DNA from: Bdellovibrio sp. NC01
GTDB lineage: Bacteria; Bdellovibrionota; Bdellovibrionia; Bdellovibrionales; Bdellovibrionaceae
DNA: 64,000 nucleotides
Direction of reading: 5' to 3'
Assembly (NCBI RefSeq): GCF_006874625.1
Contig: NZ_CP030034.1
Location: 1,860,001-1,924,000, forward strand
Part shown: in pieces, positions 1 to 64,000 of the stretch
Numbering within the stretch: position 1 is the stretch's first letter
How the letters are laid out: every line of letters begins with the position of its first letter
Program-made: the position numbers and the translations under genes
Notes under the pieces: generated by a model
Told to the model about the DNA's origin: nothing
Database searches by the model: none
The model's input: only the letters and a program-made list of their open reading frames with translations

Positions 1-875
1 CCAGTTAAAGTCACCACACCGTCTTTGACGTCGACTTCAATTTCACTGGCATCAATCCCAGCGTGTCTCATCAAAGCGTCATTGATTTCTTCTTTGATGC
101 GTTCGTCAGAGCGAGTAAAGCCTTTGGGACCACGACCGGCGTAGTTAGGTCCTGTGGTGATGCGATCCGAATCATAAGCATTCCAATCGCGTCCATAGCC
201 TTCTTCGGTGTCGGAAGAGCGTTTTGTGAAGCGATCGATGTCGGTGCCATAGCCATAGGACTGTGCAGACGAATAATCTTCATCGCGGTCGTAGCTTAAG
301 CGACCCATACCTCGTTGACTTCGATAAGAGTCCCCGTGGATTCGCGATCCTTGGTTATAACCTTGCGAGCTACCGTAGTTCTGCCCCGAATATCTTTCTG
401 AACCATAACGGTCTGAACCGTAGTTCATGTCGTTATCGCGATAGTTTGAAGTGCCGAAAGATCCCGCACGGGCAGCATCGGGCCCGTAGTAAGAACCATA
501 AGTGGCATCGCGATCAAATGACGACGAAGACCTTTGGGCATCTTGATAGCGATTGCTTTCTGCGGGAGCACGATCAGAACTAAAACCTGTGCCGATACCA
601 GTGTCTGAAAGTGTGCGACCTTGATCGTAATAGTTTCTACGATTTGGGTCCCAATTTTCGCGAGTGTCACGATAAGAGTATTGGTTCGCAGCTGAATCAC
701 GACGGGAATTGTAGTCATTATACGGATGAGTGTAATAACCAGAGTCTTCCGTTTGCGGGCGATAAGATTCAGCACCACGACTGTAATTTTCATCTTGTTC
801 AAAGCGTTCTTCGTTCATACGTTCTGAACGATAGTTGCGTCTGTCATTGCGGTTGTTATCACGAGAACGTTGCAT
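1..875 (-). CDS. BON-domain protein with long low-complexity N-terminus (partial, 3' end outside window)
   Basis: An open frame runs on the minus strand from ATG at 875 to the window edge with no stop, so at least 291 residues are present and the C-terminus is missing. The ATG follows AAGGAG-like sequence (ctgaaggagtctaag). The first ~245 residues are hydrophilic and rich in Arg, Tyr, Ser, Asp, Asn and Gly, and look disordered. The last visible ~45 residues read like the start of a BON domain: a DERIKEEINDAL segment, a short loop, then EIEVDVKDGVVTLTG. BON domains bind phospholipid or surface components in proteins such as OsmY, usually after a signal peptide. None is seen here, so a cytoplasmic or stress-related role is possible. 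Domain call is fairly secure; function unknown. Confidence 0.82.
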   Translation of the reverse strand, partial: MQRSRDNNRNDRRNYRSERMNEERFEQDENYSRGAESYRPQTEDSGYYTHPYNDYNSRRDSAANQYSYRDTRENWDPNRRNYYDQGRTLSDTGIGTGFSSDRAPAESNRYQDAQRSSSSFDRDATYGSYYGPDAARAGSFGTSNYRDNDMNYGSDRYGSERYSGQNYGSSQGYNQGSRIHGDSYRSQRGMGRLSYDRDEDYSSAQSYGYGTDIDRFTKRSSDTEEGYGRDWNAYDSDRITTGPNYAGRGPKGFTRSDERIKEEINDALMRHAGIDASEIEVDVKDGVVTLT

Positions 876-1123
876 CTTAGACTCCTTCAGGGGTTGTGCC
901 CTTTTGTTTTAGAGACTCAAAGATGTCCTTCCCTCTAAGGACTGCCAATAATTCCTGACGCTTTCTATGATAAAACAAAAAAAGCACCAAGGACTTTGCA
1001 GAATGACGGATCTGATAAATATCAATCTTGCAGGAGTTGTTTTAGCAAACGGCAATGTCCCACGTATTTGGTAGAGTTCCGATGGTATGCACTTAAGTCT
1101 GCTTTTGAGATGCAAAAGGATAA

Positions 1124-1156
1124 TAAAAAAAGCCCCGATCGTTGATCAGGGCTTTT
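1124..1156 (-). terminator. Rho-independent terminator after glutathione peroxidase gene
   Basis: Read on the minus strand, AAAAGCCCTGATC pairs with GATCGGGGCTTTT around a three-base loop and ends in a run of T. It sits 8 bases past the stop codon at 1164. Confidence 0.85.
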
Positions 1157-1163
1157 CGAAGAA

Positions 1164-1712
1164 CTATTTCAAAGCTTGTTCAATTGCTGTCGTTAATTTT
1201 GCATCGTTCGGTGCAAGATCTGGATTGAAGCGACCGATTACTTGACCGTCTTTGCCGATCAAGAATTTTTCGAAGTTCCAAAGAATATCGTTTGGCTTCT
1301 GACGAGTTTGACCGATGCCAGCTAATTTTTCTTCCAAAGAGCTGTCTGCGTTTTTAACGGCAGTCGGTTTTGTCTCAGTCAGATATTTGTAAAGTGGATG
1401 TTGACCTTCGCCTTTAACAACGATTTTTGAAAACATCGGGAACTTCACGCCAAAAGTTGCCTTGCAGAATTCTTCGATTTCAGAATTTGAACCTGGCTCT
1501 TGCGCCAAGAATTCATTTGCTGGGAAACCAAGAACTTCCAAACCATGCGCATGATATTTTTCGTACAAAGACTCAAGGCCTTCATATTGCGGCGTTAAAC
1601 CACATTTAGAAGCCACGTTCACAACTAAAAGGGCCTTGCCTTTGTATTGGTCCAACTTAACTGGGTTGCCTTTGATATCTGAAACATTGAAATCGTAAAA
1701 TGAATTCGCCAT
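1164..1712 (-). CDS. Glutathione/thioredoxin peroxidase (GPx family, cytoplasmic)
   Basis: Reduces hydrogen peroxide or organic hydroperoxides with a thiol cofactor. The ATG at 1712 is chosen over one 30 bases upstream because AAAGGAG lies six bases before it, giving 182 residues, normal for the family. Peroxidatic Cys37 is in ASKCGLT. The other tetrad residues are Gln71 (in AQEPG) and Trp145-Asn146 (in WNFEKF). Cys83 in EEFCKATFG sits where yeast Gpx3 has its resolving cysteine, so a thioredoxin-dependent cycle is likely rather than true glutathione use. There is no signal peptide. The gene follows clpP with a short gap. A second, exported paralog lies at 38635-39186. Confidence 0.93.
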   Translation of the reverse strand: MANSFYDFNVSDIKGNPVKLDQYKGKALLVVNVASKCGLTPQYEGLESLYEKYHAHGLEVLGFPANEFLAQEPGSNSEIEEFCKATFGVKFPMFSKIVVKGEGQHPLYKYLTETKPTAVKNADSSLEEKLAGIGQTRQKPNDILWNFEKFLIGKDGQVIGRFNPDLAPNDAKLTTAIEQALK

Positions 1713-1746
1713 GAGTCGCTCCTTTAAGCAGAATGCTGGCATTCTA

Positions 1747-2370
1747 TTATGCGATTTTCTTTTCAGTCACTGGAATTTTTCTCGACGCAATGATGTGGTC
1801 GATCAGCCCCATTTCTTTTGCGTCTTCGGCGCTCATATAGTGATCGCGTTCCATGAGTTTTCTAAGAATTTTCACATCTTTGCCTGTATGCTCAGCGTAA
1901 AGATCAGTCATTTTGTTTTTAGAACGAACCAACTCGCGCGCGTGAATTTCGATATCACTGACTTGGCCCCCTAAGGAGCCTTCGCCCAGATGTGGTTGAT
2001 GGATCAGGATGCGACTGTTCGGCATCGCAAAACGTTTTCCTGGTGTGCCAGCGCTAAGTAAGAAAGAACCCATGCTTGCAGCCAGGCCAAAGCAATACGT
2101 CGCGATATCGCACTTTACGAAGCGTAAGACATCATATAACGCCAAACCGGCAGAAACAGAGCCGCCAGGGGAGTTGATGTAAAGGTGAATATCCTTATCG
2201 GGATTATCAACTTCTAAAAATAAAATCTGTGCGATCAAATTATTAGCGACTTCGTCCGTCACGGTTGAGCCTAAGATAATAATGCGATCTTTCAGCAGTC
2301 GTGAATAGACGTCGTAAGTGCGTTCGCCTTGTGGGGTTTGTTCGATAACTTGGGGAATGTAGATGCCCAT
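1747..2370 (-). CDS. clpP: ATP-dependent Clp protease proteolytic subunit
   Basis: Serine peptidase subunit of the barrel-shaped Clp protease, working with an AAA+ unfoldase. It has 207 residues, normal length, with catalytic Ser99 in GLAASMGS, His124 in LIHQPH and Asp176 in MERDHYMS. The oligomerisation region with DIEIHARE is present. A clear GAAGGAGAG lies 5-6 bases before the ATG. Neither tig nor clpX is adjacent, unlike the usual tig-clpP-clpX order, so this may be a stand-alone or second copy. The peroxidase gene lies just downstream on the same strand, so the two may be co-transcribed. Confidence 0.95.
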
Positions 2371-2443
2371 GATTTCTCTCCTTCAGTAAACGTGTGAGTG
2401 GTGAGCTAAAGAGAATTCATTGCAAGTGCTGTGCGCTGAATCA

Positions 2444-2460
2444 CCTTGAAACACTCAAGG
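2444..2460. repeat. 17-bp inverted repeat upstream of clpP
   Basis: CCTTGA and TCAAGG are separated by five bases, 74 bases upstream of the clpP start. It could be an operator. It does not match the CIRCE heat-shock element. Confidence 0.35.
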
Positions 2461-2660
2461 GATCAAATGAAAATGGCATGGTGATGGCGAGTGAGTGAAA
2501 GATCCTTGGATAAGAAAAAAGCCACTTCGCGCGTTTATCACTGACAAAATTGGTAATTTACCTTTATCCAATTCGGAAATTAAATCCTGTCTTGAAAGAT
2601 TCGGCTAAGCATTCTATTTTTTAAGTGACGAAGCCGCGACAGAGTTATATAAATTAAAAA

Positions 2661-2819
2661 ATGTTTAATGAGTATTTGGTTGATATTTTGGTCTTGATTC
2701 CTGCTTTTTTTGTAGTCATGACCCTCATTTTTAGAAAACGCCTGCATACCTGGTTTTTCTCAGTTCTTGTGATTTCGCTTGTTATTCTTCTTTATGAAGC
2801 CTTCATTCTATTGTCATAA
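2661..2819 (+). CDS. Possible 52-residue two-helix membrane protein
   Basis: A short frame within the 532-bp gap between clpP and the aspartyl protease gene. It starts MFNEYLVDILVL and has two strongly hydrophobic stretches (about residues 5-23 and 30-51) separated by a basic RKRLH turn. This is typical of a small bitopic or hairpin membrane protein. No Shine-Dalgarno sequence precedes the ATG (AT-rich leader aaattaaaaa), so expression is uncertain. The rest of the gap holds the clpP promoter side and no other obvious gene. I recognise no family. Confidence 0.4.
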   Translation: MFNEYLVDILVLIPAFFVVMTLIFRKRLHTWFFSVLVISLVILLYEAFILLS

Positions 2820-2891
2820 ATTTTCCCCTGATATGACAATCGTGTCTTCTAAATAGCAATTTATTCCGAGTTCAATTTATTTGAATCCTAT

Positions 2892-2920
2892 AAAAGTGGC
2901 TTATGAAAAGAGCCACTTTT
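2892..2920 (+). promoter_or_regulatory. Perfect inverted repeat spanning the start codon of the aspartyl protease gene
   Basis: AAAAGTGGCT (2892-2901) and AGCCACTTTT (2911-2920) form a 10-bp perfect stem whose 9-base loop holds the ATG at 2903. A TTATTTT tract follows. As RNA it would be an attenuator-like hairpin. As DNA it would be an operator centred on the start, next to a TATAAA -10-like box at 2889-2894. Confidence 0.5.
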
Positions 2921-4078
2921 TTATTTTCATTCATTCTTATTCTTTCGTTGAAGTCTTTCGCAAGCCCACGGGTTGAAGCCTTTAAGCTTCAGGATAATCG
3001 CCTTATCACTTCGGTTTATATCAATGGCAAAGGGCCGTTTGCGATGATGTTCGATACGGGTGCTACAAACATTCTTTCAGCACAAGTCGCAGCGCAATTA
3101 GGTTTAGCGCAACACGATCAATTCACGATTCAAGGTGGCGGTCAAAAGCCAGTGCTTGCAACTTATTGTGATGTGAATTCCTGGAGTTTCGCAAAGACTG
3201 ATTTTCCAGCAGGTTCATTTATCTGTGCGGATCTTAGTGACATGCAACAAGCCATTGGCTTTCCTCGGCTAGACGGCCTGTTGGGTTATGAAGTCTTCAG
3301 TCGTTATCGCGTAAAACTTGATATGGCAGCAAATCAGATTTCTCTTTCTGATTTTTCAACACCTCAAGAAGCACTACCAAGCGGAAGCACTGTGCATGCC
3401 TTCCAAATGTATGGAACGACCCCTATCATTTCTGGGCAGATTGGTGGTATTCCAGCGTGGTATTTAATCGATACCGGTGATCGCGCGTCTTTAACGCTCA
3501 GTCAGAAATTTGTAACTGCCAATTCCCTGCAAAATAAATATCTACCACAAGTGACAACAATGACAGGTTACGGAATTGGTGGTTCGTTGCAAACTTCAAT
3601 GGCCTTTGCTGATGATTTCAGAATTGGTGAGCGCTCTTTCGCGAATCCTTTGATTCGCATGATGGAGCAAGACTCGCCTGCGTTTCAAGAGCCTGCTTTA
3701 GGTGGCACGCTCGGTATGGGGTTGCTTCGTCAGTTCAATCTGATTTTTGATTATTCCCGTAAGACCATGACTTTAATGCCCGCAAAAGCGTGGGCACAAG
3801 ATCGCAGTTTCGACAGAGCAGGGATGTGGCTATCACAAAGGGATTCAAACTTTCTGGTTGCAGATGTTGTGCCTGGTGGTCCTGCGGATCAGGCGGGGAT
3901 TCGAGTGCAAGATCAGATTGTCGCACTTAATGGTCAAAAGACGGCGACGTTGGATTTACTCACAAGCAAAGAATATTTAAAAAATAAAGATGTCGTCGCG
4001 GTGCAGGTGACGGTGCTTCGCAATGGAAAGCAGATGATGGCAATTATTAAATTGAAAGATCTGGTGAGTCTGCCTTAA
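2903..4078 (+). CDS. Secreted retropepsin-like aspartyl protease with C-terminal PDZ domain
   Basis: 391 residues. A signal peptide (MKR then a hydrophobic stretch to about residue 20, ending SFAS-PR) directs export. Two aspartyl protease lobes follow, each with an Asp-Thr-Gly motif: FDTGA with Asp51, and IDTGD near residue 190, both in the clan AA setting of hydrophobic-hydrophobic-DTG. Unlike retroviral enzymes, both lobes lie on one chain. Residues ~305-375 form a PDZ domain (VVPGGPADQAGI, then DQIVALNG), probably for substrate binding. It is likely a periplasmic peptidase. There is no clear ribosome-binding site and the start lies inside an inverted repeat. It converges on the AraC gene with a 4-bp stop-codon overlap. 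Confidence 0.85.
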   Translation: MKRATFLFSFILILSLKSFASPRVEAFKLQDNRLITSVYINGKGPFAMMFDTGATNILSAQVAAQLGLAQHDQFTIQGGGQKPVLATYCDVNSWSFAKTDFPAGSFICADLSDMQQAIGFPRLDGLLGYEVFSRYRVKLDMAANQISLSDFSTPQEALPSGSTVHAFQMYGTTPIISGQIGGIPAWYLIDTGDRASLTLSQKFVTANSLQNKYLPQVTTMTGYGIGGSLQTSMAFADDFRIGERSFANPLIRMMEQDSPAFQEPALGGTLGMGLLRQFNLIFDYSRKTMTLMPAKAWAQDRSFDRAGMWLSQRDSNFLVADVVPGGPADQAGIRVQDQIVALNGQKTATLDLLTSKEYLKNKDVVAVQVTVLRNGKQMMAIIKLKDLVSLP

Positions 4079-4908
4079 GAGGCTCGATAAATACGGGGAG
4101 AAACACCCGTCGCTTTTTTAAAGGCCTTATTGAAAGTCGATAAGTCGCTAAAACCAAGATCTACTGCAATCGTTAGCACGCTTTTCTTGGTCTTGCGTAA
4201 AGCCATTTTCGCAAGATCCATTTTCGCTTGCATAATGTATTTTGCAGGCGACAATCCCGTTTCTTTTTTGAAAACGCGGATCAGATGAAATTTTGAAATT
4301 CCCGCCTCTTTGGTCAGAACATTCAAATCGAAGTTTGGATTTTCAATATTTTCGAATATGACTTTTTTAATTCGTGTTGCCACACTTGGAAAATTGCCAA
4401 GCTGACTTTCGCGCTGAAATAATTCTGATTTAGAATTTTGATGACGTGTGAACAGCGTATGAAGAATTTCAGTCAATGCACAATCTAGTGAAAATTGCGC
4501 ATCTTCGACTGTTTTTGTAAGATCGCTTGCGAACTGCAACAAGTTCGTGAGGTATTGATCTTTCTGAAGTTCGAAAGAATGAAACATAACGTCTTTCGAT
4601 GAAATCGCTAAAGGTTCACAGACGCCATTCACGTATTCAGAATCGATCACGATAGAACGAACCGCCGCCGTCGCTTCTAAATATTTTTCTGTGTGTGAAG
4701 GAACTTGGTTAAAAATCAAAACCGATTGTTCGTGAGGGGCAAAGGTTTGGCCATCTGCTGTGATCTTTTTTACCGGGTAAGGTGGCAGCAAAAGTTCTAG
4801 ACCTGAAAGACGGCACTCAAGTTCACCTGTGAAGCCATTCATATCGGCTTCCCAAAGATCCAAAAATCCTTTTCGCTGTGTGCGCTGTAATTTTGGTAAT
4901 GAGTTCAT
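4075..4908 (-). CDS. AraC-family transcriptional regulator
   Basis: 277 residues. The C-terminal ~100 residues contain two helix-turn-helix units (ISKFHLIRVFKKETGLSPAKYI, then IAVDLGFSDLSTFNKAFKKATG) ending in GVSPRIYRAS, the standard AraC/XylS DNA-binding domain. The N-terminal ~170 residues look like a cupin-type ligand domain, so an effector is expected but cannot be named. GAGGA precedes the ATG. It is divergent from the alpha/beta hydrolase at 5039 with 130 bp between them, a typical regulator-target arrangement. The 3' end overlaps the aspartyl protease gene by 4 bp. Confidence 0.93.
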   Translation of the reverse strand: MNSLPKLQRTQRKGFLDLWEADMNGFTGELECRLSGLELLLPPYPVKKITADGQTFAPHEQSVLIFNQVPSHTEKYLEATAAVRSIVIDSEYVNGVCEPLAISSKDVMFHSFELQKDQYLTNLLQFASDLTKTVEDAQFSLDCALTEILHTLFTRHQNSKSELFQRESQLGNFPSVATRIKKVIFENIENPNFDLNVLTKEAGISKFHLIRVFKKETGLSPAKYIMQAKMDLAKMALRKTKKSVLTIAVDLGFSDLSTFNKAFKKATGVSPRIYRAS

Positions 4909-5038
4909 GCTCTAAGTCCTCGCGGGCCATTTTAAACCATTTCTTTTTGCTTTGTATTGAACTTCATAAATTGAGCAATTTTTTCCCAGATATACCCATC
5001 TTGCCAAGCTATCTCGGTTATCAACGTAAGGAGACTCT

Positions 5039-6130
5039 ATGTATTCATTAGTGACGAGTGTTCTGGGATTACTTTTAAGCATACAAGCGTTCGCAACCAC
5101 GATTCCCAACGAGCTGGGCGAACCCAAAGCGGGCGGTCTTCCGCGCGAAAGCAGCAGCGAGTATGAAATCCTCTACGGATCAGTGCGAGTTGGCTCTGAT
5201 ATTCAGCGCGTGATCGTGACAAAACCTTTAACTTCTTCTCCCAGCGCGGCCATGCTTCTTGTTGGCGGTATTGGTTGCTATTCTTTAGATTTTTCAGGCA
5301 CAGGTCCCAAGGTCGTAGCCTACGAGCGCATCATTCAGTTCGTTTCGCGCATGGGTTTCGTCACAATGCGTGTTGAAAAAACAGGGATGGGCGACAGTGT
5401 CGGGACACGTTGTGAAGATCAAGATTTTAAACGTGAAGTAACGGGCTATCTTGCGGGACTCAAAGCTTTGCAATCCTATCCCTTCGTGAAAAAAGATTCG
5501 ATCTCTATTTTTGGTCATAGCATTGGTGGCGTGATCGCTCCATTCTTGGCAGCGAAAGTTCCAGTAAAATCAGTCGGTGTCATCGGCTCCTTAGCGACGG
5601 ATTGGTATACTTACGATATCGCGAATATACGCAGGCAAATGATTCTAAGTGGTGCCTCTGGTTTGCAACTGGAATACTACCTGGCGAAAAAACAATTGGC
5701 CGCTTTGGAATTTTATAAAAATAAAAAGTCGCCAGAGCAAATCATGCAAGAACACCCTGAAGTTACTGATGCTCTTCGTGAAGAATGGGAGTCTGCCGGT
5801 GTTTCGCCCGCTTATATGCAACAGCTTGGCGACGTGAATCCCGCGCAAGACTGGCTGCGTAGCCGGGTTCCCGTGACAGTTTTTGTGGGCACAGCAGACT
5901 TCATTGGCTCACAAGTGGACGAATTGTCGGTGATGGTGACTGGGGTTAACAAAACGCGATCTACGCCGCTGACTTTGCGTAAGGTCGAGGGTATGGATCA
6001 CTTTTTCAGAGCGGCGGGGTCGCAGGCTGAAAGTTTCTCTAGTCAGCGTCGAGACGGTTTGCCGCTTTTATTTCAAGATAGCTTTCTACAAATTCTTAAA
6101 GATGAGTTTTTGTTGAGCGATAAAAAGTAA
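5039..6130 (+). CDS. Secreted alpha/beta-hydrolase
   Basis: 363 residues. The N-terminus MYSLVTSVLGLLLSIQAFA is a signal peptide. The body has the alpha/beta-hydrolase catalytic set: a nucleophile elbow GHSIGG near residue 160, the acid in FVGTADF near 284, and His in GMDHFF near 320. A Cys pair (GGIGCY and TRCEDQ) could form a disulfide. The substrate is unknown: esterase, lipase or peptidase activity are all possible. AAGGAGA precedes the ATG by six bases. The divergent AraC gene is the obvious candidate regulator. Confidence 0.85.
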   Translation: MYSLVTSVLGLLLSIQAFATTIPNELGEPKAGGLPRESSSEYEILYGSVRVGSDIQRVIVTKPLTSSPSAAMLLVGGIGCYSLDFSGTGPKVVAYERIIQFVSRMGFVTMRVEKTGMGDSVGTRCEDQDFKREVTGYLAGLKALQSYPFVKKDSISIFGHSIGGVIAPFLAAKVPVKSVGVIGSLATDWYTYDIANIRRQMILSGASGLQLEYYLAKKQLAALEFYKNKKSPEQIMQEHPEVTDALREEWESAGVSPAYMQQLGDVNPAQDWLRSRVPVTVFVGTADFIGSQVDELSVMVTGVNKTRSTPLTLRKVEGMDHFFRAAGSQAESFSSQRRDGLPLLFQDSFLQILKDEFLLSDKK

Positions 6131-6146
6131 TCCGTGAATACAAACC

Positions 6147-6175
6147 TTTACGTCGATGCAGGGCCCAGATAAAAT
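6147..6175 (+). promoter_or_regulatory. Candidate promoter giving a leaderless rppH-like mRNA
   Basis: TTTACG (6147-6152), a 17-base spacer and TAAAAT (6170-6175) place transcription initiation about 7 bases on, at the ATG at 6182. No Shine-Dalgarno sequence is present. A GC-rich inverted repeat (GGCCCA/TGGGCC, 6162-6180) spans the -10 box. Confidence 0.45.
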
Positions 6176-6181
6176 GGGCCT

Positions 6182-6616
6182 ATGTCATATCGTAAAGGCG
6201 TCGCTATCATTATTTTGTCCGCTGATTCAAAACACGTTCTTCTTGGTGAAAGAAGAAATTATCGCGGGCATTGGCAGATCCCACAAGGTGGTGCAGAAAA
6301 AGGCGAACTTCCTCTGCAGACTTTAGAGCGTGAATTGCTCGAAGAAGTTGGAATTTCCTTACCACCCGTGTTGCAACAAACACATGAATACATTCGCTAC
6401 ATTTGGCCCAAAGATCTTTTTCCCGACGCGAAACACTTAGGACAAGAGCATCTGTATTTTGTTTTAGATGGTAGTGCGATTGACGTCGACAAACTCCAAG
6501 CCACTGAAGAACTTGTCAGTTTCAAGTGGATGCCTTTAAGTGAAGTTTTAGGTCTGACCCTTGAGTGGAAGCGCGAAGCTCTTGAGCAAGCATTGCGGGC
6601 TTTGAAGCTGCTCTAA
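6182..6616 (+). CDS. rppH: Nudix hydrolase, RppH-like RNA pyrophosphohydrolase
   Basis: 144 residues. A complete Nudix box spans residues 36-58 (Gly36, Glu42, Arg50-Glu51, Glu54-Glu55, Gly57), matching Gx5Ex7REUxEExGU. It is preceded by WQIPQGGAEKGE, the form typical of RppH and plant-type Ap4A hydrolases. RppH removes pyrophosphate from the 5' end of mRNA to start decay, and related enzymes cleave dinucleoside tetraphosphates; sequence reading alone does not separate these. It seems monocistronic. It lacks a ribosome-binding site and is probably translated from a leaderless transcript. Confidence 0.85.
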   Translation: MSYRKGVAIIILSADSKHVLLGERRNYRGHWQIPQGGAEKGELPLQTLERELLEEVGISLPPVLQQTHEYIRYIWPKDLFPDAKHLGQEHLYFVLDGSAIDVDKLQATEELVSFKWMPLSEVLGLTLEWKREALEQALRALKLL

Positions 6617-6903
6617 ATCGGGGTCTCAAGCTGTCACACTTTTAGGCACTTCTGAACTTTTCACAAGCTGCGCCAAAATCGTCCCAAGAAGGTCCACTTA
6701 GGAACTTCGAGCAAATGAAGGGTAGAGCGCGCGGCAACGATTTTAAGTGGTCCCCAGGCCTTCCGAGATTAAAGAAAATTTATCTGTTTACGAGTCCCAT
6801 TCGCTAGTGAAATTGGTGCTTTATCCTCTGTTGACGCTATGGATAAAATATATTACAGACTTGTCAGTAAAAAGTAACGGGCCTCGTGCTCACTTGGTGA
6901 ATA

Positions 6904-8142
6904 ATGATAATCGCTTATCTGCCATCGGTTCTAAAATTCTTATTCCTCATCATCCCCTTCGTATTACCGATGATGTGGATTATGGGCGCATTTGTGTTCT
7001 ACTTCAAAAGAGAACGCAAACGCTTTCAGCTTACAGAATTTTCTGAACAGCCATACACGATCTTGATTCCATGCTTTAATGAAGAAAAAACGGCGGAAGC
7101 AACGATCCTGTCTTTGGATCATTTGCCTGCAGATAAATGCGAAATCATCGCGATCAACGATGGTAGTCGCGATAAAACTCAAGCCGTGCTTGAGAAAATG
7201 GCGATGTCTCGTCCTCACATGCGTGTGATCAACCTTGTGCAAAACCGTGGTAAGGCCGCTGCTTTAACATTGGGTGCAATGGCAAGTCGTAACGAGTTCA
7301 TCTTGTGTATCGATGCCGATTCTGAATTGTCTGGCGATGCTCCACGAATCATGATGGAGCACTTCCGTGATCCAAATGTTGCCGGTGTGACTGGCAATCC
7401 GCGCGTAAAAAATCGTGGCACCTTGGTAGGTCGTCTGCAGGTCGGAGAGTTCTCGGCACTTGTTGGTATGATCAAACGTTATCACCAAACATTGGGACGC
7501 TTGTTCGCGTTGTCAGGCGTGTTGGTGATGTTCAGAAGATCCGCAATTGAAAGTGTTGGTTACTGGGATACAGATACAGTGACTGAAGACGTGGGTATCA
7601 GCTGGAAGTTGCAAACATCAGGTTGGGCTTTGAAATACGAACCTAAAGCGACTTGTGACGTCTTGATGCCGGATACTTTGAAGGGTTTGTGGAAACAAAG
7701 ACTTCGTTGGGCACAAGGCGGTTTTGAAGTCGTGTTGAAACACGGCAGATCCGTGATGAAGAGTCGCGATACAGGTCTGCGTTTGATTCTTTTAGAATAT
7801 ATTTTCTCTGTCACGTGGGCGTTCTTATTGCCGGTAACCATCGGCATTACCATTTTTGGTAAGAGCGTAAACGGTGTCGGTATCAACTATGCGATTTTGC
7901 TAACGGGCGTGATGAGTTTTCTTCAGTTCGTTGTGGGTCTGTTCCTGCATGGACGTTATGAACGTTCAACGGGTTTAGGATTTATCGCAATTTGGTATCC
8001 GTTTGCTTATTGGATGATTAATAGTTTTGTGTTATTCGTGGCGATTCCCAAAGTTTTGTTTGGACCGAAACGCCAATTCAGCTCTTGGATTTCTCCCGAT
8101 CGTGGTGGTGTGACATATGCGCAAGATAATAGAAACAGTTAG
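6904..8142 (+). CDS. pgaC: Processive family 2 glycosyltransferase, PgaC/IcaA-like
   Basis: 412 residues. An N-terminal membrane segment (residues ~1-28), a cytoplasmic GT2 domain and three C-terminal membrane segments match poly-beta-1,6-N-acetylglucosamine synthases. Motifs seen in order are NDGSRDKT, CIDADSEL, the acceptor-site TEDVGISWKL and QRLRWAQGG, giving the D,D,D,QxxRW signature of processive enzymes that build and extrude a polymer. It overlaps the PgaD-like gene by 26 bp, supporting a two-subunit synthase. The 287-bp leader (6617-6903) holds a possible TTGACG at ~6831 but no clear riboswitch. PgaA- and PgaB-like partners are absent nearby. Hyaluronan- or cellulose-type products cannot be excluded. 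Confidence 0.85.
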   Translation: MIIAYLPSVLKFLFLIIPFVLPMMWIMGAFVFYFKRERKRFQLTEFSEQPYTILIPCFNEEKTAEATILSLDHLPADKCEIIAINDGSRDKTQAVLEKMAMSRPHMRVINLVQNRGKAAALTLGAMASRNEFILCIDADSELSGDAPRIMMEHFRDPNVAGVTGNPRVKNRGTLVGRLQVGEFSALVGMIKRYHQTLGRLFALSGVLVMFRRSAIESVGYWDTDTVTEDVGISWKLQTSGWALKYEPKATCDVLMPDTLKGLWKQRLRWAQGGFEVVLKHGRSVMKSRDTGLRLILLEYIFSVTWAFLLPVTIGITIFGKSVNGVGINYAILLTGVMSFLQFVVGLFLHGRYERSTGLGFIAIWYPFAYWMINSFVLFVAIPKVLFGPKRQFSSWISPDRGGVTYAQDNRNS

Positions 8143-8605
8143 TACAATTTTATTGTGGGCTGTGTGGATTGGTGGAAGTAGCCTGGCTATTTCTGATTTC
8201 CTATTTAATGATTTGATCTCTAAAAAGATTTTGTTTCATCTTTCTTTGATTGCTTGGTCGCCAGCTATTGCGATCACGATCTTCGGTGGGATGTTGGTGG
8301 CTATTCGTTTCTCTAAGTATGAGGCGAAAAAGAAAACCATCGCGAACGAACACACGGTGCAATGGTCTGAAGTGGATCTTGTAAACGCACAAAGCGGTAA
8401 AGTTGTGGATTTGTATTTCGCAGGTGCGGGTCTAGACAGCCAAGTGGTTGCGCGTGATCAAGTAGCGACAGTTCTACACAACGAAAACCAAACAGTGCAT
8501 GTGACAGTTGCAGCACCTTCTGTGGAAGATGCGAACTGGAATTTGCAATCGGTTGTTGTTCGCTCGATTGTTATCCTGATCTTATTGCTTCCGAAAGCAT
8601 TCTAA
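8117..8605 (+). CDS. pgaD: PgaD-like membrane subunit of the polysaccharide synthase
   Basis: 162 residues with two membrane helices in the first ~70 residues (WAVWIGGSSLAISDFLF and the segment around IAITIFGGMLVAI). A basic turn follows and then a soluble tail of ~90 residues. The first 26 bp overlap the upstream GT2 gene. PgaD in E. coli forms a c-di-GMP-controlled complex with PgaC; the topology and position fit, but sequence similarity is low and the tail is longer than in PgaD. A C-terminal hydrophobic patch (VVVRSIVILILLLPKAF) could be a third membrane contact. A terminator follows. Confidence 0.6.
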   Translation: MRKIIETVSTILLWAVWIGGSSLAISDFLFNDLISKKILFHLSLIAWSPAIAITIFGGMLVAIRFSKYEAKKKTIANEHTVQWSEVDLVNAQSGKVVDLYFAGAGLDSQVVARDQVATVLHNENQTVHVTVAAPSVEDANWNLQSVVVRSIVILILLLPKAF

Positions 8606-8630
8606 TCGTCGCACTCAAATTTGAATTCGC

Positions 8631-8661
8631 AAAAAGCCCTGCACATCGCGGGGCTTTTTTT
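8631..8661 (+). terminator. Rho-independent terminator after the pgaCD-like genes
   Basis: AAAAAGCCCTGC pairs with GCGGGGCTTTTT (one G-T pair) around ACATC and is followed by a T run, 25 bases past the stop. Confidence 0.85.
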
Positions 8662-8711
8662 ATTCCCAAAATTGAAAAGTGAAGTTTTAAGAAGTGATAG
8701 GGCTGAAAAAG

Positions 8712-8742
8712 AAAAACCCCGATATTTCTATCGGGGTTTTTT
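8712..8742 (-). terminator. Terminator downstream of tRNA-Gly
   Basis: A 13-bp stem (AAAAACCCCGATA with TATCGGGGTTTTT) has a four-base loop and T/A runs on both sides, so it can act in either direction. It lies 45 bases past the tRNA 3' end on the minus strand. Confidence 0.75.
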
Positions 8743-8787
8743 AGTTTTAAATTAATCTTCCTAGCGGAAACTCCAATTTAGAAAAAT

Positions 8788-8863
8788 TGGAGCGGGAGAC
8801 GGGGCTCAAACCCGCGACCTATGCCTTGGCAAGGCATCGCTCTATCAACTGAGCTACTCCCGC
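8788..8863 (-). tRNA. tRNA-Gly (anticodon GCC)
   Basis: On the minus strand a 76-base cloverleaf starts GCGGGAG and ends CTCCCGC-T-CCA, with the CCA encoded. The D arm is AGCTCAGTTGATAGAGC, the anticodon arm GCCTTGCCAAGGC places GCC in the loop, and the T arm is CGGGTTTGAGCCCCG. GCC decodes GGC and GGT glycine codons. Directly after it, CTCCAATTT/AAATTGGAG (8770-8791) forms a 9-bp inverted repeat that includes the CCA end, perhaps a processing signal. Confidence 0.97.
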
Positions 8864-8924
8864 ATCGGAAGAGAACCAAAATTACTGTTGCCAGGCATTC
8901 TTGTCAACGGCTAAAAATAAAAAA

Positions 8925-9077
8925 ATGAAAACTATAGTGATGAGTCGCATTAAAAAATGGGTGGTTTTTGCTCTGATAGGGTGCCTTGCTTACTTTGTAG
9001 GCTATATCGGTGGACAGAGAGCACAAAACGCAACACCGCCACCTTCTGAACCTTCTATTTCGGCGCCAAGCAAATGA
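8925..9077 (+). CDS. Small single-span membrane protein (50 residues)
   Basis: The frame begins MKTIVMSRIKKW, has one membrane helix (VVFALIGCLAYFVGYIGG) and ends in a short Pro/Ser-rich tail. Its TGA overlaps the ATG of the next gene (ATGA at 9074-9077), the classic sign of translational coupling, which is the main reason to believe it. The inner ATG at 8940 is an alternative start. A Cys mid-helix does not sit in a proper lipobox. Function unknown; probably works with the DUF3592-like protein that follows. Confidence 0.6.
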   Translation: MKTIVMSRIKKWVVFALIGCLAYFVGYIGGQRAQNATPPPSEPSISAPSK

Positions 9078-9514
9078 AGTTTTTAAAAAGTTTGAAATTT
9101 TATCGTCTTTATCTCGCTCTGATTTTCATGGTGGTGGGATATTTTATTAGCCTGAGACAATTTAAAAACGCGGATGAAGGTTTTGTCACGAATGCCATCG
9201 TTAATGACGTGAAAGTTGCGAATGACGGTAAGGGCCCATGCTGGATGCATTACGATTATGAAGTGGCGGGAACGAAGTACTCAACACGCTCTATTTGTCA
9301 TAAGAAAGATGTGAAAGTAGGCGAGCAACTTGTCCTGGAATATTCATTTCGTCAGGACGGCGTAGTTTTAGCGCACGTAAAGGCCGAGAAAAACCCGTGG
9401 CTTGCTTTTTATGGAAGCCTCGCCTTGGCCCTTGCGATGATCATCGCGCATTTCTATGAGCAGTATAAGAAGCAAAAAGCGGTGCCTGCGAAAAACAGCA
9501 AACGCAAAAATTAA
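9074..9514 (+). CDS. DUF3592-like two-span membrane protein
   Basis: 146 residues. A membrane helix at about 12-27 and another at about 112-130 flank an ~80-residue extracytoplasmic beta-rich domain. It carries two cysteines (GPCWMHY and RSICHK) that could form a disulfide. The layout, including a VxYxY-like core and a turn before VGEQLVLEYS, resembles DUF3592 proteins of unknown function. The C-terminus is very basic. It is coupled to the 50-residue gene upstream by an ATGA overlap. Confidence 0.55.
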   Translation: MKFLKSLKFYRLYLALIFMVVGYFISLRQFKNADEGFVTNAIVNDVKVANDGKGPCWMHYDYEVAGTKYSTRSICHKKDVKVGEQLVLEYSFRQDGVVLAHVKAEKNPWLAFYGSLALALAMIIAHFYEQYKKQKAVPAKNSKRKN

Positions 9515-9518
9515 AAAA

Positions 9519-10274
9519 TTACGGAGCTTGAGTCTTTTTCACTTTCAAAGTCTGAAGGGCTTTAAGGATGACGTCACCTGAAGGAATCGCGACTTCGACA
9601 TAGTCGTATTCAATGCCGGTGTAGATGTTTTTTAAATCTTCAACCGCGACTTTGATTTCTGCAACATAACCTTTCGACCACTTGCGGGCCGATTCGTAAT
9701 CTGGCGTAAAAAATAAAGCATCGCGATTCGCCGGAAAAAGCTCGTTTAAGCTTTGCGCAGCTCCGGCCTTAGCTGACTTCATCTGCTGAACTTGCTCGCG
9801 ATTTAAACCGCGATAAAGTGTCACGAAGCCATCTTTAATAAACGGACGAAGAAGTTCTATTTGCGGAAGAGTTTTTTGTTCCGTAAATTTTCCGCCATCC
9901 CACTGAAACCACGTTTGTGTTTCGATCAAACTCTGTGTCGAAGGCGCTGTCGCTTGGGGTTTTCCTAAACGTGTTTGGCGAAAATAACCTTCGGCAAAAA
10001 TATTTCCGTGAAATAAAACGCTGCCACCATCGATTGCAACAATATGCTGGTAACTTTCGTTAACTAAGCGTGGATATTCGTTCATTTCAATCGGGGGGGT
10101 ATAAGACGGCCTTAGGAAGTGCAAGCGATCCGTACCTTGTGTTGAAAGCAATGCCGTGCGAATCTGCGCAGCAGATGGTTGCGTTTCAAATATTTCAGAG
10201 CAAAGCCATTCCGCGCTCGCTATGGTGGGCAAGCTGAAGAAGAGCACACTCAAAATAAAGGCTTTCAGGTTCAT
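9519..10274 (-). CDS. Exported protein with ADP-ribosyltransferase-like motifs
   Basis: The frame is open further upstream, but ATG 10274 is preferred because it gives a clean signal peptide (MNLKAFILSVLFFSLPTIASA-EW). The resulting protein has 251 residues. No strong ribosome-binding site is seen for either start. The C-terminal third has TLYRGLN (Arg155), ALFFTPDYESARKWSKG (Thr190) and YVEVAIPSGDV (Glu227). The order and surroundings resemble the Arg, Ser/Thr and Glu positions of R-S-E ADP-ribosyltransferases. The fold is an inference; the residues ~22-140 match nothing I recognise. It is convergent with the DUF3592-like gene (4-base gap). Confidence 0.5.
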   Translation of the reverse strand: MNLKAFILSVLFFSLPTIASAEWLCSEIFETQPSAAQIRTALLSTQGTDRLHFLRPSYTPPIEMNEYPRLVNESYQHIVAIDGGSVLFHGNIFAEGYFRQTRLGKPQATAPSTQSLIETQTWFQWDGGKFTEQKTLPQIELLRPFIKDGFVTLYRGLNREQVQQMKSAKAGAAQSLNELFPANRDALFFTPDYESARKWSKGYVAEIKVAVEDLKNIYTGIEYDYVEVAIPSGDVILKALQTLKVKKTQAP

Positions 10275-10383
10275 AACTTTTGTGAGTGCAGGCCTTGTGC
10301 CTTTCAGGCAAAGAATAAGAAGCGTCCCCCGGGGCGTTCGCTGTCGAACTTTTAGACGGCAGCCAAAGAAGGAGTTTTCGTTC

Positions 10384-10848
10384 ATGTATGAACCCTTGTT
10401 GCTTGTACACTCGTGGACCCGCTGGGTGGTCTTTATTGGTCTGATTTATTTCCTGATCAAAGCGACGGCCGCGTGGCTTTTAAGGTCACCATGGAAGGCC
10501 AGCGACGGGCATTTCATCTGGGCATTTGATCAAGTCTTTGGTTATCAAGTGCTGTTTGGATTAACTCTGTGGTTGGGGCTTTCGCCCTATACGAAAACGG
10601 TATTCAAAGATTTCAATCTGCTTTGGGAAAATCCGGTTTTGTTCTTTTGGACCGTTCGTCATGGGCTGACAATGATCTTAGCTTTAGGTGTTTTTCATAT
10701 GGGAAAAGGCAAAGCGAAACGCGCCCCAGAAGAAAAGAAATATAAAATCTTAGCCTTCACGTTTGCAGGAAGTTTGTTGTTGGTCGTATCAGCGATCCCA
10801 TGGCCGTGGTTATCTTATGGTCGTGCTTTGTTGAGGTGGTTCACATGA
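10384..10848 (+). CDS. Multi-span membrane protein of unknown function
   Basis: 154 residues from ATG 10384, chosen because AAGGAG lies about ten bases upstream (the frame is open before that). Four hydrophobic segments are visible: WVVFIGLIYFLIKA near 13, VFGYQVLFGLTLWLGL near 50, a third around HGLTMILALGVFHM, and FAGSLLLVVSAI near the C-terminus. Histidines at LLVHSW, GHFIW, RHGL and FHMG lie in or next to the helices and could coordinate haem or metal, as in small cytochrome b-like proteins; this is only a suggestion. It overlaps the DUF3817 gene by ATGA. Confidence 0.65.
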   Translation: MYEPLLLVHSWTRWVVFIGLIYFLIKATAAWLLRSPWKASDGHFIWAFDQVFGYQVLFGLTLWLGLSPYTKTVFKDFNLLWENPVLFFWTVRHGLTMILALGVFHMGKGKAKRAPEEKKYKILAFTFAGSLLLVVSAIPWPWLSYGRALLRWFT

Positions 10849-11138
10849 GTACTTCTTATCGTCTTAAATATTTTCGTTTCCTGACTTTCTTAGAGGGCTG
10901 CTCTTTGTTGATCTTGATGTTTGTCGCAATGCCTGCACGCGCAATCATGCATGATCCAACGCCAGTCAGAATTATGGGTATGATTCACGGAATTTTGTTT
11001 TTGATGTTTTTTTATACTCTGTTGACGACTGCTATAGAAAACAAATGGTCGCTAAGAAGACTTGTCTTAGCTTTGTTCGCGGCTTCGCTTCCGTTTGGTT
11101 CGTTCTGGTTTGATCGAAAATATTTAAAAACGACTTGA
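10845..11138 (+). CDS. DUF3817 integral membrane protein
   Basis: 97 residues from the ATG that overlaps the stop of the previous gene; the longer frame start is rejected. Family marks are the early FLEGCSLLILMFVAMPAR segment, a GMIHGILFLMFFYTL segment and a last helix followed by FDRKY. DUF3817 proteins are short three-helix membrane proteins of unknown function. Coupling to the upstream membrane protein suggests a complex. Confidence 0.75.
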   Translation: MSTSYRLKYFRFLTFLEGCSLLILMFVAMPARAIMHDPTPVRIMGMIHGILFLMFFYTLLTTAIENKWSLRRLVLALFAASLPFGSFWFDRKYLKTT

Positions 11139-11213
11139 GTTGTTTCAAGGTGAAGCACCTCCATAGTTCCTCCATATCTTTTGGCTACCGTTGTAGTTGG
11201 ATAAGGAGAGCTC

Positions 11214-12020
11214 ATGGAGTCAAAAAAGTTTTCCCGACGAGAATTAATCAAATATGGCGGCGCAGCCCTTTTCGGAACGGCCTTAGGGCAAGTGCTAGGT
11301 TGTTCACCTGCGAATTTTGTATCAGCAAATCAAGCCGCCGACAGTTCTGATTCGACGACCATCACAAATGGATCTTGTGCAGTGATTCCGTCTGAAACTG
11401 CTGGTCCTTATCCCGCCCATGATGATAGCGCCATCAACGTACTAAGATTGAATGGGATTGTTCGTAGCGATATTCGTTCGAGCCTGAACGCGGGAAGTTA
11501 TACGGGCAGCGCTACCGCTTCCGGCGTGCCGTTAACGTTGATCTTAAATCTACAAGACGTTTCCAATAGCTGCGATCCGCTGGCGGGCTACGCGATTTAT
11601 GTTTGGCATTGTAATATCAATGGCGGCTATTCGATGTATAGCTCAGGCATTGCGCGTGAAACGTATTTGCGTGGTGTGCAGCAAACCGATACCCAGGGGA
11701 GAGTGACTTTCACAACGATCTTTCCAGGGTGTTATGACGGGCGCATGACACATATTCATTTCGAGATTTATCCAAGCCTCGCGCAAGCAGTGGACGATAA
11801 CTATGTGGTTCGCACATCGCAGTTAACTTTTCCAATGGCGACGTTGAATAACGTTTACAACAATGTTGCGAGCTACAGTTTGAGTAAAACAAATTTATCC
11901 AGAATCAGTTATTCAACGGATAATGTGTTTAGCGACGGCACGACTTATCAGATGGCGACGATTTCTGGAGACAACACGAACGGCTATGTGGGCAGTCTGA
12001 ATATCGGTATTCAAACTTAA
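11214..12020 (+). CDS. Intradiol ring-cleavage dioxygenase-like lipoprotein (Tat signal)
   Basis: 268 residues. The N-terminus SRRELIKYGG then a hydrophobic stretch and LGC at about residue 25 reads as a twin-arginine signal ending in a lipobox, so export after folding and lipid anchoring is likely. The body matches the protocatechuate/catechol dioxygenase fold: ETAGPYP, AIYVWHCNINGGYSMY, YLRGVQQTDTQGRV, TIFPGCYDGRMTHIHF. The Tyr and the two His of the last motif correspond to ligands of the non-haem Fe(III). Extracytoplasmic members of this family are of uncertain substrate. GGAGAG precedes the ATG. Confidence 0.85.
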   Translation: MESKKFSRRELIKYGGAALFGTALGQVLGCSPANFVSANQAADSSDSTTITNGSCAVIPSETAGPYPAHDDSAINVLRLNGIVRSDIRSSLNAGSYTGSATASGVPLTLILNLQDVSNSCDPLAGYAIYVWHCNINGGYSMYSSGIARETYLRGVQQTDTQGRVTFTTIFPGCYDGRMTHIHFEIYPSLAQAVDDNYVVRTSQLTFPMATLNNVYNNVASYSLSKTNLSRISYSTDNVFSDGTTYQMATISGDNTNGYVGSLNIGIQT

Positions 12021-12027
12021 AAAAGGC

Positions 12028-12061
12028 AAAAAAAAAAGGGATCTGATTGCTCAGATCCCTT
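12028..12061 (-). terminator. Terminator after the RRM protein gene
   Basis: An 11-bp stem (AAGGGATCTGA with TCAGATCCCTT, loop TTGC) is followed on the minus strand by a run of about ten T. It ends the gene at 12090-12434. Confidence 0.85.
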
Positions 12062-12089
12062 GGTATTCAATCTTATTTAAAAGAGCGAA

Positions 12090-12434
12090 TTAGTAGTTAG
12101 AACGACCACCACGATCGCCGCCGCCGAAGCCACGACCACCGCCACGGTTTCCACCACCGAAAGAACGACCGCCACCTTCACGTGGAGCCATTGGTTTCGC
12201 TTCAGAAACGTTCATGTTACGACCAGCAAGGTCAGCACCGTTCAATTTTTCGATAGCTGTTTTTGCTTCAGCATCAGAAGACATTTCAACAAAGCCGAAA
12301 CCTTTGCTGCGACCTGATTCACGGTCAGTGATAACACGTGCAGATTCAACGTTACCGAATTGTGCGAAAGTTTCGCCCAACTCTTGGTCGCCAACATTGT
12401 AAGAAAGATTTCCAACGTAGATTTTTTTACCCAT
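12090..12434 (-). CDS. Glycine-rich RNA-binding protein with one RRM domain
   Basis: 114 residues. A single RRM (residues ~3-80) shows RNP2 (KIYVGNLSYN) and RNP1 (KGFGFVEM), followed by an RGG/GGG-rich tail of ~30 residues. Such proteins in cyanobacteria and proteobacteria bind single-stranded RNA and are often cold-induced. A very strong TTAGGAGGTTATT precedes the ATG, pointing to high expression. About 90 or more bases of leader (to ~12530) precede it, which may form structure in the mRNA. Confidence 0.92.
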   Translation of the reverse strand: MGKKIYVGNLSYNVGDQELGETFAQFGNVESARVITDRESGRSKGFGFVEMSSDAEAKTAIEKLNGADLAGRNMNVSEAKPMAPREGGGRSFGGGNRGGGRGFGGGDRGGRSNY

Positions 12435-12620
12435 AATAACCTCCTAAGGCACAGGGAGCCGCTAAAGAGGTCAGAGCAAAACGCTCAAATAACTCTAGGC
12501 AGACTTAGTTCGTGGAAACAGTTTTAGCCAAATATTGTGAGAGAGGAAAGAAAAAAAATGAGGGTCTTCAATTAAGTCAGTTAAATGAAAACCCCTCACT
12601 GCCAAATCAAATAGGTTTGT

Positions 12621-13109
12621 TTACAGCCCTGTAAGAATAGCCTTAAGTTCAGGGGTTTGGGCTACCTGCCCTGAGTCACGGGTCGTTTTGCTGATAACCC
12701 CGAACGGAATGTCGCCCCACCACTTCTCTATGCGGGTGCCATCTTCCGCAACCGTCGTGAGTTTGCAGGTTTGGTATTGACCGATATCAAGCTTTAAGCT
12801 TTCCAGCGACCCGCCCTTTGAGGCGCAGTTGGCCAGAAGTTCCTTGTACTGCTTGGGTGAGTACAAATCCTTGGTTTCAAAGATGTCTGAGCTCTTTTGT
12901 TGACCCATGATGGCATCGACTTTCACTTTCCAGCTCATTTCTTTAGCATCAAAGCCGACCACTTCTTTGGTGATTTTGATGTTGTAGTCTGTGCCGTCAA
13001 CGCGCTTGAAGTTGCCACTCCAAGTGACTTTATCTCCTACCGCAGGATAAGCCCACGTCGGCAGAGGTAAACAAGTTAATAAAGCCAATGCGATCATCGT
13101 GATTTTCAT
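12621..13109 (-). CDS. Exported protein of unknown function
   Basis: 162 residues. A signal peptide (MKITMIALALLTCLPLPTWA, cleavage before YPAVGD) is followed by a beta-rich domain with two cysteines (LANCASKG and YQTCKLTT) that probably form a disulfide. GTAAGGAGATAACGCT precedes the ATG. I recognise no family. It is divergent from the small exported protein at 13295 across a 185-bp gap. Confidence 0.8.
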   Translation of the reverse strand: MKITMIALALLTCLPLPTWAYPAVGDKVTWSGNFKRVDGTDYNIKITKEVVGFDAKEMSWKVKVDAIMGQQKSSDIFETKDLYSPKQYKELLANCASKGGSLESLKLDIGQYQTCKLTTVAEDGTRIEKWWGDIPFGVISKTTRDSGQVAQTPELKAILTGL

Positions 13110-13294
13110 AGCGTTATCTCCTTACACTTCCGAATCTGTGGATAGAGTGACATAAGGCGGGAAGGCGCTTGGATAGAAAACTTGCGTCGTTGTTAGGAAT
13201 CAAAATTACATCTACTCCATCACTCACAAAAATGATTTCAGAAGTTTCGACTTGCGATAGCGTTCCCGGATTCAATCTTCAGAGGAGGATGCCC

Positions 13295-13612
13295 ATGAAA
13301 AAAGTAAGTCTGATTTTGGTAGGATTTGTATTGGCGACATCGGTGGCGCACACTGCGGAAACAGTCTGCGGTGATGCAGATTGCGTGACAAAAAAGAACA
13401 GCACGATGGCGGCAGTTTTTAATTTTTTATTTAACGAAGACAGCTGTGTGAATGATACGCAGTGGCTGAGCTCGGTTGTGAGAGTCACAGATATGAATTT
13501 TACGGCGGTGTGTACTGACGGCAAAAAGAGCGTAAATTTAAAATTGAAAGTGACGGATCAGAAGCAGAATTCTGGGGTCGATGGCGACTATTTTGTGGAG
13601 ATTGTTCCTTAA
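13295..13612 (+). CDS. Small exported cysteine-containing protein
   Basis: 105 residues from ATG 13295, which follows AGAGGAGG at good spacing; an ATG six bases earlier is too close to that site. MKKVSLILVGFVLATSVAHTA is a signal peptide. The mature part has four cysteines (VCGDADC, SCVND, AVCTDG), suggesting two disulfides. Function unknown. Confidence 0.75.
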   Translation: MKKVSLILVGFVLATSVAHTAETVCGDADCVTKKNSTMAAVFNFLFNEDSCVNDTQWLSSVVRVTDMNFTAVCTDGKKSVNLKLKVTDQKQNSGVDGDYFVEIVP

Positions 13613-13689
13613 CGCGACTGACTTTGGCGTCGCTTAGCGCGACGACAACATGCGAACGACGCCGCTTGAAGCTGTAGCAAAGAAGGTAG

Positions 13690-13711
13690 GCTTCTGCGTT
13701 TTTGCAGAAGC
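13690..13711. terminator. Weak hairpin between convergent genes
   Basis: GCTTCTGC and GCAGAAGC flank a GTTTTT loop in the gap between the small exported protein and pgsA. There is no T run outside the stem, so termination is doubtful. Confidence 0.3.
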
Positions 13712-13793
13712 GATCTTCAAATAGCTGCTCAAAAGCAATGCTAAGAAGATGAAAAACCAGTTGCTAGGCGAGAGGTGCAGTAACATACCGTCC

Positions 13794-14357
13794 TTAAGCG
13801 CTCTTACGGCTCTTTAAGTATCCTAAGTAGTATTCGATACCGCTTGTTATACTCAAAATGACGCTGACCCACAAGACTCCGTAACCAATTTTGTCCAAAT
13901 ACGGCACGTAGGGGTCCATATTTCCAATAATTACAATGGGAATGGCGACCATCTGCATTGCGGTCTTCCATTTTCCGGCCGGTTTGGCGTCGATAATGAT
14001 TTGATCTGCCGCAGCAACGGAGCGGATGCCCCCGATAAAGTTGTCGCGCGCCAGGATAATAATCACCATCCACGCGTCGATTTTCCCCAAAGCCAGGAGC
14101 ATTGCTAGAACACTCGTCACCAGAATTTTATCGGCGATGGGGTCCATGAATTTGCCGAAATTGCTAACAGCTTTGTATTTGCGCGCGTAGTAGCCATCGA
14201 AGTAATCCGTCGTCGATGCCAGCATGAAAAGCACAGCAGCAACGATATTCCACGTTAGCGTGTTGGGCCACATGGCTGCCACAATGAAAGGCACAACGAA
14301 CACTCGGCTGAGAGTGATTCGAGTAGGAAGATTCTTTTGCCATTCTGTTAGCGCCAT
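13794..14357 (-). CDS. pgsA: CDP-diacylglycerol-glycerol-3-phosphate 3-phosphatidyltransferase
   Basis: Makes phosphatidylglycerol phosphate in the inner membrane. It has 187 residues with the CDP-alcohol phosphotransferase signature DYFDGYYARKYKAVSNFGKF followed by MDPIADK, supplying the conserved Asp residues that bind Mg2+ and CDP. About four to six hydrophobic helices surround it. CGGAG precedes the ATG. It is divergent from ybgC across 64 bp, which must hold both promoters. Related CDP-alcohol transferases have other acceptors, but length and motif fit PgsA. Confidence 0.9.
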   Translation of the reverse strand: MALTEWQKNLPTRITLSRVFVVPFIVAAMWPNTLTWNIVAAVLFMLASTTDYFDGYYARKYKAVSNFGKFMDPIADKILVTSVLAMLLALGKIDAWMVIIILARDNFIGGIRSVAAADQIIIDAKPAGKWKTAMQMVAIPIVIIGNMDPYVPYLDKIGYGVLWVSVILSITSGIEYYLGYLKSRKSA

Positions 14358-14421
14358 TCATAACTCCGAAATTGTCTTTACGTGCTGGACTTACCCTAAC
14401 AATTTAGTCTAGAAATAATCA

Positions 14422-14832
14422 ATGTTTATTCATCGTCACAAGGTTCAGTTTTACGAGACCGATCTCATGGGGATTGTTCATCACAGCAATTATTTGCGTT
14501 TCTACGAAGAAGCGCGTGTATTGTGGGCGCATTCCCGAGGTTTGATTGATTATCAAAAGCCGGGCTCGGCGAGTCATTTTGCGGTTTACGAAACGCAAGT
14601 AAAGCACTTGAAGCCGACTTTCTTTGGCGATGATTTAGAGATTGAAGTGCAGGCGCGTACAGAAGGGAATCGTTTGATTTTCCAATATCGTCTGCGCGGT
14701 AGAAATGGCGAAGTATGTTCTGTCGCACAGACGGTTCACGTGCCACTAGGATTAGATTTAAAATTACTTAGACTATCTGCGGAGATCAAAGCCGCAACGG
14801 AGAAAGAACAATGGACAGAAACCTGGCTTTAG
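14422..14832 (+). CDS. ybgC: YbgC-type acyl-CoA thioesterase
   Basis: 136 residues forming a single hotdog domain. The active-site motif FYETDLMGIVHHSNYLRFYE (Asp14) is the 4-hydroxybenzoyl-CoA thioesterase/YbgC signature. It probably hydrolyses acyl-CoA or acyl-ACP. In many bacteria ybgC sits with tol-pal; here it instead overlaps glpX by 22 bp. No clear Shine-Dalgarno sequence precedes the ATG. Confidence 0.9.
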   Translation: MFIHRHKVQFYETDLMGIVHHSNYLRFYEEARVLWAHSRGLIDYQKPGSASHFAVYETQVKHLKPTFFGDDLEIEVQARTEGNRLIFQYRLRGRNGEVCSVAQTVHVPLGLDLKLLRLSAEIKAATEKEQWTETWL

Positions 14833-15773
14833 AATTTGTACGTGTGACTGAGGCAGCAGCCTTAGCTTCTGCTCGTTGGATGGGTCGTGGCGATGAAAAA
14901 GCAGCAGACGCTGCCGCTGTCGATGCGATGAGAAAAGCATTCGATATCGTTCGTATGGACGGTACCGTTGTGATCGGTGAAGGGGAGCGTGATGAAGCTC
15001 CGATGTTGTACATCGGTGAACCGGTTGGCGATAAATCTTTGGATGCTCCGAAATTAGATATCGCTTTGGATCCACTAGAGGGCACAACGATTTGTGCGAC
15101 GGGTGGTGTTGGTGCGATCTCGGTTATCGCGGTTGCTGAAAAAGGCAAATTCTTGCATGCACCTGATACTTACATGGATAAAATTGCTTGCGGTCCTGGC
15201 GCTCGCGGTAAAATTGATATTGATAAAACTCCGACTGAAAACATCAATGCGGTTGCAAAAGCATTGGGTAAAGCGGTGAGTGATTTGACGGTTGTTATTT
15301 TGAATCGTCCTCGTCACACAGATTTGATCGCGGAAGCTCGTAAAACGGGAGCACGTATTAACTTGATCGGTGATGGTGACGTGTCTGCGGCAGTGGCTTC
15401 GGCATGGCCGGATTCAGGCGTTGATTTGTTGATGGGTATCGGTGGCGCACCAGAAGGTGTGATCTCGGCTGCGGCAATGCAATGTTTGGGTGGCGACTTC
15501 CAAGGCCGCCTTAAATTCCGTAATGAAGAAGAGCGCGAACGTGCGAAACGCATGGGCTTAAAAGACTTGGACAAAAAATTCACGATGGATGAATTGGCGT
15601 CTGGCTCTGTGATGTTCATCGCTTCGGGTGTGACAGATGGACCGTTGTTGAAAGGAATTCGTTTCCTTCCAGACGGAAAAGCAAAAAGCCATTCTGTGGT
15701 GATGAGATCGCAAACTGGAACAATCCGGACCATTGAAGCTTTCCACGATTTGACTCGCAAGCCAGCAAAGTAG
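14811..15773 (+). CDS. glpX: Fructose-1,6-bisphosphatase class II
   Basis: 320 residues, normal for GlpX. It hydrolyses fructose 1,6-bisphosphate in gluconeogenesis. Recognised by the N-terminal MDRNLALEFVRVTEAAALAS, metal-site segments MDGTVVIGEGERDEAPML and ALDPLEGTT, and later GIGGAPEGVISAAAM. It is translated from within the end of ybgC. No class I enzyme is seen in this window. A gluconeogenic enzyme fits an organism that lives on prey amino acids. Confidence 0.96.
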   Translation: MDRNLALEFVRVTEAAALASARWMGRGDEKAADAAAVDAMRKAFDIVRMDGTVVIGEGERDEAPMLYIGEPVGDKSLDAPKLDIALDPLEGTTICATGGVGAISVIAVAEKGKFLHAPDTYMDKIACGPGARGKIDIDKTPTENINAVAKALGKAVSDLTVVILNRPRHTDLIAEARKTGARINLIGDGDVSAAVASAWPDSGVDLLMGIGGAPEGVISAAAMQCLGGDFQGRLKFRNEEERERAKRMGLKDLDKKFTMDELASGSVMFIASGVTDGPLLKGIRFLPDGKAKSHSVVMRSQTGTIRTIEAFHDLTRKPAK

Positions 15774-15775
15774 TA

Positions 15776-16072
15776 ATGGATACAGCGAAGTTAATTTGTT
15801 TCAACTGTAGCAAAGAAATTCCGGTGACGGGATTGATCGGCAGACGGGATGAATGCCCGCACTGCCGAGCCGACGTGCATGTTTGTAAGAACTGCGAACA
15901 CTACGATGCGAAAGTTTATAATGAATGCCGCGAAACGAACGCCGATGTTGTGCGTGAAAAAGATCGTGCGAATTTCTGCGATTATTTTTCACCACGCAAA
16001 GGTGGAACGGGCGGAGTTGATAAAGCCGCAGCCTTGCGTGCTGCTGCGGAGGCCTTGTTTAAAAAGTCCTAA
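15776..16072 (+). CDS. Small cysteine-rich zinc-ribbon protein
   Basis: 98 residues with cysteines at 8, 11, 27, 30, 37, 40, 51 and 68. The first two CxxC pairs (CFNC and CPHC) form a rubredoxin-like zinc ribbon. CKNC, C51 and C68 (in REKDRANFCDYF) form a second possible site. The Ala-rich C-terminus looks helical. Proteins of this kind occur in many proteobacteria with no assigned function. It begins two bases after the glpX stop and so belongs to that operon. Confidence 0.85.
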   Translation: MDTAKLICFNCSKEIPVTGLIGRRDECPHCRADVHVCKNCEHYDAKVYNECRETNADVVREKDRANFCDYFSPRKGGTGGVDKAAALRAAAEALFKKS

Positions 16073-16105
16073 AACTGTTTCTTAAATGAAAGACGTGACC
16101 CTGGT

Positions 16106-17470
16106 ATGCGAGTATTAAGTCAGTCCGTTCTCAACAGTTTAGCTCTTGATTTCCACAGACGTAGTGTCGCTGCCTCTGTGGGCTTCATAGTGGTCTTTTC
16201 TTTGTTGTTATTTATTCCGATAGCAACGACCCCAGTCTACATTCCCATTCATCAAATTGCAGCTGTCTGCGCTTTGTGCGCAAGCTTTGTGCGTTTGTAT
16301 ATTGGTTTGAAAGTCATGAAAGAAGGCATGCCGGGTTTGCGCTTTCGTAAACTTCATGCGGCGGTCATTTTGATTAGTACGACCGGACTTGGTATCGTTT
16401 GTACTTTAGGATTTTGGGATCCTCTTAATTCTGACTCAAAAATTTTTATTACTTCTTTTTTGATCAGTGCCATCATGGCGGGGTCGACGTCATCATTAGC
16501 GTTAAATCCACGTGTTCAAGCGTATTTTCTTTTTGTTGTTGGCGTGATTCCGGGGACTGTTCTGGCGTTTTCGACTCACACGGGGGAATTGCCCTATAAT
16601 GTCTGGACGATTTTTATATTTACCTTCGTGGTTTATGTTTACGGTAATTCGAAGCAGTTTTACTTAAGCATGGCGACACGCTATGAAGTTGAAGAGGCTC
16701 TGCAAGTTGAAAAACAGAACCTAACAATGGCTTTGCAAAAGGTCGAAACCACGCAAGAAGAGCTGTTGGCGCAAACCGCACGTGCCGAATATTCTGCGAA
16801 GCTTGCCTCACTGGGTGAGATGGCGGGTGGTATCGCCCATGAAATCAATACGCCGCTAAATGTAATTCTGTTGTCCGTCGAGCAACAGTTAGATCTTCTG
16901 CAAGATGCAGAGATCAATAAAACCCTGATGCGTGAAGCGATTGAGAAAGTTCAATCAACAACGAATCGCATCGCAGCGATTGTTCGTGGGCTTCGCACCT
17001 TTGCGCGCGACGGTGCGAAGGATCCAATCGAAGTTGTGCCGGTGGATACGCTTATCGAAACCACGCTGTCGTTGTGTTTGGAGAAATTCAAACTGAACGA
17101 TATTGAATTGCGTAGGCCGCAGGCGTCTCATTTGACGGTGCATTGTCGTCCTGTGCAAATTTCGCAGGTGCTTTTGAATTTATTAAATAATGCTTTTGAA
17201 GCCATTCGTGAATTGCCGCAAAAGTGGATTGCGATCGAAGTGCGTGATTTAGGCTCGAGTGTGGAAATTCGTATTACTGACAGTGGTCATGGTATTCCCG
17301 AAGACATTCATCATGAAATTTTCAGACCGTTTTATACGACCAAAGAAATTGGTAAAGGCACTGGATTGGGTTTAAGTATTTCGCGCGGCTTGATTGAAGC
17401 GCATCACGGGAAGCTCTTTATTGATTCGACGAATCCGAATACGTCGTTTGTGATTCAATTGCCTCACTAA
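16106..17470 (+). CDS. Membrane sensor histidine kinase
   Basis: 454 residues. About six membrane helices occupy the first ~185 residues with no large extracytoplasmic domain. A coiled coil (~195-230, EEALQVEKQNLTMALQ onward) leads to the HisKA phospho-acceptor helix SLGEMAGGIAHEINTP (His near 248). The HATPase domain has an N box (LLNLLNNAFEAI), G1 (DSGHGIP), F box (IFRPFYTTKE) and G2 (GTGLGLSI). It autophosphorylates and passes phosphate to a response regulator. The likely partner is encoded convergently, overlapping by 4 bp. Confidence 0.95.
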   Translation: MRVLSQSVLNSLALDFHRRSVAASVGFIVVFSLLLFIPIATTPVYIPIHQIAAVCALCASFVRLYIGLKVMKEGMPGLRFRKLHAAVILISTTGLGIVCTLGFWDPLNSDSKIFITSFLISAIMAGSTSSLALNPRVQAYFLFVVGVIPGTVLAFSTHTGELPYNVWTIFIFTFVVYVYGNSKQFYLSMATRYEVEEALQVEKQNLTMALQKVETTQEELLAQTARAEYSAKLASLGEMAGGIAHEINTPLNVILLSVEQQLDLLQDAEINKTLMREAIEKVQSTTNRIAAIVRGLRTFARDGAKDPIEVVPVDTLIETTLSLCLEKFKLNDIELRRPQASHLTVHCRPVQISQVLLNLLNNAFEAIRELPQKWIAIEVRDLGSSVEIRITDSGHGIPEDIHHEIFRPFYTTKEIGKGTGLGLSISRGLIEAHHGKLFIDSTNPNTSFVIQLPH

Positions 17471-17841
17471 GCGTGAGCTTGGCGGGATTGTTGTTCTTTG
17501 ACCAGGCGAACAAGCTCGGTCTTGGTGACGGGTTTAGGAATGAAACCCACACAATTTGGGTCGTTTTTAAGAACTTCTTCGTCGCCACCGACGTAACCAG
17601 AAATAAACATCACAGGCGTTTTAAGAGCATTTGCGCTGAGTTTGCGTAGTAATTCAAAGCCGTCCCAGATAGGCATGCGGATGTCGCTGATAACTAAGTT
17701 TGGATTCCAGGTTTGAACTTTTTCAAAGGCATCTTTGCCATTTTCGGCGGTTTGTACTTCGAAGTGTTCGCGCAATAAAAAGTACGAAATCAGATCCCGC
17801 AGATCTTTCTCATCATCAACAATGAGGATTTTGTACTTCAT
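17467..17841 (-). CDS. Single-domain response regulator
   Basis: 124 residues, a receiver domain only. The acidic pair is in IVDDEKD, the phospho-acceptor Asp is in ISDIRMP near residue 57, the switch Ser is in FISGY, and Lys is in FIPKP. With no output domain it must act by protein-protein contact, like CheY or Spo0F. It converges on the histidine kinase gene with interlocked stop codons, an odd orientation for a cognate pair. The 215-bp gap upstream is shared with the START-domain operon. Confidence 0.93.
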   Translation of the reverse strand: MKYKILIVDDEKDLRDLISYFLLREHFEVQTAENGKDAFEKVQTWNPNLVISDIRMPIWDGFELLRKLSANALKTPVMFISGYVGGDEEVLKNDPNCVGFIPKPVTKTELVRLVKEQQSRQAHA

Positions 17842-18056
17842 AAGAGCTCCGAATCTTCCTTTTAGCGTCGGTGTAAACTCTGAGGGCTTACCTCTAAAAT
17901 ATCACGTCCGCCAAGGCGTGGCGCCCAATAAGTAAAGAATCTACGTGGACACAGGCGTATTTCACTCTGGCAACAAAATGTAACATAACTGTTGTTTATT
18001 GAGGCGTGGTCTAGGTCAAGGTTGACTCGCTAAGCCCGCAAAGTCACAGTTGAATT

Positions 18057-18488
18057 ATGGCAAAAGCATCTACTACCGAAGTCTTTAATTGCAGTGTTGA
18101 ACAGTTTTATAAAATCATCGCGGATTACGAAAAGTATCCAGAATTTTTGTCGGAAGTAAAATCCTGCAAAGTTCTCAAATCTGAAGGCAACCGCAAGCTT
18201 GTTGAATACAGTGTTTCCGTAATCAAATCGTTTAAATACTCTTTGTGGATGACGGAATCAGCGCCAACAAGCATTACCTGGGAATTCGCTTCTGGCGACG
18301 TTTTCAAGACTTCTGTGGGATCTTGGAAATTGGAAGATGAAGCTGGTAAAACACGCGCGACTTACGCCGTGGAAGCGACATTTAGCATGTTCGTACCAGG
18401 TCCTATTGCAAATGCCTTGGTGAGTGTGAATTTGCCAAATATGATGAGTGCATATCACAAGCGAGTAAAACAAGTTTATGGCGTCTGA
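18057..18488 (+). CDS. Coenzyme Q-binding/START-domain protein (RatA/COQ10 family)
   Basis: 143 residues with the SRPBCC fold. Family marks are VFNCSVEQFYKIIADYEKYPEF at the N-terminus, the WEFASGDVFKTSVGSW strand pair and an amphipathic C-terminal helix. COQ10 homologs bind ubiquinone or similar lipids, and E. coli RatA was described as a translation inhibitor. No RatB-like antitoxin neighbour is seen, so a lipid/quinone role is more likely. It overlaps the next gene by 11 bp. No Shine-Dalgarno sequence is evident. Confidence 0.85.
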   Translation: MAKASTTEVFNCSVEQFYKIIADYEKYPEFLSEVKSCKVLKSEGNRKLVEYSVSVIKSFKYSLWMTESAPTSITWEFASGDVFKTSVGSWKLEDEAGKTRATYAVEATFSMFVPGPIANALVSVNLPNMMSAYHKRVKQVYGV

Positions 18489-18858
18489 TTCCAGCTCTAA
18501 GAAAGATGAAAAAGATCCTTCGGGCGATATCAAGGGTCTTCTTGGCGACACAGTGAAAAAGGTTTTCACCGCTGGCGTCAGTGCGGCGTTTATGACTGAA
18601 GAAAGTCTGCGCACGTACCTTTCAGAGCTGAAGCTTCCTAAGGAAGCGTATAATTTGCTGATTCAAAGTGCCAATAAATCCAAAGATGAAATCACCAACC
18701 GTGTCAGTAAAGAAATTGTTGGCATCATCGACAAAATCGATTTCGTAAAAGAGTTTTCGAAGTTCGCAGAGACTCATAAATTTAAAATCACGGCCGAAAT
18801 CGATATCATCAAAAAAGAAACTCCCGCGAATAAAAAATCCTCGTCGGAAAACACTTAA
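18478..18858 (+). CDS. Hypothetical helical protein, phasin-like
   Basis: 126 residues. The N- and C-termini are Lys/Ser/Glu-rich and probably disordered. The centre (~20-95) is predicted helical with a glycine/alanine-rich segment (TAGVSAAFMTEE) and regular heptad-like spacing. Short proteins of this type are sometimes called polyhydroxyalkanoate granule-associated, but no diagnostic motif is visible. It overlaps the START-domain gene and is surely co-transcribed. Confidence 0.65.
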   Translation: MASDSSSKKDEKDPSGDIKGLLGDTVKKVFTAGVSAAFMTEESLRTYLSELKLPKEAYNLLIQSANKSKDEITNRVSKEIVGIIDKIDFVKEFSKFAETHKFKITAEIDIIKKETPANKKSSSENT

Positions 18859-18881
18859 ACTAGACCAAAGGTGATCTCAAG

Positions 18882-19145
18882 TTGAGACGTTTGCGTGCCG
18901 AAAAGTTCGGTATGGAAAGTTCAACTATTTTAAGTGTTATCTCTATCATTTTGTTCTGCGCATGTTGTCGTCAGTTCATCAAAACTGTGGTGACACCGAT
19001 TCCTCTTTTGGCCTCCGAAAGACCTTATGCTCGCGGCGCTATGCAGCTTGGCAAGTTCTATAAGGTGATCGCGTGGGGTTCGATGACGGGTGTGTTTTTA
19101 CTCGGCACATCGATCTCGTTTTACCAAGTCTTCAGTTCTCTTTAA
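18882..19145 (+). CDS. Small two-span membrane protein
   Basis: Up to 87 residues from TTG 18882, which has AGGTGA eight bases upstream; ATG 18912 is an alternative giving 77 residues. Hydrophobic helices lie at about 13-27 (STILSVISIILFCACC) and 62-83. Three cysteines cluster at the end of the first helix. Function unknown. It follows the phasin-like gene by 23 bases in the same direction. Confidence 0.55.
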   Translation: MRRLRAEKFGMESSTILSVISIILFCACCRQFIKTVVTPIPLLASERPYARGAMQLGKFYKVIAWGSMTGVFLLGTSISFYQVFSSL

Positions 19146-19180
19146 AAATATTCTGTGTTTGACTGGTGAAGGAGGTATTT

Positions 19181-20557
19181 ATGAGCTCCTTTACCACTGT
19201 GAATCCTGCCACTGGCGATGTCGTAAAAACTTTCGAACATCTTTCTTGGGAAAAATCTAAAAAAGCTATCGATGATGCGCACAATGATTTTCTAAAATGG
19301 CGCAAATATTCCTTCGAAGAGCGCGGCGACGTTCTTCGTCAATTGGCTGTGGCCCTTCGTGCTCACAAAGATGAAATAGCAAAAACAATGCACCTTGAAA
19401 TGGGCAAACTCTTGGAAGAGGGCAAAGCCGAAGTTGAAAAGTGTGCGACGACTTGTGATTACTTCGCCAAAGAAGCAAAGAACATGTTGGCAAATCAAGC
19501 GGCTTCTTCGCCTTATGCGCGTGCAGAAGTAACGTTTCAACCGCAAGGTGTGATTTTCAGTATTATGCCGTGGAATTTTCCATTGTGGCAGGTGATTCGT
19601 TTTGCGGCTCCGGCATTAATGGCAGGAAATGTGATCGTGTTGAAGCACGCTGATTTGACTGCGGGAACTTCCGAAGTGATTGGAAAAATCTTTAACGATT
19701 TGACTCCTGAAATAAAACTTTTGCGCAACTGCCAAGTGGATCACGAAGTGGCTGAAAAAATCATTGCCGATCCCCGCGTGCGTGGTGTGACCTTCACCGG
19801 CAGCAGTTCAGGTGGGCGTGCGGTTGCGACGACGGCCGCAAAAAATCTTAAAAAAATTGTTCTGGAATTAGGTGGTAGTGATGCCTATCTTATTCTTGAA
19901 GATGCTGATCTTGATCTTGCCGCAAAGGCCTGTGCGAAAACGCGTTTGCAAAATTGTGGGCAAAGCTGTGTGGCGGGCAAGCGTTTTATCGTTGTGCAAA
20001 AAGTGGCTGAAAATTTCATTAAGAAAATGACCGAGGAAATGAAGAAGACGGAAATTGCGCCGTTGGCTTCTAAAAAATTCCAAGCGACTATCATTAGCCA
20101 AGTTGAAAAACTCAAAGGTTGGGGTGGTAAAGTCGTGCTGGGTGGTTCGGCGCCGCAAGGGGCGGGGGCTTTTTATCCACCGACGGCTGTGGTTTTTGAA
20201 AAGAACAATCCTGAGATTCACAAAGAAGAAGTTTTCGGTCCGGTTGCTTCCATTATCGTTGTGAAAGATGAAAAAGAAGCGGTGGAGGTTGCGAACTCTT
20301 CGCCTTATGGCTTAGGTGGTGGTTTGTTCACAAAAGATGTTTCTCGAGGAATTGCTCTAGCAGAAAAAGAACTTGATGCGGGCTTTGTTGTCGTGAATGA
20401 TTTTGTGAAGTCAGATCCACGCATTCCGTTTGGGGGTGTGAAAGAATCTGGTTACGGTCGTGAACTCGGTCACTTTGGTATCATGGAATTCGTGAATATC
20501 AAAACTGTGGGCATCGCCGGTGAAAATCCCACTGCAGCCGCTGGGCAAGGTGAGTAA
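19181..20557 (+). CDS. NAD(P)-dependent aldehyde dehydrogenase, succinate-semialdehyde dehydrogenase-like
   Basis: 458 residues from ATG 19181, set by GAAGGAGG just upstream. It oxidises an aldehyde to the acid. Catalytic Glu is in LELGGSDAYLIL and the catalytic Cys in LQNCGQSCVAGKRF. The NAD-binding MPWNFPLWQVIRFAAPALMAGN and the GVTFTGSSSGG turn are intact. The short form (about 455-460 residues) and the GQSCVAGKRF context resemble Sad/GabD-type succinate-semialdehyde dehydrogenases, but the substrate is not proven. It ends 18 bases before tilS. Confidence 0.9.
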   Translation: MSSFTTVNPATGDVVKTFEHLSWEKSKKAIDDAHNDFLKWRKYSFEERGDVLRQLAVALRAHKDEIAKTMHLEMGKLLEEGKAEVEKCATTCDYFAKEAKNMLANQAASSPYARAEVTFQPQGVIFSIMPWNFPLWQVIRFAAPALMAGNVIVLKHADLTAGTSEVIGKIFNDLTPEIKLLRNCQVDHEVAEKIIADPRVRGVTFTGSSSGGRAVATTAAKNLKKIVLELGGSDAYLILEDADLDLAAKACAKTRLQNCGQSCVAGKRFIVVQKVAENFIKKMTEEMKKTEIAPLASKKFQATIISQVEKLKGWGGKVVLGGSAPQGAGAFYPPTAVVFEKNNPEIHKEEVFGPVASIIVVKDEKEAVEVANSSPYGLGGGLFTKDVSRGIALAEKELDAGFVVVNDFVKSDPRIPFGGVKESGYGRELGHFGIMEFVNIKTVGIAGENPTAAAGQGE

Positions 20558-20575
20558 AATAACAGGAGAACTTCC

Positions 20576-21526
20576 GTGAGTTTGTCCCGCGCAAAGCAAG
20601 ATTTAGATCACCAGGCTTGGAAACTCGTTCGTCAGCATTCGCTGCAAAACAAAAAAATCCTGGTGGCTTTGTCGGGTGGGGTGGACTCGACGGCTTTACT
20701 GCGAGTTCTTTCTAAAATTCATAAAAAAGATTTACTCGGTGCTTGTTATTTTCATCACGGTGAAGATGCAAATGCCGAGTATCGCAAGGAAGCTCAAGCA
20801 TTCTGCGAAAAGCTTTGTAAGAAGTTAGAAATTCCATTTTTCGCTCTAAAAAGTTCAGAATTGGCGAAATCCGAAGCGCAATATCGCGAGCTTCGTTATG
20901 AGGCATTGAAGCGGTTGATGGCTGATGAAGGTTTCACCGTTTTGGCAACTGGTCATCATCGAGACGATCTTTTAGAGACACGGTTGTTGCGTCTTATTCG
21001 TGGAACTGGAGCGCAAGGTTTTCAGGCGATGCTTGCGTATAAAGATGGCATCTTCAGACCTTTCCTAGAAGTAACCAAGAAAGAGTTAAAAAAATATCTG
21101 CGTGAAGAGAAACTTCGTACCTTTGAGGACCCGTCTAACTCCTCCCTGGACCCGCTTCGTAACTGGCTGCGTGAAGAATGGCTAAAGGCTCTCGAGAAGC
21201 GTCAGAGGGGTGCTGTGGCATCCTTAGCGCGCTCGCTGGAGACAATTGCGCAGGAAGTCTCGTCACAGCCGTGGGGTGATCTCCTGAGTCAAAATGAGTC
21301 TTATAAGACACAGGGGCTTTCTCGCTCGTTTTACTTAACTTTGAGTCCTTTTGAGCAGCGAAGATTGCTCGCTCAGTATCTTTTTTCACTCGGAAAAAAA
21401 GATTTTTCGCAAGCCCAGCTTGAAGAAATTCAAAAGCGCCTGGACAAGTCGCAAAAAGTGATCACATTTAAAACTGCAGGCGCAGAATGGGAAATTAACG
21501 CAGAGCAAATCAAGGTCCAGTCCTGA
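20576..21526 (+). CDS. tilS: tRNA(Ile)-lysidine synthase
   Basis: Converts C34 of tRNA-Ile(CAU) to lysidine so it reads AUA. 316 residues with the PP-loop ATP site LVALSGGVDSTALL near 30-40 and the downstream TGHHRDDLLETRLLRLIRG that defines TilS. The EDPSN segment is also present. The C-terminal domains are short compared with the ~430-residue E. coli enzyme. The start is GTG, preceded by AGGAGA. Location before ftsH is conserved in many bacteria. Confidence 0.95.
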   Translation: MSLSRAKQDLDHQAWKLVRQHSLQNKKILVALSGGVDSTALLRVLSKIHKKDLLGACYFHHGEDANAEYRKEAQAFCEKLCKKLEIPFFALKSSELAKSEAQYRELRYEALKRLMADEGFTVLATGHHRDDLLETRLLRLIRGTGAQGFQAMLAYKDGIFRPFLEVTKKELKKYLREEKLRTFEDPSNSSLDPLRNWLREEWLKALEKRQRGAVASLARSLETIAQEVSSQPWGDLLSQNESYKTQGLSRSFYLTLSPFEQRRLLAQYLFSLGKKDFSQAQLEEIQKRLDKSQKVITFKTAGAEWEINAEQIKVQS

Positions 21527-21593
21527 ATTGAGAGCTCTGTCTTCCTCGAGGTAAATTCGCAGAAGAATTATTTCATTCGCTCTGTCATGTATG

Positions 21594-21610
21594 TTACCCT
21601 TATTGGGTAA
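21594..21610. promoter_or_regulatory. Small inverted repeat upstream of ftsH
   Basis: TTACCC and GGGTAA flank a five-base centre 28 bases before the ftsH start. A possible operator or 5' mRNA hairpin; too short to be sure. Confidence 0.25.
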
Positions 21611-21638
21611 TTAGACCTTCGAAGTGAAAGGAATCGCG

Positions 21639-23579
21639 ATGCGCTCTACTCAAAAAACGCTAGCACTTTGGTTCTTCCTCATCATTATGGCTGTCTTCTT
21701 GTTTCAGGCCTATGAGAGCAAGCACCAAAAAGTGATTGGTGATTTTAACTACTCAAAATTTACGGAAGCTGTGAAAGCCAATGAAGTGGCAAGCGTCACG
21801 TTCCGCCAAGACACCTCTGAAGTTGTCGGTGAAATGAAACCGGATTTCGAAAAGAAATACAACGGTACACATTTCTCTATCATCGGTAACACGCAAGACG
21901 AAGGTTTCAAATTCCTTCAAGAACACGGTATCACGCCAAACTACGAGCGCGCTGATAACGGTGGTTTCTTCCAATCTCTTGTTGTGAATTGGTTGCCACT
22001 GATTCTGATCGTGGCGATGTTCTTGTTTATCATGCGCCAAATCCAAGTCGGCGGTGGTAAAGCAATGTCGTTCGGTAAATCACGTGCCCGTCTTCTGACG
22101 GAGCATAAAAACCGTGTCACTTTCAAAGAAGTGGCTGGTGTTGATGAAGCGAAAGACGATTTGCAAGAAATCGTATCGTTCCTGAAAGATCCTAAAAAAT
22201 ACACGAAACTAGGTGGTCGTATCCCTAAAGGTGTGTTGCTTGTGGGTTCGCCAGGTACAGGTAAAACTTTGCTTGCTCGCGCAGTTGCGGGTGAAGCAGG
22301 TGTGCCGTTCTTCACTATTTCTGGTTCTGACTTCGTTGAAATGTTCGTGGGTGTCGGTGCAAGCCGCGTTCGTGACTTGTTTGAACAAGGTAAGAAAAAT
22401 GCTCCATGCTTGATCTTCATCGACGAGATCGATGCCGTAGGTCGCCATCGTGGTGCCGGCATGGGTGGTGGTCACGATGAACGTGAGCAAACTCTGAATC
22501 AATTGCTTGTTGAAATGGACGGCTTCGAATCTTCTGAAGGCGTTATCATGATCGCTGCAACAAATCGTCCTGACGTTTTGGATCCAGCACTTCTTCGTCC
22601 AGGTCGTTTCGACCGTCGCGTGGTTGTGAATAAACCGGATCTTAAAGGTCGTGAACAAATCTTGGGAGTTCACACTCGCAAGACGCCACTTGGACCTGAC
22701 GTAGAGATCGCTAAGATCGCTCGCGGTACTCCAGGCTTCTCGGGTGCAGACCTTGAAAACTTGGTGAACGAAGCGGCTCTAGTAGCGGCTCGTACTGATA
22801 AAAAATATTTAGAGATGGAAGACTTTGAACGCGCTAAAGACAAAGTCATCATGGGTTCTGAAAGAAAATCTATGGTTATCTCTGAAGAAGATAAAAAAGT
22901 GACTGCGTACCATGAGGCGGGTCACACGCTTGTGAATAAAAAATTAAGCGGTTTGGATCCGATCCACAAAGTGACTATCATTCCTCGCGGAATGGCTTTG
23001 GGTGTGACTCAAACATTGCCTGAAAAAGAAAGCGTGTCGTTGTCGAAATCGACAGCAGAACACATGATCGCATTCTTATTCGGTGGTCGTGCAGCAGAAG
23101 AAGTGGTCTTTAAAGACATCACAACGGGCGCTGGTAACGATATCGAACGTGCCACTGATATCGCACGTCGCATGGTTTGCGAATGGGGTATGAGTAAGCT
23201 TGGACCTTTGGCGTTTGAAAAATCAGGCGGCGAAGTGTTCTTGGGCATGCAATACGGTCATCAAGGTCACAAGTCATACTCTGAAGCAAAAGCAGAAGAG
23301 ATCGATGCGGAAGTTTCAAAAATTATCAACACAGGTTACGCACAAGCGGTGCAAATCCTGACTGATAATAAAACAGCGTTGGAGGCTTTGGCTCAAGCGC
23401 TTCTTGAATACGAAACGATCGATGGTCATGAAGTTGAAATGTTGATTAATGGTGCTGCGGTTTCAGAAATTGAAAAATACCGTAGCAACAGAAAAGAAAC
23501 TTTCAATGCGATCGCTGCCGCTAAAGAGAAAAAAGACGGTAACGATCCAGTTGGTAACACAGGACCTGTGACGGTCTAA
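21639..23579 (+). CDS. ftsH: Membrane-bound AAA+ zinc metalloprotease FtsH
   Basis: 646 residues from ATG 21639, preceded by AAAGGA; the GTG 15 bases upstream lies within that site. Two membrane helices (residues ~8-25 and ~115-132) flank a periplasmic domain. The AAA+ module has Walker A GSPGTGKT near 205, Walker [12 protein letters not shown], and the second region of homology with RPGRFDRRV. The peptidase has HEAGH near 424. It degrades misfolded membrane proteins and short-lived regulators. Upstream is tilS and downstream are the c-di-AMP genes. Confidence 0.98.
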
Positions 23580-23610
23580 ATTCTGACTGAGTTGATATAA
23601 AAATTAACAT

Positions 23611-23639
23611 AAGCCCTGGTAATGATCTTATCAGGGCTT
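23611..23639 (+). promoter_or_regulatory. Stable hairpin between ftsH and cdaA without T run
   Basis: AAGCCCTGGTAA pairs with TTATCAGGGCTT (one G-T pair) around a TGATC loop. It is followed by CGTAGCG rather than a T run, so it looks like an mRNA processing or partial termination element that would set ftsH versus cdaA levels. Confidence 0.45.
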
Positions 23640-23661
23640 CGTAGCGAGTAAGGCACCTAAG

Positions 23662-24474
23662 ATGTTGCAACAGTTTTTGGACAATTTGATCTTTATCGTT
23701 CAGCACTTGCGTCTGCAAGATGCGATCGACATGATCCTTGTCTGGATGGTTGTGTACCGCATTCTGGTTCTTATCAAGCGCACGGGCACAATCCAAATGC
23801 TGTCGGGCCTTGGTGTACTTGCGATTGGCTACATCCTTTCCATCTGGCTTGAACTTTTCACGTTCAATTGGATTCTAGAAAAATTCTTTTCAAACTTGTT
23901 CGTGATTGTGGTGGTCTTATTCCAGGCCGAGATTCGCCGTGCGCTTGCGCACATTGGTAGCAATCCGTTTTTCACGGATGCTTCGACGATTCAAGAAACA
24001 CAAGTTATTGAAGAGATCGCAAAGGGTGTTATCGCCACAGCTCAAAAAGGCTTCGGTGCCTTGGTGGTGGTTGAGCGTGAAATTGTGATCGATTATCACA
24101 TCGAGTTCGGAACTGAGATGGATTCAAAGGTCTCTGCCGAATTGTTGGCTTCGATTTTCCATCCGGAAAGTCCTATGCATGACGGCGCGGTTTTAATCCG
24201 TAACGGTAAAATCCACTCAGCAGGTTGCTTCCTGCCTTTAAGCAAAAATCCAGCTTTAGATAAAAACTTGGGAACTCGCCACAGAGCCGCGATTGGTTTA
24301 ACAGAAGAAACAGACGCTTTGGTGTTTGTTGTTTCTGAGGAAAACAAGTCGATTGGTATTGTGCAAGGTGGTCACTTAAGCCCGAATGTGGAGCTAGGTG
24401 ATATTCGTAAAGCTCTTTATGAAACCTTCGGCCTTAAGTACAAAGCCTTCTCTCAACAAGGAGATGTGTCGTGA
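23662..24474 (+). CDS. cdaA: Diadenylate cyclase (CdaA/DacA type)
   Basis: 270 residues. Three membrane helices lie in the first ~90 residues (VWMVVYRILVLI, LGVLAIGYILSIWL, LFVIVVVLFQAEI), followed by a DAC domain. The two catalytic motifs are complete: DGAVLIRNGKI near 173 and GTRHRAAIGLTEETDA near 204. It condenses two ATP into cyclic di-AMP. In Firmicutes CdaA is controlled by CdaR and GlmM, and both are encoded directly downstream here. The stop overlaps the GTG start of cdaR. Confidence 0.96.
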   Translation: MLQQFLDNLIFIVQHLRLQDAIDMILVWMVVYRILVLIKRTGTIQMLSGLGVLAIGYILSIWLELFTFNWILEKFFSNLFVIVVVLFQAEIRRALAHIGSNPFFTDASTIQETQVIEEIAKGVIATAQKGFGALVVVEREIVIDYHIEFGTEMDSKVSAELLASIFHPESPMHDGAVLIRNGKIHSAGCFLPLSKNPALDKNLGTRHRAAIGLTEETDALVFVVSEENKSIGIVQGGHLSPNVELGDIRKALYETFGLKYKAFSQQGDVS

Positions 24475-24884
24475 AGCGCCGTTGGTCAGACGCCATCACC
24501 GAAAATTTCAGCTACAAAGTCGTCGCTTTGTTTATTTCACTGATTTTGTGGCTTACCATTCTGGGTCGCCGTGACTTTGTGTTGAGTAAAAACGTCGATA
24601 TTGAATTGATTACAGCCCCCAATACGCAAGTTGTGGCGCAAACCACAGATCATGTAAAAGTGAAGGTTTCAGGCCCTCGTGCAGCTCTTAAGAAGTTTCT
24701 AGAAAGCTCGTTATCACAAACGATCAGTCTTGATATTTCACAAAGAGGCGAAGGCGTTGTTTATGTCGACATCCCTTTGAATAAAATAGATGTGCCTCTA
24801 GGAGTAAAAATCCTTGGAGTTCGACCGAACCAAATCCAAGTCGAAGTGGTTGGCAAAAAAGGCAGTACTGAAAATGACAAATAA
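24471..24884 (+). CDS. cdaR: YbbR-domain protein, CdaR-like regulator of CdaA
   Basis: 137 residues with a GTG start inside the cdaA stop. A single membrane anchor (~16-31, VALFISLILWLTIL) is followed by one YbbR repeat with the usual KVKVSGPRAALKKF and ISLDISQRGEGVVYVDIPL segments. Firmicute CdaR has several YbbR repeats, so this is a minimal form. It probably sits outside the membrane and modulates cyclase activity. The last 11 bp overlap glmM. Confidence 0.88.
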   Translation: MKRRWSDAITENFSYKVVALFISLILWLTILGRRDFVLSKNVDIELITAPNTQVVAQTTDHVKVKVSGPRAALKKFLESSLSQTISLDISQRGEGVVYVDIPLNKIDVPLGVKILGVRPNQIQVEVVGKKGSTENDK

Positions 24885-26271
24885 AAAGGTAACAGTAAAA
24901 GTGGATAAAAAAGCAAAACTCTTCGGTACAGACGGTATTCGTGGTACTGCGAACCAATATCCAATGACTCCGGATATGGTTGTGAAAATCGGTCAAGCGA
25001 TCGGTTATCTTTTGCAAAAACAAAATACGAAATCAAACCTAGCTCGCAAAGTTGTTATCGGTAAAGACACGCGTCTTTCTGGTTACATGATCGAGCAAGC
25101 TCTTGCCAGTGGTTTGAATTCAATGGGTATTCACGTGCAACTTGTGGGACCACTTCCAACTCCAGGTATCGGTTACCTGACTCGTACAATGCGTGCGGCT
25201 GCGGGTATCGTGATCTCGGCGTCTCACAATCCATTTCATGACAACGGTATCAAAGTTTTCGGTCCAGATGGCTTCAAAATTTCTGAAGAGATGGAAAGCG
25301 AAATCGAACGCCTAGTCTTGGATGAAGACTTAACGGCTCTTCTTCCGCCAAGTAAAGAAATCGGGCGCACTCGTCGTATCGACGACTCTCAAGGTCGTTA
25401 CATCGTTTACGTTAAGGGTACTTTCCCCTTGGAATATACTTTGGATGGTATGCGTATCGTCTTGGATACAGCAAATGGTGCGGCTTACAAGGTTGCGCCA
25501 AGTGTATTCCAAGAGTTGGGTGCGGAAGTTATTCAATTGGGTGACGATCCAAATGGTACAAACATCAACGACAAAGTCGGTGCTTTGCATCCGCAAAAAT
25601 TATCTGAAGCGGTTGTGCAATATCGCGCGGACGTAGGTATCAGTCTTGATGGTGACGCCGATCGCGTGATCATGGTTGATGAAAAAGGTGAGATCGTAAA
25701 CGGTGACCGTATTCTTGCGATTTGTGCTCTTCACATGAAAGAGCGTGGTCTTTTGAAAAAGAACACTTTGGTTGCAACACAAATGTCGAACTTCGGTCTT
25801 GAAAAACGCATGAACGAAGCGGGCATTCAGTTGGTGAAAACGGGTGTCGGCGATAAATACGTTGTCGAAGAGATGCGTAAAAACGGATACAACTTGGGTG
25901 GTGAACAATCTGGTCACATCATCTTCTTGGATCACACAACGACAGGTGACGGTATCATCGCAGCATTAAGTGTTTTGGCCGTTGTGAAACAAACAGGTCG
26001 TCGTATGAGTGAATTAAATCACGTCTTTGAAGACATGCCACAAGTCTTGATCAATCTTCGCGTAAAACGCCGTAATGAGCTTTCAGAGATCGCTGGTTAC
26101 GCCGACCTTATCCGTGATATCGAAAAGAAATTAAGCGGTAATGGTCGCGTGTTCGTGCGTTTCTCTGGAACAGAACCTGTGATTCGCGTTCTTGTAGAGG
26201 GACCGGATAAAACACAGATTTCTCATTTCGCAGATGAAATCGCATCTTTCTTAGAAAAAGAATTATCTTAG
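24874..26271 (+). CDS. glmM: Phosphoglucosamine mutase
   Basis: 465 residues. The ATG at 24874 within the end of cdaR gives MTNKKVTVKV then KLFGTDGIRG, the family N-terminus. It interconverts glucosamine-6-phosphate and glucosamine-1-phosphate for peptidoglycan and lipopolysaccharide precursors. The phospho-serine is in GIVISASHNPFHDNG, the Mg2+ loop is DGDADR, and the C-terminal phosphate loop is RFSGTEPVIRV. GlmM also binds and inhibits CdaA in Firmicutes, so the cdaA-cdaR-glmM order is likely functional. Confidence 0.98.
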   Translation: MTNKKVTVKVDKKAKLFGTDGIRGTANQYPMTPDMVVKIGQAIGYLLQKQNTKSNLARKVVIGKDTRLSGYMIEQALASGLNSMGIHVQLVGPLPTPGIGYLTRTMRAAAGIVISASHNPFHDNGIKVFGPDGFKISEEMESEIERLVLDEDLTALLPPSKEIGRTRRIDDSQGRYIVYVKGTFPLEYTLDGMRIVLDTANGAAYKVAPSVFQELGAEVIQLGDDPNGTNINDKVGALHPQKLSEAVVQYRADVGISLDGDADRVIMVDEKGEIVNGDRILAICALHMKERGLLKKNTLVATQMSNFGLEKRMNEAGIQLVKTGVGDKYVVEEMRKNGYNLGGEQSGHIIFLDHTTTGDGIIAALSVLAVVKQTGRRMSELNHVFEDMPQVLINLRVKRRNELSEIAGYADLIRDIEKKLSGNGRVFVRFSGTEPVIRVLVEGPDKTQISHFADEIASFLEKELS

Positions 26272-26298
26272 TCGGCACACGCCGGCTGGAGCAAAAGC

Positions 26299-27024
26299 AT
26301 GAAACATAAAATTCGTTTGGGCGTGAATGTTGATCACGTAGCAACTCTTCGTCAGGTTCGTGGCGGGACAACGGCCTATCCAAGTGTTTTGGATATGGTG
26401 AAAAAATCCGTGAAAGGTGGCGCTGAGCAAATCACGATTCATTTGCGTGAAGATCGTCGTCACATTCAATTGCACGACTTAAAAACTCTTTCTAAATCTT
26501 GCCCTGTGATGTTGAACCTGGAAATGGCGGCAACTCCACAGATGGTTTCTTTCGCTAAAAAATATCGTCCTGACTGGGTGTGTTTTGTTCCTGAAAAAAG
26601 AGCAGAGCTTACGACTGAAGGTGGCCTTGATGTTAAAAAAGGCTTTAAGAAAATGCTTCCAATGGTTGAAAAACTTCAACGCATTGGCATTGAGATTTCG
26701 ATGTTCATCGAGCCTTCTATTGAGCAAGTGGAAGCATCTTACGAAGTGGGTGCTGACGCCGTTGAATTTCACACGGGCAAATGGGTTCACCTTAAAGGTC
26801 CCGCAAAACAGCGCGAATGGAAACGTCTGGTTGAGGCAGCGGAATGGGCGAACTATTTGGGTTTGAACGTTCACGCAGGTCACGGTCTTGATTACGAACA
26901 CTCTAAAATGATCAATAAGCTTCCGCATCTTCAAGAAGTGAACATTGGCCACTCGTTGGTATGTTACGCCCTTGAATACGGCATGGAAGAATCAGTTAGA
27001 AAAATGAGAAAGATCTTAAAGTAA
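26299..27024 (+). CDS. pdxJ: Pyridoxine 5'-phosphate synthase
   Basis: 241 residues, a TIM barrel that joins 1-deoxyxylulose 5-phosphate and 3-amino-2-oxopropyl phosphate in DXP-dependent vitamin B6 synthesis. Recognised by the N-terminal RLGVNVDHVATLRQVRGG, then ITIHLREDRRHIQ and the HAGHGLDY loop near the C-terminus. It lies 27 bases after glmM and six before tsaE, so it shares their transcript. Confidence 0.97.
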   Translation: MKHKIRLGVNVDHVATLRQVRGGTTAYPSVLDMVKKSVKGGAEQITIHLREDRRHIQLHDLKTLSKSCPVMLNLEMAATPQMVSFAKKYRPDWVCFVPEKRAELTTEGGLDVKKGFKKMLPMVEKLQRIGIEISMFIEPSIEQVEASYEVGADAVEFHTGKWVHLKGPAKQREWKRLVEAAEWANYLGLNVHAGHGLDYEHSKMINKLPHLQEVNIGHSLVCYALEYGMEESVRKMRKILK

Positions 27025-27030
27025 AACTTT

Positions 27031-27480
27031 ATGTCGTCGATTTTGAATTCAAAACGCACGATTGCGAATCAGGAAGAACTTAAAGCTTTTTGGCAAGAGT
27101 TCCTTCCGCATTTAAGTAATCGCTGTATTTTGCTTTTAAGCGGCGACGTGGGCGCTGGCAAAACCACTTCCACGCAAATGATCGCCGATGTGTTGGGAAT
27201 GAAAGACGTGCAGTCGCCGTCATTTGCAATTCATCTTCGCTATGAAAACTCAGAAGGAAAATCAATGGACCATCTGGATCTTTATCGTCTGAAAGACGAC
27301 GACGATTTGGAAAGTTCTGGTTTCTGGGATTTGTTCGCTGAAAAGCAGGGCTTGGTTGTGATCGAATGGGCACAGCGCTTGGATTACGATTATCTGCCTT
27401 TAAACTGGCAACGCGTTGAAGTGAAATTGCAAAAGACCGATGTCGAAGGTCAGCGTTCTATCGCAGTTCAACTTCTTTAA
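27031..27480 (+). CDS. tsaE: tRNA t6A biosynthesis ATPase TsaE
   Basis: 149 residues. Walker A is LLSGDVGAGKTTSTQMI, followed by QSPSFAIHLRYE and the HLDLYRL motif typical of TsaE (YjeE). It supports TsaB-TsaD in making threonylcarbamoyl-adenosine at position 37 of tRNAs. MtaB, encoded at 32060, methylthiolates the same base, so this window holds two steps of that pathway. It converges on the GNAT gene with a 19-base gap. Confidence 0.94.
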   Translation: MSSILNSKRTIANQEELKAFWQEFLPHLSNRCILLLSGDVGAGKTTSTQMIADVLGMKDVQSPSFAIHLRYENSEGKSMDHLDLYRLKDDDDLESSGFWDLFAEKQGLVVIEWAQRLDYDYLPLNWQRVEVKLQKTDVEGQRSIAVQLL

Positions 27481-27499
27481 GTCCTCGCAGATTCCGAAT

Positions 27500-28084
27500 C
27501 TATTTTTTAAAGAATTCCTGGGACAGTTTTCCGAAGATTTTTGTGTTGCGATATTTTCCCATCTCGCGCGCGTCTTCTCTCAGTTCTCCTTCGAAAACAT
27601 AACCGCAACGTTTAGCGACTTCAGCAGAACGAATATTGTTGGAAGAACAGCGAATTTCGACGCGATGAAATTTAGCGTTGAAACAATAGGCTTCGATAAT
27701 TCGCACGGCTTCACTCATGATGCCGCGACCTTCAGCTTCGCTGGAAAGCCAATAACCTAATTCGCACTTTTGCACTTCCCAGTTGATATTGTGAACACCG
27801 ATGTTGCCGACATATTTCTTGGTGTCTTTCAAGTAAATGCCATAATCGAACATCGCAAGGCTATCCCATTCCGCAAGAGCGAGGTTGATCCACGCGCGGC
27901 TGTTATCGAGTTCTTTGGTGTTATCGACCCAGGGTAAGAATTGGCGAAGGCGTTCGCGATTGGCTTCAATCGTATTGAACATGTCGTTTGCGATCGCTTG
28001 GCTGTGACGTTCAAGATAGATATTGTTGCCATCAAGTTTCGTGGGGAACGCTTTTTGTTCAATACTAATCAATTGCAAACTCAT
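27500..28084 (-). CDS. GNAT N-acetyltransferase, RimJ/RimL-like
   Basis: 194 residues. It shows the RimJ/L-type GNAT pattern: LERHSQAIANDMFNTIEANRERLRQFLPWV at the N-terminus (shown in part), then YVGNIGVHNIN, the acetyl-CoA-binding LGYWLSSEAEGRGIMSEA region and a final NIRSAEVAKRCGYVFEGELRE. Substrates of this group include ribosomal-protein N-termini and small amines; the actual one is unknown. It lies 46 bases downstream of the GAF-like gene on the same strand. Confidence 0.88.
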   Translation of the reverse strand: MSLQLISIEQKAFPTKLDGNNIYLERHSQAIANDMFNTIEANRERLRQFLPWVDNTKELDNSRAWINLALAEWDSLAMFDYGIYLKDTKKYVGNIGVHNINWEVQKCELGYWLSSEAEGRGIMSEAVRIIEAYCFNAKFHRVEIRCSSNNIRSAEVAKRCGYVFEGELREDAREMGKYRNTKIFGKLSQEFFKK

Positions 28085-28130
28085 AGTGAAATTCTATGAG
28101 TTCTCGAGGGGAAATGTCTATTTAAATGAA

Positions 28131-29585
28131 TTAAGCGGCCTGAAGGCCCTTAACGAAGTCGACAGAAAGCTTTTCTGCTAGAGACAAAGAAGTTCTGTTG
28201 TAAGCGGCTTTTTCAGCGAAGCCCACAAGCATACCAACAAGTTTGTCGTTGATCAAAATAGGGGCGATCGTCACGTGATCAGGCACGCGACCTTGATTCC
28301 AGTCTTCAAAGAATTTTTCGTTGATTTCGTTTAGTGAAACGTAACCGTGGAATGGTTTTGAAGTCGCCGCAACGATATTGAAAATACTTGGCGTCTTCAA
28401 TGGTACGCGCACGGATGTGTCTTTCATGCCTTTGAAGTTTTCATCCCAAGCAAATGCTGTCGCTTGCGTTTCTTGATCGTCCAAAGTCAAAATCATCGAT
28501 TTTTCAAAGTGTGATTTCATTTCACTTAAAACAGTTTTCACACGCTCTGTTAAAGCAGCTGTGTTTTTCTTTTTAAGTTTATCCAAGGCAAAAGTACCAT
28601 TCGCGACTGGATTCAATGTTGGTTTTGCAACACCAGCCGGGCGTGGCACAACGGCGATAGGTTCTTTAACGAAGCTATCCTCAAACGGAGGCGGATTCGC
28701 AGCAGCGCTAGCTGCAGGAGTCGCTTTAGCCGGAGGCGGCGGGATATTTGGTTTTCCTGCTGACGTAGCTGGAGCTGCAGCCGGAAGTGAAGTGTCTTCT
28801 TTAGGCACTTCACCAATATTCGTTTTTTCTAAGATCGAAGATTTCGGTGCTTGAGTTACAACTGTTTTTGCTTCAGTTGCAGCAACGACAGAATCTTGTT
28901 TCACTTCAGCGACAACAGACTCAGTGCCTGGCTCTTTAGGAGCGAGTGCTTCTAATTTTGTGACTGTGAAACCGTCGAAGATGCCATCAAGTTTTGCGCC
29001 GCCAGCTTCTTCGCCTTCAAGAATGACTTCATCATCTTTGGCTTCAGGGGCAACACCCAGATCTTCGAATGAGAATGAATCTGATTTTTTAGAAGTCGTA
29101 ACAACAGATAAATCGATGCCTTCCGGCGCTGTTTCCGCGGACGCGGGCAGTGCCGCAGCGACGGCTGTCGCGGAGGCTGAAGCAACTTCAGGATGATAAG
29201 CTTTCCAAGCAGCTTCCATGTTTTCCAAAGAGGCTAGAACAATTACTGCCGAAGGGAATGTTGGAAAATCCTGCGGCGGTTGAAGACAAGCTACGATAAG
29301 TGCGCCATCCCATTCCGCCACAGGAAGACACTCTGCCGACCACGGGTAATGCGTCGCCCACTTCGCGAACATTTCCTGAGAAAGGGGAGTTTCTTTAAAA
29401 AAGCGATCCTGTAAGTACGGAAGACGATAGTGAGTCATGGCCCATTTTAGATAGTCCTCAGAGCTGAGGTGCTTTTCTTTGATAGCGAAACCCAGCAGGC
29501 TCATCATCGTACCGCTTTCTTCAAAAGCGGGCGTAAGTGCCTGAAGTTTCTCTTTAAAATGTTCAAACCATGCGTGTTGACTCAT
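28131..29585 (-). CDS. Three-part protein: GspE-N/MshEN-like region, Ala/Pro linker, GAF-like domain
   Basis: 484 residues, cytoplasmic. Residues ~1-120 (LGFAIKEKHLSSEDYLKWA, then YRLPYL and LPVAEWDGALIVACLQPP) resemble the N-terminal domain of GspE/MshE-type ATPases, some of which bind c-di-GMP; the match is by eye and weak. Residues ~130-330 are Ala/Pro/Glu-rich and likely disordered. The last ~150 look like a GAF-type sensory domain (LTERVKTVLSEMKSHF, then TIAPILINDKLVGMLVGFAE). No output domain is present. Upstream GNAT-acetyltransferase coupling is likely given the short gap. Function unknown. Confidence 0.7.
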   Translation of the reverse strand: MSQHAWFEHFKEKLQALTPAFEESGTMMSLLGFAIKEKHLSSEDYLKWAMTHYRLPYLQDRFFKETPLSQEMFAKWATHYPWSAECLPVAEWDGALIVACLQPPQDFPTFPSAVIVLASLENMEAAWKAYHPEVASASATAVAAALPASAETAPEGIDLSVVTTSKKSDSFSFEDLGVAPEAKDDEVILEGEEAGGAKLDGIFDGFTVTKLEALAPKEPGTESVVAEVKQDSVVAATEAKTVVTQAPKSSILEKTNIGEVPKEDTSLPAAAPATSAGKPNIPPPPAKATPAASAAANPPPFEDSFVKEPIAVVPRPAGVAKPTLNPVANGTFALDKLKKKNTAALTERVKTVLSEMKSHFEKSMILTLDDQETQATAFAWDENFKGMKDTSVRVPLKTPSIFNIVAATSKPFHGYVSLNEINEKFFEDWNQGRVPDHVTIAPILINDKLVGMLVGFAEKAAYNRTSLSLAEKLSVDFVKGLQAA

Positions 29586-29785
29586 CTATGGAATTATCGG
29601 CTTTTACAGTAAAAACCTGAGTCTAGGTCTAGGAAAAGGTCAAAATAAGAGGGATTTCCGGGTCTGTTTGCGTTACATAATTGTTGTATTTTTTGCAGCT
29701 TTGCTAACGCGCTGAACAGCCCTTCAAGGGCAAAAACTCTTAGAGGTTTCAAATATTTAAGAATTATGCTAGGGTGCGCCAACTT

Positions 29786-31000
29786 ATGACTCAGACCAAA
29801 TCCGTAATCTACCTCGACCACAATGCCACGACTCCCGTGTGCAAAGAAGTGCTCGAAGCTCTGCCTGAACTTGCAGAAGCTTGGGGTAACGCCAGTTCTA
29901 TTCACTGGGCAGGTCGACAGCCGAAGAACGTGATCCGCGATGCGCGCAAAGCGATTGCCGATGCTGTTGGTGTGAGTCCTTTGGAAATCATCTTCACAGT
30001 GGGCGGTAGTGAGGCCAATAACACCGTGATCAAAGGTGTGTTTGAGTATTTGCAAACTTCGCAAGCTCTGCCACCAGAACAACGTCGTCGCATGCATTTC
30101 ATGTGTTCGGCGGTTGAGCATCCTGCAGTTTTCAAAACGATGATGCACATGAAGTCTTTGGGCGTTCGCGTGGACGTGATCCCGGTGAATCGCAAGGGCG
30201 AAATTGATTTGAAATTTTACGAAGAGCATTTGTCTGAAGAGACAGCTCTGGTTTCTGTGATGTTTGCGAATAACGAAACAGGAACGCTTTTCCCAATTAA
30301 ACAAATGGCAGCAATGGCTCATGCAAAAGGAGCTTTGTTTCATACCGATGCCGTTCAAGGTTTCGGTAAAGTGCCAGTGAATTTGCACGATCTTGGTGTC
30401 GATTTTGCCTCTTTCTCGGGTCATAAGTTCTATTCGATTAAAGGCAGCGGCTTCTTGTATTCACGCAAAGGTTCAAACTTCAGTCCACTGATTCACGGAG
30501 GCGCACAAGAGCGTCACCGTCGTGGTGGCACTGAAAACACATTGGGTATCGGTGCATTGGGTGTTGTTGCGAAACGCGCAAACCTCATTGCTGAAAAAGC
30601 GAAGTCTGTTGAAGTTCTACGTAACCACATGGAAGCACGTATCTTGGCAGAGATTGAAAATGTCTCTGTCACTGCTGGTGAAACCCCACGTTTGCCAAAC
30701 ACAAGTGCGTTGGTGTTACCAGGAGCTGACGGTGAAACGATGTTGATGTCGTTGGATATCAAAGGCTACGCGGTAAGTACAGGCGCTGCATGTTCAAGCG
30801 GAAATCCTGAGCCAAGCCCGGTTTTACTTGCGATGGGTTTGTCGCGTGATGAGGCACAAAACTCATTGCGTGTGAGTCTAGGTTGGGACACGACACTCGA
30901 ACAGGTCGATGGTTTCGTAGATACGTTAAAAATTGTTGTAGAGAGACTGCGTTCATTGAAGGAAGCAGAAGAAAAAGAAGGAGACTCTTATCATGTCTAA
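29786..31000 (+). CDS. Cysteine desulfurase (NifS/IscS family)
   Basis: 404 residues from ATG 29786. It removes sulfur from cysteine with PLP. Seen: [10 protein letters not shown] at the N-terminus, [23 protein letters not shown], the PLP lysine in [16 protein letters not shown], and the active-site Cys in [14 protein letters not shown]. Overlap with mnmA by 8 bp argues that it is the dedicated sulfur donor for tRNA 2-thiouridine, as with YrvO-MnmA in Bacillus. No ribosome-binding site is obvious; TATGCT lies 15 bases upstream. Confidence 0.95.
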
Positions 31001-32075
31001 AGGAAGAGTTCTTGTTGCTATGAGCGGAGGCGTGGACAGTTCTGCCGCGGCTGCGCTGTTAGTTGAACAGGGATACGAAGTTATCGGTGCCACGATGCAA
31101 GTGTGGGATTACACCTCTTGTGACATCGAAGAAGGCAACGGCACATGCTGCTCAAGCATCGATGTTGATGATGCGCGCGCTGTTGCGGATCGTTTGGGAA
31201 TTCCATTTTACGTTTTGAATTGTGAAGCGAAATTCCGCCAAGCGGTTATCGATCCATTTTTGAAAGCGTACTTGGAAGGGCAAACGCCACTTCCATGTGT
31301 GAACTGCAATACCTATTTAAAATTCGATCATCTTGTCAGAAAGATGAAAGAGCTTGAGTGTGATTACTTGGCAACAGGTCACTATGCGAAAATCGTGACT
31401 GATGAAAACGGTAAAGCGGCGATTCACACGTCAACGGACGATTGGAAAGATCAAACGTATTTCTTGTTCACGATCGATCCAGAATTAGTCCCAAAATTAT
31501 TATTCCCGATTGGCGATATGAAAAAGCCACAAGTTCGCGAGTACTCTGAAAAAATGGGTCTTGTGACGGCGAAGAAAAAAGATTCGCAAGGTATTTGTTT
31601 TGTCGGCAACCAAGGCTACCAAAACTTCATCAAAGGCCAAGTACCTAAAGCTGTTCTAGATACAAAAAAAGGTTTGTTGAAACGTTATCCAACGGGCGAA
31701 GTGATGGCGAAGCACGATGGTATTCATAACTACACTTACGGTCAAAGTAAGGGGCTAGGTATGGACTACCACGAAAAATTGTTCGTGATCAAAATTGATG
31801 CTGCTGACAACACGGTATGGGTGGGTGACGAAAGTCATTTGTTCGCTCATGAAGTGGATGTTGTTGATCCTAAACTTTTGGGTGATCTGCAAGATGGCGA
31901 AATCATGAATGTGAAAATTCGCTACCAACACAAAGGTTCGCCGGCGCAAGTTTTCAAAACAGCGAATGGCTTTAAATTGAAATTCCAAGAACCTCAACGT
32001 GCGGTGACTCCGGGTCAGGCAGCTGTGTTCTATCGCGACCGTGAACTTGTGGGAGGCGGATGGATCACTCTGTAA
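30993..32075 (+). CDS. mnmA: tRNA-specific 2-thiouridylase MnmA
   Basis: 360 residues. It thiolates U34 of tRNA-Lys, -Glu and -Gln. The PP-loop is [16 protein letters not shown], the first catalytic Cys is in [13 protein letters not shown] and the second is in [11 protein letters not shown], with the C-terminal beta domain present. AGGAGA lies eight bases before the ATG. It overlaps both neighbours, placing it in one translational block with the cysteine desulfurase and mtaB. Confidence 0.98.
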
Positions 32076-33430
32076 CTGACCAAAAGCAGCCTGGCGGGCT
32101 GCTTTATCAAGTTCATACGTTCGGTTGTAAGGTTAATACTTACGATGCCGGTCTTATTCAGAAAAATCTGAATTCGAACGGTTTTGCTCCCGTTGTTCGC
32201 GGTGATAAAAATGCACGTATTCACGTTTTGAATACGTGCGCCGTGACTGCGGAAGCCACGAAAGAAGCTGTTCGTTATATTCGTCGTTTAAAAGTTAAAG
32301 ATCCGTTTTGTACAATCGTCGTAACGGGTTGTGCGGCTCAAGTGGATACGGGTTCTTTCTCGTCTTTGCCGGGTGCGGATTTGATTGTTGCGAATTCTCA
32401 TAAAGGATCTTTGCCAGACCTTTTGAACAAACACTTCAAAGGCGAACTGACAGAGAAAGTCTTTAAATCCAATATCTTCAAAAAAGAAGATTTGGAAATG
32501 GGTGGTGGTATTGAAAAACACCACACGCGTACGTTCTTAAAAATTCAAGATGGCTGTAATAGCTTTTGCACTTACTGCATTATTCCTTATGCGCGCGGTA
32601 AAAGCCGCAGCATTTCGATCGCAAACTTAGTGCAAAGAATTAACGATCTTTACACTGAAGGTTCACGCGAGGTTGTATTAACTGGCGTGCACATCGGCGA
32701 CTACGAAGATGAAATCAACGGTCAGAAAATGGTGATGGAAGATTTGATCGAAAATCTTCTGGTGCGCACAAAAATGCCACGCTTCCGTTTGTCTTCGTTA
32801 GAACCAGTTGAGGTTTCGGAGCGTTTGCTGGATCTTTATCAAGATTCACGTTTGTGTCCTCATTTCCATATGAGCATTCAAAGTGCTAACACCGATGTTC
32901 TTCACCACATGAAGCGTAAATACACTCAGGAAGACGTGCGCAAATCTTTGCTTGCGATTTCTGAACGCGTTCCCGGCTCTTTTGTTGGTATGGATGTGAT
33001 CACGGGTTTCCCAACAGAAACGGAAGAACAATTCCAAGATACGTTTGATTGTTTAAAAGATCTTCCATGGACGAAGTTGCACGTTTTCCCATACAGCGAG
33101 CGTCAAGGCACTCGTGCGGCGGCGATGGATGTTTCCGTTTATCCGCATGTACGTGCTGAACGTGCTGCGCGTTTGCGTGAATTAAGTATTGCCCGTTACA
33201 CAGAACAAGCAAATCTACAATTGGGCACAACGAAGCGCGTTCTGGTTTTAAAGAATGCAGCTAAAGGTGGCCAAGGTTTAAGTCACGATTACTGGCCAGT
33301 GGATATCGCGGGGGCTGAAAGCTTCCTTGAGCACTGGGCGGGTCAAGAAGTCGATGTGAAAATCATAGGCTATGATCATTCCAATAAATCTCATATGGAA
33401 GGTCACTTGATCGGCGAGGTGCTGACATGA
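32060..33430 (+). CDS. mtaB: tRNA t6A37 methylthiotransferase (MtaB-like radical SAM enzyme)
   Basis: 456 residues. The N-terminal UPF0004 domain has [20 protein letters not shown] and TGCAAQ, giving the three cysteines of the auxiliary cluster. The radical SAM motif [15 protein letters not shown] follows, then [15 protein letters not shown], which is typical of MtaB rather than MiaB. A TRAM-like C-terminal region is present. It converts t6A37 to ms2t6A37. It overlaps mnmA by 16 bp and rnc by 4 bp (ATGA). Confidence 0.93.
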
Positions 33431-34116
33431 CGGAGTTAGAGAAGCGCCTGAATTATACGTTTAAAAATAATGCGCTGTTGGCTCGAGCATTGACCCACAA
33501 GAGCTACGCGAACGAATTAAAAAACAGCATCGAGCACAACGAGAAATTAGAATTCTTAGGTGATGCGGTGTTGGATCTGGTTGTCGGGGAGTTCTTGTAT
33601 GAGAAATTTCCGAATGACACAGAAGGTGGGTTGTCGAAGAAGCGCGCCAGCATCGTGAACGAAGAAGTGTTGTTCGAACTTGCGCGTGAGATGGAGCTAA
33701 ATAAGCTTCTGCAATTGGGCAAAGGGGAGGCGCAGACAGGTGGTGCATTGAAACCACGTTTGTTAGCGTCTTCGTTGGAAGCGATCGTCGGTGCTGTGTA
33801 CTTAGACGGTGGTTTTCAAGTAGCTAAAGATTTTATCCGCAAAGAGTTCTTACCTTTGTGTGACAAAGTCTGCGGTGAAGAGGATTTTGAAAGAGATTAT
33901 AAAACACGACTGCAGGAAGTAGTGCAGAAGGCGATGAAAGAAACGCCGAAGTACGAAGTTCTCGCGGAAGAAGGACCTCCACATGACAGAGAGTTTCTGG
34001 TGTGTGTGAAAATTAAAGATGAGGTCTGGGCCCAGGGGCGGGGACGAAGCAAGAAAAACGCCGAACAATTTGCGGCGAAATGCGCCCTCGAGAACAAGTT
34101 TAAGGAGACGAATTAA
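33427..34116 (+). CDS. rnc: Ribonuclease III
   Basis: 229 residues. Endonuclease domain signature NEKLEFLGDAVLDLVV near 38, with the acidic Mg2+ residues, and a C-terminal double-stranded-RNA-binding domain from about 155 (DYKTRLQEVVQ, then KKNAEQFAAKCALE). It processes rRNA precursors and double-stranded mRNA regions. The ATGA overlap with mtaB and close spacing to era repeat the conserved rnc-era pairing. Confidence 0.97.
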   Translation: MTELEKRLNYTFKNNALLARALTHKSYANELKNSIEHNEKLEFLGDAVLDLVVGEFLYEKFPNDTEGGLSKKRASIVNEEVLFELAREMELNKLLQLGKGEAQTGGALKPRLLASSLEAIVGAVYLDGGFQVAKDFIRKEFLPLCDKVCGEEDFERDYKTRLQEVVQKAMKETPKYEVLAEEGPPHDREFLVCVKIKDEVWAQGRGRSKKNAEQFAAKCALENKFKETN

Positions 34117-34117
34117 G

Positions 34118-35026
34118 ATGAGTTATAAGGCTGGATTTTTAGGACTAATCGGGCAACCGAACGCAGGAAAGAGCACATTGATGAACTTTCTTGTGGACGA
34201 GAAGGTGTCAATCGTCTCTGCAAAACCGCAAACAACACGCCGTCGTATTCTAGGTATCTGGAGTACTGAAAAAGGCCAAGTGGTGTTCGTAGATGCTCCG
34301 GGTTTAATCAATTCTGATTCAGGATTGAATGGCTTCCTTCATCAAGAAGCGAAAGACGTGATCGCGAACTCAGATGCATTGTTGGCGATTCTTTCTATCG
34401 ATGAAGCGAAAGCTGAAGATAACGAAAAAGTGATCGACATGGTTGCTAGCAGTGGCAAACCATGGATCGGTGTTATCACGAAAGTAGATATCGAAGAAAA
34501 AGCTCACCGTATCATGATTCTGAAAAAGATGATTGAAGATCGCGGTGGTAAAGCCTTGTCGACTTCTGCAACTAAATACAAAGACGATATCGAAGAGCGT
34601 GAAGCGATGTTGATTGAGTTCTTGGAGCTTATGCCAGAATCTCCAGCGCCTTTGTACGATGCTGAACTATTCACGAACGAAAACATTCGTGACATGGCCT
34701 CTGAAATCATCCGTGAGAAATGCTTCGAGAATCTTCATCATGAGATTCCGTACAATCTTGCTGTGCGTATCATAAAATTTGATGAAAGCGGACCTTTGCC
34801 AAAGATCTATGCGGAAATCATCGTATCGAAAGAAAGCCACAAGGCGATCGTTATCGGTAAAGGTGCGACTGTAATCAAAAAGATCGGTATGGATGCGCGC
34901 AAAGAATTAGAAAAAGTCATGGATGAAAAAGTATTTTTGGATCTGAATGTAACTGCGAAACCAGAGTGGTTTGGCAATAAGAGAATTATGAAGGAGTTGG
35001 GATATGTCATCGAATCTGAAGACTGA
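34118..35026 (+). CDS. era: GTPase Era
   Basis: 302 residues from ATG 34118, preceded by AAGGAG; the frame is open into rnc but the family N-terminus starts here. G1 is GQPNAGKST, G3 is DAPG, G4 is TKVD, and the C-terminal KH domain has VIGKGATVIKKIGMDARKE. It assists 16S rRNA maturation and 30S assembly. It overlaps der by 23 bp. Confidence 0.97.
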   Translation: MSYKAGFLGLIGQPNAGKSTLMNFLVDEKVSIVSAKPQTTRRRILGIWSTEKGQVVFVDAPGLINSDSGLNGFLHQEAKDVIANSDALLAILSIDEAKAEDNEKVIDMVASSGKPWIGVITKVDIEEKAHRIMILKKMIEDRGGKALSTSATKYKDDIEEREAMLIEFLELMPESPAPLYDAELFTNENIRDMASEIIREKCFENLHHEIPYNLAVRIIKFDESGPLPKIYAEIIVSKESHKAIVIGKGATVIKKIGMDARKELEKVMDEKVFLDLNVTAKPEWFGNKRIMKELGYVIESED

Positions 35027-36344
35027 TTTCGCACCTAAAGTGGCGATCATCGGTCGCCCCAACGTAGGTAAGTCGACATTGTTTAACATCATCACAGAGA
35101 CACGCAAAGCGGTTGTGAAAAACCAATCTGGTGTTACTCGTGATATCATGATCGAGCCCGTAGATATCTGGGGCAAACAATTCGATTTGATCGATACAGG
35201 TGGTATTACTGAGGCTGGTGACATCTTCTCGAAACTGATTCGTGAACAAGTGACGGAGTTCTTGCACTCTGTGGATTTGATCGTGGCAGTGATGGACGGC
35301 CGTGCAGGTCTTTTGCCTGAAGATCGCGATATCATCCGCGTAGCCAAACAAACGGGTAAACCGTTTTTGTTGGTTATCAATAAAGTCGATAAAGTGATGG
35401 AAGAAGAAACTGCGAAAGCAGATTTCTATGAGTTCGGTGTGGATATTATTTCTGCATCCTTCGAGCAACGTCGCGGTGTCGGTCAGATCCTTGAATGGAT
35501 TGTAAACTTGGTTCCTGAAAATCCAGGCACAGTCAAAGAAGGTATGAACATTACTATCGTTGGTAAACCTAACGTTGGTAAGAGCTCTATCTGTAATCTT
35601 CTTTTGGGTGTGAATCGTATGTTGGTTTCTGATATCGCAGGAACAACAATTGACGCCGTGGATTCGCCGTTTGTTTATAACGATCGTAAGTACACTCTTG
35701 TGGATACTGCAGGTCTTCGTAAGTCTGCGAAACGTGAAGAAGATCTAGAGATCATCTCTGCGTTTAAATCTCAAGAGGCGATGCGCAGATCTGACATCAT
35801 CTTGTTGATGATCGATGGTACAATTGGTCCAACGGATCAAGATGCGCGCATCATGCAAGCTATTCTTGAAGACCATAAAGGTGTGATCGTTGTTGCCAAC
35901 AAATCAGACCTTGGTGGTAAAGAGATTCCTGAATACCGCAAAGTTTTCCGTGAGCAAGTTCAACGCGTATTCCACTTCTTTGAGGACGTACACGTGGTGT
36001 TCACAAGTGCGAAAACGGGTGCAGGTATTGAAGAGTTGTTTGAGACGATCGAAAGAGTTACGGATCAAATCAACTTCCGCGTTCCAACTGCAGAGTTGAA
36101 TGACTTCTTCTTCGAAACGATTCGTAAAGCTCCAGCTCCGGTTTGGGGTACAACGAACGTGAAGTTCTATTACGTGACTCAAACTTATCAAAAACCACCA
36201 GCGTTTATCGCCTTCGCCAATCATCCAGATGGCGTATCGAATTCGTATCGTCGCTTCTTGATTAAAAACATCAAGGAAAAATGGGACCTTCATGGTTTGC
36301 CAATTCGTATCTTCTGTATGAAGTCACGTAAGGGCGGCGAATAG
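35004..36344 (+). CDS. der: Ribosome-assembly GTPase Der (EngA)
   Basis: 446 residues with two tandem GTPase domains: GRPNVGKSTLFN near 15 and GKPNVGKSSICN near 190, each with DTGG or DTAG and NKVD or NKSD. A C-terminal KH-like domain is present. It is needed for 50S assembly. The start lies inside era, an unusual era-der fusion of the transcript, and the stop touches the transporter gene. Confidence 0.98.
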   Translation: MSSNLKTDFAPKVAIIGRPNVGKSTLFNIITETRKAVVKNQSGVTRDIMIEPVDIWGKQFDLIDTGGITEAGDIFSKLIREQVTEFLHSVDLIVAVMDGRAGLLPEDRDIIRVAKQTGKPFLLVINKVDKVMEEETAKADFYEFGVDIISASFEQRRGVGQILEWIVNLVPENPGTVKEGMNITIVGKPNVGKSSICNLLLGVNRMLVSDIAGTTIDAVDSPFVYNDRKYTLVDTAGLRKSAKREEDLEIISAFKSQEAMRRSDIILLMIDGTIGPTDQDARIMQAILEDHKGVIVVANKSDLGGKEIPEYRKVFREQVQRVFHFFEDVHVVFTSAKTGAGIEELFETIERVTDQINFRVPTAELNDFFFETIRKAPAPVWGTTNVKFYYVTQTYQKPPAFIAFANHPDGVSNSYRRFLIKNIKEKWDLHGLPIRIFCMKSRKGGE

Positions 36345-37706
36345 ATGGCAAAACGCGGCTCGTGGAGAACTCGCTTTGGATTTTATCTTTTGGCCATTGG
36401 TTCTGCCTGTGGTCTGGGAAATCTGTGGCGTTTTCCTTACGTAGTTGGCGAAAATGGGGGCGGTGCCTTCATCTTGTTGTATGTGTTCATGGCTTTGGCA
36501 ATTGGCGCTCCGATGCTGATTGCTGAGCTGATGCTTGGTAAGAATACGCGCAAATCGGTTATCGTGGCGACTCAGCAAATGGCGCAAAAATCCAATTCGG
36601 GATTTAAGTGGGCGGGTCGCTTCGCAGTTATTCTTTCTATCGTTGTTCTGTCGTATTACGCCGTGATCAGTGGTTGGGTTCTGCATTTCATGACCCAATT
36701 CTTTGTCTCGTTATTTTCTGATTACGAAAGTGCTTCTAGTAAAACCAATTTAGCGGCGTTGATGAGTAACGGTTGGTTGCAATTGATGCTTGCGAGTGCG
36801 CATTTGCTTATCACAGTCGTAGTGGTTGTGAAGGGTGTGCAAGAAGGTTTGGAAAGATGGATCAGTTATATGATGCCTCTTTTTGCGGCCTTGGTGATGG
36901 TTCTTCTGATTAAATCATTCTCGCTGCCTTCCACTCCGGAAGTAGTGCGTTTCCTTTTCTATCCTGATTTTTCTAAATTAACGTGGTCCTCGTTGAATCA
37001 TGCTTTAGGTCACGTATTCTTCACGTTGTCATTGGGCTTTGGTACGATGGTGACTTACGGTTCTTACATGCGTGATGAAGACCATGTGCCGACGGCGGGT
37101 TTCCGTGTCGCCTTGGTGGATAGTGCGATTTCATTGATCGCCGTGATGATGATTTTCCCAGTGGCCTTCCAAGCTTCAAACGTACCGTTAACAGATCCCG
37201 CGTTGATGTTTGAAGTTTTGCCGCGCTATTTGTTGGGTATTCACGGTGGGGCGTTGTTTGGTCTTGCGTTCTTTGTCTGTCTTTACCTTGCGGCTTTAAA
37301 TGCCAGTATCGGGCTATTAGAAGTTGTTGTGTCGAACTTCGTGGACACGCAAAAGAATATCGGCCGTGGTCGTGCGACTTGGTATTCTGGTCTGGTTGCT
37401 TTGGTCCTGACAATCTTCCCAGCCTTATCAAGTTCAGTGTTTAAAACTGTGCGCTTTGGTGGTCGTTCGTTGATTGAAGGTTTGGATTCGTTGCTGATCA
37501 ACTGGTTGCTGCCTTTGATTGCTTTGGCGATTCTGGTGGCGTTCTATAAAGGCACGTCAGAAAAAGAAAAAGAGACCAGCTTCATTGATAAAGAAAAGTT
37601 CGTCAGCTACTCGATGTATCCTCATTGGATTTTCGTGCTGAAATGGGCAGCCCCCGCAGTCATTGCGTTGGGTTTCATCATGCAAGTCATAAGCTTGTTC
37701 TGGTAG
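36345..37706 (+). CDS. Neurotransmitter:sodium symporter (NSS/SNF) family transporter
   Basis: 453 residues with about eleven or twelve membrane helices. The family signature is the first helix: FGFYLLAIGSACGLGNLWRF, with the unwound substrate and sodium site and PYVVGENGGG. Bacterial members such as LeuT import amino acids driven by Na+; the substrate here is unknown. The ATG directly follows the der stop codon, so it is translated from the same mRNA. A bidirectional terminator follows. Confidence 0.93.
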   Translation: MAKRGSWRTRFGFYLLAIGSACGLGNLWRFPYVVGENGGGAFILLYVFMALAIGAPMLIAELMLGKNTRKSVIVATQQMAQKSNSGFKWAGRFAVILSIVVLSYYAVISGWVLHFMTQFFVSLFSDYESASSKTNLAALMSNGWLQLMLASAHLLITVVVVVKGVQEGLERWISYMMPLFAALVMVLLIKSFSLPSTPEVVRFLFYPDFSKLTWSSLNHALGHVFFTLSLGFGTMVTYGSYMRDEDHVPTAGFRVALVDSAISLIAVMMIFPVAFQASNVPLTDPALMFEVLPRYLLGIHGGALFGLAFFVCLYLAALNASIGLLEVVVSNFVDTQKNIGRGRATWYSGLVALVLTIFPALSSSVFKTVRFGGRSLIEGLDSLLINWLLPLIALAILVAFYKGTSEKEKETSFIDKEKFVSYSMYPHWIFVLKWAAPAVIALGFIMQVISLFW

Positions 37707-37711
37707 AAATA

Positions 37712-37741
37712 AAAAAGGCTCCTGTGCGGAGCCTTTTTCTT
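37712..37741. terminator. Bidirectional terminator between NSS transporter and beta-barrel gene
   Basis: An 11-bp stem (AAAAAGGCTCC with GGAGCCTTTTT, loop TGTGC) has T runs on both strands and separates convergent genes. Confidence 0.88.
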
Positions 37742-38523
37742 TAGAAGTTCATACCTAAGATGAACAGCACATCGTACAAGTCACCTGATAGTGGTTTATC
37801 AAGGACGTCGGTACCGCCACCGTTAGAGACGCGCGTTTTGTTTTCATCCGAGAAGTTGACGTAGTGATACGTTGCTTGCAGACCCAAAAAGGCTTTCTTG
37901 CGCATCAATGGAATCTCGAGACCCGCACCTAAATCGAAACCCATCGTCGAGTCACGGCTGTAACCGTCAAGACCTGCCAATGTGTACGTGCGATAGAATT
38001 GACCAAGACCACCCAGGATATAAGGATTCAAGTCCGCCAAACCACGAGTTACGTTTTGTGTATTGAGGTAGTACTTCAAGTCTACGTTGATAGAAGTGAT
38101 CGACACGTTACCAGAGTACGTTGTCGATTTATCATTCGCCGTGAATTTTACGTTGTGGTCACCAGTTTGGAAGCCCAAAGACATTGCTAAACGCAAGTCG
38201 AAGAAATACGTCATCGTCAAACCGAAGTCAGGCGCCGCAGAATATTCATCAGCAAAGTTACCTGTGAAACCGCGATAACCAACATTGATACCCACAGTCA
38301 GGAAGCGACCGTTACGGAAGAAGTTAACGTCAGCTTCTTCGTCAGAATCTTCATCGAATTCACTGTAGTCAGAGAATGGATCGTAAGCCTCATCGGGGTC
38401 AGTTTGTGCAAGCAAATAATGCTTTTGATCAGATTGAGCCTTCGCCATTGAAGGCAAAGAAAGACTAAGTCCCAGCAGCAAAACAAGAAGGCCGGAATGA
38501 AGAATAATGCCTGTGGTTTTCAC
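37741..38523 (-). CDS. Outer-membrane beta-barrel protein
   Basis: 260 residues. A signal peptide (to about SMAKAQ-SDQ, residue 31) is followed by an acidic stretch (DPDEAYDPFSDYSEFDEDSDEE) and then alternating amphipathic strands: FLTVGINVGYRGF, FGLTMTYFFDLRLAMSLGFQ, GFDLGAGLEIPL. The last residues VLFILGMNF end in Phe, the usual signal for outer-membrane insertion. Probably an eight-strand OmpA/OmpW-like barrel; function unknown. Confidence 0.85.
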   Translation of the reverse strand: MKTTGIILHSGLLVLLLGLSLSLPSMAKAQSDQKHYLLAQTDPDEAYDPFSDYSEFDEDSDEEADVNFFRNGRFLTVGINVGYRGFTGNFADEYSAAPDFGLTMTYFFDLRLAMSLGFQTGDHNVKFTANDKSTTYSGNVSITSINVDLKYYLNTQNVTRGLADLNPYILGGLGQFYRTYTLAGLDGYSRDSTMGFDLGAGLEIPLMRKKAFLGLQATYHYVNFSDENKTRVSNGGGTDVLDKPLSGDLYDVLFILGMNF

Positions 38524-38634
38524 AATTTCCCCCTCTTAGTATTATCGAATGATTCGAGGGAAAACTTCAAAGAAAAGTAGAAGAGGGCTAGGCAAACAAT
38601 TCCCTCTGTCTCAGATTAAGACGGTGGCAATTTC

Positions 38635-39186
38635 TTAGAGAGGCTCACTGAGTGCTTTTTCGACAGAATCCACGACTTTTTCAGATGAAGGCTTCACGAT
38701 CGATGGCCATCTTTCCACGACCTCACCTTTGCGATTCACGAGGAACTTTTCAAAATTCCACGCCACTTCTTTAAATAAAATGCCCGACTTTTTCTCAGTC
38801 AGGAATTGGTAAACCGGTTGTTTTTGTTCGCCTGTGACGGCGGCTTTTTCAAAGAAGGGGAAGGTCGTGCCGTATTCTTTTTGGGCGAAGGCTTTCAAAG
38901 ACGCATTGTCGCCTTTTTCTTGTTTGAAGTCGTTCGATGGAAACGCCAAGATGATGAAGCCGCGATCTGCATATTTTTTGTACAAATCTTCAAGTTCTTT
39001 AAGTTGCGGAGTGAAGCCGCATTGCGAAGCGGTGTTTACAACCAGGACGACTTTGCCTCTGTAAGTCGAGAAGTTCACCTGTTTTCCAGAGATATCCGTT
39101 GCACTCAGCTCGAAGAAGTTGCTTGGAAGAGCCGCAAAACAAAAGCTTGCGCCCAGAGTGATGAGTAAAGACATAAGAATGCGCAT
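38635..39186 (-). CDS. Exported glutathione peroxidase-like protein
   Basis: 183 residues from ATG 39186, set by GAAGGAGG upstream. A signal peptide (MRILMSLLITLGASFCFA-ALP) sends it to the periplasm. Peroxidatic Cys56 (TASQCGFTP), Gln89 (KQEKG) and the WNF motif are kept. Position 101, aligned with the resolving Cys83 of the cytoplasmic paralog at 1164-1712, is Ala, so it must use another thiol partner. It shares about half its residues by eye with the cytoplasmic form. Confidence 0.9.
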   Translation of the reverse strand: MRILMSLLITLGASFCFAALPSNFFELSATDISGKQVNFSTYRGKVVLVVNTASQCGFTPQLKELEDLYKKYADRGFIILAFPSNDFKQEKGDNASLKAFAQKEYGTTFPFFEKAAVTGEQKQPVYQFLTEKKSGILFKEVAWNFEKFLVNRKGEVVERWPSIVKPSSEKVVDSVEKALSEPL

Positions 39187-39367
39187 AGCGGCCTCCTTCA
39201 GAGTGAGCGAACTCATCTTAGGGGGGTGTTTTAGGAAGCTCAAGAAAAAGACCTTTTCCCACATTTCGCCGCAGTGCGCGCCTTGACTTAGGGGGTTTAT
39301 GATTTTCTAATCATTAGGACTATTTACGCGTGTTTTTTCGAAAAAATTATCAGGAGTTCTATCGGCT

Positions 39368-40675
39368 ATGGAGTTGGGCAATCCCATCATCTTAGTGTCA
39401 GCGTTTGGAAGAGGTCACTGGTTAGCAGCGGCTCTTGCACAAGAGGGTATCAAGACAACTCTTGTCGACGTGTCTTCTAAACTTGGAGTGTGGCCGACGG
39501 AAGATATCGAAGGACCGTTTGGTTTTTTCCGCAACGAACGAATTTCAGAATCACAGGTTGATCGTCTTTACTCGGAAGATGCTTTTGAAGAAGTGCCGAA
39601 TGGTTTTTCTTTGTGGCTTCCAGAAGGACCGGTTGAATTCAAAGGTCCTTTGACGAAATTCAATCTTGATAAATTGCCGTTGGCGAACCCAATCAAAGAA
39701 AATCTTTTTAGCTCGGGCCAAGATAAAAATTCAAAACAGCTTTATAAAAATCTGAATGCTTTTACCTTTGAGCAAAGCTGGCTTTTACATTTTGCACATC
39801 AATACGCAAGTACGACGTACAAACCCAATGCGCTAGCTGCGACAGAGGGTGAAAGCTTGCCGTTGCTATCTTCGTTCTTTGTGCGTCAGGCGACTCGCGC
39901 AGGTCTTGAGAGATCTTTGAACTGGTTGCGTGAAAAAGGTGTTGAAGTTTTAGAACCACAACAAATCATGGATGCGTCTTTCGGTCCGGGTCGTTCCGTC
40001 ACAGGCTTAGAGATTTCTGGTTCGGGAGAAAAACAAGGTCTGTTCCGTTTGGAACAAATCGTGTGGATGCTTTCAAGTGAAGAAAGTTATTTCTTAAACG
40101 AACGTCTTGGGAAATATTTCTTCCCAGAAGGTCCGTTGGAATCGGAATGGTGTTGGGTTCGTTACCGTGTGGGTTTGAAACAATGTTTTGAACGCGACAG
40201 TCTTCCTCTGCACACGGTTGTTTTGGATGATGTGTATTCGCCGTGGACTCATGAAAACTTGATGGTGCTTCAGCGAACGTCGCTTGCTGATCAGTTCGAC
40301 GTGTGGTTGCGTATTCCAACGGTTCAGCGCTTCAATAAAGAATATCTAACGACTCGTAGCATGCGCATGAATCAACATCTGTCGCGTCGTATGTCGTTGG
40401 CTGAACCGCAAGTACTCAACTTCCCGCAAGAGTATTATTACACTTACGCGCAACTGGGGGCTCCACGCCATCCGGTGTTTTCTGAAAAACAACAAGCACG
40501 CCGTGGGAAAACTTCGTACAGCAATCTGCACCTGGATGGGCCCGAGATGTGGCCGCATTATTCTTGGGGAGCTTCGTTCGCACAGAATGAAAGAATCCAA
40601 GGGCGCATCACTGCGTGGTGGAAAGAAAAACTTTTGAAAGAGCAAAAAGAAAAAAGAAAGGAACAGGAGAAGTGA
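39368..40675 (+). CDS. Unknown protein with degenerate Rossmann-type N-terminus
   Basis: 435 residues. The start reads IILVSAFGRGHWLAAALAQEG then TTLVDVSS: a beta-alpha-beta dinucleotide-binding pattern but with GRGHW instead of the full GxGxxG. The rest resembles distant FAD-dependent oxidoreductases (no firm motif), ending in a Lys/Glu-rich tail. AGGAG lies 13 bases before ATG, a long spacing. It is coupled to purB by a GTGA overlap. Other possibilities: a NAD(P)-binding structural protein. Function unknown. Confidence 0.7.
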   Translation: MELGNPIILVSAFGRGHWLAAALAQEGIKTTLVDVSSKLGVWPTEDIEGPFGFFRNERISESQVDRLYSEDAFEEVPNGFSLWLPEGPVEFKGPLTKFNLDKLPLANPIKENLFSSGQDKNSKQLYKNLNAFTFEQSWLLHFAHQYASTTYKPNALAATEGESLPLLSSFFVRQATRAGLERSLNWLREKGVEVLEPQQIMDASFGPGRSVTGLEISGSGEKQGLFRLEQIVWMLSSEESYFLNERLGKYFFPEGPLESEWCWVRYRVGLKQCFERDSLPLHTVVLDDVYSPWTHENLMVLQRTSLADQFDVWLRIPTVQRFNKEYLTTRSMRMNQHLSRRMSLAEPQVLNFPQEYYYTYAQLGAPRHPVFSEKQQARRGKTSYSNLHLDGPEMWPHYSWGASFAQNERIQGRITAWWKEKLLKEQKEKRKEQEK

Positions 40676-41958
40676 TCGAGAGATATACTCGCCCTGAAAT
40701 GGGTCTTCTTTGGGATTTAGATCATAGATTCGGTAAGATGATGGAAGTTGAGATCACTGTCGCGCAAGTGCAGGCTCAATTGGGTCTTATTCCTAAAGTC
40801 GCTGCGAAAACGATTGCTCAAAAAGCTCGTTTCAACGTCAAACGTATTTCTGAAATCGAAAAAGAAACGAAACATGATGTGATCGCGTTTGTCAGCAATA
40901 TGGCTGAAAACATCGGGCCTCATGGTAAATACGTTCACTTCGGTATGACTTCTTCGGATGTTCTTGATACGGCGTTCAGTCTGCAAGTGCGTGAAGCCGG
41001 TCAGGTTCTGTTGAATACAATCACGGCTCTTGAAAAATCTTTGCAAGTCTTGGTGGTGAAACACGCAGAAACTTTGTGTGCGGGTCGAACGCACGGCATG
41101 TTTGCGGAGCCAACGACTTTCGGTTTTAAAATGGCTGGTTTCCTTGCGGAAACTCGTCGTAATAAAAAACGCGTGAAAGATGCCATCGACAATATGTCGA
41201 TCTGTAAATTGAGTGGTGCGGTAGGTACTTACTCAAGCCAATCGCCCAAAGTAGAGGCGATGGTTGCTAAGAAATTAAAATTGAAGCCCGAGACAATTGC
41301 GACGCAAGTTATTCCTCGTGATCGTCATGCAGAAATGATGACGGCACTTGCAATTCTTGGAACGGGGCTAGAGCGTTTAGCCGTAGAACTTCGCCATCTT
41401 CAACGCAGCGATGTTGCTGAAGTGACTGAAGGTTTCACGAAGGGCCAAAAAGGTTCTTCGGCGATGCCGCATAAGAAAAATCCAATCAGTGCAGAAAACA
41501 TCACAGGTCTTTCACGCTTGCTTCGTGGTTACGCGGTGGCAGCATTGGAAGACGTAGCTTTGTGGCATGAACGCGATATTTCGCATTCATCAGTAGAGCG
41601 CGTGATTTTCCCAGATGCATTCATCGTAGCTGATTATGCCGTGAACCGCATGAGCATTTTGCTTGATGGTCTTGAGGTAAATAAAAAACGCATGCTTGAT
41701 AATATCGACAGCTCGCAAGGGCAGTTGTTCAGCTCGCATGTGTTGCTGGCGTTGGTTGCCAAAGGCATGCGCCGTGAAGATGCTTACGTATTGGTGCAAA
41801 GACTTTGTCACGCACTGGGTTTTGGTGAGCATTTGAAAGATAAGTTGATGGTCGACGATACGGTTCGTTCATTATTAAAACCAAAAGAGATCGAAGAAAT
41901 TTTCACAGGAAAAAAACATAAAAAGTCTGTGAAAGATATTTTGAAAAGAGTGAAATAG
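40672..41958 (+). CDS. purB: Adenylosuccinate lyase
   Basis: 428 residues from GTG 40672 (AGGAGA upstream), which gives MIERYTRPEMGLLWDL, the family N-terminus. It cleaves SAICAR and adenylosuccinate in purine synthesis. The fumarase/aspartase signature GSSAMPHKKNPISAEN is near residues 257-272, and HFGMTSSDVLDTA and AGRTHGM supply the other active-site regions. The stop overlaps the GTG of the carboxypeptidase gene. Confidence 0.96.
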   Translation: MIERYTRPEMGLLWDLDHRFGKMMEVEITVAQVQAQLGLIPKVAAKTIAQKARFNVKRISEIEKETKHDVIAFVSNMAENIGPHGKYVHFGMTSSDVLDTAFSLQVREAGQVLLNTITALEKSLQVLVVKHAETLCAGRTHGMFAEPTTFGFKMAGFLAETRRNKKRVKDAIDNMSICKLSGAVGTYSSQSPKVEAMVAKKLKLKPETIATQVIPRDRHAEMMTALAILGTGLERLAVELRHLQRSDVAEVTEGFTKGQKGSSAMPHKKNPISAENITGLSRLLRGYAVAALEDVALWHERDISHSSVERVIFPDAFIVADYAVNRMSILLDGLEVNKKRMLDNIDSSQGQLFSSHVLLALVAKGMRREDAYVLVQRLCHALGFGEHLKDKLMVDDTVRSLLKPKEIEEIFTGKKHKKSVKDILKRVK

Positions 41959-42890
41959 TGACTTCGTGGAAATACATTAAAGAAAATGACATCATCGACG
42001 TTGTCTCGCCGGGGTATCCTTCAAAACCTGAAGAGGTTGAAGGCTCGCGCAATTTTCTTTTGAAATGGAATTTGGTTCCAAGAATTCCTAAGGATTTGAT
42101 CAAACCGCATTTCCTGCATTCAAATGACGACGACGTGCGCTTTAAACATTTGAAAGCGGCGATTGAGTCGAAAGATTCCAATGTGATTTGGTGTATGCGT
42201 GGCGGTTACGGCAGCAATCGTTTGTTGCCGATGGTTGCGAAGCTTAAAAAACCAAAAGAAGCAAAACTGATCATCGGTATCAGCGACATCACTTCTTTAC
42301 ATACATTCTTTATTCAAGAATGGGGTTGGAAGGTTTTGCATGCGCCGTTACTTGATCGTTTAGGTCGTGGTTTGGTCGCGCCAAAACACGAAAAAGAATT
42401 GCACAAGATCTTGTTCGGTCAAGAGCCGGTGATTGAGTTTAAAAAGCTGAAGCCTTTAAATGAGGCGGCTCGCAAAGTAAAAACTTTGAAGTCGAAAATC
42501 GTGGGCGGCAATTTGACTGTGCTTCAATCGACGATGGGAACTCCATGGCAGATCAATGCCGATAAGTCTTTGTTGTTTCTTGAAGACTTAGGCGAGCGTG
42601 GTTACCGCATCGATCGCATGCTTGAACAGTTCCGCCAAGGTGGAGTGCTAAAAAAATGCGATGGCATTATTTTGGGTGACTTCATCGGCGGTGAAGAACC
42701 AGCTACGGGTAAAAATAATTTTGATTTGGTTTTCAAACGCTGGGCAGGCGATTTGGATATTCCTCTGTTTAAGGGATTGGAAGCGGGCCATGCTCCAATT
42801 CAAAGACCTGTCCCTTTTAATACAGAGTGTGTGTTGAAAGTTAATGGCACAAAAGTTCATTTGAATATTCAGACTGGGGGTAAAGCATAA
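41958..42890 (+). CDS. ldcA: LD-carboxypeptidase (peptidase S66)
   Basis: 310 residues from a GTG one base into the purB stop. It removes the terminal D-Ala from muropeptide tetrapeptides, producing the tripeptide used in recycling. Nucleophile Ser is in MRGGYGSNRLLP near 88, Glu in FLEDLGERGYRIDRML and His in LEAGHAPIQRPVP: the S66 Ser-Glu-His triad. There is no signal peptide, so it acts in the cytoplasm. It overlaps the next gene by 1 bp. Confidence 0.93.
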   Translation: MTSWKYIKENDIIDVVSPGYPSKPEEVEGSRNFLLKWNLVPRIPKDLIKPHFLHSNDDDVRFKHLKAAIESKDSNVIWCMRGGYGSNRLLPMVAKLKKPKEAKLIIGISDITSLHTFFIQEWGWKVLHAPLLDRLGRGLVAPKHEKELHKILFGQEPVIEFKKLKPLNEAARKVKTLKSKIVGGNLTVLQSTMGTPWQINADKSLLFLEDLGERGYRIDRMLEQFRQGGVLKKCDGIILGDFIGGEEPATGKNNFDLVFKRWAGDLDIPLFKGLEAGHAPIQRPVPFNTECVLKVNGTKVHLNIQTGGKA

Positions 42891-43951
42891 TGAAATATTC
42901 AGTATTAGAAAAAAATCTAATTACTCAGCTCGAAGATCGTATTCGCGACACAACTCCTGGTGTGATGGTGCGTGCTTATCAAGGTGGTAAGATCATCTGT
43001 GATATCGCCGTCGGCAACACATACGCTTATTACGATCTTGCATCACTAACGAAGATCATCTTCACGCAACAAGCGATGATGTGGGCATTTGAACTTGGCA
43101 AATGGAATTTTGATACAAAAGTTTCTGAATTGCTAAGCTGGTTCCCTCACAAAGAAACAAAACTGACAGAGTTGCTAACGCACTCTTCGGGCCTTGTGTG
43201 GTGGGCGCCCTTTTATCAAGAATTGAATCAAAGTTTGCCGCGCGATCAACGTCGCGAACAGCTGCGTGGTATTCTGCAAAATTTGAAAATTGAAAAGCAA
43301 GACACGGCTGTATATTCCGACGTGGGCTTTATCGTTCTTAGCTATGTGTTAGAAAAACTTTTCGATAAAGAGATTCTTGAAGTCTGGAATGAAATCAAAA
43401 ATAAATTCTATTTGGGTACGACGTTAGAGTTCCATCCAGATAATTTAACTTCAACAAAACAATCGTTGTTTGCTCCGACGGAAGAATGTCCGGTGCGCCG
43501 TAAGCTTGTTCAGGGCGAAGTTCATGATTTGAACTGCTGGGCGATGGGTGGCGTTTCAACTCATGCTGGACTTTTTGGTAGTATCGATGATGCTGGCTGG
43601 TATTCGTTGCACTTGCGTTCGCAATTGATGGGTATTGCTCGTTATTCAATTCGCCAGAAAACAGCGCAATTATTCGCACGTCGTGCTTTGCCAGAGGGTA
43701 AAGGCGATTGGGCTATGGGTTATATGATGCCAACTCCAGGCTCTGCGAGCTGTGGTTCTTATTTCTCTTTGGATTCCATCGGGCACACTGGATTTACAGG
43801 CACGTCGATTTGGTATGATCCAAAAATGGATATGAGCATTATCGTATTATCGAATCGAGTTTTGTATGGTTCTGACAATAAAGCCTTTTCAAAACTACGT
43901 CCTGAAATACATAATTGGATTGTCGAAAATTACAGAAGATCAGGGGTTTAG
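42890..43951 (+). CDS. Beta-lactamase/penicillin-binding-like serine hydrolase
   Basis: 353 residues. Class C-type motifs: SLTK near residue 52, the Tyr motif YSDVGF near 143 and GHTGFTG near 300 in place of KTG. There is no signal peptide, so it is probably a cytoplasmic or unexported member acting on muropeptides, esters or D-amino acid peptides rather than a secreted beta-lactamase. Its place between ldcA and mpl suggests a peptidoglycan fragment substrate. Confidence 0.88.
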   Translation: MKYSVLEKNLITQLEDRIRDTTPGVMVRAYQGGKIICDIAVGNTYAYYDLASLTKIIFTQQAMMWAFELGKWNFDTKVSELLSWFPHKETKLTELLTHSSGLVWWAPFYQELNQSLPRDQRREQLRGILQNLKIEKQDTAVYSDVGFIVLSYVLEKLFDKEILEVWNEIKNKFYLGTTLEFHPDNLTSTKQSLFAPTEECPVRRKLVQGEVHDLNCWAMGGVSTHAGLFGSIDDAGWYSLHLRSQLMGIARYSIRQKTAQLFARRALPEGKGDWAMGYMMPTPGSASCGSYFSLDSIGHTGFTGTSIWYDPKMDMSIIVLSNRVLYGSDNKAFSKLRPEIHNWIVENYRRSGV

Positions 43952-43953
43952 AA

Positions 43954-45363
43954 ATGGATTTAAAACCGGGTAGTCATATTCACTTAATGGGCATCTGCGG
44001 AACTGCGATGGCCTCGCTTGCGGGCTTGTTGAAAGATCGCGGATTTAAAATCACAGGCAGTGATATGAATCCGTATCCACCAATGTCGACGCAACTTGAA
44101 AGTCTTGGAATCAGTATTCAAAAAGGCTACAAGGCTGAAAATCTTCATCCAAAACCAGATTTCGTTATCGTAGGTAACGTCATTTCTGCAGGCAATGAGG
44201 AAGCGCAAGAACTTGTGAAATTGGGAATTCCATTCACATCACTTGCAAAAGCGATGGGTGATTTTATTATCGCCGACCGCGAAAGCATTGTGATCTCTGG
44301 AACTCATGGTAAGACGACAACAACGTCGATGATGTCATGGGTTGCGGAAAATGCGGGTGCAAAACCTGGCTTCTTGATCGGTGGTATTCCAAAGAATTTC
44401 TCGCAGTCATTTAAAAATCCTGAAGGTAAATACTTCGTGATTGAAGGTGACGAATACGATACGGCTTACTTTGATAAAGTTCCAAAATTCATTCACTACA
44501 AACCACGCCATGTGATTTTGACTTCAGTTGAGTTCGATCACGCGGATATCTATAAAGATCTGCAAGCGGTGAAAGATGCGTTCGCGCGTTTGATGAACTT
44601 GATTCCTGAAAATGGAACTTTGCTTGCGTGCGCTGAAGATGCAAACGTGATGGAGCTTCGTAAGCTTGCGAAGTGCAAGAATTCATTCACTTACGGTTTT
44701 AATGCGAATTCTGATTACCGTGCAAAAGTTCTTTTCCAAGATGCAACAGGTACAGGTTTTGAAGTTCACCATAAGGGTGAAATCTTAGGACCTTACAACA
44801 TGCAGATCACGGGCGATTACAACGTTCTGAATGCGACAGCTGTTGTTGCGATGTCGAAAATTTTGGGCTTCTCTGAAAATAGAATTCAAATTGCTTTGGA
44901 ATCTTTTGAGGGTGTGAAACGTCGTCAGGAAATCTTGGGAGAGCCCGGTGGCGTTCTTGTGATTGAAGATTTCGCGCATCATCCAACGGCGGTTCGTGAA
45001 ACAGTCAAAGGCATTCAAAAGAAATATCCAAATCGCAAAGTATTCTCGGTGTTTGAACCAAGAAGTGCGACATCTCGTCGTAAAGTATTCCAACAAGACT
45101 ACGTGCAGGCATTCAAAGGCTCACATGAAGTGATGTTGGCAAAAGCTTTCGACCAATCGAAAATCGATGAAGAGAATCGCTTCTCGAGTCACGAGTTGGT
45201 AGCTGATTTAAAAAAATCAGGAGTGACGGCTGAAGACTTTGATAATGCCGATCAAATCGTTGCGGCCCTTAAGGCTCGCGCGAAAAAAGGCGACGTTGTT
45301 CTGATCATGAGTAACGGTGGCTTTGATGGCATTTACGGAAAGCTTTTAAAAGCGCTTGAGTAA
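43954..45363 (+). CDS. mpl: UDP-N-acetylmuramate:L-Ala-gamma-D-Glu-meso-DAP ligase
   Basis: 469 residues from ATG 43954. It attaches recovered tripeptide to UDP-MurNAc. IHLMGICGTAMASLAGLLK is the N-terminal Mur-ligase motif (GxCGTAM is typical of Mpl), ISGTHGKTTTTSMMSW is the ATP loop, and EGDEYDTAYFDK is the metal-binding region. With ldcA two genes upstream it forms a peptidoglycan recycling unit. A terminator follows. Confidence 0.95.
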   Translation: MDLKPGSHIHLMGICGTAMASLAGLLKDRGFKITGSDMNPYPPMSTQLESLGISIQKGYKAENLHPKPDFVIVGNVISAGNEEAQELVKLGIPFTSLAKAMGDFIIADRESIVISGTHGKTTTTSMMSWVAENAGAKPGFLIGGIPKNFSQSFKNPEGKYFVIEGDEYDTAYFDKVPKFIHYKPRHVILTSVEFDHADIYKDLQAVKDAFARLMNLIPENGTLLACAEDANVMELRKLAKCKNSFTYGFNANSDYRAKVLFQDATGTGFEVHHKGEILGPYNMQITGDYNVLNATAVVAMSKILGFSENRIQIALESFEGVKRRQEILGEPGGVLVIEDFAHHPTAVRETVKGIQKKYPNRKVFSVFEPRSATSRRKVFQQDYVQAFKGSHEVMLAKAFDQSKIDEENRFSSHELVADLKKSGVTAEDFDNADQIVAALKARAKKGDVVLIMSNGGFDGIYGKLLKALE

Positions 45364-45386
45364 GAAGCGCGGTGCGTCATTTTATG

Positions 45387-45418
45387 AAAACCTGCTGAGT
45401 AAATCGGCAGGTTTTTTT
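45387..45418 (+). terminator. Terminator after mpl
   Basis: AAAACCTGC pairs with GCAGGTTTT across an 11-base loop, followed by TTT, 23 bases after the stop. Confidence 0.85.
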
Positions 45419-45476
45419 ATTTCCAAATAGCTCTAAATAAGACTCAAACGCTGCTCTGCGTTCCCTCTGAGTTCTG

Positions 45477-45503
45477 TTGAAACTTACCTGCCGCTTCGAT
45501 AAT
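45477..45503 (+). promoter_or_regulatory. Candidate mutS promoter
   Basis: TTGAAA (45477-45482), a 15-base spacer and GATAAT (45498-45503) end 10 bases before the ATG at 45514, with no Shine-Dalgarno sequence, suggesting a very short leader. Confidence 0.4.
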
Positions 45504-45513
45504 TTTTTGGCCT

Positions 45514-48066
45514 ATGTCAAATCTTACGCCACTCATGAAGCAGTACTGGGACATCAAGTCCGTTCATCAAGATAAAGTTCTCCTATTCCGCATGGGCGAC
45601 TTTTTTGAAATGTTCTTTGATGATGCGGTCAAAGCAGCTCCGGTTTTAGGAATTGCTCTCACTCAAAGAAATAAAAAATCTCAGGATGAAACTCCGATGT
45701 GCGGGATGCCTCATCATTCGGTGGCGGGTCCGATCAATAAACTTTTGGCTCACGGTTTTAAAGTAGCCATCTGTGATCAATTGGAAGATCCAAAAAATGC
45801 GAAGGGGATTGTAAAGCGTGGAGTGACGCGTGTTCTGACTCCGGGCATGGTTTACGATTCAGATACTTTGGACGGCACGAAAGCCCATTACCTTGTGAGT
45901 GTTGATCCTGATTCGATCAGTTTCTTGGATTCAACGACTGGTGAAGCTTTCTTCTTTAAGTCTAAGAAAACGCAGGATCTTTTGCGCTTCTTGCAGATCT
46001 TACCAGTGGCTGAAATTGTCATCGCTAAAGAACATGAAGCATTACTTGAAGGTCTTCAAGGTTTCTTGATTTCACATCATGAAGAGACACTTGAAGCATC
46101 ACATGAACTTTTATCTAAGGGCGCGCCGACTTCTGCGGCTCGTTTATTAAGTTACGTAAAAAGTCTTTCTTCAGAAGAAGCGCTAGCGACGCTATCTCCG
46201 TTTGAAGAAAGAGATCTTGAACATCGTCTTGAAATTTCTAGTACAACTCTTCGTCACTTGGAAATTTTCTCTACTTACAAAGGCGAAGGTCTTGGCAGTT
46301 TGTTTCATGCCATCAATCGCACGCAAACATCTGCGGGTGGGCGTCTTCTTCGTCAATGGTTAAGCTTTCCACTTCGCGATCAAAAAGCGATCGAAGAGCG
46401 TTTGTCGTCTGTCGACTTCTGGCGCTCTCATGTTGTTGAGTTGAAACGCGTTCGTCAGATCTTGGGACAAATGGGCGACATCGAACGTCGTCTGGGTAAA
46501 ATTTCGCAACCACAGTGTAACGGTCGTGATCTTTTGGCTTTGGCTGGAAGCGTTCATGCTGGTATCAGTTCTTTGGAAGTTTTGGTCCAGGCAACAGGTG
46601 GTCAGGCGAATTTCGAAGTGCTTCGCGAGCTTGCTTATAAAATTGAGCGCACGATGGTTGAAGAACCACCTTTGGCGACAAAACAAGGTTACTTGATCCG
46701 TCAGGGTGTTTCGTCTGAATTGGACGAGTTGATTGAGTTATCTACGAATGCGCAAGCGATGGTTGCGCGTATGGAAGCTGAAGAAAAAGAAAAAACGGGT
46801 ATCACAAGTTTGAAGATCCGTTACAACAATGTCTTCGGTTACTACATCGAGATCACGAACACGCACAAAGACAAAGTTCCAGCGAACTATCAACGTAAGC
46901 AAACTTTGACGAATGCGGAACGCTATTGCACGGATGAGTTGATTGAACTTGAAAGAAAAGTTCTGTCAGCGAACACAAAACGTGCTGATCTTGAATTTGA
47001 ATTCTTTGAAGCTTTAAGAAAAGAAATCTTATCGCAGAGTCCGGCATTGCTCACTTTGGCGCACGAATGTAGCCAAGTGGACGTGATCGCGGGGCTAGCG
47101 TGGTTGTCTTTGGAAGAAAAATACGTTCGTCCGCAATTCACGAATGATGGCTCTTTGAAATTAAAAGCCAGCCGTCATCCCGTGGTTGAACAGACGGTGA
47201 AATCGCAATTCGTGGCGAACGACATCGAACTTCGTGCTCATTCATGTTTGTTGCTTACAGGTCCGAATATGGCCGGTAAATCAACTTTGATGAGACAAGT
47301 GGCTTTGATGTCGATCATGGCGCAAATGGGTAGCTTCGTTCCTTGCGACGAAGCCCACTTGCCTTTACATGATGCGATCTTCACACGTATTGGTGCGAGC
47401 GATCAGTTGTCTGAAGGTCTTTCAACTTTCATGGTTGAGATGATCGAAACGTCTGCGATGTTGAAAAACGCGACTAAAGATTCTTTGGTGATCTTGGATG
47501 AAGTCGGTCGTGGGACATCGACATTCGATGGCATGTGCTTGGCGCAATCTATCCTTGAGCATCTTTTAAGTGAAGTGAAGGCGTTGACTTTCTTTGCCAC
47601 TCACTATCATGAATTGACGACGTTGGATCAAAGCTTCTCGCAAATCACGAATGCGCACATGACTGTGGCAGAACGTAACGGCGAGATTCGTTTCTTGCAT
47701 ACCTTGGTTAAAGGTCCAGCTTTGAAATCTTACGGGGTTCAGGTCGCGGAACTTGCAGGTTTGCCTGCGACGGTCACAAAGCGTGCGAAAAGCCTCTTGC
47801 GTGAAATTGAATCAAAACGTGTTCAAGCAACAAGTCAGTTGTCGCTTTTGGATATGGATTCGACAGACGTGAGCAGCGCTGAAGCGACGGCTGTTGTGCC
47901 GGCTCCAGCAGCTCCGGCTGTTGAGATGGACCCTCTTATTTTAAAACGTCAGGAAACTATTAAGAGCTTAATGGAAGAAGTCGAGAAATATCCATTGATG
48001 CAAATGAGTCCTCTTGAGGCCATGAATCAAATCGCAAAATGGAAAGAGATCGTTTCTGCGACTTGA
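45514..48066 (+). CDS. mutS: DNA mismatch repair protein MutS
   Basis: 850 residues, full length. The mismatch-reading Phe-x-Glu is in RMGDFFEMFF near residue 28-32. The core and clamp lead to the ATPase with Walker A GPNMAGKSTLMRQ near 585, Walker B ILDEVGRGTSTFDG and ATHYHEL. The C-terminus has an Ala/Pro linker and a short helical tail. It detects mispairs and recruits MutL (not in this window). Confidence 0.98.
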   Translation: MSNLTPLMKQYWDIKSVHQDKVLLFRMGDFFEMFFDDAVKAAPVLGIALTQRNKKSQDETPMCGMPHHSVAGPINKLLAHGFKVAICDQLEDPKNAKGIVKRGVTRVLTPGMVYDSDTLDGTKAHYLVSVDPDSISFLDSTTGEAFFFKSKKTQDLLRFLQILPVAEIVIAKEHEALLEGLQGFLISHHEETLEASHELLSKGAPTSAARLLSYVKSLSSEEALATLSPFEERDLEHRLEISSTTLRHLEIFSTYKGEGLGSLFHAINRTQTSAGGRLLRQWLSFPLRDQKAIEERLSSVDFWRSHVVELKRVRQILGQMGDIERRLGKISQPQCNGRDLLALAGSVHAGISSLEVLVQATGGQANFEVLRELAYKIERTMVEEPPLATKQGYLIRQGVSSELDELIELSTNAQAMVARMEAEEKEKTGITSLKIRYNNVFGYYIEITNTHKDKVPANYQRKQTLTNAERYCTDELIELERKVLSANTKRADLEFEFFEALRKEILSQSPALLTLAHECSQVDVIAGLAWLSLEEKYVRPQFTNDGSLKLKASRHPVVEQTVKSQFVANDIELRAHSCLLLTGPNMAGKSTLMRQVALMSIMAQMGSFVPCDEAHLPLHDAIFTRIGASDQLSEGLSTFMVEMIETSAMLKNATKDSLVILDEVGRGTSTFDGMCLAQSILEHLLSEVKALTFFATHYHELTTLDQSFSQITNAHMTVAERNGEIRFLHTLVKGPALKSYGVQVAELAGLPATVTKRAKSLLREIESKRVQATSQLSLLDMDSTDVSSAEATAVVPAPAAPAVEMDPLILKRQETIKSLMEEVEKYPLMQMSPLEAMNQIAKWKEIVSAT

Positions 48067-48111
48067 GTTTGGCACTTGAAACTTAGGGGCGACTAGCTCA
48101 TCCTAATAGGG

Positions 48112-50430
48112 ATGTCGACACGAAGCTTTTTGCCCTCAAATTTGACTGAGGAAGCACGAAAAATCCTGACTCCTCCTTTGATGGTCCCTGACGGCGATGT
48201 TCGTCAGGCCTTCTGTTTTTCAAGCGAAAGCTTTTCCCATTGGTTGGGTGTTCAACTTGAAGATCGCCTGCAATCTTTTGAAGGCTGGCGTGACACCCAT
48301 CCGATCATGTTGGGTTCTTGGGCACGTGGTGAATTAAGTCCTAAATCCGATATCGATATTTTATTTTGTGGCGATGAAAAGATCGTTAAGAGTTTTGTCG
48401 ATCGCGTGCAAGAGTCCGGCTTAAAGCTGCGCTATCGTATGCCTCACAATCCCGAAGATTGGACCGAGAATGTTGAAGCCTTCGATATTCTGGCTCTTTT
48501 AAAAGCTCGTCCGTTAACTCCTGAAGGCGCGCAGAAATTGTTCGCGCAACAAAAACAGATTTGGGCAAAGAAAAATCAATTTCGTAGAACTTTGCTAAAA
48601 GCAGTTCGTGAAGAGCGTAAAGGTCGCGAAACTCGTTTTGATTCCATCACAAACTATCTGGAGCCGAATATCAAATTTGGTCCCGGTGGTTTGCGCGATC
48701 TTGAACAGGGACTGCAAATTTATGAATTGTTTGCGGAAAAATTTGTAAATCCCGGTCATGCGCTGAATGTTTTAAACTATTACCGCAACTACTTATTGTG
48801 CTTACGTCAAAAACTTCAACTTGAAGGCTTTAACGATATTCTTTCAAGTGGGGCGCAATTTGATATTGCGACGTGGTTGGGCTTTAAAAATAATAAAGAC
48901 TTCATGCGCAGTCTACAGCGTGGTTTGTCGCGTGTGCATTTTTATTCTGACTGGATTGTTAAAGTCGCTGAAAGTTCCGATACGGAGCTGCGTTTGCAAG
49001 AAGATATTCGCTATAAGCAACCAGCGGATCTTTATAAAGCGTTAGAAAAAAATCCTTCAGTTCTAACTCAGAAAAAGGTGCGAGAGCATCTTGATGAGAT
49101 CCTGCCGACGAATAAAATTCCTAAAGTTGCAAAACTGCGTGGCAAAATTTTAGATAATGTTCTTGCGGTAAAAACGCCCGATGAAACTTTGGTCAGTGTT
49201 TTTAGATCGCGCCTTATTGATAAGCTTGTTCCGGAAATTCGTCGTCTGGTGGGTTACGTGCAGCATGATCAGTATCATCGTTTCACGGCTGATTCACACA
49301 TCATGCAAGCATGTCGTGAAATCAAACGTATTTACAAAAAGCCCAAAGAATTAGGCCCACTGAAATTCCTGCTTGCGAAGCTTAAGCCTTACGATTGGAA
49401 AGTTTTAACGTGGACGTGTCTTTATCATGACCTTGCAAAAGGTTTAGAGAGTGATGATCACTCGGATGCGGGAACTGCGATCGTCGATCGCGATTTTAAA
49501 GCCTATGGTTTTTCTAAAGCCTTTACAGATGATGTGAAGTGGATGGTAAAAAACCATTTAGAACTTTCACAAGCGGCATTCCGTAAAAACATGAAAGACC
49601 CCAAGGTCTGGCAAGAGCTGAAAGATAAAGGTGTGGAGTCCGCAAGGCTTTATCGCCTGGCGATCTTTACGGCCGTTGATATTCGTGCGACCAATCCAGA
49701 AGCTTGGAACGAGTGGAAGGCAAAGCTGCTTAAAGATCTTGTTGAAAGTTTGGATTCAAAAAAGGCCCAAGGTTATTTTGATTTCTATGCTTTGAAAAAG
49801 AAAAAGCATTTACATATCTCTGAAGAAATCTATGAAGAGCTGGGCGCGGTGTTGGTTGAAAGTCTTGACATGAAAGATCTGGTTGAAGATCTGAAAGCCG
49901 CGGAACAAAGCGAAGACAGTCTGCCACCAAAAGTTTTAAAGACTAAAAAAGGCGAGACGTGGATTCGTTTCCATGATCGTCATGATCGTAAGGGAATCTT
50001 AGCAGACTACGTGACTCAACTTTATTCGTTGGGTGTGGGGATCCGTCATGCCTCCATTCATACTCTTTCTAAAGTGGGAGTGTATGACTGGTTCCAGGTG
50101 ACGACGTCGAAATCACAACAGCAACTTGCGCAAATCTTAAAAGCTGCACAATTTAAAAATAAAGAAGTGCCGCAAGTAAAATTTGATTCTATTCAGCTCG
50201 TCAGTGCGAATGAAAAAGAATGGATCATCAGCTTTAAAGGCCCGGACCAATCAGGACTTTTAGCATCTGCTGCTAAAGCGTTGAGTGAATCAGGGGTTAG
50301 TATTAAGTCTGCTCAAGTCCACACTTGGGGGCGACAAGTTGATGATATCTTTTTTGTAAAAGCGCAAGGTGATGTGGATTCAGTGATTCGTTCGCTGCAT
50401 TTGAAGTTTAATATAGATACTAATTCATAA
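48112..50430 (+). CDS. glnD: [Protein-PII] uridylyltransferase/uridylyl-removing enzyme
   Basis: 772 residues, shorter than the ~890 of E. coli. The nucleotidyltransferase motif is GSWARGELSPKSDIDILF near 68-85. The HD hydrolase region is LYHDLAKGLESDDHSDAGT near 440 with KNHLELS. Two ACT domains at the C-terminus (FHDRHDRKGILADYVTQLY and ISFKGPDQSGLLASAAKAL) sense glutamine. It controls PII by uridylylation. The nitrogen-regulatory partners are elsewhere. The ATG follows TAATAGGG with no spaced Shine-Dalgarno sequence. Confidence 0.95.
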   Translation: MSTRSFLPSNLTEEARKILTPPLMVPDGDVRQAFCFSSESFSHWLGVQLEDRLQSFEGWRDTHPIMLGSWARGELSPKSDIDILFCGDEKIVKSFVDRVQESGLKLRYRMPHNPEDWTENVEAFDILALLKARPLTPEGAQKLFAQQKQIWAKKNQFRRTLLKAVREERKGRETRFDSITNYLEPNIKFGPGGLRDLEQGLQIYELFAEKFVNPGHALNVLNYYRNYLLCLRQKLQLEGFNDILSSGAQFDIATWLGFKNNKDFMRSLQRGLSRVHFYSDWIVKVAESSDTELRLQEDIRYKQPADLYKALEKNPSVLTQKKVREHLDEILPTNKIPKVAKLRGKILDNVLAVKTPDETLVSVFRSRLIDKLVPEIRRLVGYVQHDQYHRFTADSHIMQACREIKRIYKKPKELGPLKFLLAKLKPYDWKVLTWTCLYHDLAKGLESDDHSDAGTAIVDRDFKAYGFSKAFTDDVKWMVKNHLELSQAAFRKNMKDPKVWQELKDKGVESARLYRLAIFTAVDIRATNPEAWNEWKAKLLKDLVESLDSKKAQGYFDFYALKKKKHLHISEEIYEELGAVLVESLDMKDLVEDLKAAEQSEDSLPPKVLKTKKGETWIRFHDRHDRKGILADYVTQLYSLGVGIRHASIHTLSKVGVYDWFQVTTSKSQQQLAQILKAAQFKNKEVPQVKFDSIQLVSANEKEWIISFKGPDQSGLLASAAKALSESGVSIKSAQVHTWGRQVDDIFFVKAQGDVDSVIRSLHLKFNIDTNS

Positions 50431-50547
50431 ATTACGTCACTGAGGTCGTGCTCGTGGATGGCTCGAGACAAGAGTGTCGCTCCGATTTTTTCAAAATGCA
50501 GAAACTGTAATCATGGCTCTAGGTTTTGTTTAGTATTGTGATGGTAC

Positions 50548-51414
50548 ATGAAAAACCTGCTGTTCCTGTTTCTTATTCTATTTTATTCGCTATCCTATGC
50601 ACGCGTGAATGCAGCAAAAAGCACTCTGAAGGCTGTTGCGGCTGAAGATGTGGTTCGGGATTACTATCGTTTTCTTGGAGATCGGAATCCTTTACAAATT
50701 AAAGATTTCGGCGGTCCATGGTCGCGTCGTGATGTTGTTGAACTTGTATTGCTGCAACAGGTTCTTCAGGCTGGTGGTTTTGTTGGCGAGGTTCAGTTTG
50801 CAACGACACCGACATATTCGCGCGCTCTACTGGAATTGAAAAATGGTTCTGCCGATATGTCTGCAAATCCTGTGTGGGGATACGATGTCGATTCGGATGA
50901 AAACTTGTGGTTGTCAGAATCGGCAATCGAAGAAGGAAAATTCGTCGCTGGCTTGTATGGGCGGGTGGATAAGATTCCTGAATTGAAAAAGCTCTCACTT
51001 GCAGAGCTTCGTAAGCAAAAAGTTACGACATCATTTAGTTGGACGAGTGACCGTGAAGCCTTGTTACGTGCTGGGTTTAAAAATCTAGAAGATGGCGGCA
51101 ATTGGGAGCGAATGGTGCGAATGGTAAAGCATGACCGCGTACCCTTGATGTTGTCAGCTTTTCACGAAGATAAGGATTTTGGTTTCGATGTCGACGGGAT
51201 TCGTTTGCGTCCCGTGCCTGGATACAAAATTTTATTAAAAGGTAAAAGAGTGTGGGCGATTTCTAAGAAAAACCCTGGTGCTCAGAATGCGATTGTAGCT
51301 TTGCAGAAGGGTTTTCGTATTTTGAAAAAACGCGGTGTGATCGACAAGGCTTATCGTGAATCCGGATTTTATAACTCACACGTTGAATCCTGGATGGAGT
51401 TGGGTGCGAACTAG
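50548..51414 (+). CDS. Periplasmic substrate-binding-like protein
   Basis: 288 residues. MKNLLFLFLILFYSLSYARVNA is a signal peptide. The remainder has the pattern of the bacterial solute-binding family 3 fold: a beta-alpha lobe with ALLELKNGSADMSANPVWGYD, a hinge, and the return lobe with AISKKNPGAQNAIVALQKGF. No permease or ATPase gene lies nearby, so it may be a sensor or orphan binding protein. It ends exactly where the convergent MFS gene ends. Confidence 0.75.
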   Translation: MKNLLFLFLILFYSLSYARVNAAKSTLKAVAAEDVVRDYYRFLGDRNPLQIKDFGGPWSRRDVVELVLLQQVLQAGGFVGEVQFATTPTYSRALLELKNGSADMSANPVWGYDVDSDENLWLSESAIEEGKFVAGLYGRVDKIPELKKLSLAELRKQKVTTSFSWTSDREALLRAGFKNLEDGGNWERMVRMVKHDRVPLMLSAFHEDKDFGFDVDGIRLRPVPGYKILLKGKRVWAISKKNPGAQNAIVALQKGFRILKKRGVIDKAYRESGFYNSHVESWMELGAN

Positions 51415-52605
51415 TTAGCGACCGCGCCCTTTTGCATAAATTAATAAACTTAATGCCGCAAGAACTCCGCAGACTGTGATGACGCCCGTCCATTGGGCCA
51501 TATTCCAAGCGATGGAGCCAAGATAAGATCCAGCAGCGCCGCCCATAAAATAGCTAAACATGTAAACCGTGTTGATACGGCTGCGTGCATCTTCGCGAAG
51601 TGCAAAGATACGTGTTTGATTCGAGATATGCGCCCCTTGAATACCGAAGTCCATAATGAAGATCGCAACAATCAAACCGATAAGACTTTGACCTGAAAAA
51701 CCAAGCATCAAGACGGATAAAGCTGTCAGAATAAGGCCGACACCCAAACCATAACGAGGTCCTTTTTTATCAGATACGCGCCCCATAAGTGGCGCGGCAG
51801 CGGCGCCTGCAGCTCCAAGAAGTCCAAACAGTCCAACTTCCTTAGCGCCATAACCGAAGTGCGGTGTTGATAATAAGAAAATCAATGTTGCCCAGATGCT
51901 GCTGAAAATACCAAAGATCAACGCTCCAATGGCGGCTGATTCACGCAAAGTGGGAAGTTCTTTAACCAGTTCCCAAATGGATTTGAACAACCCAAGATAA
52001 GTTCCTTTAAAGGTTGCAGCGAGCGATGGAATTGTGAGCCACAAAACGCCTGCGATGACCATCATCATGGCGCTTGCGAAATAAAATACGGCTCTCCATC
52101 CGAACATAGATCCTAAGAAACCGCTGAGTGTTCGTGATAATAAAATACCAATCAACAAACCACTCATGATGATACCAAGCACGCGTCCACGATTTGTTGG
52201 TGATGCAAGTTGTGCTGCCAGTGGAATGATTAACTGCGGAACCATCGTAAAAAGTCCAATCAACAAACTTGCGATCGCCATCATCAATACACTTTGTGCA
52301 GTCGCCGCGATTAACAAAGAGCCTGTCACTAAAAGTGACGTTAAGAAGATCAATTTTTTACGTTCAAACATGTCGCCGAGTGGAACTAAGAAAAGCATTC
52401 CTAGCGCGTATCCGACTTGTGTCAGTGTTGGAATGATGCCGATGTCTTTTACGCTGGCACCGAAGCTTGTTTGCATTTCAGCAAGCAGAGGTTGGTTGTA
52501 GTAAAGATTCGCCACAGAAAGACCTGTGGCTGTTGCCATGATCCACACGGTGCTGTCTTTAAGAAGGGGAGTATTAGAAGAAGTGTCGACTGTTGTCGTG
52601 CTCAT
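51415..52605 (-). CDS. Major facilitator superfamily exporter
   Basis: 396 residues with twelve predicted membrane helices. MFS marks are GYALGMLFLVPLGDMFERKK between helices 2 and 3 (the A motif), RGRVLGIIMSGLLIGILLSR and a repeat-like GRVSDKKGPRYG in the second half. It resembles drug or sugar exporters of the DHA1 type; the substrate is unknown. Converges with the binding-protein gene with zero gap. Confidence 0.9.
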   Translation of the reverse strand: MSTTTVDTSSNTPLLKDSTVWIMATATGLSVANLYYNQPLLAEMQTSFGASVKDIGIIPTLTQVGYALGMLFLVPLGDMFERKKLIFLTSLLVTGSLLIAATAQSVLMMAIASLLIGLFTMVPQLIIPLAAQLASPTNRGRVLGIIMSGLLIGILLSRTLSGFLGSMFGWRAVFYFASAMMMVIAGVLWLTIPSLAATFKGTYLGLFKSIWELVKELPTLRESAAIGALIFGIFSSIWATLIFLLSTPHFGYGAKEVGLFGLLGAAGAAAAPLMGRVSDKKGPRYGLGVGLILTALSVLMLGFSGQSLIGLIVAIFIMDFGIQGAHISNQTRIFALREDARSRINTVYMFSYFMGGAAGSYLGSIAWNMAQWTGVITVCGVLAALSLLIYAKGRGR

Positions 52606-52621
52606 GATGTGACCCTAAAAT

Positions 52622-52648
52622 AAAAAACCCACCGTGACCAGTGGGTTT
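52622..52648 (-). terminator. Terminator after the 65-residue protein gene
   Basis: AAACCCAC pairs with GTGGGTTT around eight bases, with a run of T on the minus strand. It lies between the MFS gene and the gene at 52683-52880 and ends the latter. Confidence 0.75.
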
Positions 52649-52682
52649 GCTAAATCAAAACTGAAAGAGAAAGTCTCTCGAA

Positions 52683-52880
52683 TTAGTTCGTAGGCTTTTT
52701 CTTGTTTGCGCCAGAGATACCAGTGTGGTTTCTCCAGTTGTATTGAGGATCAGTTTTAGTACGGTTGTGCCAAGCTTCCCATTTCTTCTTTGGAAGTTTG
52801 TGAGAAACGTTGCCTTTCTCGTCGAAGATATCTGGATCTTTACCAACTAAAAATTCACCAATGGCTTTTAGGATACCCAT
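52683..52880 (-). CDS. Small basic protein of unknown function (65 residues)
   Basis: Starts MGILKAIGEFLVGKDPDIFDE, an amphipathic N-terminal helix, then a Lys/Trp/Asn-rich segment (KKKWEAWHNRTKTD, YNWRNHTGISG) with no cysteine. TAAGGAGCAG precedes the ATG. A flanking terminator on each side shows it is its own transcript. The short strong unit suggests high expression. No family recognised. Confidence 0.8.
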   Translation of the reverse strand: MGILKAIGEFLVGKDPDIFDEKGNVSHKLPKKKWEAWHNRTKTDPQYNWRNHTGISGANKKKPTN

Positions 52881-52914
52881 TAAAACTGCTCCTTAAATTC
52901 CTCTGAATTCTAAA

Positions 52915-52943
52915 ACAAAAAGCCCCTCGGGGGAAGGGGCTTT
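52915..52943 (-). terminator. Terminator after the 87-residue exported protein gene
   Basis: AAAGCCCCT pairs with AGGGGCTTT around CGGGGGA, with TTTTTGTTTT on the minus strand. Confidence 0.82.
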
Positions 52944-52996
52944 CTTGGGGAGTTATGCTATGCGACGAGCGGGTTGCTTCAGCTGGCGCTCTGCCG

Positions 52997-53260
52997 TTAT
53001 GAGCGCGGATTTGCGCACACGTCGATGATATCTAGACCACGGTCTTCAGAAACTTTGCCTGGGCCTTTGAAGAATTTAAAGCACTGCTGGGCAGCTCTTT
53101 CGTAGGCTTCTTCATAAGAACCTGCTGATTGTTTAAGCTCTAACGTTTGACCGGCCATGCGGAACTTAAATGAATATTCTTTTCCTGCTTGATCGTGCGC
53201 TGTCCAAGCAAATGAACTGCAAGAAAATGCGAAGATTGTGATAGCTAAGAATGTTTTCAT
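52997..53260 (-). CDS. Small exported protein
   Basis: 87 residues from ATG 53260, set by AGGGGA upstream and by a clean signal peptide (MKTFLAITIFAFSCSSFA-WTA). The mature part has two cysteines (QQCFKFF and DVCANP) probably bonded. A GSYEEAYERAAQQCFKFF helix suggests a small compact domain. Function unknown; terminated at 52915-52943. Confidence 0.78.
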   Translation of the reverse strand: MKTFLAITIFAFSCSSFAWTAHDQAGKEYSFKFRMAGQTLELKQSAGSYEEAYERAAQQCFKFFKGPGKVSEDRGLDIIDVCANPRS

Positions 53261-53450
53261 ATAAGTCCCCTTTGTAAAAATAAAGTTTCGATACTTACCT
53301 AGAGAGCAAGCCTGAGGCCAATGTGCCAATGATTCTTAGAGTGAGTGCGGTCGTAAGTATCTGTAAATACATGGGAATAGCATCTCAATGTGATCCACTT
53401 TTGATGTCCCGTTATGAGGCTGACAGAAGACAGGAATTGTAACGCCCCTG

Positions 53451-53478
53451 TTGATCTCTTGAACACCCTTGTTAGGCT
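53451..53478 (+). promoter_or_regulatory. Candidate promoter for leaderless transcript
   Basis: TTGATC (53451-53456), a 16-base spacer and TAGGCT (53473-53478) place initiation at or next to ATG 53486. No Shine-Dalgarno sequence is present before that ATG. Confidence 0.4.
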
Positions 53479-53485
53479 TTAAATT

Positions 53486-53959
53486 ATGAAAACACTTGTG
53501 ATGCTTCTTCTGCTTAGTAGTGCTTCTGTGTCTCACGCTGTGACGAACGGAAGGTTTTTAGGTCAGCAATTTATGATCAATATTGCGGCTCAGAATCCGG
53601 ATGGCAGCAGTGATGATTTTCCACAAAAACTTTTCGAAGTGATGAATGTGCCGATCCAAGATTCGATGCTGGGCCCTGGGAAATCGCTGAAGGCGCCAGA
53701 AAGAACTCTGAATTTTATTTGCGCCAATCGCACCTCAGGCGGTTATACCTGCATGTTGTTGATTCATCGCACGGCCAATGCGCAATTGGGACTGAAAACA
53801 GCCAGCTTCAAAGCAAATGGCGAGCTTGCACAAGCCTTAGGGCAACAGTTTTTTCTGGGTAATGAACAAAAAATCGTTCTTTCTAATGCAGAGCACACTT
53901 TAGAAATTCAAGTGACACCTACAGACTTCAGTATTCGCTTTGACGAGCAAGGACTCTAG
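53486..53959 (+). CDS. Exported protein of unknown function
   Basis: 157 residues. MKTLVMLLLLSSASVSHA is a signal peptide. The mature part is beta-rich with one Cys pair (FICANR and YTCMLL). A short C-terminal segment (LEIQVTPTDFSIRFDE) ends in strands. It lies 43 bases before the App1-like gene, so it may join that operon. Not recognised. Confidence 0.75.
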   Translation: MKTLVMLLLLSSASVSHAVTNGRFLGQQFMINIAAQNPDGSSDDFPQKLFEVMNVPIQDSMLGPGKSLKAPERTLNFICANRTSGGYTCMLLIHRTANAQLGLKTASFKANGELAQALGQQFFLGNEQKIVLSNAEHTLEIQVTPTDFSIRFDEQGL

Positions 53960-54002
53960 TGACTAGTATTTTCTGCTGAAGTGAAGACTTCACGGAGGAT
54001 GC

Positions 54003-54803
54003 ATGAAACTTTTCTCACTCGTATTTGTAGCTCTGTTATGGATTTCGGCAGCACAAGCAAAGACACTGGTTATTGCTGATGTCGACGACACGATTAAACT
54101 TGCCGACGTTCAGGATCTTGATGATGCCGCGGTTTATTCATTTGATGAAAACAGTCGTTATCTTGGAATGAGTGAACTGTTTGCGTTGATTCAAAAAGAC
54201 AATGCCGATGCTTCTTTTTACTATGTCACTCGCGCGCCGGCGTGGTGGATGCAGAAAACGCATTTGAACTTCTTGCGTAATGGAAGTTTCCCAGCGGGTG
54301 TTTATATTCCTCGTACAAATTATAGCTCTGACGAACACAAACTGCGCACGATCACTGCGATCATGAATGAACAAGCTCCAGATAAAGTGATCTTCTTTGG
54401 TGACAATACCGAAGCGGATGCCTCTGTTTACGAAGCAATTAAAAACAAATATGCGCCTGCTGGAATTCAATTCTTCCAATACATTCGCTGGGTCTATTCC
54501 ACTCAAGGTCGCGAACAGGTGGGAACTCCGATCTATGCGGATCAGACAGGGTTTGTGAGTCCAGTTGAGGTTTCCTTTGAATTGCGCAAACAGGGACTCT
54601 TAAGCGAAGACTCTGTGCTTTGGACTATGGAGAACATTGCCAGTGCCATCTTAAAGCAGAAGAAGGACTACGAGGTTGGTGTAGTAGCTTTTCCAAAGTT
54701 TATGCGATGTAATGACTTTGTTTGGAAATGGGATGATGTCGGTGTATATCCTTACCTTTCCGAATACAAAGAACGAGTCTTACAGCGCTGCCAAAAGCGT
54801 TAA
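54003..54803 (+). CDS. Exported HAD-fold hydrolase, App1 phosphatidate phosphatase-like (DUF2183)
   Basis: 266 residues. A signal peptide (MKLFSLVFVALLWISAAQA) is followed at once by the HAD motif VIADVDDTIK (Asp26, Asp28), then FYYVTRAPAWW and VIFFGDNTEAD. This is the catalytic layout of yeast App1 phosphatidate phosphatase domains. The mature enzyme would act in the periplasm or beyond, on phospholipid or other phosphomonoester. CGGAGG precedes the ATG. Nine bases separate it from the eight-cysteine gene. Confidence 0.82.
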   Translation: MKLFSLVFVALLWISAAQAKTLVIADVDDTIKLADVQDLDDAAVYSFDENSRYLGMSELFALIQKDNADASFYYVTRAPAWWMQKTHLNFLRNGSFPAGVYIPRTNYSSDEHKLRTITAIMNEQAPDKVIFFGDNTEADASVYEAIKNKYAPAGIQFFQYIRWVYSTQGREQVGTPIYADQTGFVSPVEVSFELRKQGLLSEDSVLWTMENIASAILKQKKDYEVGVVAFPKFMRCNDFVWKWDDVGVYPYLSEYKERVLQRCQKR

Positions 54804-54812
54804 CCGGGAACG

Positions 54813-55646
54813 ATGAATTTAAAGTACCAACTTCCGCTTATTTATCAAAATCTTCTGCCGCGAGAGATCCTTGAGTTCTCTCCGCAGGAAACGAAAGCGA
54901 CTTGCGATACCTGTGCGATGGCGCGTCCTCGCAATCAAGAAAAGATCCATTATCGCGAAGATTTGAAGTGCTGTACTTTCCATCCCTTTCTTCCTAATTA
55001 CATGGTCGGGGCTTTATTTAACGAAAGCTCATCAACACAAGCTCATGAAGTTTTCCGCGGCAAAATCGCTCGTCGTGAATACGCCTTGCCGATCGGAATG
55101 GTGGCGCCGGTAAAATATCAGGTAGGCTTCAATAATCGTGAAGAGCATGAATTTGGTCAGCGCGAAGATTGGTTGTGTCCGTACTACAATAAGCAAAATC
55201 AAAACTGCAATGTGTGGCGCAATCGCGGTGTTGTGTGCACGACTTTCTTCTGTAAAAGTTCTTACGGCAAAAAAGGCGAAGAGTTTTGGGAAAAACTTAG
55301 TAGTTATCTTTGGTATGTCGAACTTGCTTTGCTTGAAGAAGCTTTGGCGATGCTTGATTTTTCTCCACGTCAGGTGATGACGCTTCTTGATTATCATAAT
55401 CGTTATGACGGCACTGCGGCTGAAAAGAAGTCGATGTTTATGACTGAAGCTAAAGCTAAAGAGCTTTGGAATGGCTATTACGACGACCAGGAAGGATTTT
55501 ATAAAAAGTCCTTTGAGATTGTGTCGAATTTGGATAAAAAAGCCTTCCACGAGCTAATTGGTGAAACCGGGCAGTCGTTAGAGGAAGAACTGTTTGAAAT
55601 TCTTCCGCAAATGCCTGCAGCATTGAAAGCGAACGCAAATAAATGA
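54813..55646 (+). CDS. Eight-cysteine protein, YkgJ-like metal or Fe-S binder
   Basis: 277 residues. Cysteines lie at 31, 34, 53, 54, 122, 132, 142 and 147, in a CxxC, CC, C-x9-C-x9-C-x4-C pattern. KCCTFHPFLPNY recalls the YkgJ (PF03692) Cys-rich family, which is thought to bind a metal. The C-terminal ~100 residues are helical and acidic. There is no signal peptide. Its stop overlaps sufE by 4 bp (ATGA), which makes an Fe-S cluster more likely than zinc. Function not known. Confidence 0.75.
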   Translation: MNLKYQLPLIYQNLLPREILEFSPQETKATCDTCAMARPRNQEKIHYREDLKCCTFHPFLPNYMVGALFNESSSTQAHEVFRGKIARREYALPIGMVAPVKYQVGFNNREEHEFGQREDWLCPYYNKQNQNCNVWRNRGVVCTTFFCKSSYGKKGEEFWEKLSSYLWYVELALLEEALAMLDFSPRQVMTLLDYHNRYDGTAAEKKSMFMTEAKAKELWNGYYDDQEGFYKKSFEIVSNLDKKAFHELIGETGQSLEEELFEILPQMPAALKANANK

Positions 55647-56077
55647 GTATTCAAGAACGCCAAAACAAAATCATCGCTGACTTTTCTGCCTATACAGATT
55701 GGGAAGATCGCTACAAAAAAATCATCGAGATGGGTAAAGCTTTGCCAGAAATGCCAGAGTCTTTAAAAACCGAAGCGAACGCGGTTAAAGGTTGCCAGTC
55801 GCAAGTATGGTTGCATGCTTCTTTGAACGATCAAGGTCAGATGATTATCCAAGGCGATAGCGATGCGCTGATCGTTAAAGGTCTTGTGGCGTTGTTGTTG
55901 TCAGTCTATTCGGGTGGTGCACCCGCTGAAGTTTTAGCGACACCGCCAGAGTTTTTGAAAGCTTTGGGCTTCGAAGGTAATCTTTCGCCAAGTCGTGCGA
56001 ACGGTTTGCACTCCATGCTTAAACAAATCAAAAACTACGCGATGGCTTTTGATTACCTTTTAAAAACTAAACGCTAG
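55643..56077 (+). CDS. sufE: SufE-family Fe-S assembly sulfur acceptor
   Basis: 144 residues. The acceptor Cys51 is in NAVKGCQSQVW, the hallmark of SufE/CsdE, followed by DALIVKGLVALLLSVYSG. It takes persulfide from a SufS-type cysteine desulfurase. None of the other suf genes is adjacent. The start overlaps the eight-cysteine gene and the stop is one base before the NADAR gene ATG. It may have been recruited to mature the eight-cysteine protein. Confidence 0.93.
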   Translation: MSIQERQNKIIADFSAYTDWEDRYKKIIEMGKALPEMPESLKTEANAVKGCQSQVWLHASLNDQGQMIIQGDSDALIVKGLVALLLSVYSGGAPAEVLATPPEFLKALGFEGNLSPSRANGLHSMLKQIKNYAMAFDYLLKTKR

Positions 56078-56078
56078 T

Positions 56079-56678
56079 ATGAAACTGCTTTGGGGATTTT
56101 TGTTTCTGTTATTGGCTTCTTGTGTGCACAAGGCGCCGACAGCAACTCACTACGAACATTTTCCCAAGACTGAGCCAATTCCTTACAAAAATCCGATTCT
56201 TGATTTCTATTCTACAAAAGATGCTTACGGTGAGTTTTCGAATTTTGCCCTGTTTCCAGTATTTGTCGACGGGCAGTGGTGGGCGACGAGTGAGCATTAC
56301 TATCAGGCACATAAGTATGATAAACCTGATTTGATCTTTTGGGTTCAATCGGCACCATCACCGATGGAAGCCGCGAATCGCGGTCGCGATCAATTTGTTC
56401 CCAAACGTGCGGATTGGGATGCGACAAAAGATATGTTCATGGAAAAAGCCGTGATAGACAAATTCACACGCTATCCGGAATTGAAAGCCTTGTTGTTATC
56501 AACGGGATCTGCAAAACTTTACGAGCACACGAAGAACGATTGTTATTGGGGAGATTGCGGAGATCGCTCTGGTAAAAACAAACTGGGGCAATTGCTAGAG
56601 AAGGTTCGTGCTTCGCTGACTGCTTCAGCTTCGGGCTCAAGTGAACCCAAAGCTTTGTCAGAGTCAGTTAAGAACTAA
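56079..56678 (+). CDS. NADAR-domain lipoprotein (YbiA-like)
   Basis: 199 residues. The N-terminus MKLLWGFLFLLLASC with Cys15 in LASC is a lipoprotein signal. The rest is a NADAR domain: FYSTKDAYGEFSNFA, TSEHYYQAHKY with its conserved Glu, and LLLSTGSAKLYEHTKND then WGDCGDRSGKNKLGQLL. NADAR proteins hydrolyse N-glycosidic bonds of ribosyl-amine or ADP-ribosyl compounds and are usually cytoplasmic. A lipid-anchored member is unusual. The C-terminal ~20 residues are Ser/Ala-rich. It is the last gene of the App1/8-Cys/SufE unit. Confidence 0.85.
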   Translation: MKLLWGFLFLLLASCVHKAPTATHYEHFPKTEPIPYKNPILDFYSTKDAYGEFSNFALFPVFVDGQWWATSEHYYQAHKYDKPDLIFWVQSAPSPMEAANRGRDQFVPKRADWDATKDMFMEKAVIDKFTRYPELKALLLSTGSAKLYEHTKNDCYWGDCGDRSGKNKLGQLLEKVRASLTASASGSSEPKALSESVKN

Positions 56679-57073
56679 TTACCCAAAGTCTTACATTTCA
56701 AAGTGGCGTTGATATTTGTTTTTTCGCCAAGATCAAGAACACCTTTTAAAGTCACAGTGTCTTTGTCGTAGTTCACACCGATTGTGCCGTCATAAACACC
56801 CTCAGTGTATTTAGAGTCTTGCAAGTGAACTGTGCCAGTATCGCTGTCAGAAGTATCCAAAGTGCCGCGTAAAACCCAACCCCCAAAGATCAATGTGAAT
56901 TCAGTGTCACGGCCATCGCCTGTTGCATTTCGGTGCTCATAAACGTTCACCGCTAATTTTGCGGGATCATCGAAGACGGTAGCGTCGCCCGTGCATAACT
57001 TCCACGTGCTGTCTTTTGCGAAGGCTGGAGTTGTTGAACCTAATACAATCAATGCGGCGATAAGTTTTTTCAT
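56675..57073 (-). CDS. Exported beta-rich protein of unknown function
   Basis: 132 residues. MKKLIAALIVLGSTTPAFA is a signal peptide. The mature part alternates short strands (VHLQDSKYTEGVYDGTIGVNY, TLKGVLDLGEKTNINATLKC) with two cysteines (KLCTGD and LKCKTL) that likely bond the ends. It resembles small lipocalin-like or beta-sandwich secreted proteins. The stop interlocks with that of the NADAR gene. Confidence 0.75.
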   Translation of the reverse strand: MKKLIAALIVLGSTTPAFAKDSTWKLCTGDATVFDDPAKLAVNVYEHRNATGDGRDTEFTLIFGGWVLRGTLDTSDSDTGTVHLQDSKYTEGVYDGTIGVNYDKDTVTLKGVLDLGEKTNINATLKCKTLGN

Positions 57074-57249
57074 GAATTCTCCTGAATATCGGAAGCTTGT
57101 AGCATATCCACGGTAAAATGAATCAATTCAAAATTAATTCTGAAAGGATTGTAAGGTGTTTTAGTAAGAAACCCGCGCCAAGTCCCGTGTAGGTCTGCAT
57201 ATTTGGGCTCATTCTTTAATGTCGGGATAAAATAAGAGCAGGAGGTCGT

Positions 57250-57471
57250 ATGGACAAAAATAAAATCGAGGAGGGCGGACCTATGGGTATTGGCAACTCC
57301 GCCAGTTCCCCTCAGCATATTGGTGTAAATGGCACCGGAATCGAGACGTCCCCTGAAATCCTAGAGACTTTAAAGGATACGTCCCTAAAAGACGTCATGA
57401 AAGGGCAAAGGGTTGAAACCGACGATCTTGATAAAGATGAAGGCATCAGCCCTTTAGAGAACTCATTTTAG
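57250..57471 (+). CDS. Small acidic disordered protein (73 residues)
   Basis: A strong AGGAGG lies five bases before the ATG. The sequence is hydrophilic, acidic and low in aromatic residues (MDKNKIEEGGPMGIGN..., ...DDLDKDEGISPLENSF), with no membrane segment or Cys, and is probably disordered. A TAAAAT box at 57228-57233 lies upstream. The 3' end interlocks with the convergent Cys-repeat gene. A second small hydrophilic gene with the same layout is at 60270. Confidence 0.7.
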   Translation: MDKNKIEEGGPMGIGNSASSPQHIGVNGTGIETSPEILETLKDTSLKDVMKGQRVETDDLDKDEGISPLENSF

Positions 57472-57827
57472 CGATTGAAGTGGCCGTCGCTACCTGTGGC
57501 GGAGCAATGATCCATGCCGGGTCCAACCCAGCCGTAACCCGTGCAGAAGTAAGGCTCTGCTTCATTCGGGCATTTGTCGCGATTAATTTGACAGACAAAT
57601 CGAGCTTCGATGCGTGGATCAGTTACCTTTGGTGTCGTGGTTGCGGGTTTAGAAATGTTTTTTTCAGAACAGAAGATGTCTGAGTTATTCCACGTAATTT
57701 CGTAACAAGCATAGGGGGCTTGTTCTGGACAGCTTTCAGTGTCGATGCCACAAATAACCGGTGTCGCAAAAGCTTGCCCTGAAGCGAAGACAAGCAATCC
57801 AAGCGCTAAAAGTTTTAATATTTTCAT
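57468..57827 (-). CDS. Exported protein with two tandem four-cysteine modules
   Basis: 119 residues. The signal peptide ends at about residue 21 (SGQAFA). Two similar units follow: Cys26, 33, 41, 53 and Cys79, 86, 95, 108, each C-x6-C-x7/8-C-x11/12-C with Pro after the second Cys and Tyr/Trp before the fourth. They are joined by a Pro/Thr/Lys linker. The pattern suggests a duplicated disulfide-rich module. I do not recognise the family. Confidence 0.8.
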   Translation of the reverse strand: MKILKLLALGLLVFASGQAFATPVICGIDTESCPEQAPYACYEITWNNSDIFCSEKNISKPATTTPKVTDPRIEARFVCQINRDKCPNEAEPYFCTGYGWVGPGMDHCSATGSDGHFNR

Positions 57828-57932
57828 GATTATTCCTTTGTAGAAGGCTGTTTCGAATCGCGCCTTTGAACCATTTTTTACGCAAATCTTTAGTTGAATA
57901 AAAGAGAAATATACGCAATAACCTGTTCCAGT

Positions 57933-58790
57933 ATGGAAACGGAACGCTTACGCTATTTTACGGTGATTGCAGAAACGGGAAGCCTGACAAAGGCCTCTCA
58001 ACTTTTAGGTATCTCGCACAGTGGCTTGTCGAAAGCCATTTCATCACTTGAAGCTGAAACCAGCTTAAAATTATTCCGACCTCAAGGACGTGGCTTAGAA
58101 ATCACACCTGAAGGCAAGTGGTTCTATCAAAAAGCCCAAGAGATTTTGAAAATCGCCAATGAAATTAAAATGGGCAAAGTTACTGAACTAGGTGCCATTA
58201 GTTTGGGAATGTCTTCCGTCGTGGGTTCGACGTGTTCGGGGGAAATCGCCAAAGAGTTGAAAGAGTCTTTGCGTATTTACGAATTAGACTTAGGCGAAAT
58301 CGAAGGAAAAATTCTTTCTGGCGATATCCACTTCGGAGTCGCTTTCGTGCCAGCTCCACGACCGGAGTTAGAATATCTTGAGTTGGGTGAAGTGACGTTT
58401 GCGACTTATGCACGTAAGGATCTGTATCGCGCAACACCCGCGCAAGAATTGCCGTTCGCAGTGCCGTTATCGGAATATCCCGATAATCCATTGGGTTATC
58501 GCAATCGCGATGGTTTTCCACTGGAAATTCCTCGTCGTGCGGAACACTTTGTTGCAAGCTTCGCGATTGGTTTGAATTTATTAAGAAGTGGCCAAGCTGC
58601 TTTGTATATGGCGGATTTTGTCGCGGATCAGGAAAATAAATTCGTTCGTGAAGATCTTCATCTTGTAAAAATAAAGGAATTTAAGTCAGCAGAAACGAAA
58701 CGGAAGTTATATTTAGTTAAGCGCCAGTCTGCTGAAGAATCTAAAGAGATGAAGAAAATTGCCAAAGTCTTACGCCGCATCTGCTGTTGA
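57933..58790 (+). CDS. LysR-family transcriptional regulator
   Basis: 285 residues from ATG 57933. The N-terminal winged helix has RLRYFTVIAETGSLTKASQLLG, then GISHSGLSKAISSLEAETSLKLF. The C-terminal ~200 residues form the effector-binding fold (GAISLGMSSVVG, then IHFGVAFVPAP). The ATG has no Shine-Dalgarno sequence and sits 11 bases past an AATAAC box, so a short-leader mRNA is likely. The target is not evident: neighbours on each side face other ways or are not enzymes of one pathway. Confidence 0.9.
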   Translation: METERLRYFTVIAETGSLTKASQLLGISHSGLSKAISSLEAETSLKLFRPQGRGLEITPEGKWFYQKAQEILKIANEIKMGKVTELGAISLGMSSVVGSTCSGEIAKELKESLRIYELDLGEIEGKILSGDIHFGVAFVPAPRPELEYLELGEVTFATYARKDLYRATPAQELPFAVPLSEYPDNPLGYRNRDGFPLEIPRRAEHFVASFAIGLNLLRSGQAALYMADFVADQENKFVREDLHLVKIKEFKSAETKRKLYLVKRQSAEESKEMKKIAKVLRRICC

Positions 58791-58862
58791 TATTTCTTAA
58801 ATTCGTGAAATGAGTGCGGGCTAATTTGACTACGTGTAGATGTCCATAGATACATTTTCGTG

Positions 58863-59585
58863 ATGAAAGTTAATGTATCCACTCTATTTAAAGACATTCT
58901 GACGAATAAAAATTACGCCATTTATCTCGCCGATAAAAACGGTCAAGTGGGGCTGTGGAACAGCCTTGCGGAAAAACTGTTCGGTTTTCTTGCTCAAGAA
59001 ATTGTGGCCTTAAATGAAAAAATTATTTTTCATGCGTTCGACGAAAAGGTCAGTTGCGGTGGTTATCGCTTCCGCTGGCGTATGCGTAAGGATGGATCGG
59101 CCTTCTTTGCTAAAGAAACAGTTATCGAAGTGACTGATTCGCCAAGTCCTCGTTATCGATTTCTAAAAATTGTCGAAAATCTTTCAGAGCATCTGACGGC
59201 TTTTGAAAAAAGCGAGTTAATGAGCGCACAATATAAAAACACGGACCGTGGCGGCTCGGCCATTATGGATTTAAATCAAAAGATCCTCGTTGCAGCCTCG
59301 CGCTTACCTGATTCTATTAATTTGAAAATGAATGAGTTTGTTGGATCGAAAGCTGAAAACCTGGCAGTTGATGGTCCGACAGTGATGGCGAAATTAATAA
59401 AGACCACACAAAATATGAACCGCTCCCAAACGATTGTAACGATTGAAGGTCGCGACAAATTGCGAAGCACTTGGTTGTCGGACGTTCGCCTCTTAACCGA
59501 TAATAAGGGTGATGCCATTTTCTGTAGTTATTCGTGGAATTTAAGTGCCATAGCAGAAAACACTTCTCGGCATCTTTATTCATAA
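58863..59585 (+). CDS. PAS-domain protein of unknown output
   Basis: 240 residues. The first ~115 residues follow a PAS domain (YAIYLADKNGQVGLWNSLAEKLFG..., RFRWRMRKDGSAFFAKETVIEV). The second half, including NLKMNEFVGSKAENLA, may be a second sensory fold. No kinase, cyclase or HTH domain is visible, so it would act by protein contact. ATG 58863 is used; a GTG three bases earlier is possible. Confidence 0.75.
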   Translation: MKVNVSTLFKDILTNKNYAIYLADKNGQVGLWNSLAEKLFGFLAQEIVALNEKIIFHAFDEKVSCGGYRFRWRMRKDGSAFFAKETVIEVTDSPSPRYRFLKIVENLSEHLTAFEKSELMSAQYKNTDRGGSAIMDLNQKILVAASRLPDSINLKMNEFVGSKAENLAVDGPTVMAKLIKTTQNMNRSQTIVTIEGRDKLRSTWLSDVRLLTDNKGDAIFCSYSWNLSAIAENTSRHLYS

Positions 59586-59604
59586 TATTTCACAAGGAGA
59601 TCCC

Positions 59605-60138
59605 ATGAATGCTTGGCACGATATTGAGCTTGGAAAGAATGCACCTGAAGTTGTGAACGCCATCATCGAGATCCCGCGATTTTCCAAAACTAAATTTGAA
59701 CTGGATAAAGAGTCGGGCTTGTTGAAGGTCGACCGTGTTCTTTATAGCTCTGTTCATTATCCGGCAAACTATGGATTTATTCCGCGCACCTATTCCGATG
59801 ACAAAGACCCACTCGATATTTTAGTTTTTGGCCAAGCCGATGTGTATCCGTTGTCTATTATGCAAGCGCGCCCCATTGGTTATATGCGCATGTTCGATCA
59901 AGACGAAATCGATGACAAAATTATCTCGGTTCATGCGGATGATCCTGAAATGGCGGAAGTTCATTCGATCAGTGATTTGGCTCCGCATACGCTTAAAGAG
60001 ATTCAGAATTTTTTTGAAATCTATAAAGGTCTTGAGAACAAAAAGGTTTCGGTTGAAGGTTTTAAAGATAAACCGGAAGCGATCAAGATAATCAGACAAG
60101 CGATGGGCGATTATCAAGCACACTTTAAAACAAAATAA
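59605..60138 (+). CDS. ppa: Inorganic pyrophosphatase (family I)
   Basis: 177 residues. It hydrolyses pyrophosphate to drive biosynthesis. The metal-binding signature is DDKDPLDILVFG near residue 64-75. YPANYGFIPRTY and PRFSKTKFELDKESG are the family N-terminal blocks, and AHFK ends a normal-length chain. CAAGGAGA precedes the ATG. Confidence 0.97.
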   Translation: MNAWHDIELGKNAPEVVNAIIEIPRFSKTKFELDKESGLLKVDRVLYSSVHYPANYGFIPRTYSDDKDPLDILVFGQADVYPLSIMQARPIGYMRMFDQDEIDDKIISVHADDPEMAEVHSISDLAPHTLKEIQNFFEIYKGLENKKVSVEGFKDKPEAIKIIRQAMGDYQAHFKTK

Positions 60139-60269
60139 ATTTCGGCAACAAAAGTGACCAAGGCCCCATCTCGTCTAGGTGCGAACATCCTGCAAGGGCT
60201 GTGATATGTGTCTGCCAAAGAGTAAAATAAAGATGTACCTCGAATAGGTGCATTGCTTAGGAGGCAGTT

Positions 60270-60455
60270 ATGGCAGACAAAAATATGCAAAACCAATCCG
60301 GACAGTTTAATAAAGACAAAGTATCATCCAACGCTCCAGAAAAAGATCTCAATAAAACGGGCGCGACAAAACCTCTAGATGACAAAACATCTCGAGACAG
60401 TATGACTGGCAGAGATGCCAATCGTAGTTCCGATTCATCTAGTTTTCGCAAATAG
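60270..60455 (+). CDS. Small hydrophilic disordered protein (61 residues)
   Basis: A strong TAGGAGG precedes the ATG. The sequence is rich in Asp, Lys, Ser, Asn and Thr, with no hydrophobic core (MADKNMQNQSGQFNKDK..., DANRSSDSSSFRK). A TAAAAT box at 60223-60228 lies 41 bases upstream. Followed by a terminator. It resembles small stress-related or spacer proteins but matches no family I know. Confidence 0.7.
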   Translation: MADKNMQNQSGQFNKDKVSSNAPEKDLNKTGATKPLDDKTSRDSMTGRDANRSSDSSSFRK

Positions 60456-60498
60456 TTTTGAGATCTAGCGAAAGAATTCAGGTGCGATGCAAGTAAGG

Positions 60499-60531
60499 AA
60501 AAGTAGAGGATTCATGTCCTCTACTTTTTTA
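60499..60531 (+). terminator. Terminator after the 61-residue protein gene
   Basis: A 12-bp stem (AAAAGTAGAGGA with TCCTCTACTTTT, loop TTCATG) is followed by TT. Confidence 0.85.
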
Positions 60532-60547
60532 TATTCTAATTGACGAT

Positions 60548-60562
60548 GTTAGCTCGACTAAC
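60548..60562. promoter_or_regulatory. Inverted repeat near a -35-like hexamer upstream of the 86-residue exported protein gene
   Basis: GTTAG and CTAAC flank CTCGA, just after a TTGACG at ~60541. An operator is possible, but the -10 region is poor. Confidence 0.25.
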
Positions 60563-60681
60563 AATCTCGATCTGATTCAAGAATTCATACTGGCTGCAAT
60601 CCGAAATTAACAAAGATTAATTCCAATCTCATCGGACTTTAATGCCCCTGCGATAGCCTGAATTCAACAAAGGGGGACTTT

Positions 60682-60942
60682 ATGAAAAGTCTTATCGCTA
60701 CAATGATCGTGTTGGGTTCGGTATCAGCGTTCGCACAAGGTGGAGAGAAAAATCATCCATGCCAGGAAATCAAAAAGGCGTGCGAGTCAGCGGGTTTTGT
60801 AAAGGGTGAGCACAAAGAGAAAAAAGGTCTTTATAAAGACTGCGTGCAACCCGTGCTTGCCGGTCAATCAGTGGCCGGTGTGACTGTCGGTTCTGATGTT
60901 GTTGCTGCTTGCAACGCTAAAAAAGCTGAGAAGAAAAAATAG
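60682..60942 (+). CDS. Small exported cysteine-containing protein
   Basis: 86 residues. MKSLIATMIVLGSVSAFA is a signal peptide. The mature part has four cysteines (HPCQEI, KACESAG, KDCVQP, AACNAK) with helical Lys/Glu-rich spacing and ends in a basic tail. AAAGGGGGA precedes the ATG. Not recognised. Confidence 0.78.
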   Translation: MKSLIATMIVLGSVSAFAQGGEKNHPCQEIKKACESAGFVKGEHKEKKGLYKDCVQPVLAGQSVAGVTVGSDVVAACNAKKAEKKK

Positions 60943-60954
60943 ATTTTAGAAAGT

Positions 60955-60980
60955 AAAAAGGGCTTCGTAAGAAGCCCTTT
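60955..60980 (-). terminator. Terminator between small exported protein gene and yebC
   Basis: AAAGGGCTTC pairs with GAAGCCCTTT around GTAA. On the minus strand it ends in five T, so it mainly serves yebC, but it may also stop the upstream plus-strand gene. Confidence 0.75.
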
Positions 60981-60987
60981 GGTTAAG

Positions 60988-61689
60988 TTAAATTGTCGCA
61001 TGCACTCTGTGAGTGTCGTCCATGTCGTCTAGGTAGTTCAAAAACTCTTCGACGTCTTTACGTTGATCATCATTCAGCTCAGTGATGTTTTTCGCTTTAT
61101 AAGAAAGTTCTGCTTTCTCTACTTTCCAACCACGTTTAGTTAGAGCATCACGAACGGCATCAAGGTCACTAGAATTTGTGAAGAACTCGTAAGAGCCATC
61201 ATCGTTTTTAGAAACTTCGTTTGCACCGGCTTCGATAGCTTCCTCATCTGGATCGAATGAACCAGCTTTTGTCGCCTCGATCAAACCCACGTGATCAAAC
61301 ATCCATGCCACGGAACCCGTTTCACCCATGTTGCCTTCGTGCGATTTGAAAGCGTGACGCATGTCTGGAGCTGTTCTGTGTTTGTTGTCTGTTTGACATT
61401 CAACGATCACACCAACACCGTGAGGGCCGTAGCCTTCGTACATCAACTCTTCAATAACCTTACCGTCATCAAGAAGACCTGCACCTTTTTTGATAGCGCG
61501 ATCAATCGTATCGTTCGGGCAAGATTCTTTTTTTGCTGCATCAATCGCCATGCGAAGACGAGCATTCGCCGCGGGGTCAGGTCCACCAGCTTTAGCTGCG
61601 ACTTGAATCTCGCGCGCTAGCTTTGTGAAAATTTGACCCTTCTGTTGGGCTTTCTCTACTTTACCTGCGTTTTTCCATGATTTTCCCAT
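60988..61689 (-). CDS. yebC: YebC/PmpR-family regulator (TACO1 family)
   Basis: 233 residues. The N-terminal MGKSWKNAGKVEKAQQKGQIFTK (shown in part) and FTKLAREIQVAAKAGG are the family start. YEGYGPHGVGVIVECQTDN and the final acidic domain are conserved. Family members act as DNA-binding regulators or, as shown for TACO1 and some bacterial YebC, promote translation of polyproline. No ruvC-ruvA-ruvB neighbours are seen here. Confidence 0.95.
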   Translation of the reverse strand: MGKSWKNAGKVEKAQQKGQIFTKLAREIQVAAKAGGPDPAANARLRMAIDAAKKESCPNDTIDRAIKKGAGLLDDGKVIEELMYEGYGPHGVGVIVECQTDNKHRTAPDMRHAFKSHEGNMGETGSVAWMFDHVGLIEATKAGSFDPDEEAIEAGANEVSKNDDGSYEFFTNSSDLDAVRDALTKRGWKVEKAELSYKAKNITELNDDQRKDVEEFLNYLDDMDDTHRVHATI

Positions 61690-61753
61690 GCTCTCTATGA
61701 AATCAAATCAGTTAATATTTGGCAAGTGCAAGAGCTCCATGTAAAAAGCTGGC

Positions 61754-62560
61754 ATGTTTGCTTTCGAAATCGCCGATGTTTGGGAAAAAATTGAACGTAT
61801 TCAGGAATCTTGTGAGGAGGCCTTTAAATTAAAGTCTCCGTATACATGCCCTGAAGACCCGACTCGCGATATTGACTTGCTGCATCCAAAATTCCATCCA
61901 CCCAAGAAGGGTTTCGTTACGCCTGAAGGTCAGGCGCGCATGCTTCATGATCTTGCCAGTATTGAACTGCAAGCTATGGAATTAGGCATTCGTACTCTGG
62001 TGGAGTTTCCCGATGCACCTCAAGGCTTTAAAGAGGAATTGGCTGCGGTTACGATTTCTGAAGCTGAACATCTGCGCATGTGCCTTGAGGGGATTGATGC
62101 TTTAGGATTTAAATGGGGACAGTGGCCCGTGCATGCGGCTTTGTGGCGAGCCGTCGCTCCTGAAGACACTTTGTTAGATCGTATCTTGATCGTACATCGC
62201 TATTTAGAAGGCAGTGGTCTAGATGCGGGTGATACATTGATTCGTCGCCTTGAAGGCACGTCGGGTAAAGAAACCATCCAAAAAATTGTAAAACAAATTA
62301 ACTTTGAAGAGATCGGTCATGTTGATTTCGGTTCACGCTGGTATCGCGAGATCTGCAAAACTTCAAAGATTGATCCGGCAGTTGATTTCCCAGAGCGCAT
62401 GGATTCATTGCGCACCCGCCTGCCAAAAAGAGTTGAGCCCATCAATCGCGTTCTGCGCGGTAAAGCGGGCTTTACCGATGAAGAGATTCAATATTACGAA
62501 AACCTGCGATTGGATTTCTTAGCACCCGCAGGTCGTATGGGAAACTCGGTTAAAACTTAA
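61754..62560 (+). CDS. DUF455 ferritin-like protein
   Basis: 268 residues, largely helical. Glu/His motifs fit a ferritin-like di-iron site: HDLASIELQAMELG, EAEHLRMCLEGI and INFEEIGHVDFGSRWY. DUF455 proteins are of unknown function and distantly resemble MiaE. No Shine-Dalgarno sequence is clear. It is divergent from yebC over 64 bp. Confidence 0.85.
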   Translation: MFAFEIADVWEKIERIQESCEEAFKLKSPYTCPEDPTRDIDLLHPKFHPPKKGFVTPEGQARMLHDLASIELQAMELGIRTLVEFPDAPQGFKEELAAVTISEAEHLRMCLEGIDALGFKWGQWPVHAALWRAVAPEDTLLDRILIVHRYLEGSGLDAGDTLIRRLEGTSGKETIQKIVKQINFEEIGHVDFGSRWYREICKTSKIDPAVDFPERMDSLRTRLPKRVEPINRVLRGKAGFTDEEIQYYENLRLDFLAPAGRMGNSVKT

Positions 62561-62570
62561 TTCGCAATTA

Positions 62571-64000
62571 TTATCTGTGGCCGCAGTTCCAAACTTGTTT
62601 CATTTGATTGCCACGAATACCCATCGAGTTCGCAAGCGCATAACATTCAGGGCGTTGCTCTAGCATACGCTGTTTGGTTTTACTCCAACAATACCAGCGC
62701 ATGTCGTCTGAATTTTCTGGATCGGGATTCAGTGATGCGAAATGATCGCACACATCCACCGTCAATTCGGCATTGTTATCAGTTAAGCAACCCCAGTTTG
62801 TGCCCAACGACTGTCCGCCTTCATTTTCACTTTGCAAAATACAACGCGATAAGGCCGTGCCGCCCAAGATGGCATTGCGTGACGGATACAATAATTTACG
62901 TGCGCTTAAATAAATGCGCATTTTTAAATCAGGATCATTAGAGCCGAGTGCTGCTGAAACCCACGAAAGATCGTCTTGAGTCCAGTGCGGTTTTAAAATC
63001 TGCAACGCCAACGTGCGCTCAAACGGAGCATTTGGGTAATAGATTTTCTCAAACAAGAACCACTTCGTCTCTTTGGCTAAAGTTGGATAACAACCCAACG
63101 TCAACATGAAGTACGGCGAAATTTTCGAAAGCGACTCAATGCTTTTTGCATCCAGATTTTGAAGTTCCGGTTCTTGTTTTAAGATGCCGCAGATCTGGCT
63201 GACTTTAGAGTAATTCAAATCTTGTGCATAAGCTTGTTTTAAAAGCTGTGCGACCTTGAACAATTTCGTTTCTGAATCCATTAAACCAACAGCGCGTGAT
63301 ACCTGCAAAACTTCGTGTTGAATCGTGATCAGGTTTTTGTTGTTTGCAGAAATCTTCGCCAGAGTTTGCGTCAGACTTTGACGAAGAGTCGTCGCGCTAT
63401 TGTTCATGGATTGTAGTAATCCGTCCTTCAAGCCTTGTACGTTATTGGCGATAGAATCAAAGAACGTAACGACTTTGTTTTCTTGAACCACTCGTTGTAA
63501 AGCCGCTGACTTCGTATCGATACTGTCACTGCGAAGAGCGCAGAATAGACCACGCGAATCCGCGTCTAAAACTTTAGAGGGAACTGTTTCACGGAAGTTC
63601 GTATCAGCGAACGCGCTTTGTAACATAGTATTTGGAGCCGTCGTTAATTGATCCAAGTGTGCGCTGTAAGAAGAAACCTTGTTTAAGTAACTGCGCAAAC
63701 GGGGAGCCGCCGAAGCGCCAAGAGGACCCGTGCTGGCAAAACCGTAAAGTTTGCTTGAGTTATTAAAGATCGCTGCAAAACGTTTTTCTAAGCTGAAGCC
63801 TTGTTGGCTATAGCGAGAGGCCGCAACTTGTTCAGCAAAATCTAAAGGAATACCGTCTTCGATAAGAACGTTTAGATATTGTTCAACGGTGCGGTGATCC
63901 TTGGTTTGTGTGGCAAGGGTGTTACAACCCATCAAAAAAACTTCTTTAGGATTTTTCAAAATTCCCGGGCACGAATTGTTGCAACTTGCTTGCTCCATTT
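62571..64000 (-). CDS. Large protein of unknown function (partial, N-terminus outside window)
   Basis: The frame is open to the right edge; an in-frame ATG lies at 63998, but the protein probably begins further upstream. At least 476 residues are present. PKEVFLMGCNTLATQT near the visible N-terminus resembles the Cys-containing strand end of caspase/CHAT-like peptidases (hydrophobic stretch then GC and S/T). A catalytic His would be outside the window, so this is tentative. The rest is helical with cysteines towards the C-terminus (RCILQS, WGCLTD, DVCDHF, YCWSK, PECYAL, WNCGHR). It converges with DUF455 (10-base gap). Confidence 0.55.
   Translation of the reverse strand, partial: MEQASCNNSCPGILKNPKEVFLMGCNTLATQTKDHRTVEQYLNVLIEDGIPLDFAEQVAASRYSQQGFSLEKRFAAIFNNSSKLYGFASTGPLGASAAPRLRSYLNKVSSYSAHLDQLTTAPNTMLQSAFADTNFRETVPSKVLDADSRGLFCALRSDSIDTKSAALQRVVQENKVVTFFDSIANNVQGLKDGLLQSMNNSATTLRQSLTQTLAKISANNKNLITIQHEVLQVSRAVGLMDSETKLFKVAQLLKQAYAQDLNYSKVSQICGILKQEPELQNLDAKSIESLSKISPYFMLTLGCYPTLAKETKWFLFEKIYYPNAPFERTLALQILKPHWTQDDLSWVSAALGSNDPDLKMRIYLSARKLLYPSRNAILGGTALSRCILQSENEGGQSLGTNWGCLTDNNAELTVDVCDHFASLNPDPENSDDMRWYCWSKTKQRMLEQRPECYALANSMGIRGNQMKQVWNCGHR

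Follow-up and report, generated by a model that had tools for sequence, protein, structure and literature searches.

Four open reading frames follow one another on the plus strand of the 64,000-nt stretch that was analysed (the window), and the source genome is a single contig of 3.98 Mb. They encode an App1-like phosphatase (APP1), an eight-cysteine protein (CYS8), SufE and a protein of the NADAR family, and are set apart by 9 nt, by a 4-nt overlap (-4) and by 1 nt, respectively (Table 1). The coordinates, gaps and families given for these genes in the original prediction were all borne out by the ORF list, Pfam and NCBIfam. A fifth gene, absent from that prediction, encodes a 157-aa protein predicted to be exported (up157) and, on the same strand, stops 43 nt short of APP1. 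Spacing of this kind is common in the window, where gaps of 20 nt or less separate 19 of the 39 same-strand neighbour pairs and two runs of four genes are spaced this tightly (gaps ≤20 nt). Therefore, the tight spacing suggests co-transcription of the four genes and not a shared function. A scan for promoters and terminators gave no signal above chance.

Table 1. Genes of the locus, with positions in the window and the basis of each assignment
Feature	Position	Strand	Basis or remark
up157, 157 aa, predicted to be exported, beta-rich	53486..53959	+	opens the unit in most Bdellovibrio; position upstream of APP1, fusion, signal peptide
APP1-like HAD phosphatase, predicted to be exported	54003..54803	+	PF09949
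CYS8, eight-cysteine protein, split CX2C-X18-CC motif, CxxCxxCC/FliB-like	54813..55646	+	sub-threshold PF03692, hhalign, invariant Cys
SufE, sulfur acceptor, sole genomic copy	55643..56077	+	PF02657, PDB 1mzg match
NADAR (YbiA-type) predicted lipoprotein, adjacent, outside the conserved unit	56079..56678	+	PF08719, TIGR02464, PDB 2b3w match

Gene order was compared in about 140 relatives, with 144 genomes standing for the class and 369 for the phylum. The proposal that all four genes form one unit held only in part beyond close strains: APP1-CYS8-SufE was kept in six genera and CYS8-SufE in four families, whereas NADAR adjoined SufE in the source genome only. CYS8 was detected in 93 of the 144 genomes of the class, and a search of the 369 phylum genomes with its profile added just one genome to the class-wide set. 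In 78 of the 90 Bdellovibrionia genomes having both genes (families f1, f5, f7 and f9), CYS8 was within 700 nt of sufE, and in 12 the two were apart. Both genes ran in the same direction at 55 of the 56 loci where they are adjacent, and the same-strand junctions were 40 nt or shorter or overlapping in 45 of 48, many of them overlapping. APP1 was found directly 5' of CYS8 in 28 of 28 loci from six genera of one family, with junctions of -13 to +19 nt; in a further genus (G003, locus L152) it stood directly 5' of SufE, and CYS8 was gone. SufE does not need CYS8, since 36 of the 126 genomes with SufE had no recognisable CYS8. Among the places listed, no canonical CxxCxxCC protein was seen to replace CYS8 beside SufE in the CYS8-less genomes, and no CYS8 was found on plasmids. 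In Bacteroidetes MAGs (L198 and L199), a CYS8 relative (29-34%) has a DNA polymerase I-like gene as its neighbour, and SufE is not found nearby. APP1-CYS8-SufE (plus up157) is a real and lasting three-gene unit in Bdellovibrio-type bacteria, and NADAR is a chance neighbour because its adjacency is unique to the source genome while its orthologues are found elsewhere. The four-gene unit is thus separable into a part that is kept, CYS8-SufE with APP1 joined later, and a local accident, NADAR.

CYS8 has 277 aa and exactly eight cysteines (31, 34, 53, 54, 122, 132, 142 and 147), all of which were invariant in 60 of 60 proteins. The first four are arranged as C31-x2-C34-x18-C53-C54, and the contiguous C-x2-C-x2-C-C does not occur. 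Against PF03692 (CxxCxxCC) the protein scored 15.3 bits (E 0.033), under the curated cut-off of 23; sub-threshold matches of this kind were seen in 13 of 30 rows for CYS8 and its relatives, with E 1.8e-4 for the best relative. In hhalign comparisons with canonical CxxCxxCC proteins, represented by six sequences only, the probability was 83-85% and E ranged from 6e-6 to 9e-6, with the cysteines aligned in register. The likeness to the CxxCxxCC/YkgJ superfamily, which includes the flagellin lysine methyltransferase FliB, lies in eight ordered cysteines: CxxC, CC and then C..C-x2-[WY]-x2-R-x3-C. However, an insert of 18 residues parts CxxC from CC, a long helical half forms the C-terminus, and the gene stands beside sufE. 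The split arrangement also departs from the CX4CX3CC motif of FliB (PMC8598068). The AF2 model had a pLDDT of 94, and its fold had no match in the PDB at E≤0.001; the best VIA-align Z in the fold searches of CYS8 and up157 was an uninformative 4.3. For CYS8 no NCBIfam match was obtained, and no extra domains were found in longer relatives. CYS8 is best read from its sequence as a split-motif, divergent relative of the CxxCxxCC/FliB cysteine-cluster proteins. Salmonella FliB carries CX4CX3CC, its conserved cysteines number eight, and its lysine methylation depends on a single [4Fe-4S] cluster (PMC8598068). By analogy with this relative by motif, CYS8 would be expected to bind an Fe-S cluster as well. 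A literature search on YkgJ or CxxCxxCC together with Fe-S found nothing relevant.

The FliB precedent (PMC8598068) also brings up the reading that CYS8 itself is a FliB-like methyltransferase of flagellin or of another surface protein, with its cluster supplied by SufE. Flagellin was present in 93 of 93 CYS8 genomes, and CYS8 was absent from all 15 flagellin-less genomes of the class, a pattern that would suit a FliB-like role. However, the flagellin-less genomes are small and belong to one family, so that the association is confounded, and 36 genomes have flagellin without CYS8. Moreover, the Bacteroidetes MAGs hold CYS8 away from sufE, and CYS8 of the source genome is not near flagellar genes and lacks an NCBIfam match. 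We regard a FliB-like role as highly unlikely.

The identity of SufE is plain from a full-domain match to PF02657 (E 3.3e-47, 159.7 bits, cut-off 27) and from its best PDB match, E. coli SufE (1mzg, E 9e-26), with the catalytic C51 in register; against the equivalog NF006792 (cysteine desulfuration protein SufE) it scored 120.5 bits, below the cut-off of 160. The acceptor C51 lies in GCQSxVW and passed a 95% conservation threshold across 49 sequences. These features agree with the SufS-SufE sulfur transfer of E. coli. The gene position does not, since sufE is in a predicted operon with CYS8, 1.76 Mb from sufBCDS. The suf operon, at 156-162 kb, encodes an Rrf2-type regulator, SufB, SufC, SufD, SufS and an Nfu-like protein, with SufB and SufD named by Pfam and the others by reading of the ORFs, and it includes no SufE. 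As the protein encoded beside CYS8 is the single SufE match in the source genome and the suf operon has none, it most likely serves the whole SUF pathway and not CYS8 alone. A SufE paralogue dedicated to CYS8 was ruled out on the same ground, there being only one SufE in the genome. Literature searched for Bdellovibrio SufE yielded nothing relevant.

How much the conserved order says about function was judged against the other neighbours of SufE. In the same families as CYS8, the genes flanking SufE also include YebC, a ferritin-like gene and RluB, all named by reading the sequences. At the 35 loci outside the family, YebC adjoined SufE in 19 and CYS8 adjoined it in 14. The pairing of SufE with YebC thus has roughly the same age as that of SufE with CYS8, so that some of the order is no more than conserved synteny, and taken by itself gene order is weak support for a functional CYS8-SufE pair. 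On the minus strand at 52683-52880, o52683 encodes a 65-aa protein without Pfam match, 85-97% identical within the genus; in other families it can be recognised at the equivalent position upstream of CYS8/SufE, and it often stays where CYS8 is missing. The whole series o52683-(APP1)-CYS8-SufE-YebC-DUF455-RluB could thus be an old, slowly decaying neighbourhood in which no gene works with the next. Such an account fits the shared flanking genes, the several CYS8-less genomes that keep o52683 and YebC around SufE, and the frequency of tight gaps in the window. It sits less well with the strands: CYS8 and SufE are nearly always together on one and usually overlap or nearly so, whereas YebC is mostly on the strand opposite to SufE. 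Junctions that lie on one strand and often overlap speak for co-expression, and we consider plain synteny somewhat unlikely. We infer that the CYS8-sufE unit is co-transcribed.

At the 5' end of the unit, APP1 matched PF09949 (APP1_cat) at E 1.1e-17 and 64.9 bits against a cut-off of 27.1. The HAD motifs of App1-type phosphatidate phosphatases are present, namely DxDDT (D26, D28, D29 and T30), K113 and the G133-D134 of motif IV, and were kept in 26-28 of 28 relatives; D139 is also present. APP1 differs from these enzymes in its export signal, plain by eye (MKLFSLVFVALLWISAAQA), and in two conserved cysteines, C236 and C263, as in an oxidised exported protein. Both phosphatase activity and export are predicted on these features. 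To our knowledge, no bacterial App1-type member has been assayed. The up157 gene lies upstream of APP1 in 14 genomes of the genus, the source genome included. Its product has a signal peptide and invariant C79 and C89, and the AF2 model (pLDDT 88) had no PDB match at E≤0.001. In one relative (G035, locus L052, minus strand, 6794-8059) up157 and APP1 are fused as one ORF. There the HAD nucleophile Asp is Asn (NVEDT for DVDDT), indicating that the fused protein is probably not an active phosphatase. up157 belongs with APP1, and the two are probably an exported phosphatase of lipids or phosphoesters and its beta-domain partner.

NADAR matched PF08719 (E 8.7e-29, 101.3 bits, cut-off 35.1) and TIGR02464 (112.4 bits, cut-off 73.7), and its best PDB match was E. 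coli YbiA (2b3w, E 1.2e-43). The catalytic E72, K79 and E149 (the YbiA-type glutamate) are retained, and were invariant in nine aligned orthologues. Unlike E. coli YbiA, the protein has a lipoprotein signal, with a lipobox (LASC) plain by eye, and an added C155-x4-C160 pair, and it is predicted to be exported. It also differs from the NADAR toxin-antitoxin systems (DarT-NADAR, YarT-YbiA), as no ADP-ribosyltransferase (ART toxin) gene is adjacent; the gene is flanked by sufE and by an ORF for an exported 132-aa protein that has no Pfam match. A second NADAR of the source genome (L112, C1:2128150-2128584, outside the window) is 31% identical, lies between unknown ORFs and has neither signal nor cysteine pair; it could be an antitoxin-type NADAR.

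Orthologues of the lipoprotein NADAR (62-73% identity) were found far from CYS8 in 12 relatives, namely eleven other genomes of the genus and G037. As their sites are many and unrelated, with only two common to more than one genome, NADAR is a roaming single gene. Membership of NADAR in the unit was ruled out, SufE and NADAR being adjacent in no other genome. The yebC gene of the source genome is found 4.3 kb past the downstream end of NADAR; in relatives it comes directly after SufE or after other genes. A synteny breakpoint after SufE was also rejected, as YebC is still found downstream, and NADAR is therefore an insertion into a variable slot. This sufE-yebC slot (56675-60990) holds NADAR, small exported ORFs, a LysR gene, a PAS-like ORF and an inorganic pyrophosphatase; relatives have a trypsin-like protease or other genes there. 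The idea of a common theme that would join ADP-ribose chemistry and Fe-S work to a lipid phosphatase gained no support. An envelope system built of a lipid phosphatase, an Fe-S protein, SufE and an ADP-ribose hydrolase would account for the tight spacing, which is seen in the source genome only; with an adjacency found nowhere else and orthologues at many sites, the chance that such a system exists is negligible.

A profile of the lipoprotein NADARs matched in 37 of the 369 phylum genomes, and YbiA-type NADARs with export signals occur at scattered sites in about nine genera of Bdellovibrionota (56079-56678; L113-L124, L292-L310). As judged by eye and hydropathy, not by SignalP, 31 of the 33 collected sequences have a hydrophobic signal at the start, in which a lipobox-like Cys may or may not be present. 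Most carry a C-x4-C pair (DCYWGDCGDR) that is absent from E. coli YbiA, and the YbiA-type catalytic residues are kept. In the NADAR literature searched, the enzymes act on nucleic acids or metabolites and export is not mentioned, for which reason exported NADARs across Bdellovibrionota may be a more surprising lead than the SufE unit.

The explanation that we favour, with moderate confidence, is a conserved three-gene operon (four genes with up157 in most Bdellovibrio) whose core is CYS8 and a SufE co-expressed with its Fe-S client, and to whose end NADAR is a newcomer. SufE would take persulfide sulfur on Cys51 from the SufS of the distant suf operon and pass it to cluster assembly. If CYS8 and SufE are both made from a single mRNA, in which the stop codon of one gene often overlaps the start codon of the next, the supply of sulfur would be linked to the synthesis of a cytoplasmic Fe-S client. 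The exported up157-APP1 pair would have joined upstream of CYS8 in the Bdellovibrionaceae lineage, and NADAR, an exported YbiA-type N-glycosidase, would have entered the sufE-yebC slot in the source lineage only, where transcription of the operon probably continues into it without a functional tie. A bolder version, in which CYS8 is the founding member of a new class of split-motif Fe-S enzymes made with SufE and up157-APP1 acts on the same envelope target, has in our judgement a small probability; if true, it would mean that Bdellovibrio-type bacteria couple the delivery of sulfur to a cysteine-cluster modification enzyme. The favoured operon locates the SufE that the Bdellovibrio suf operon is without. 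Furthermore, CYS8, with eight invariant cysteines and one usual partner gene, offers a small and clean family for probing CxxCxxCC function beyond FliB.
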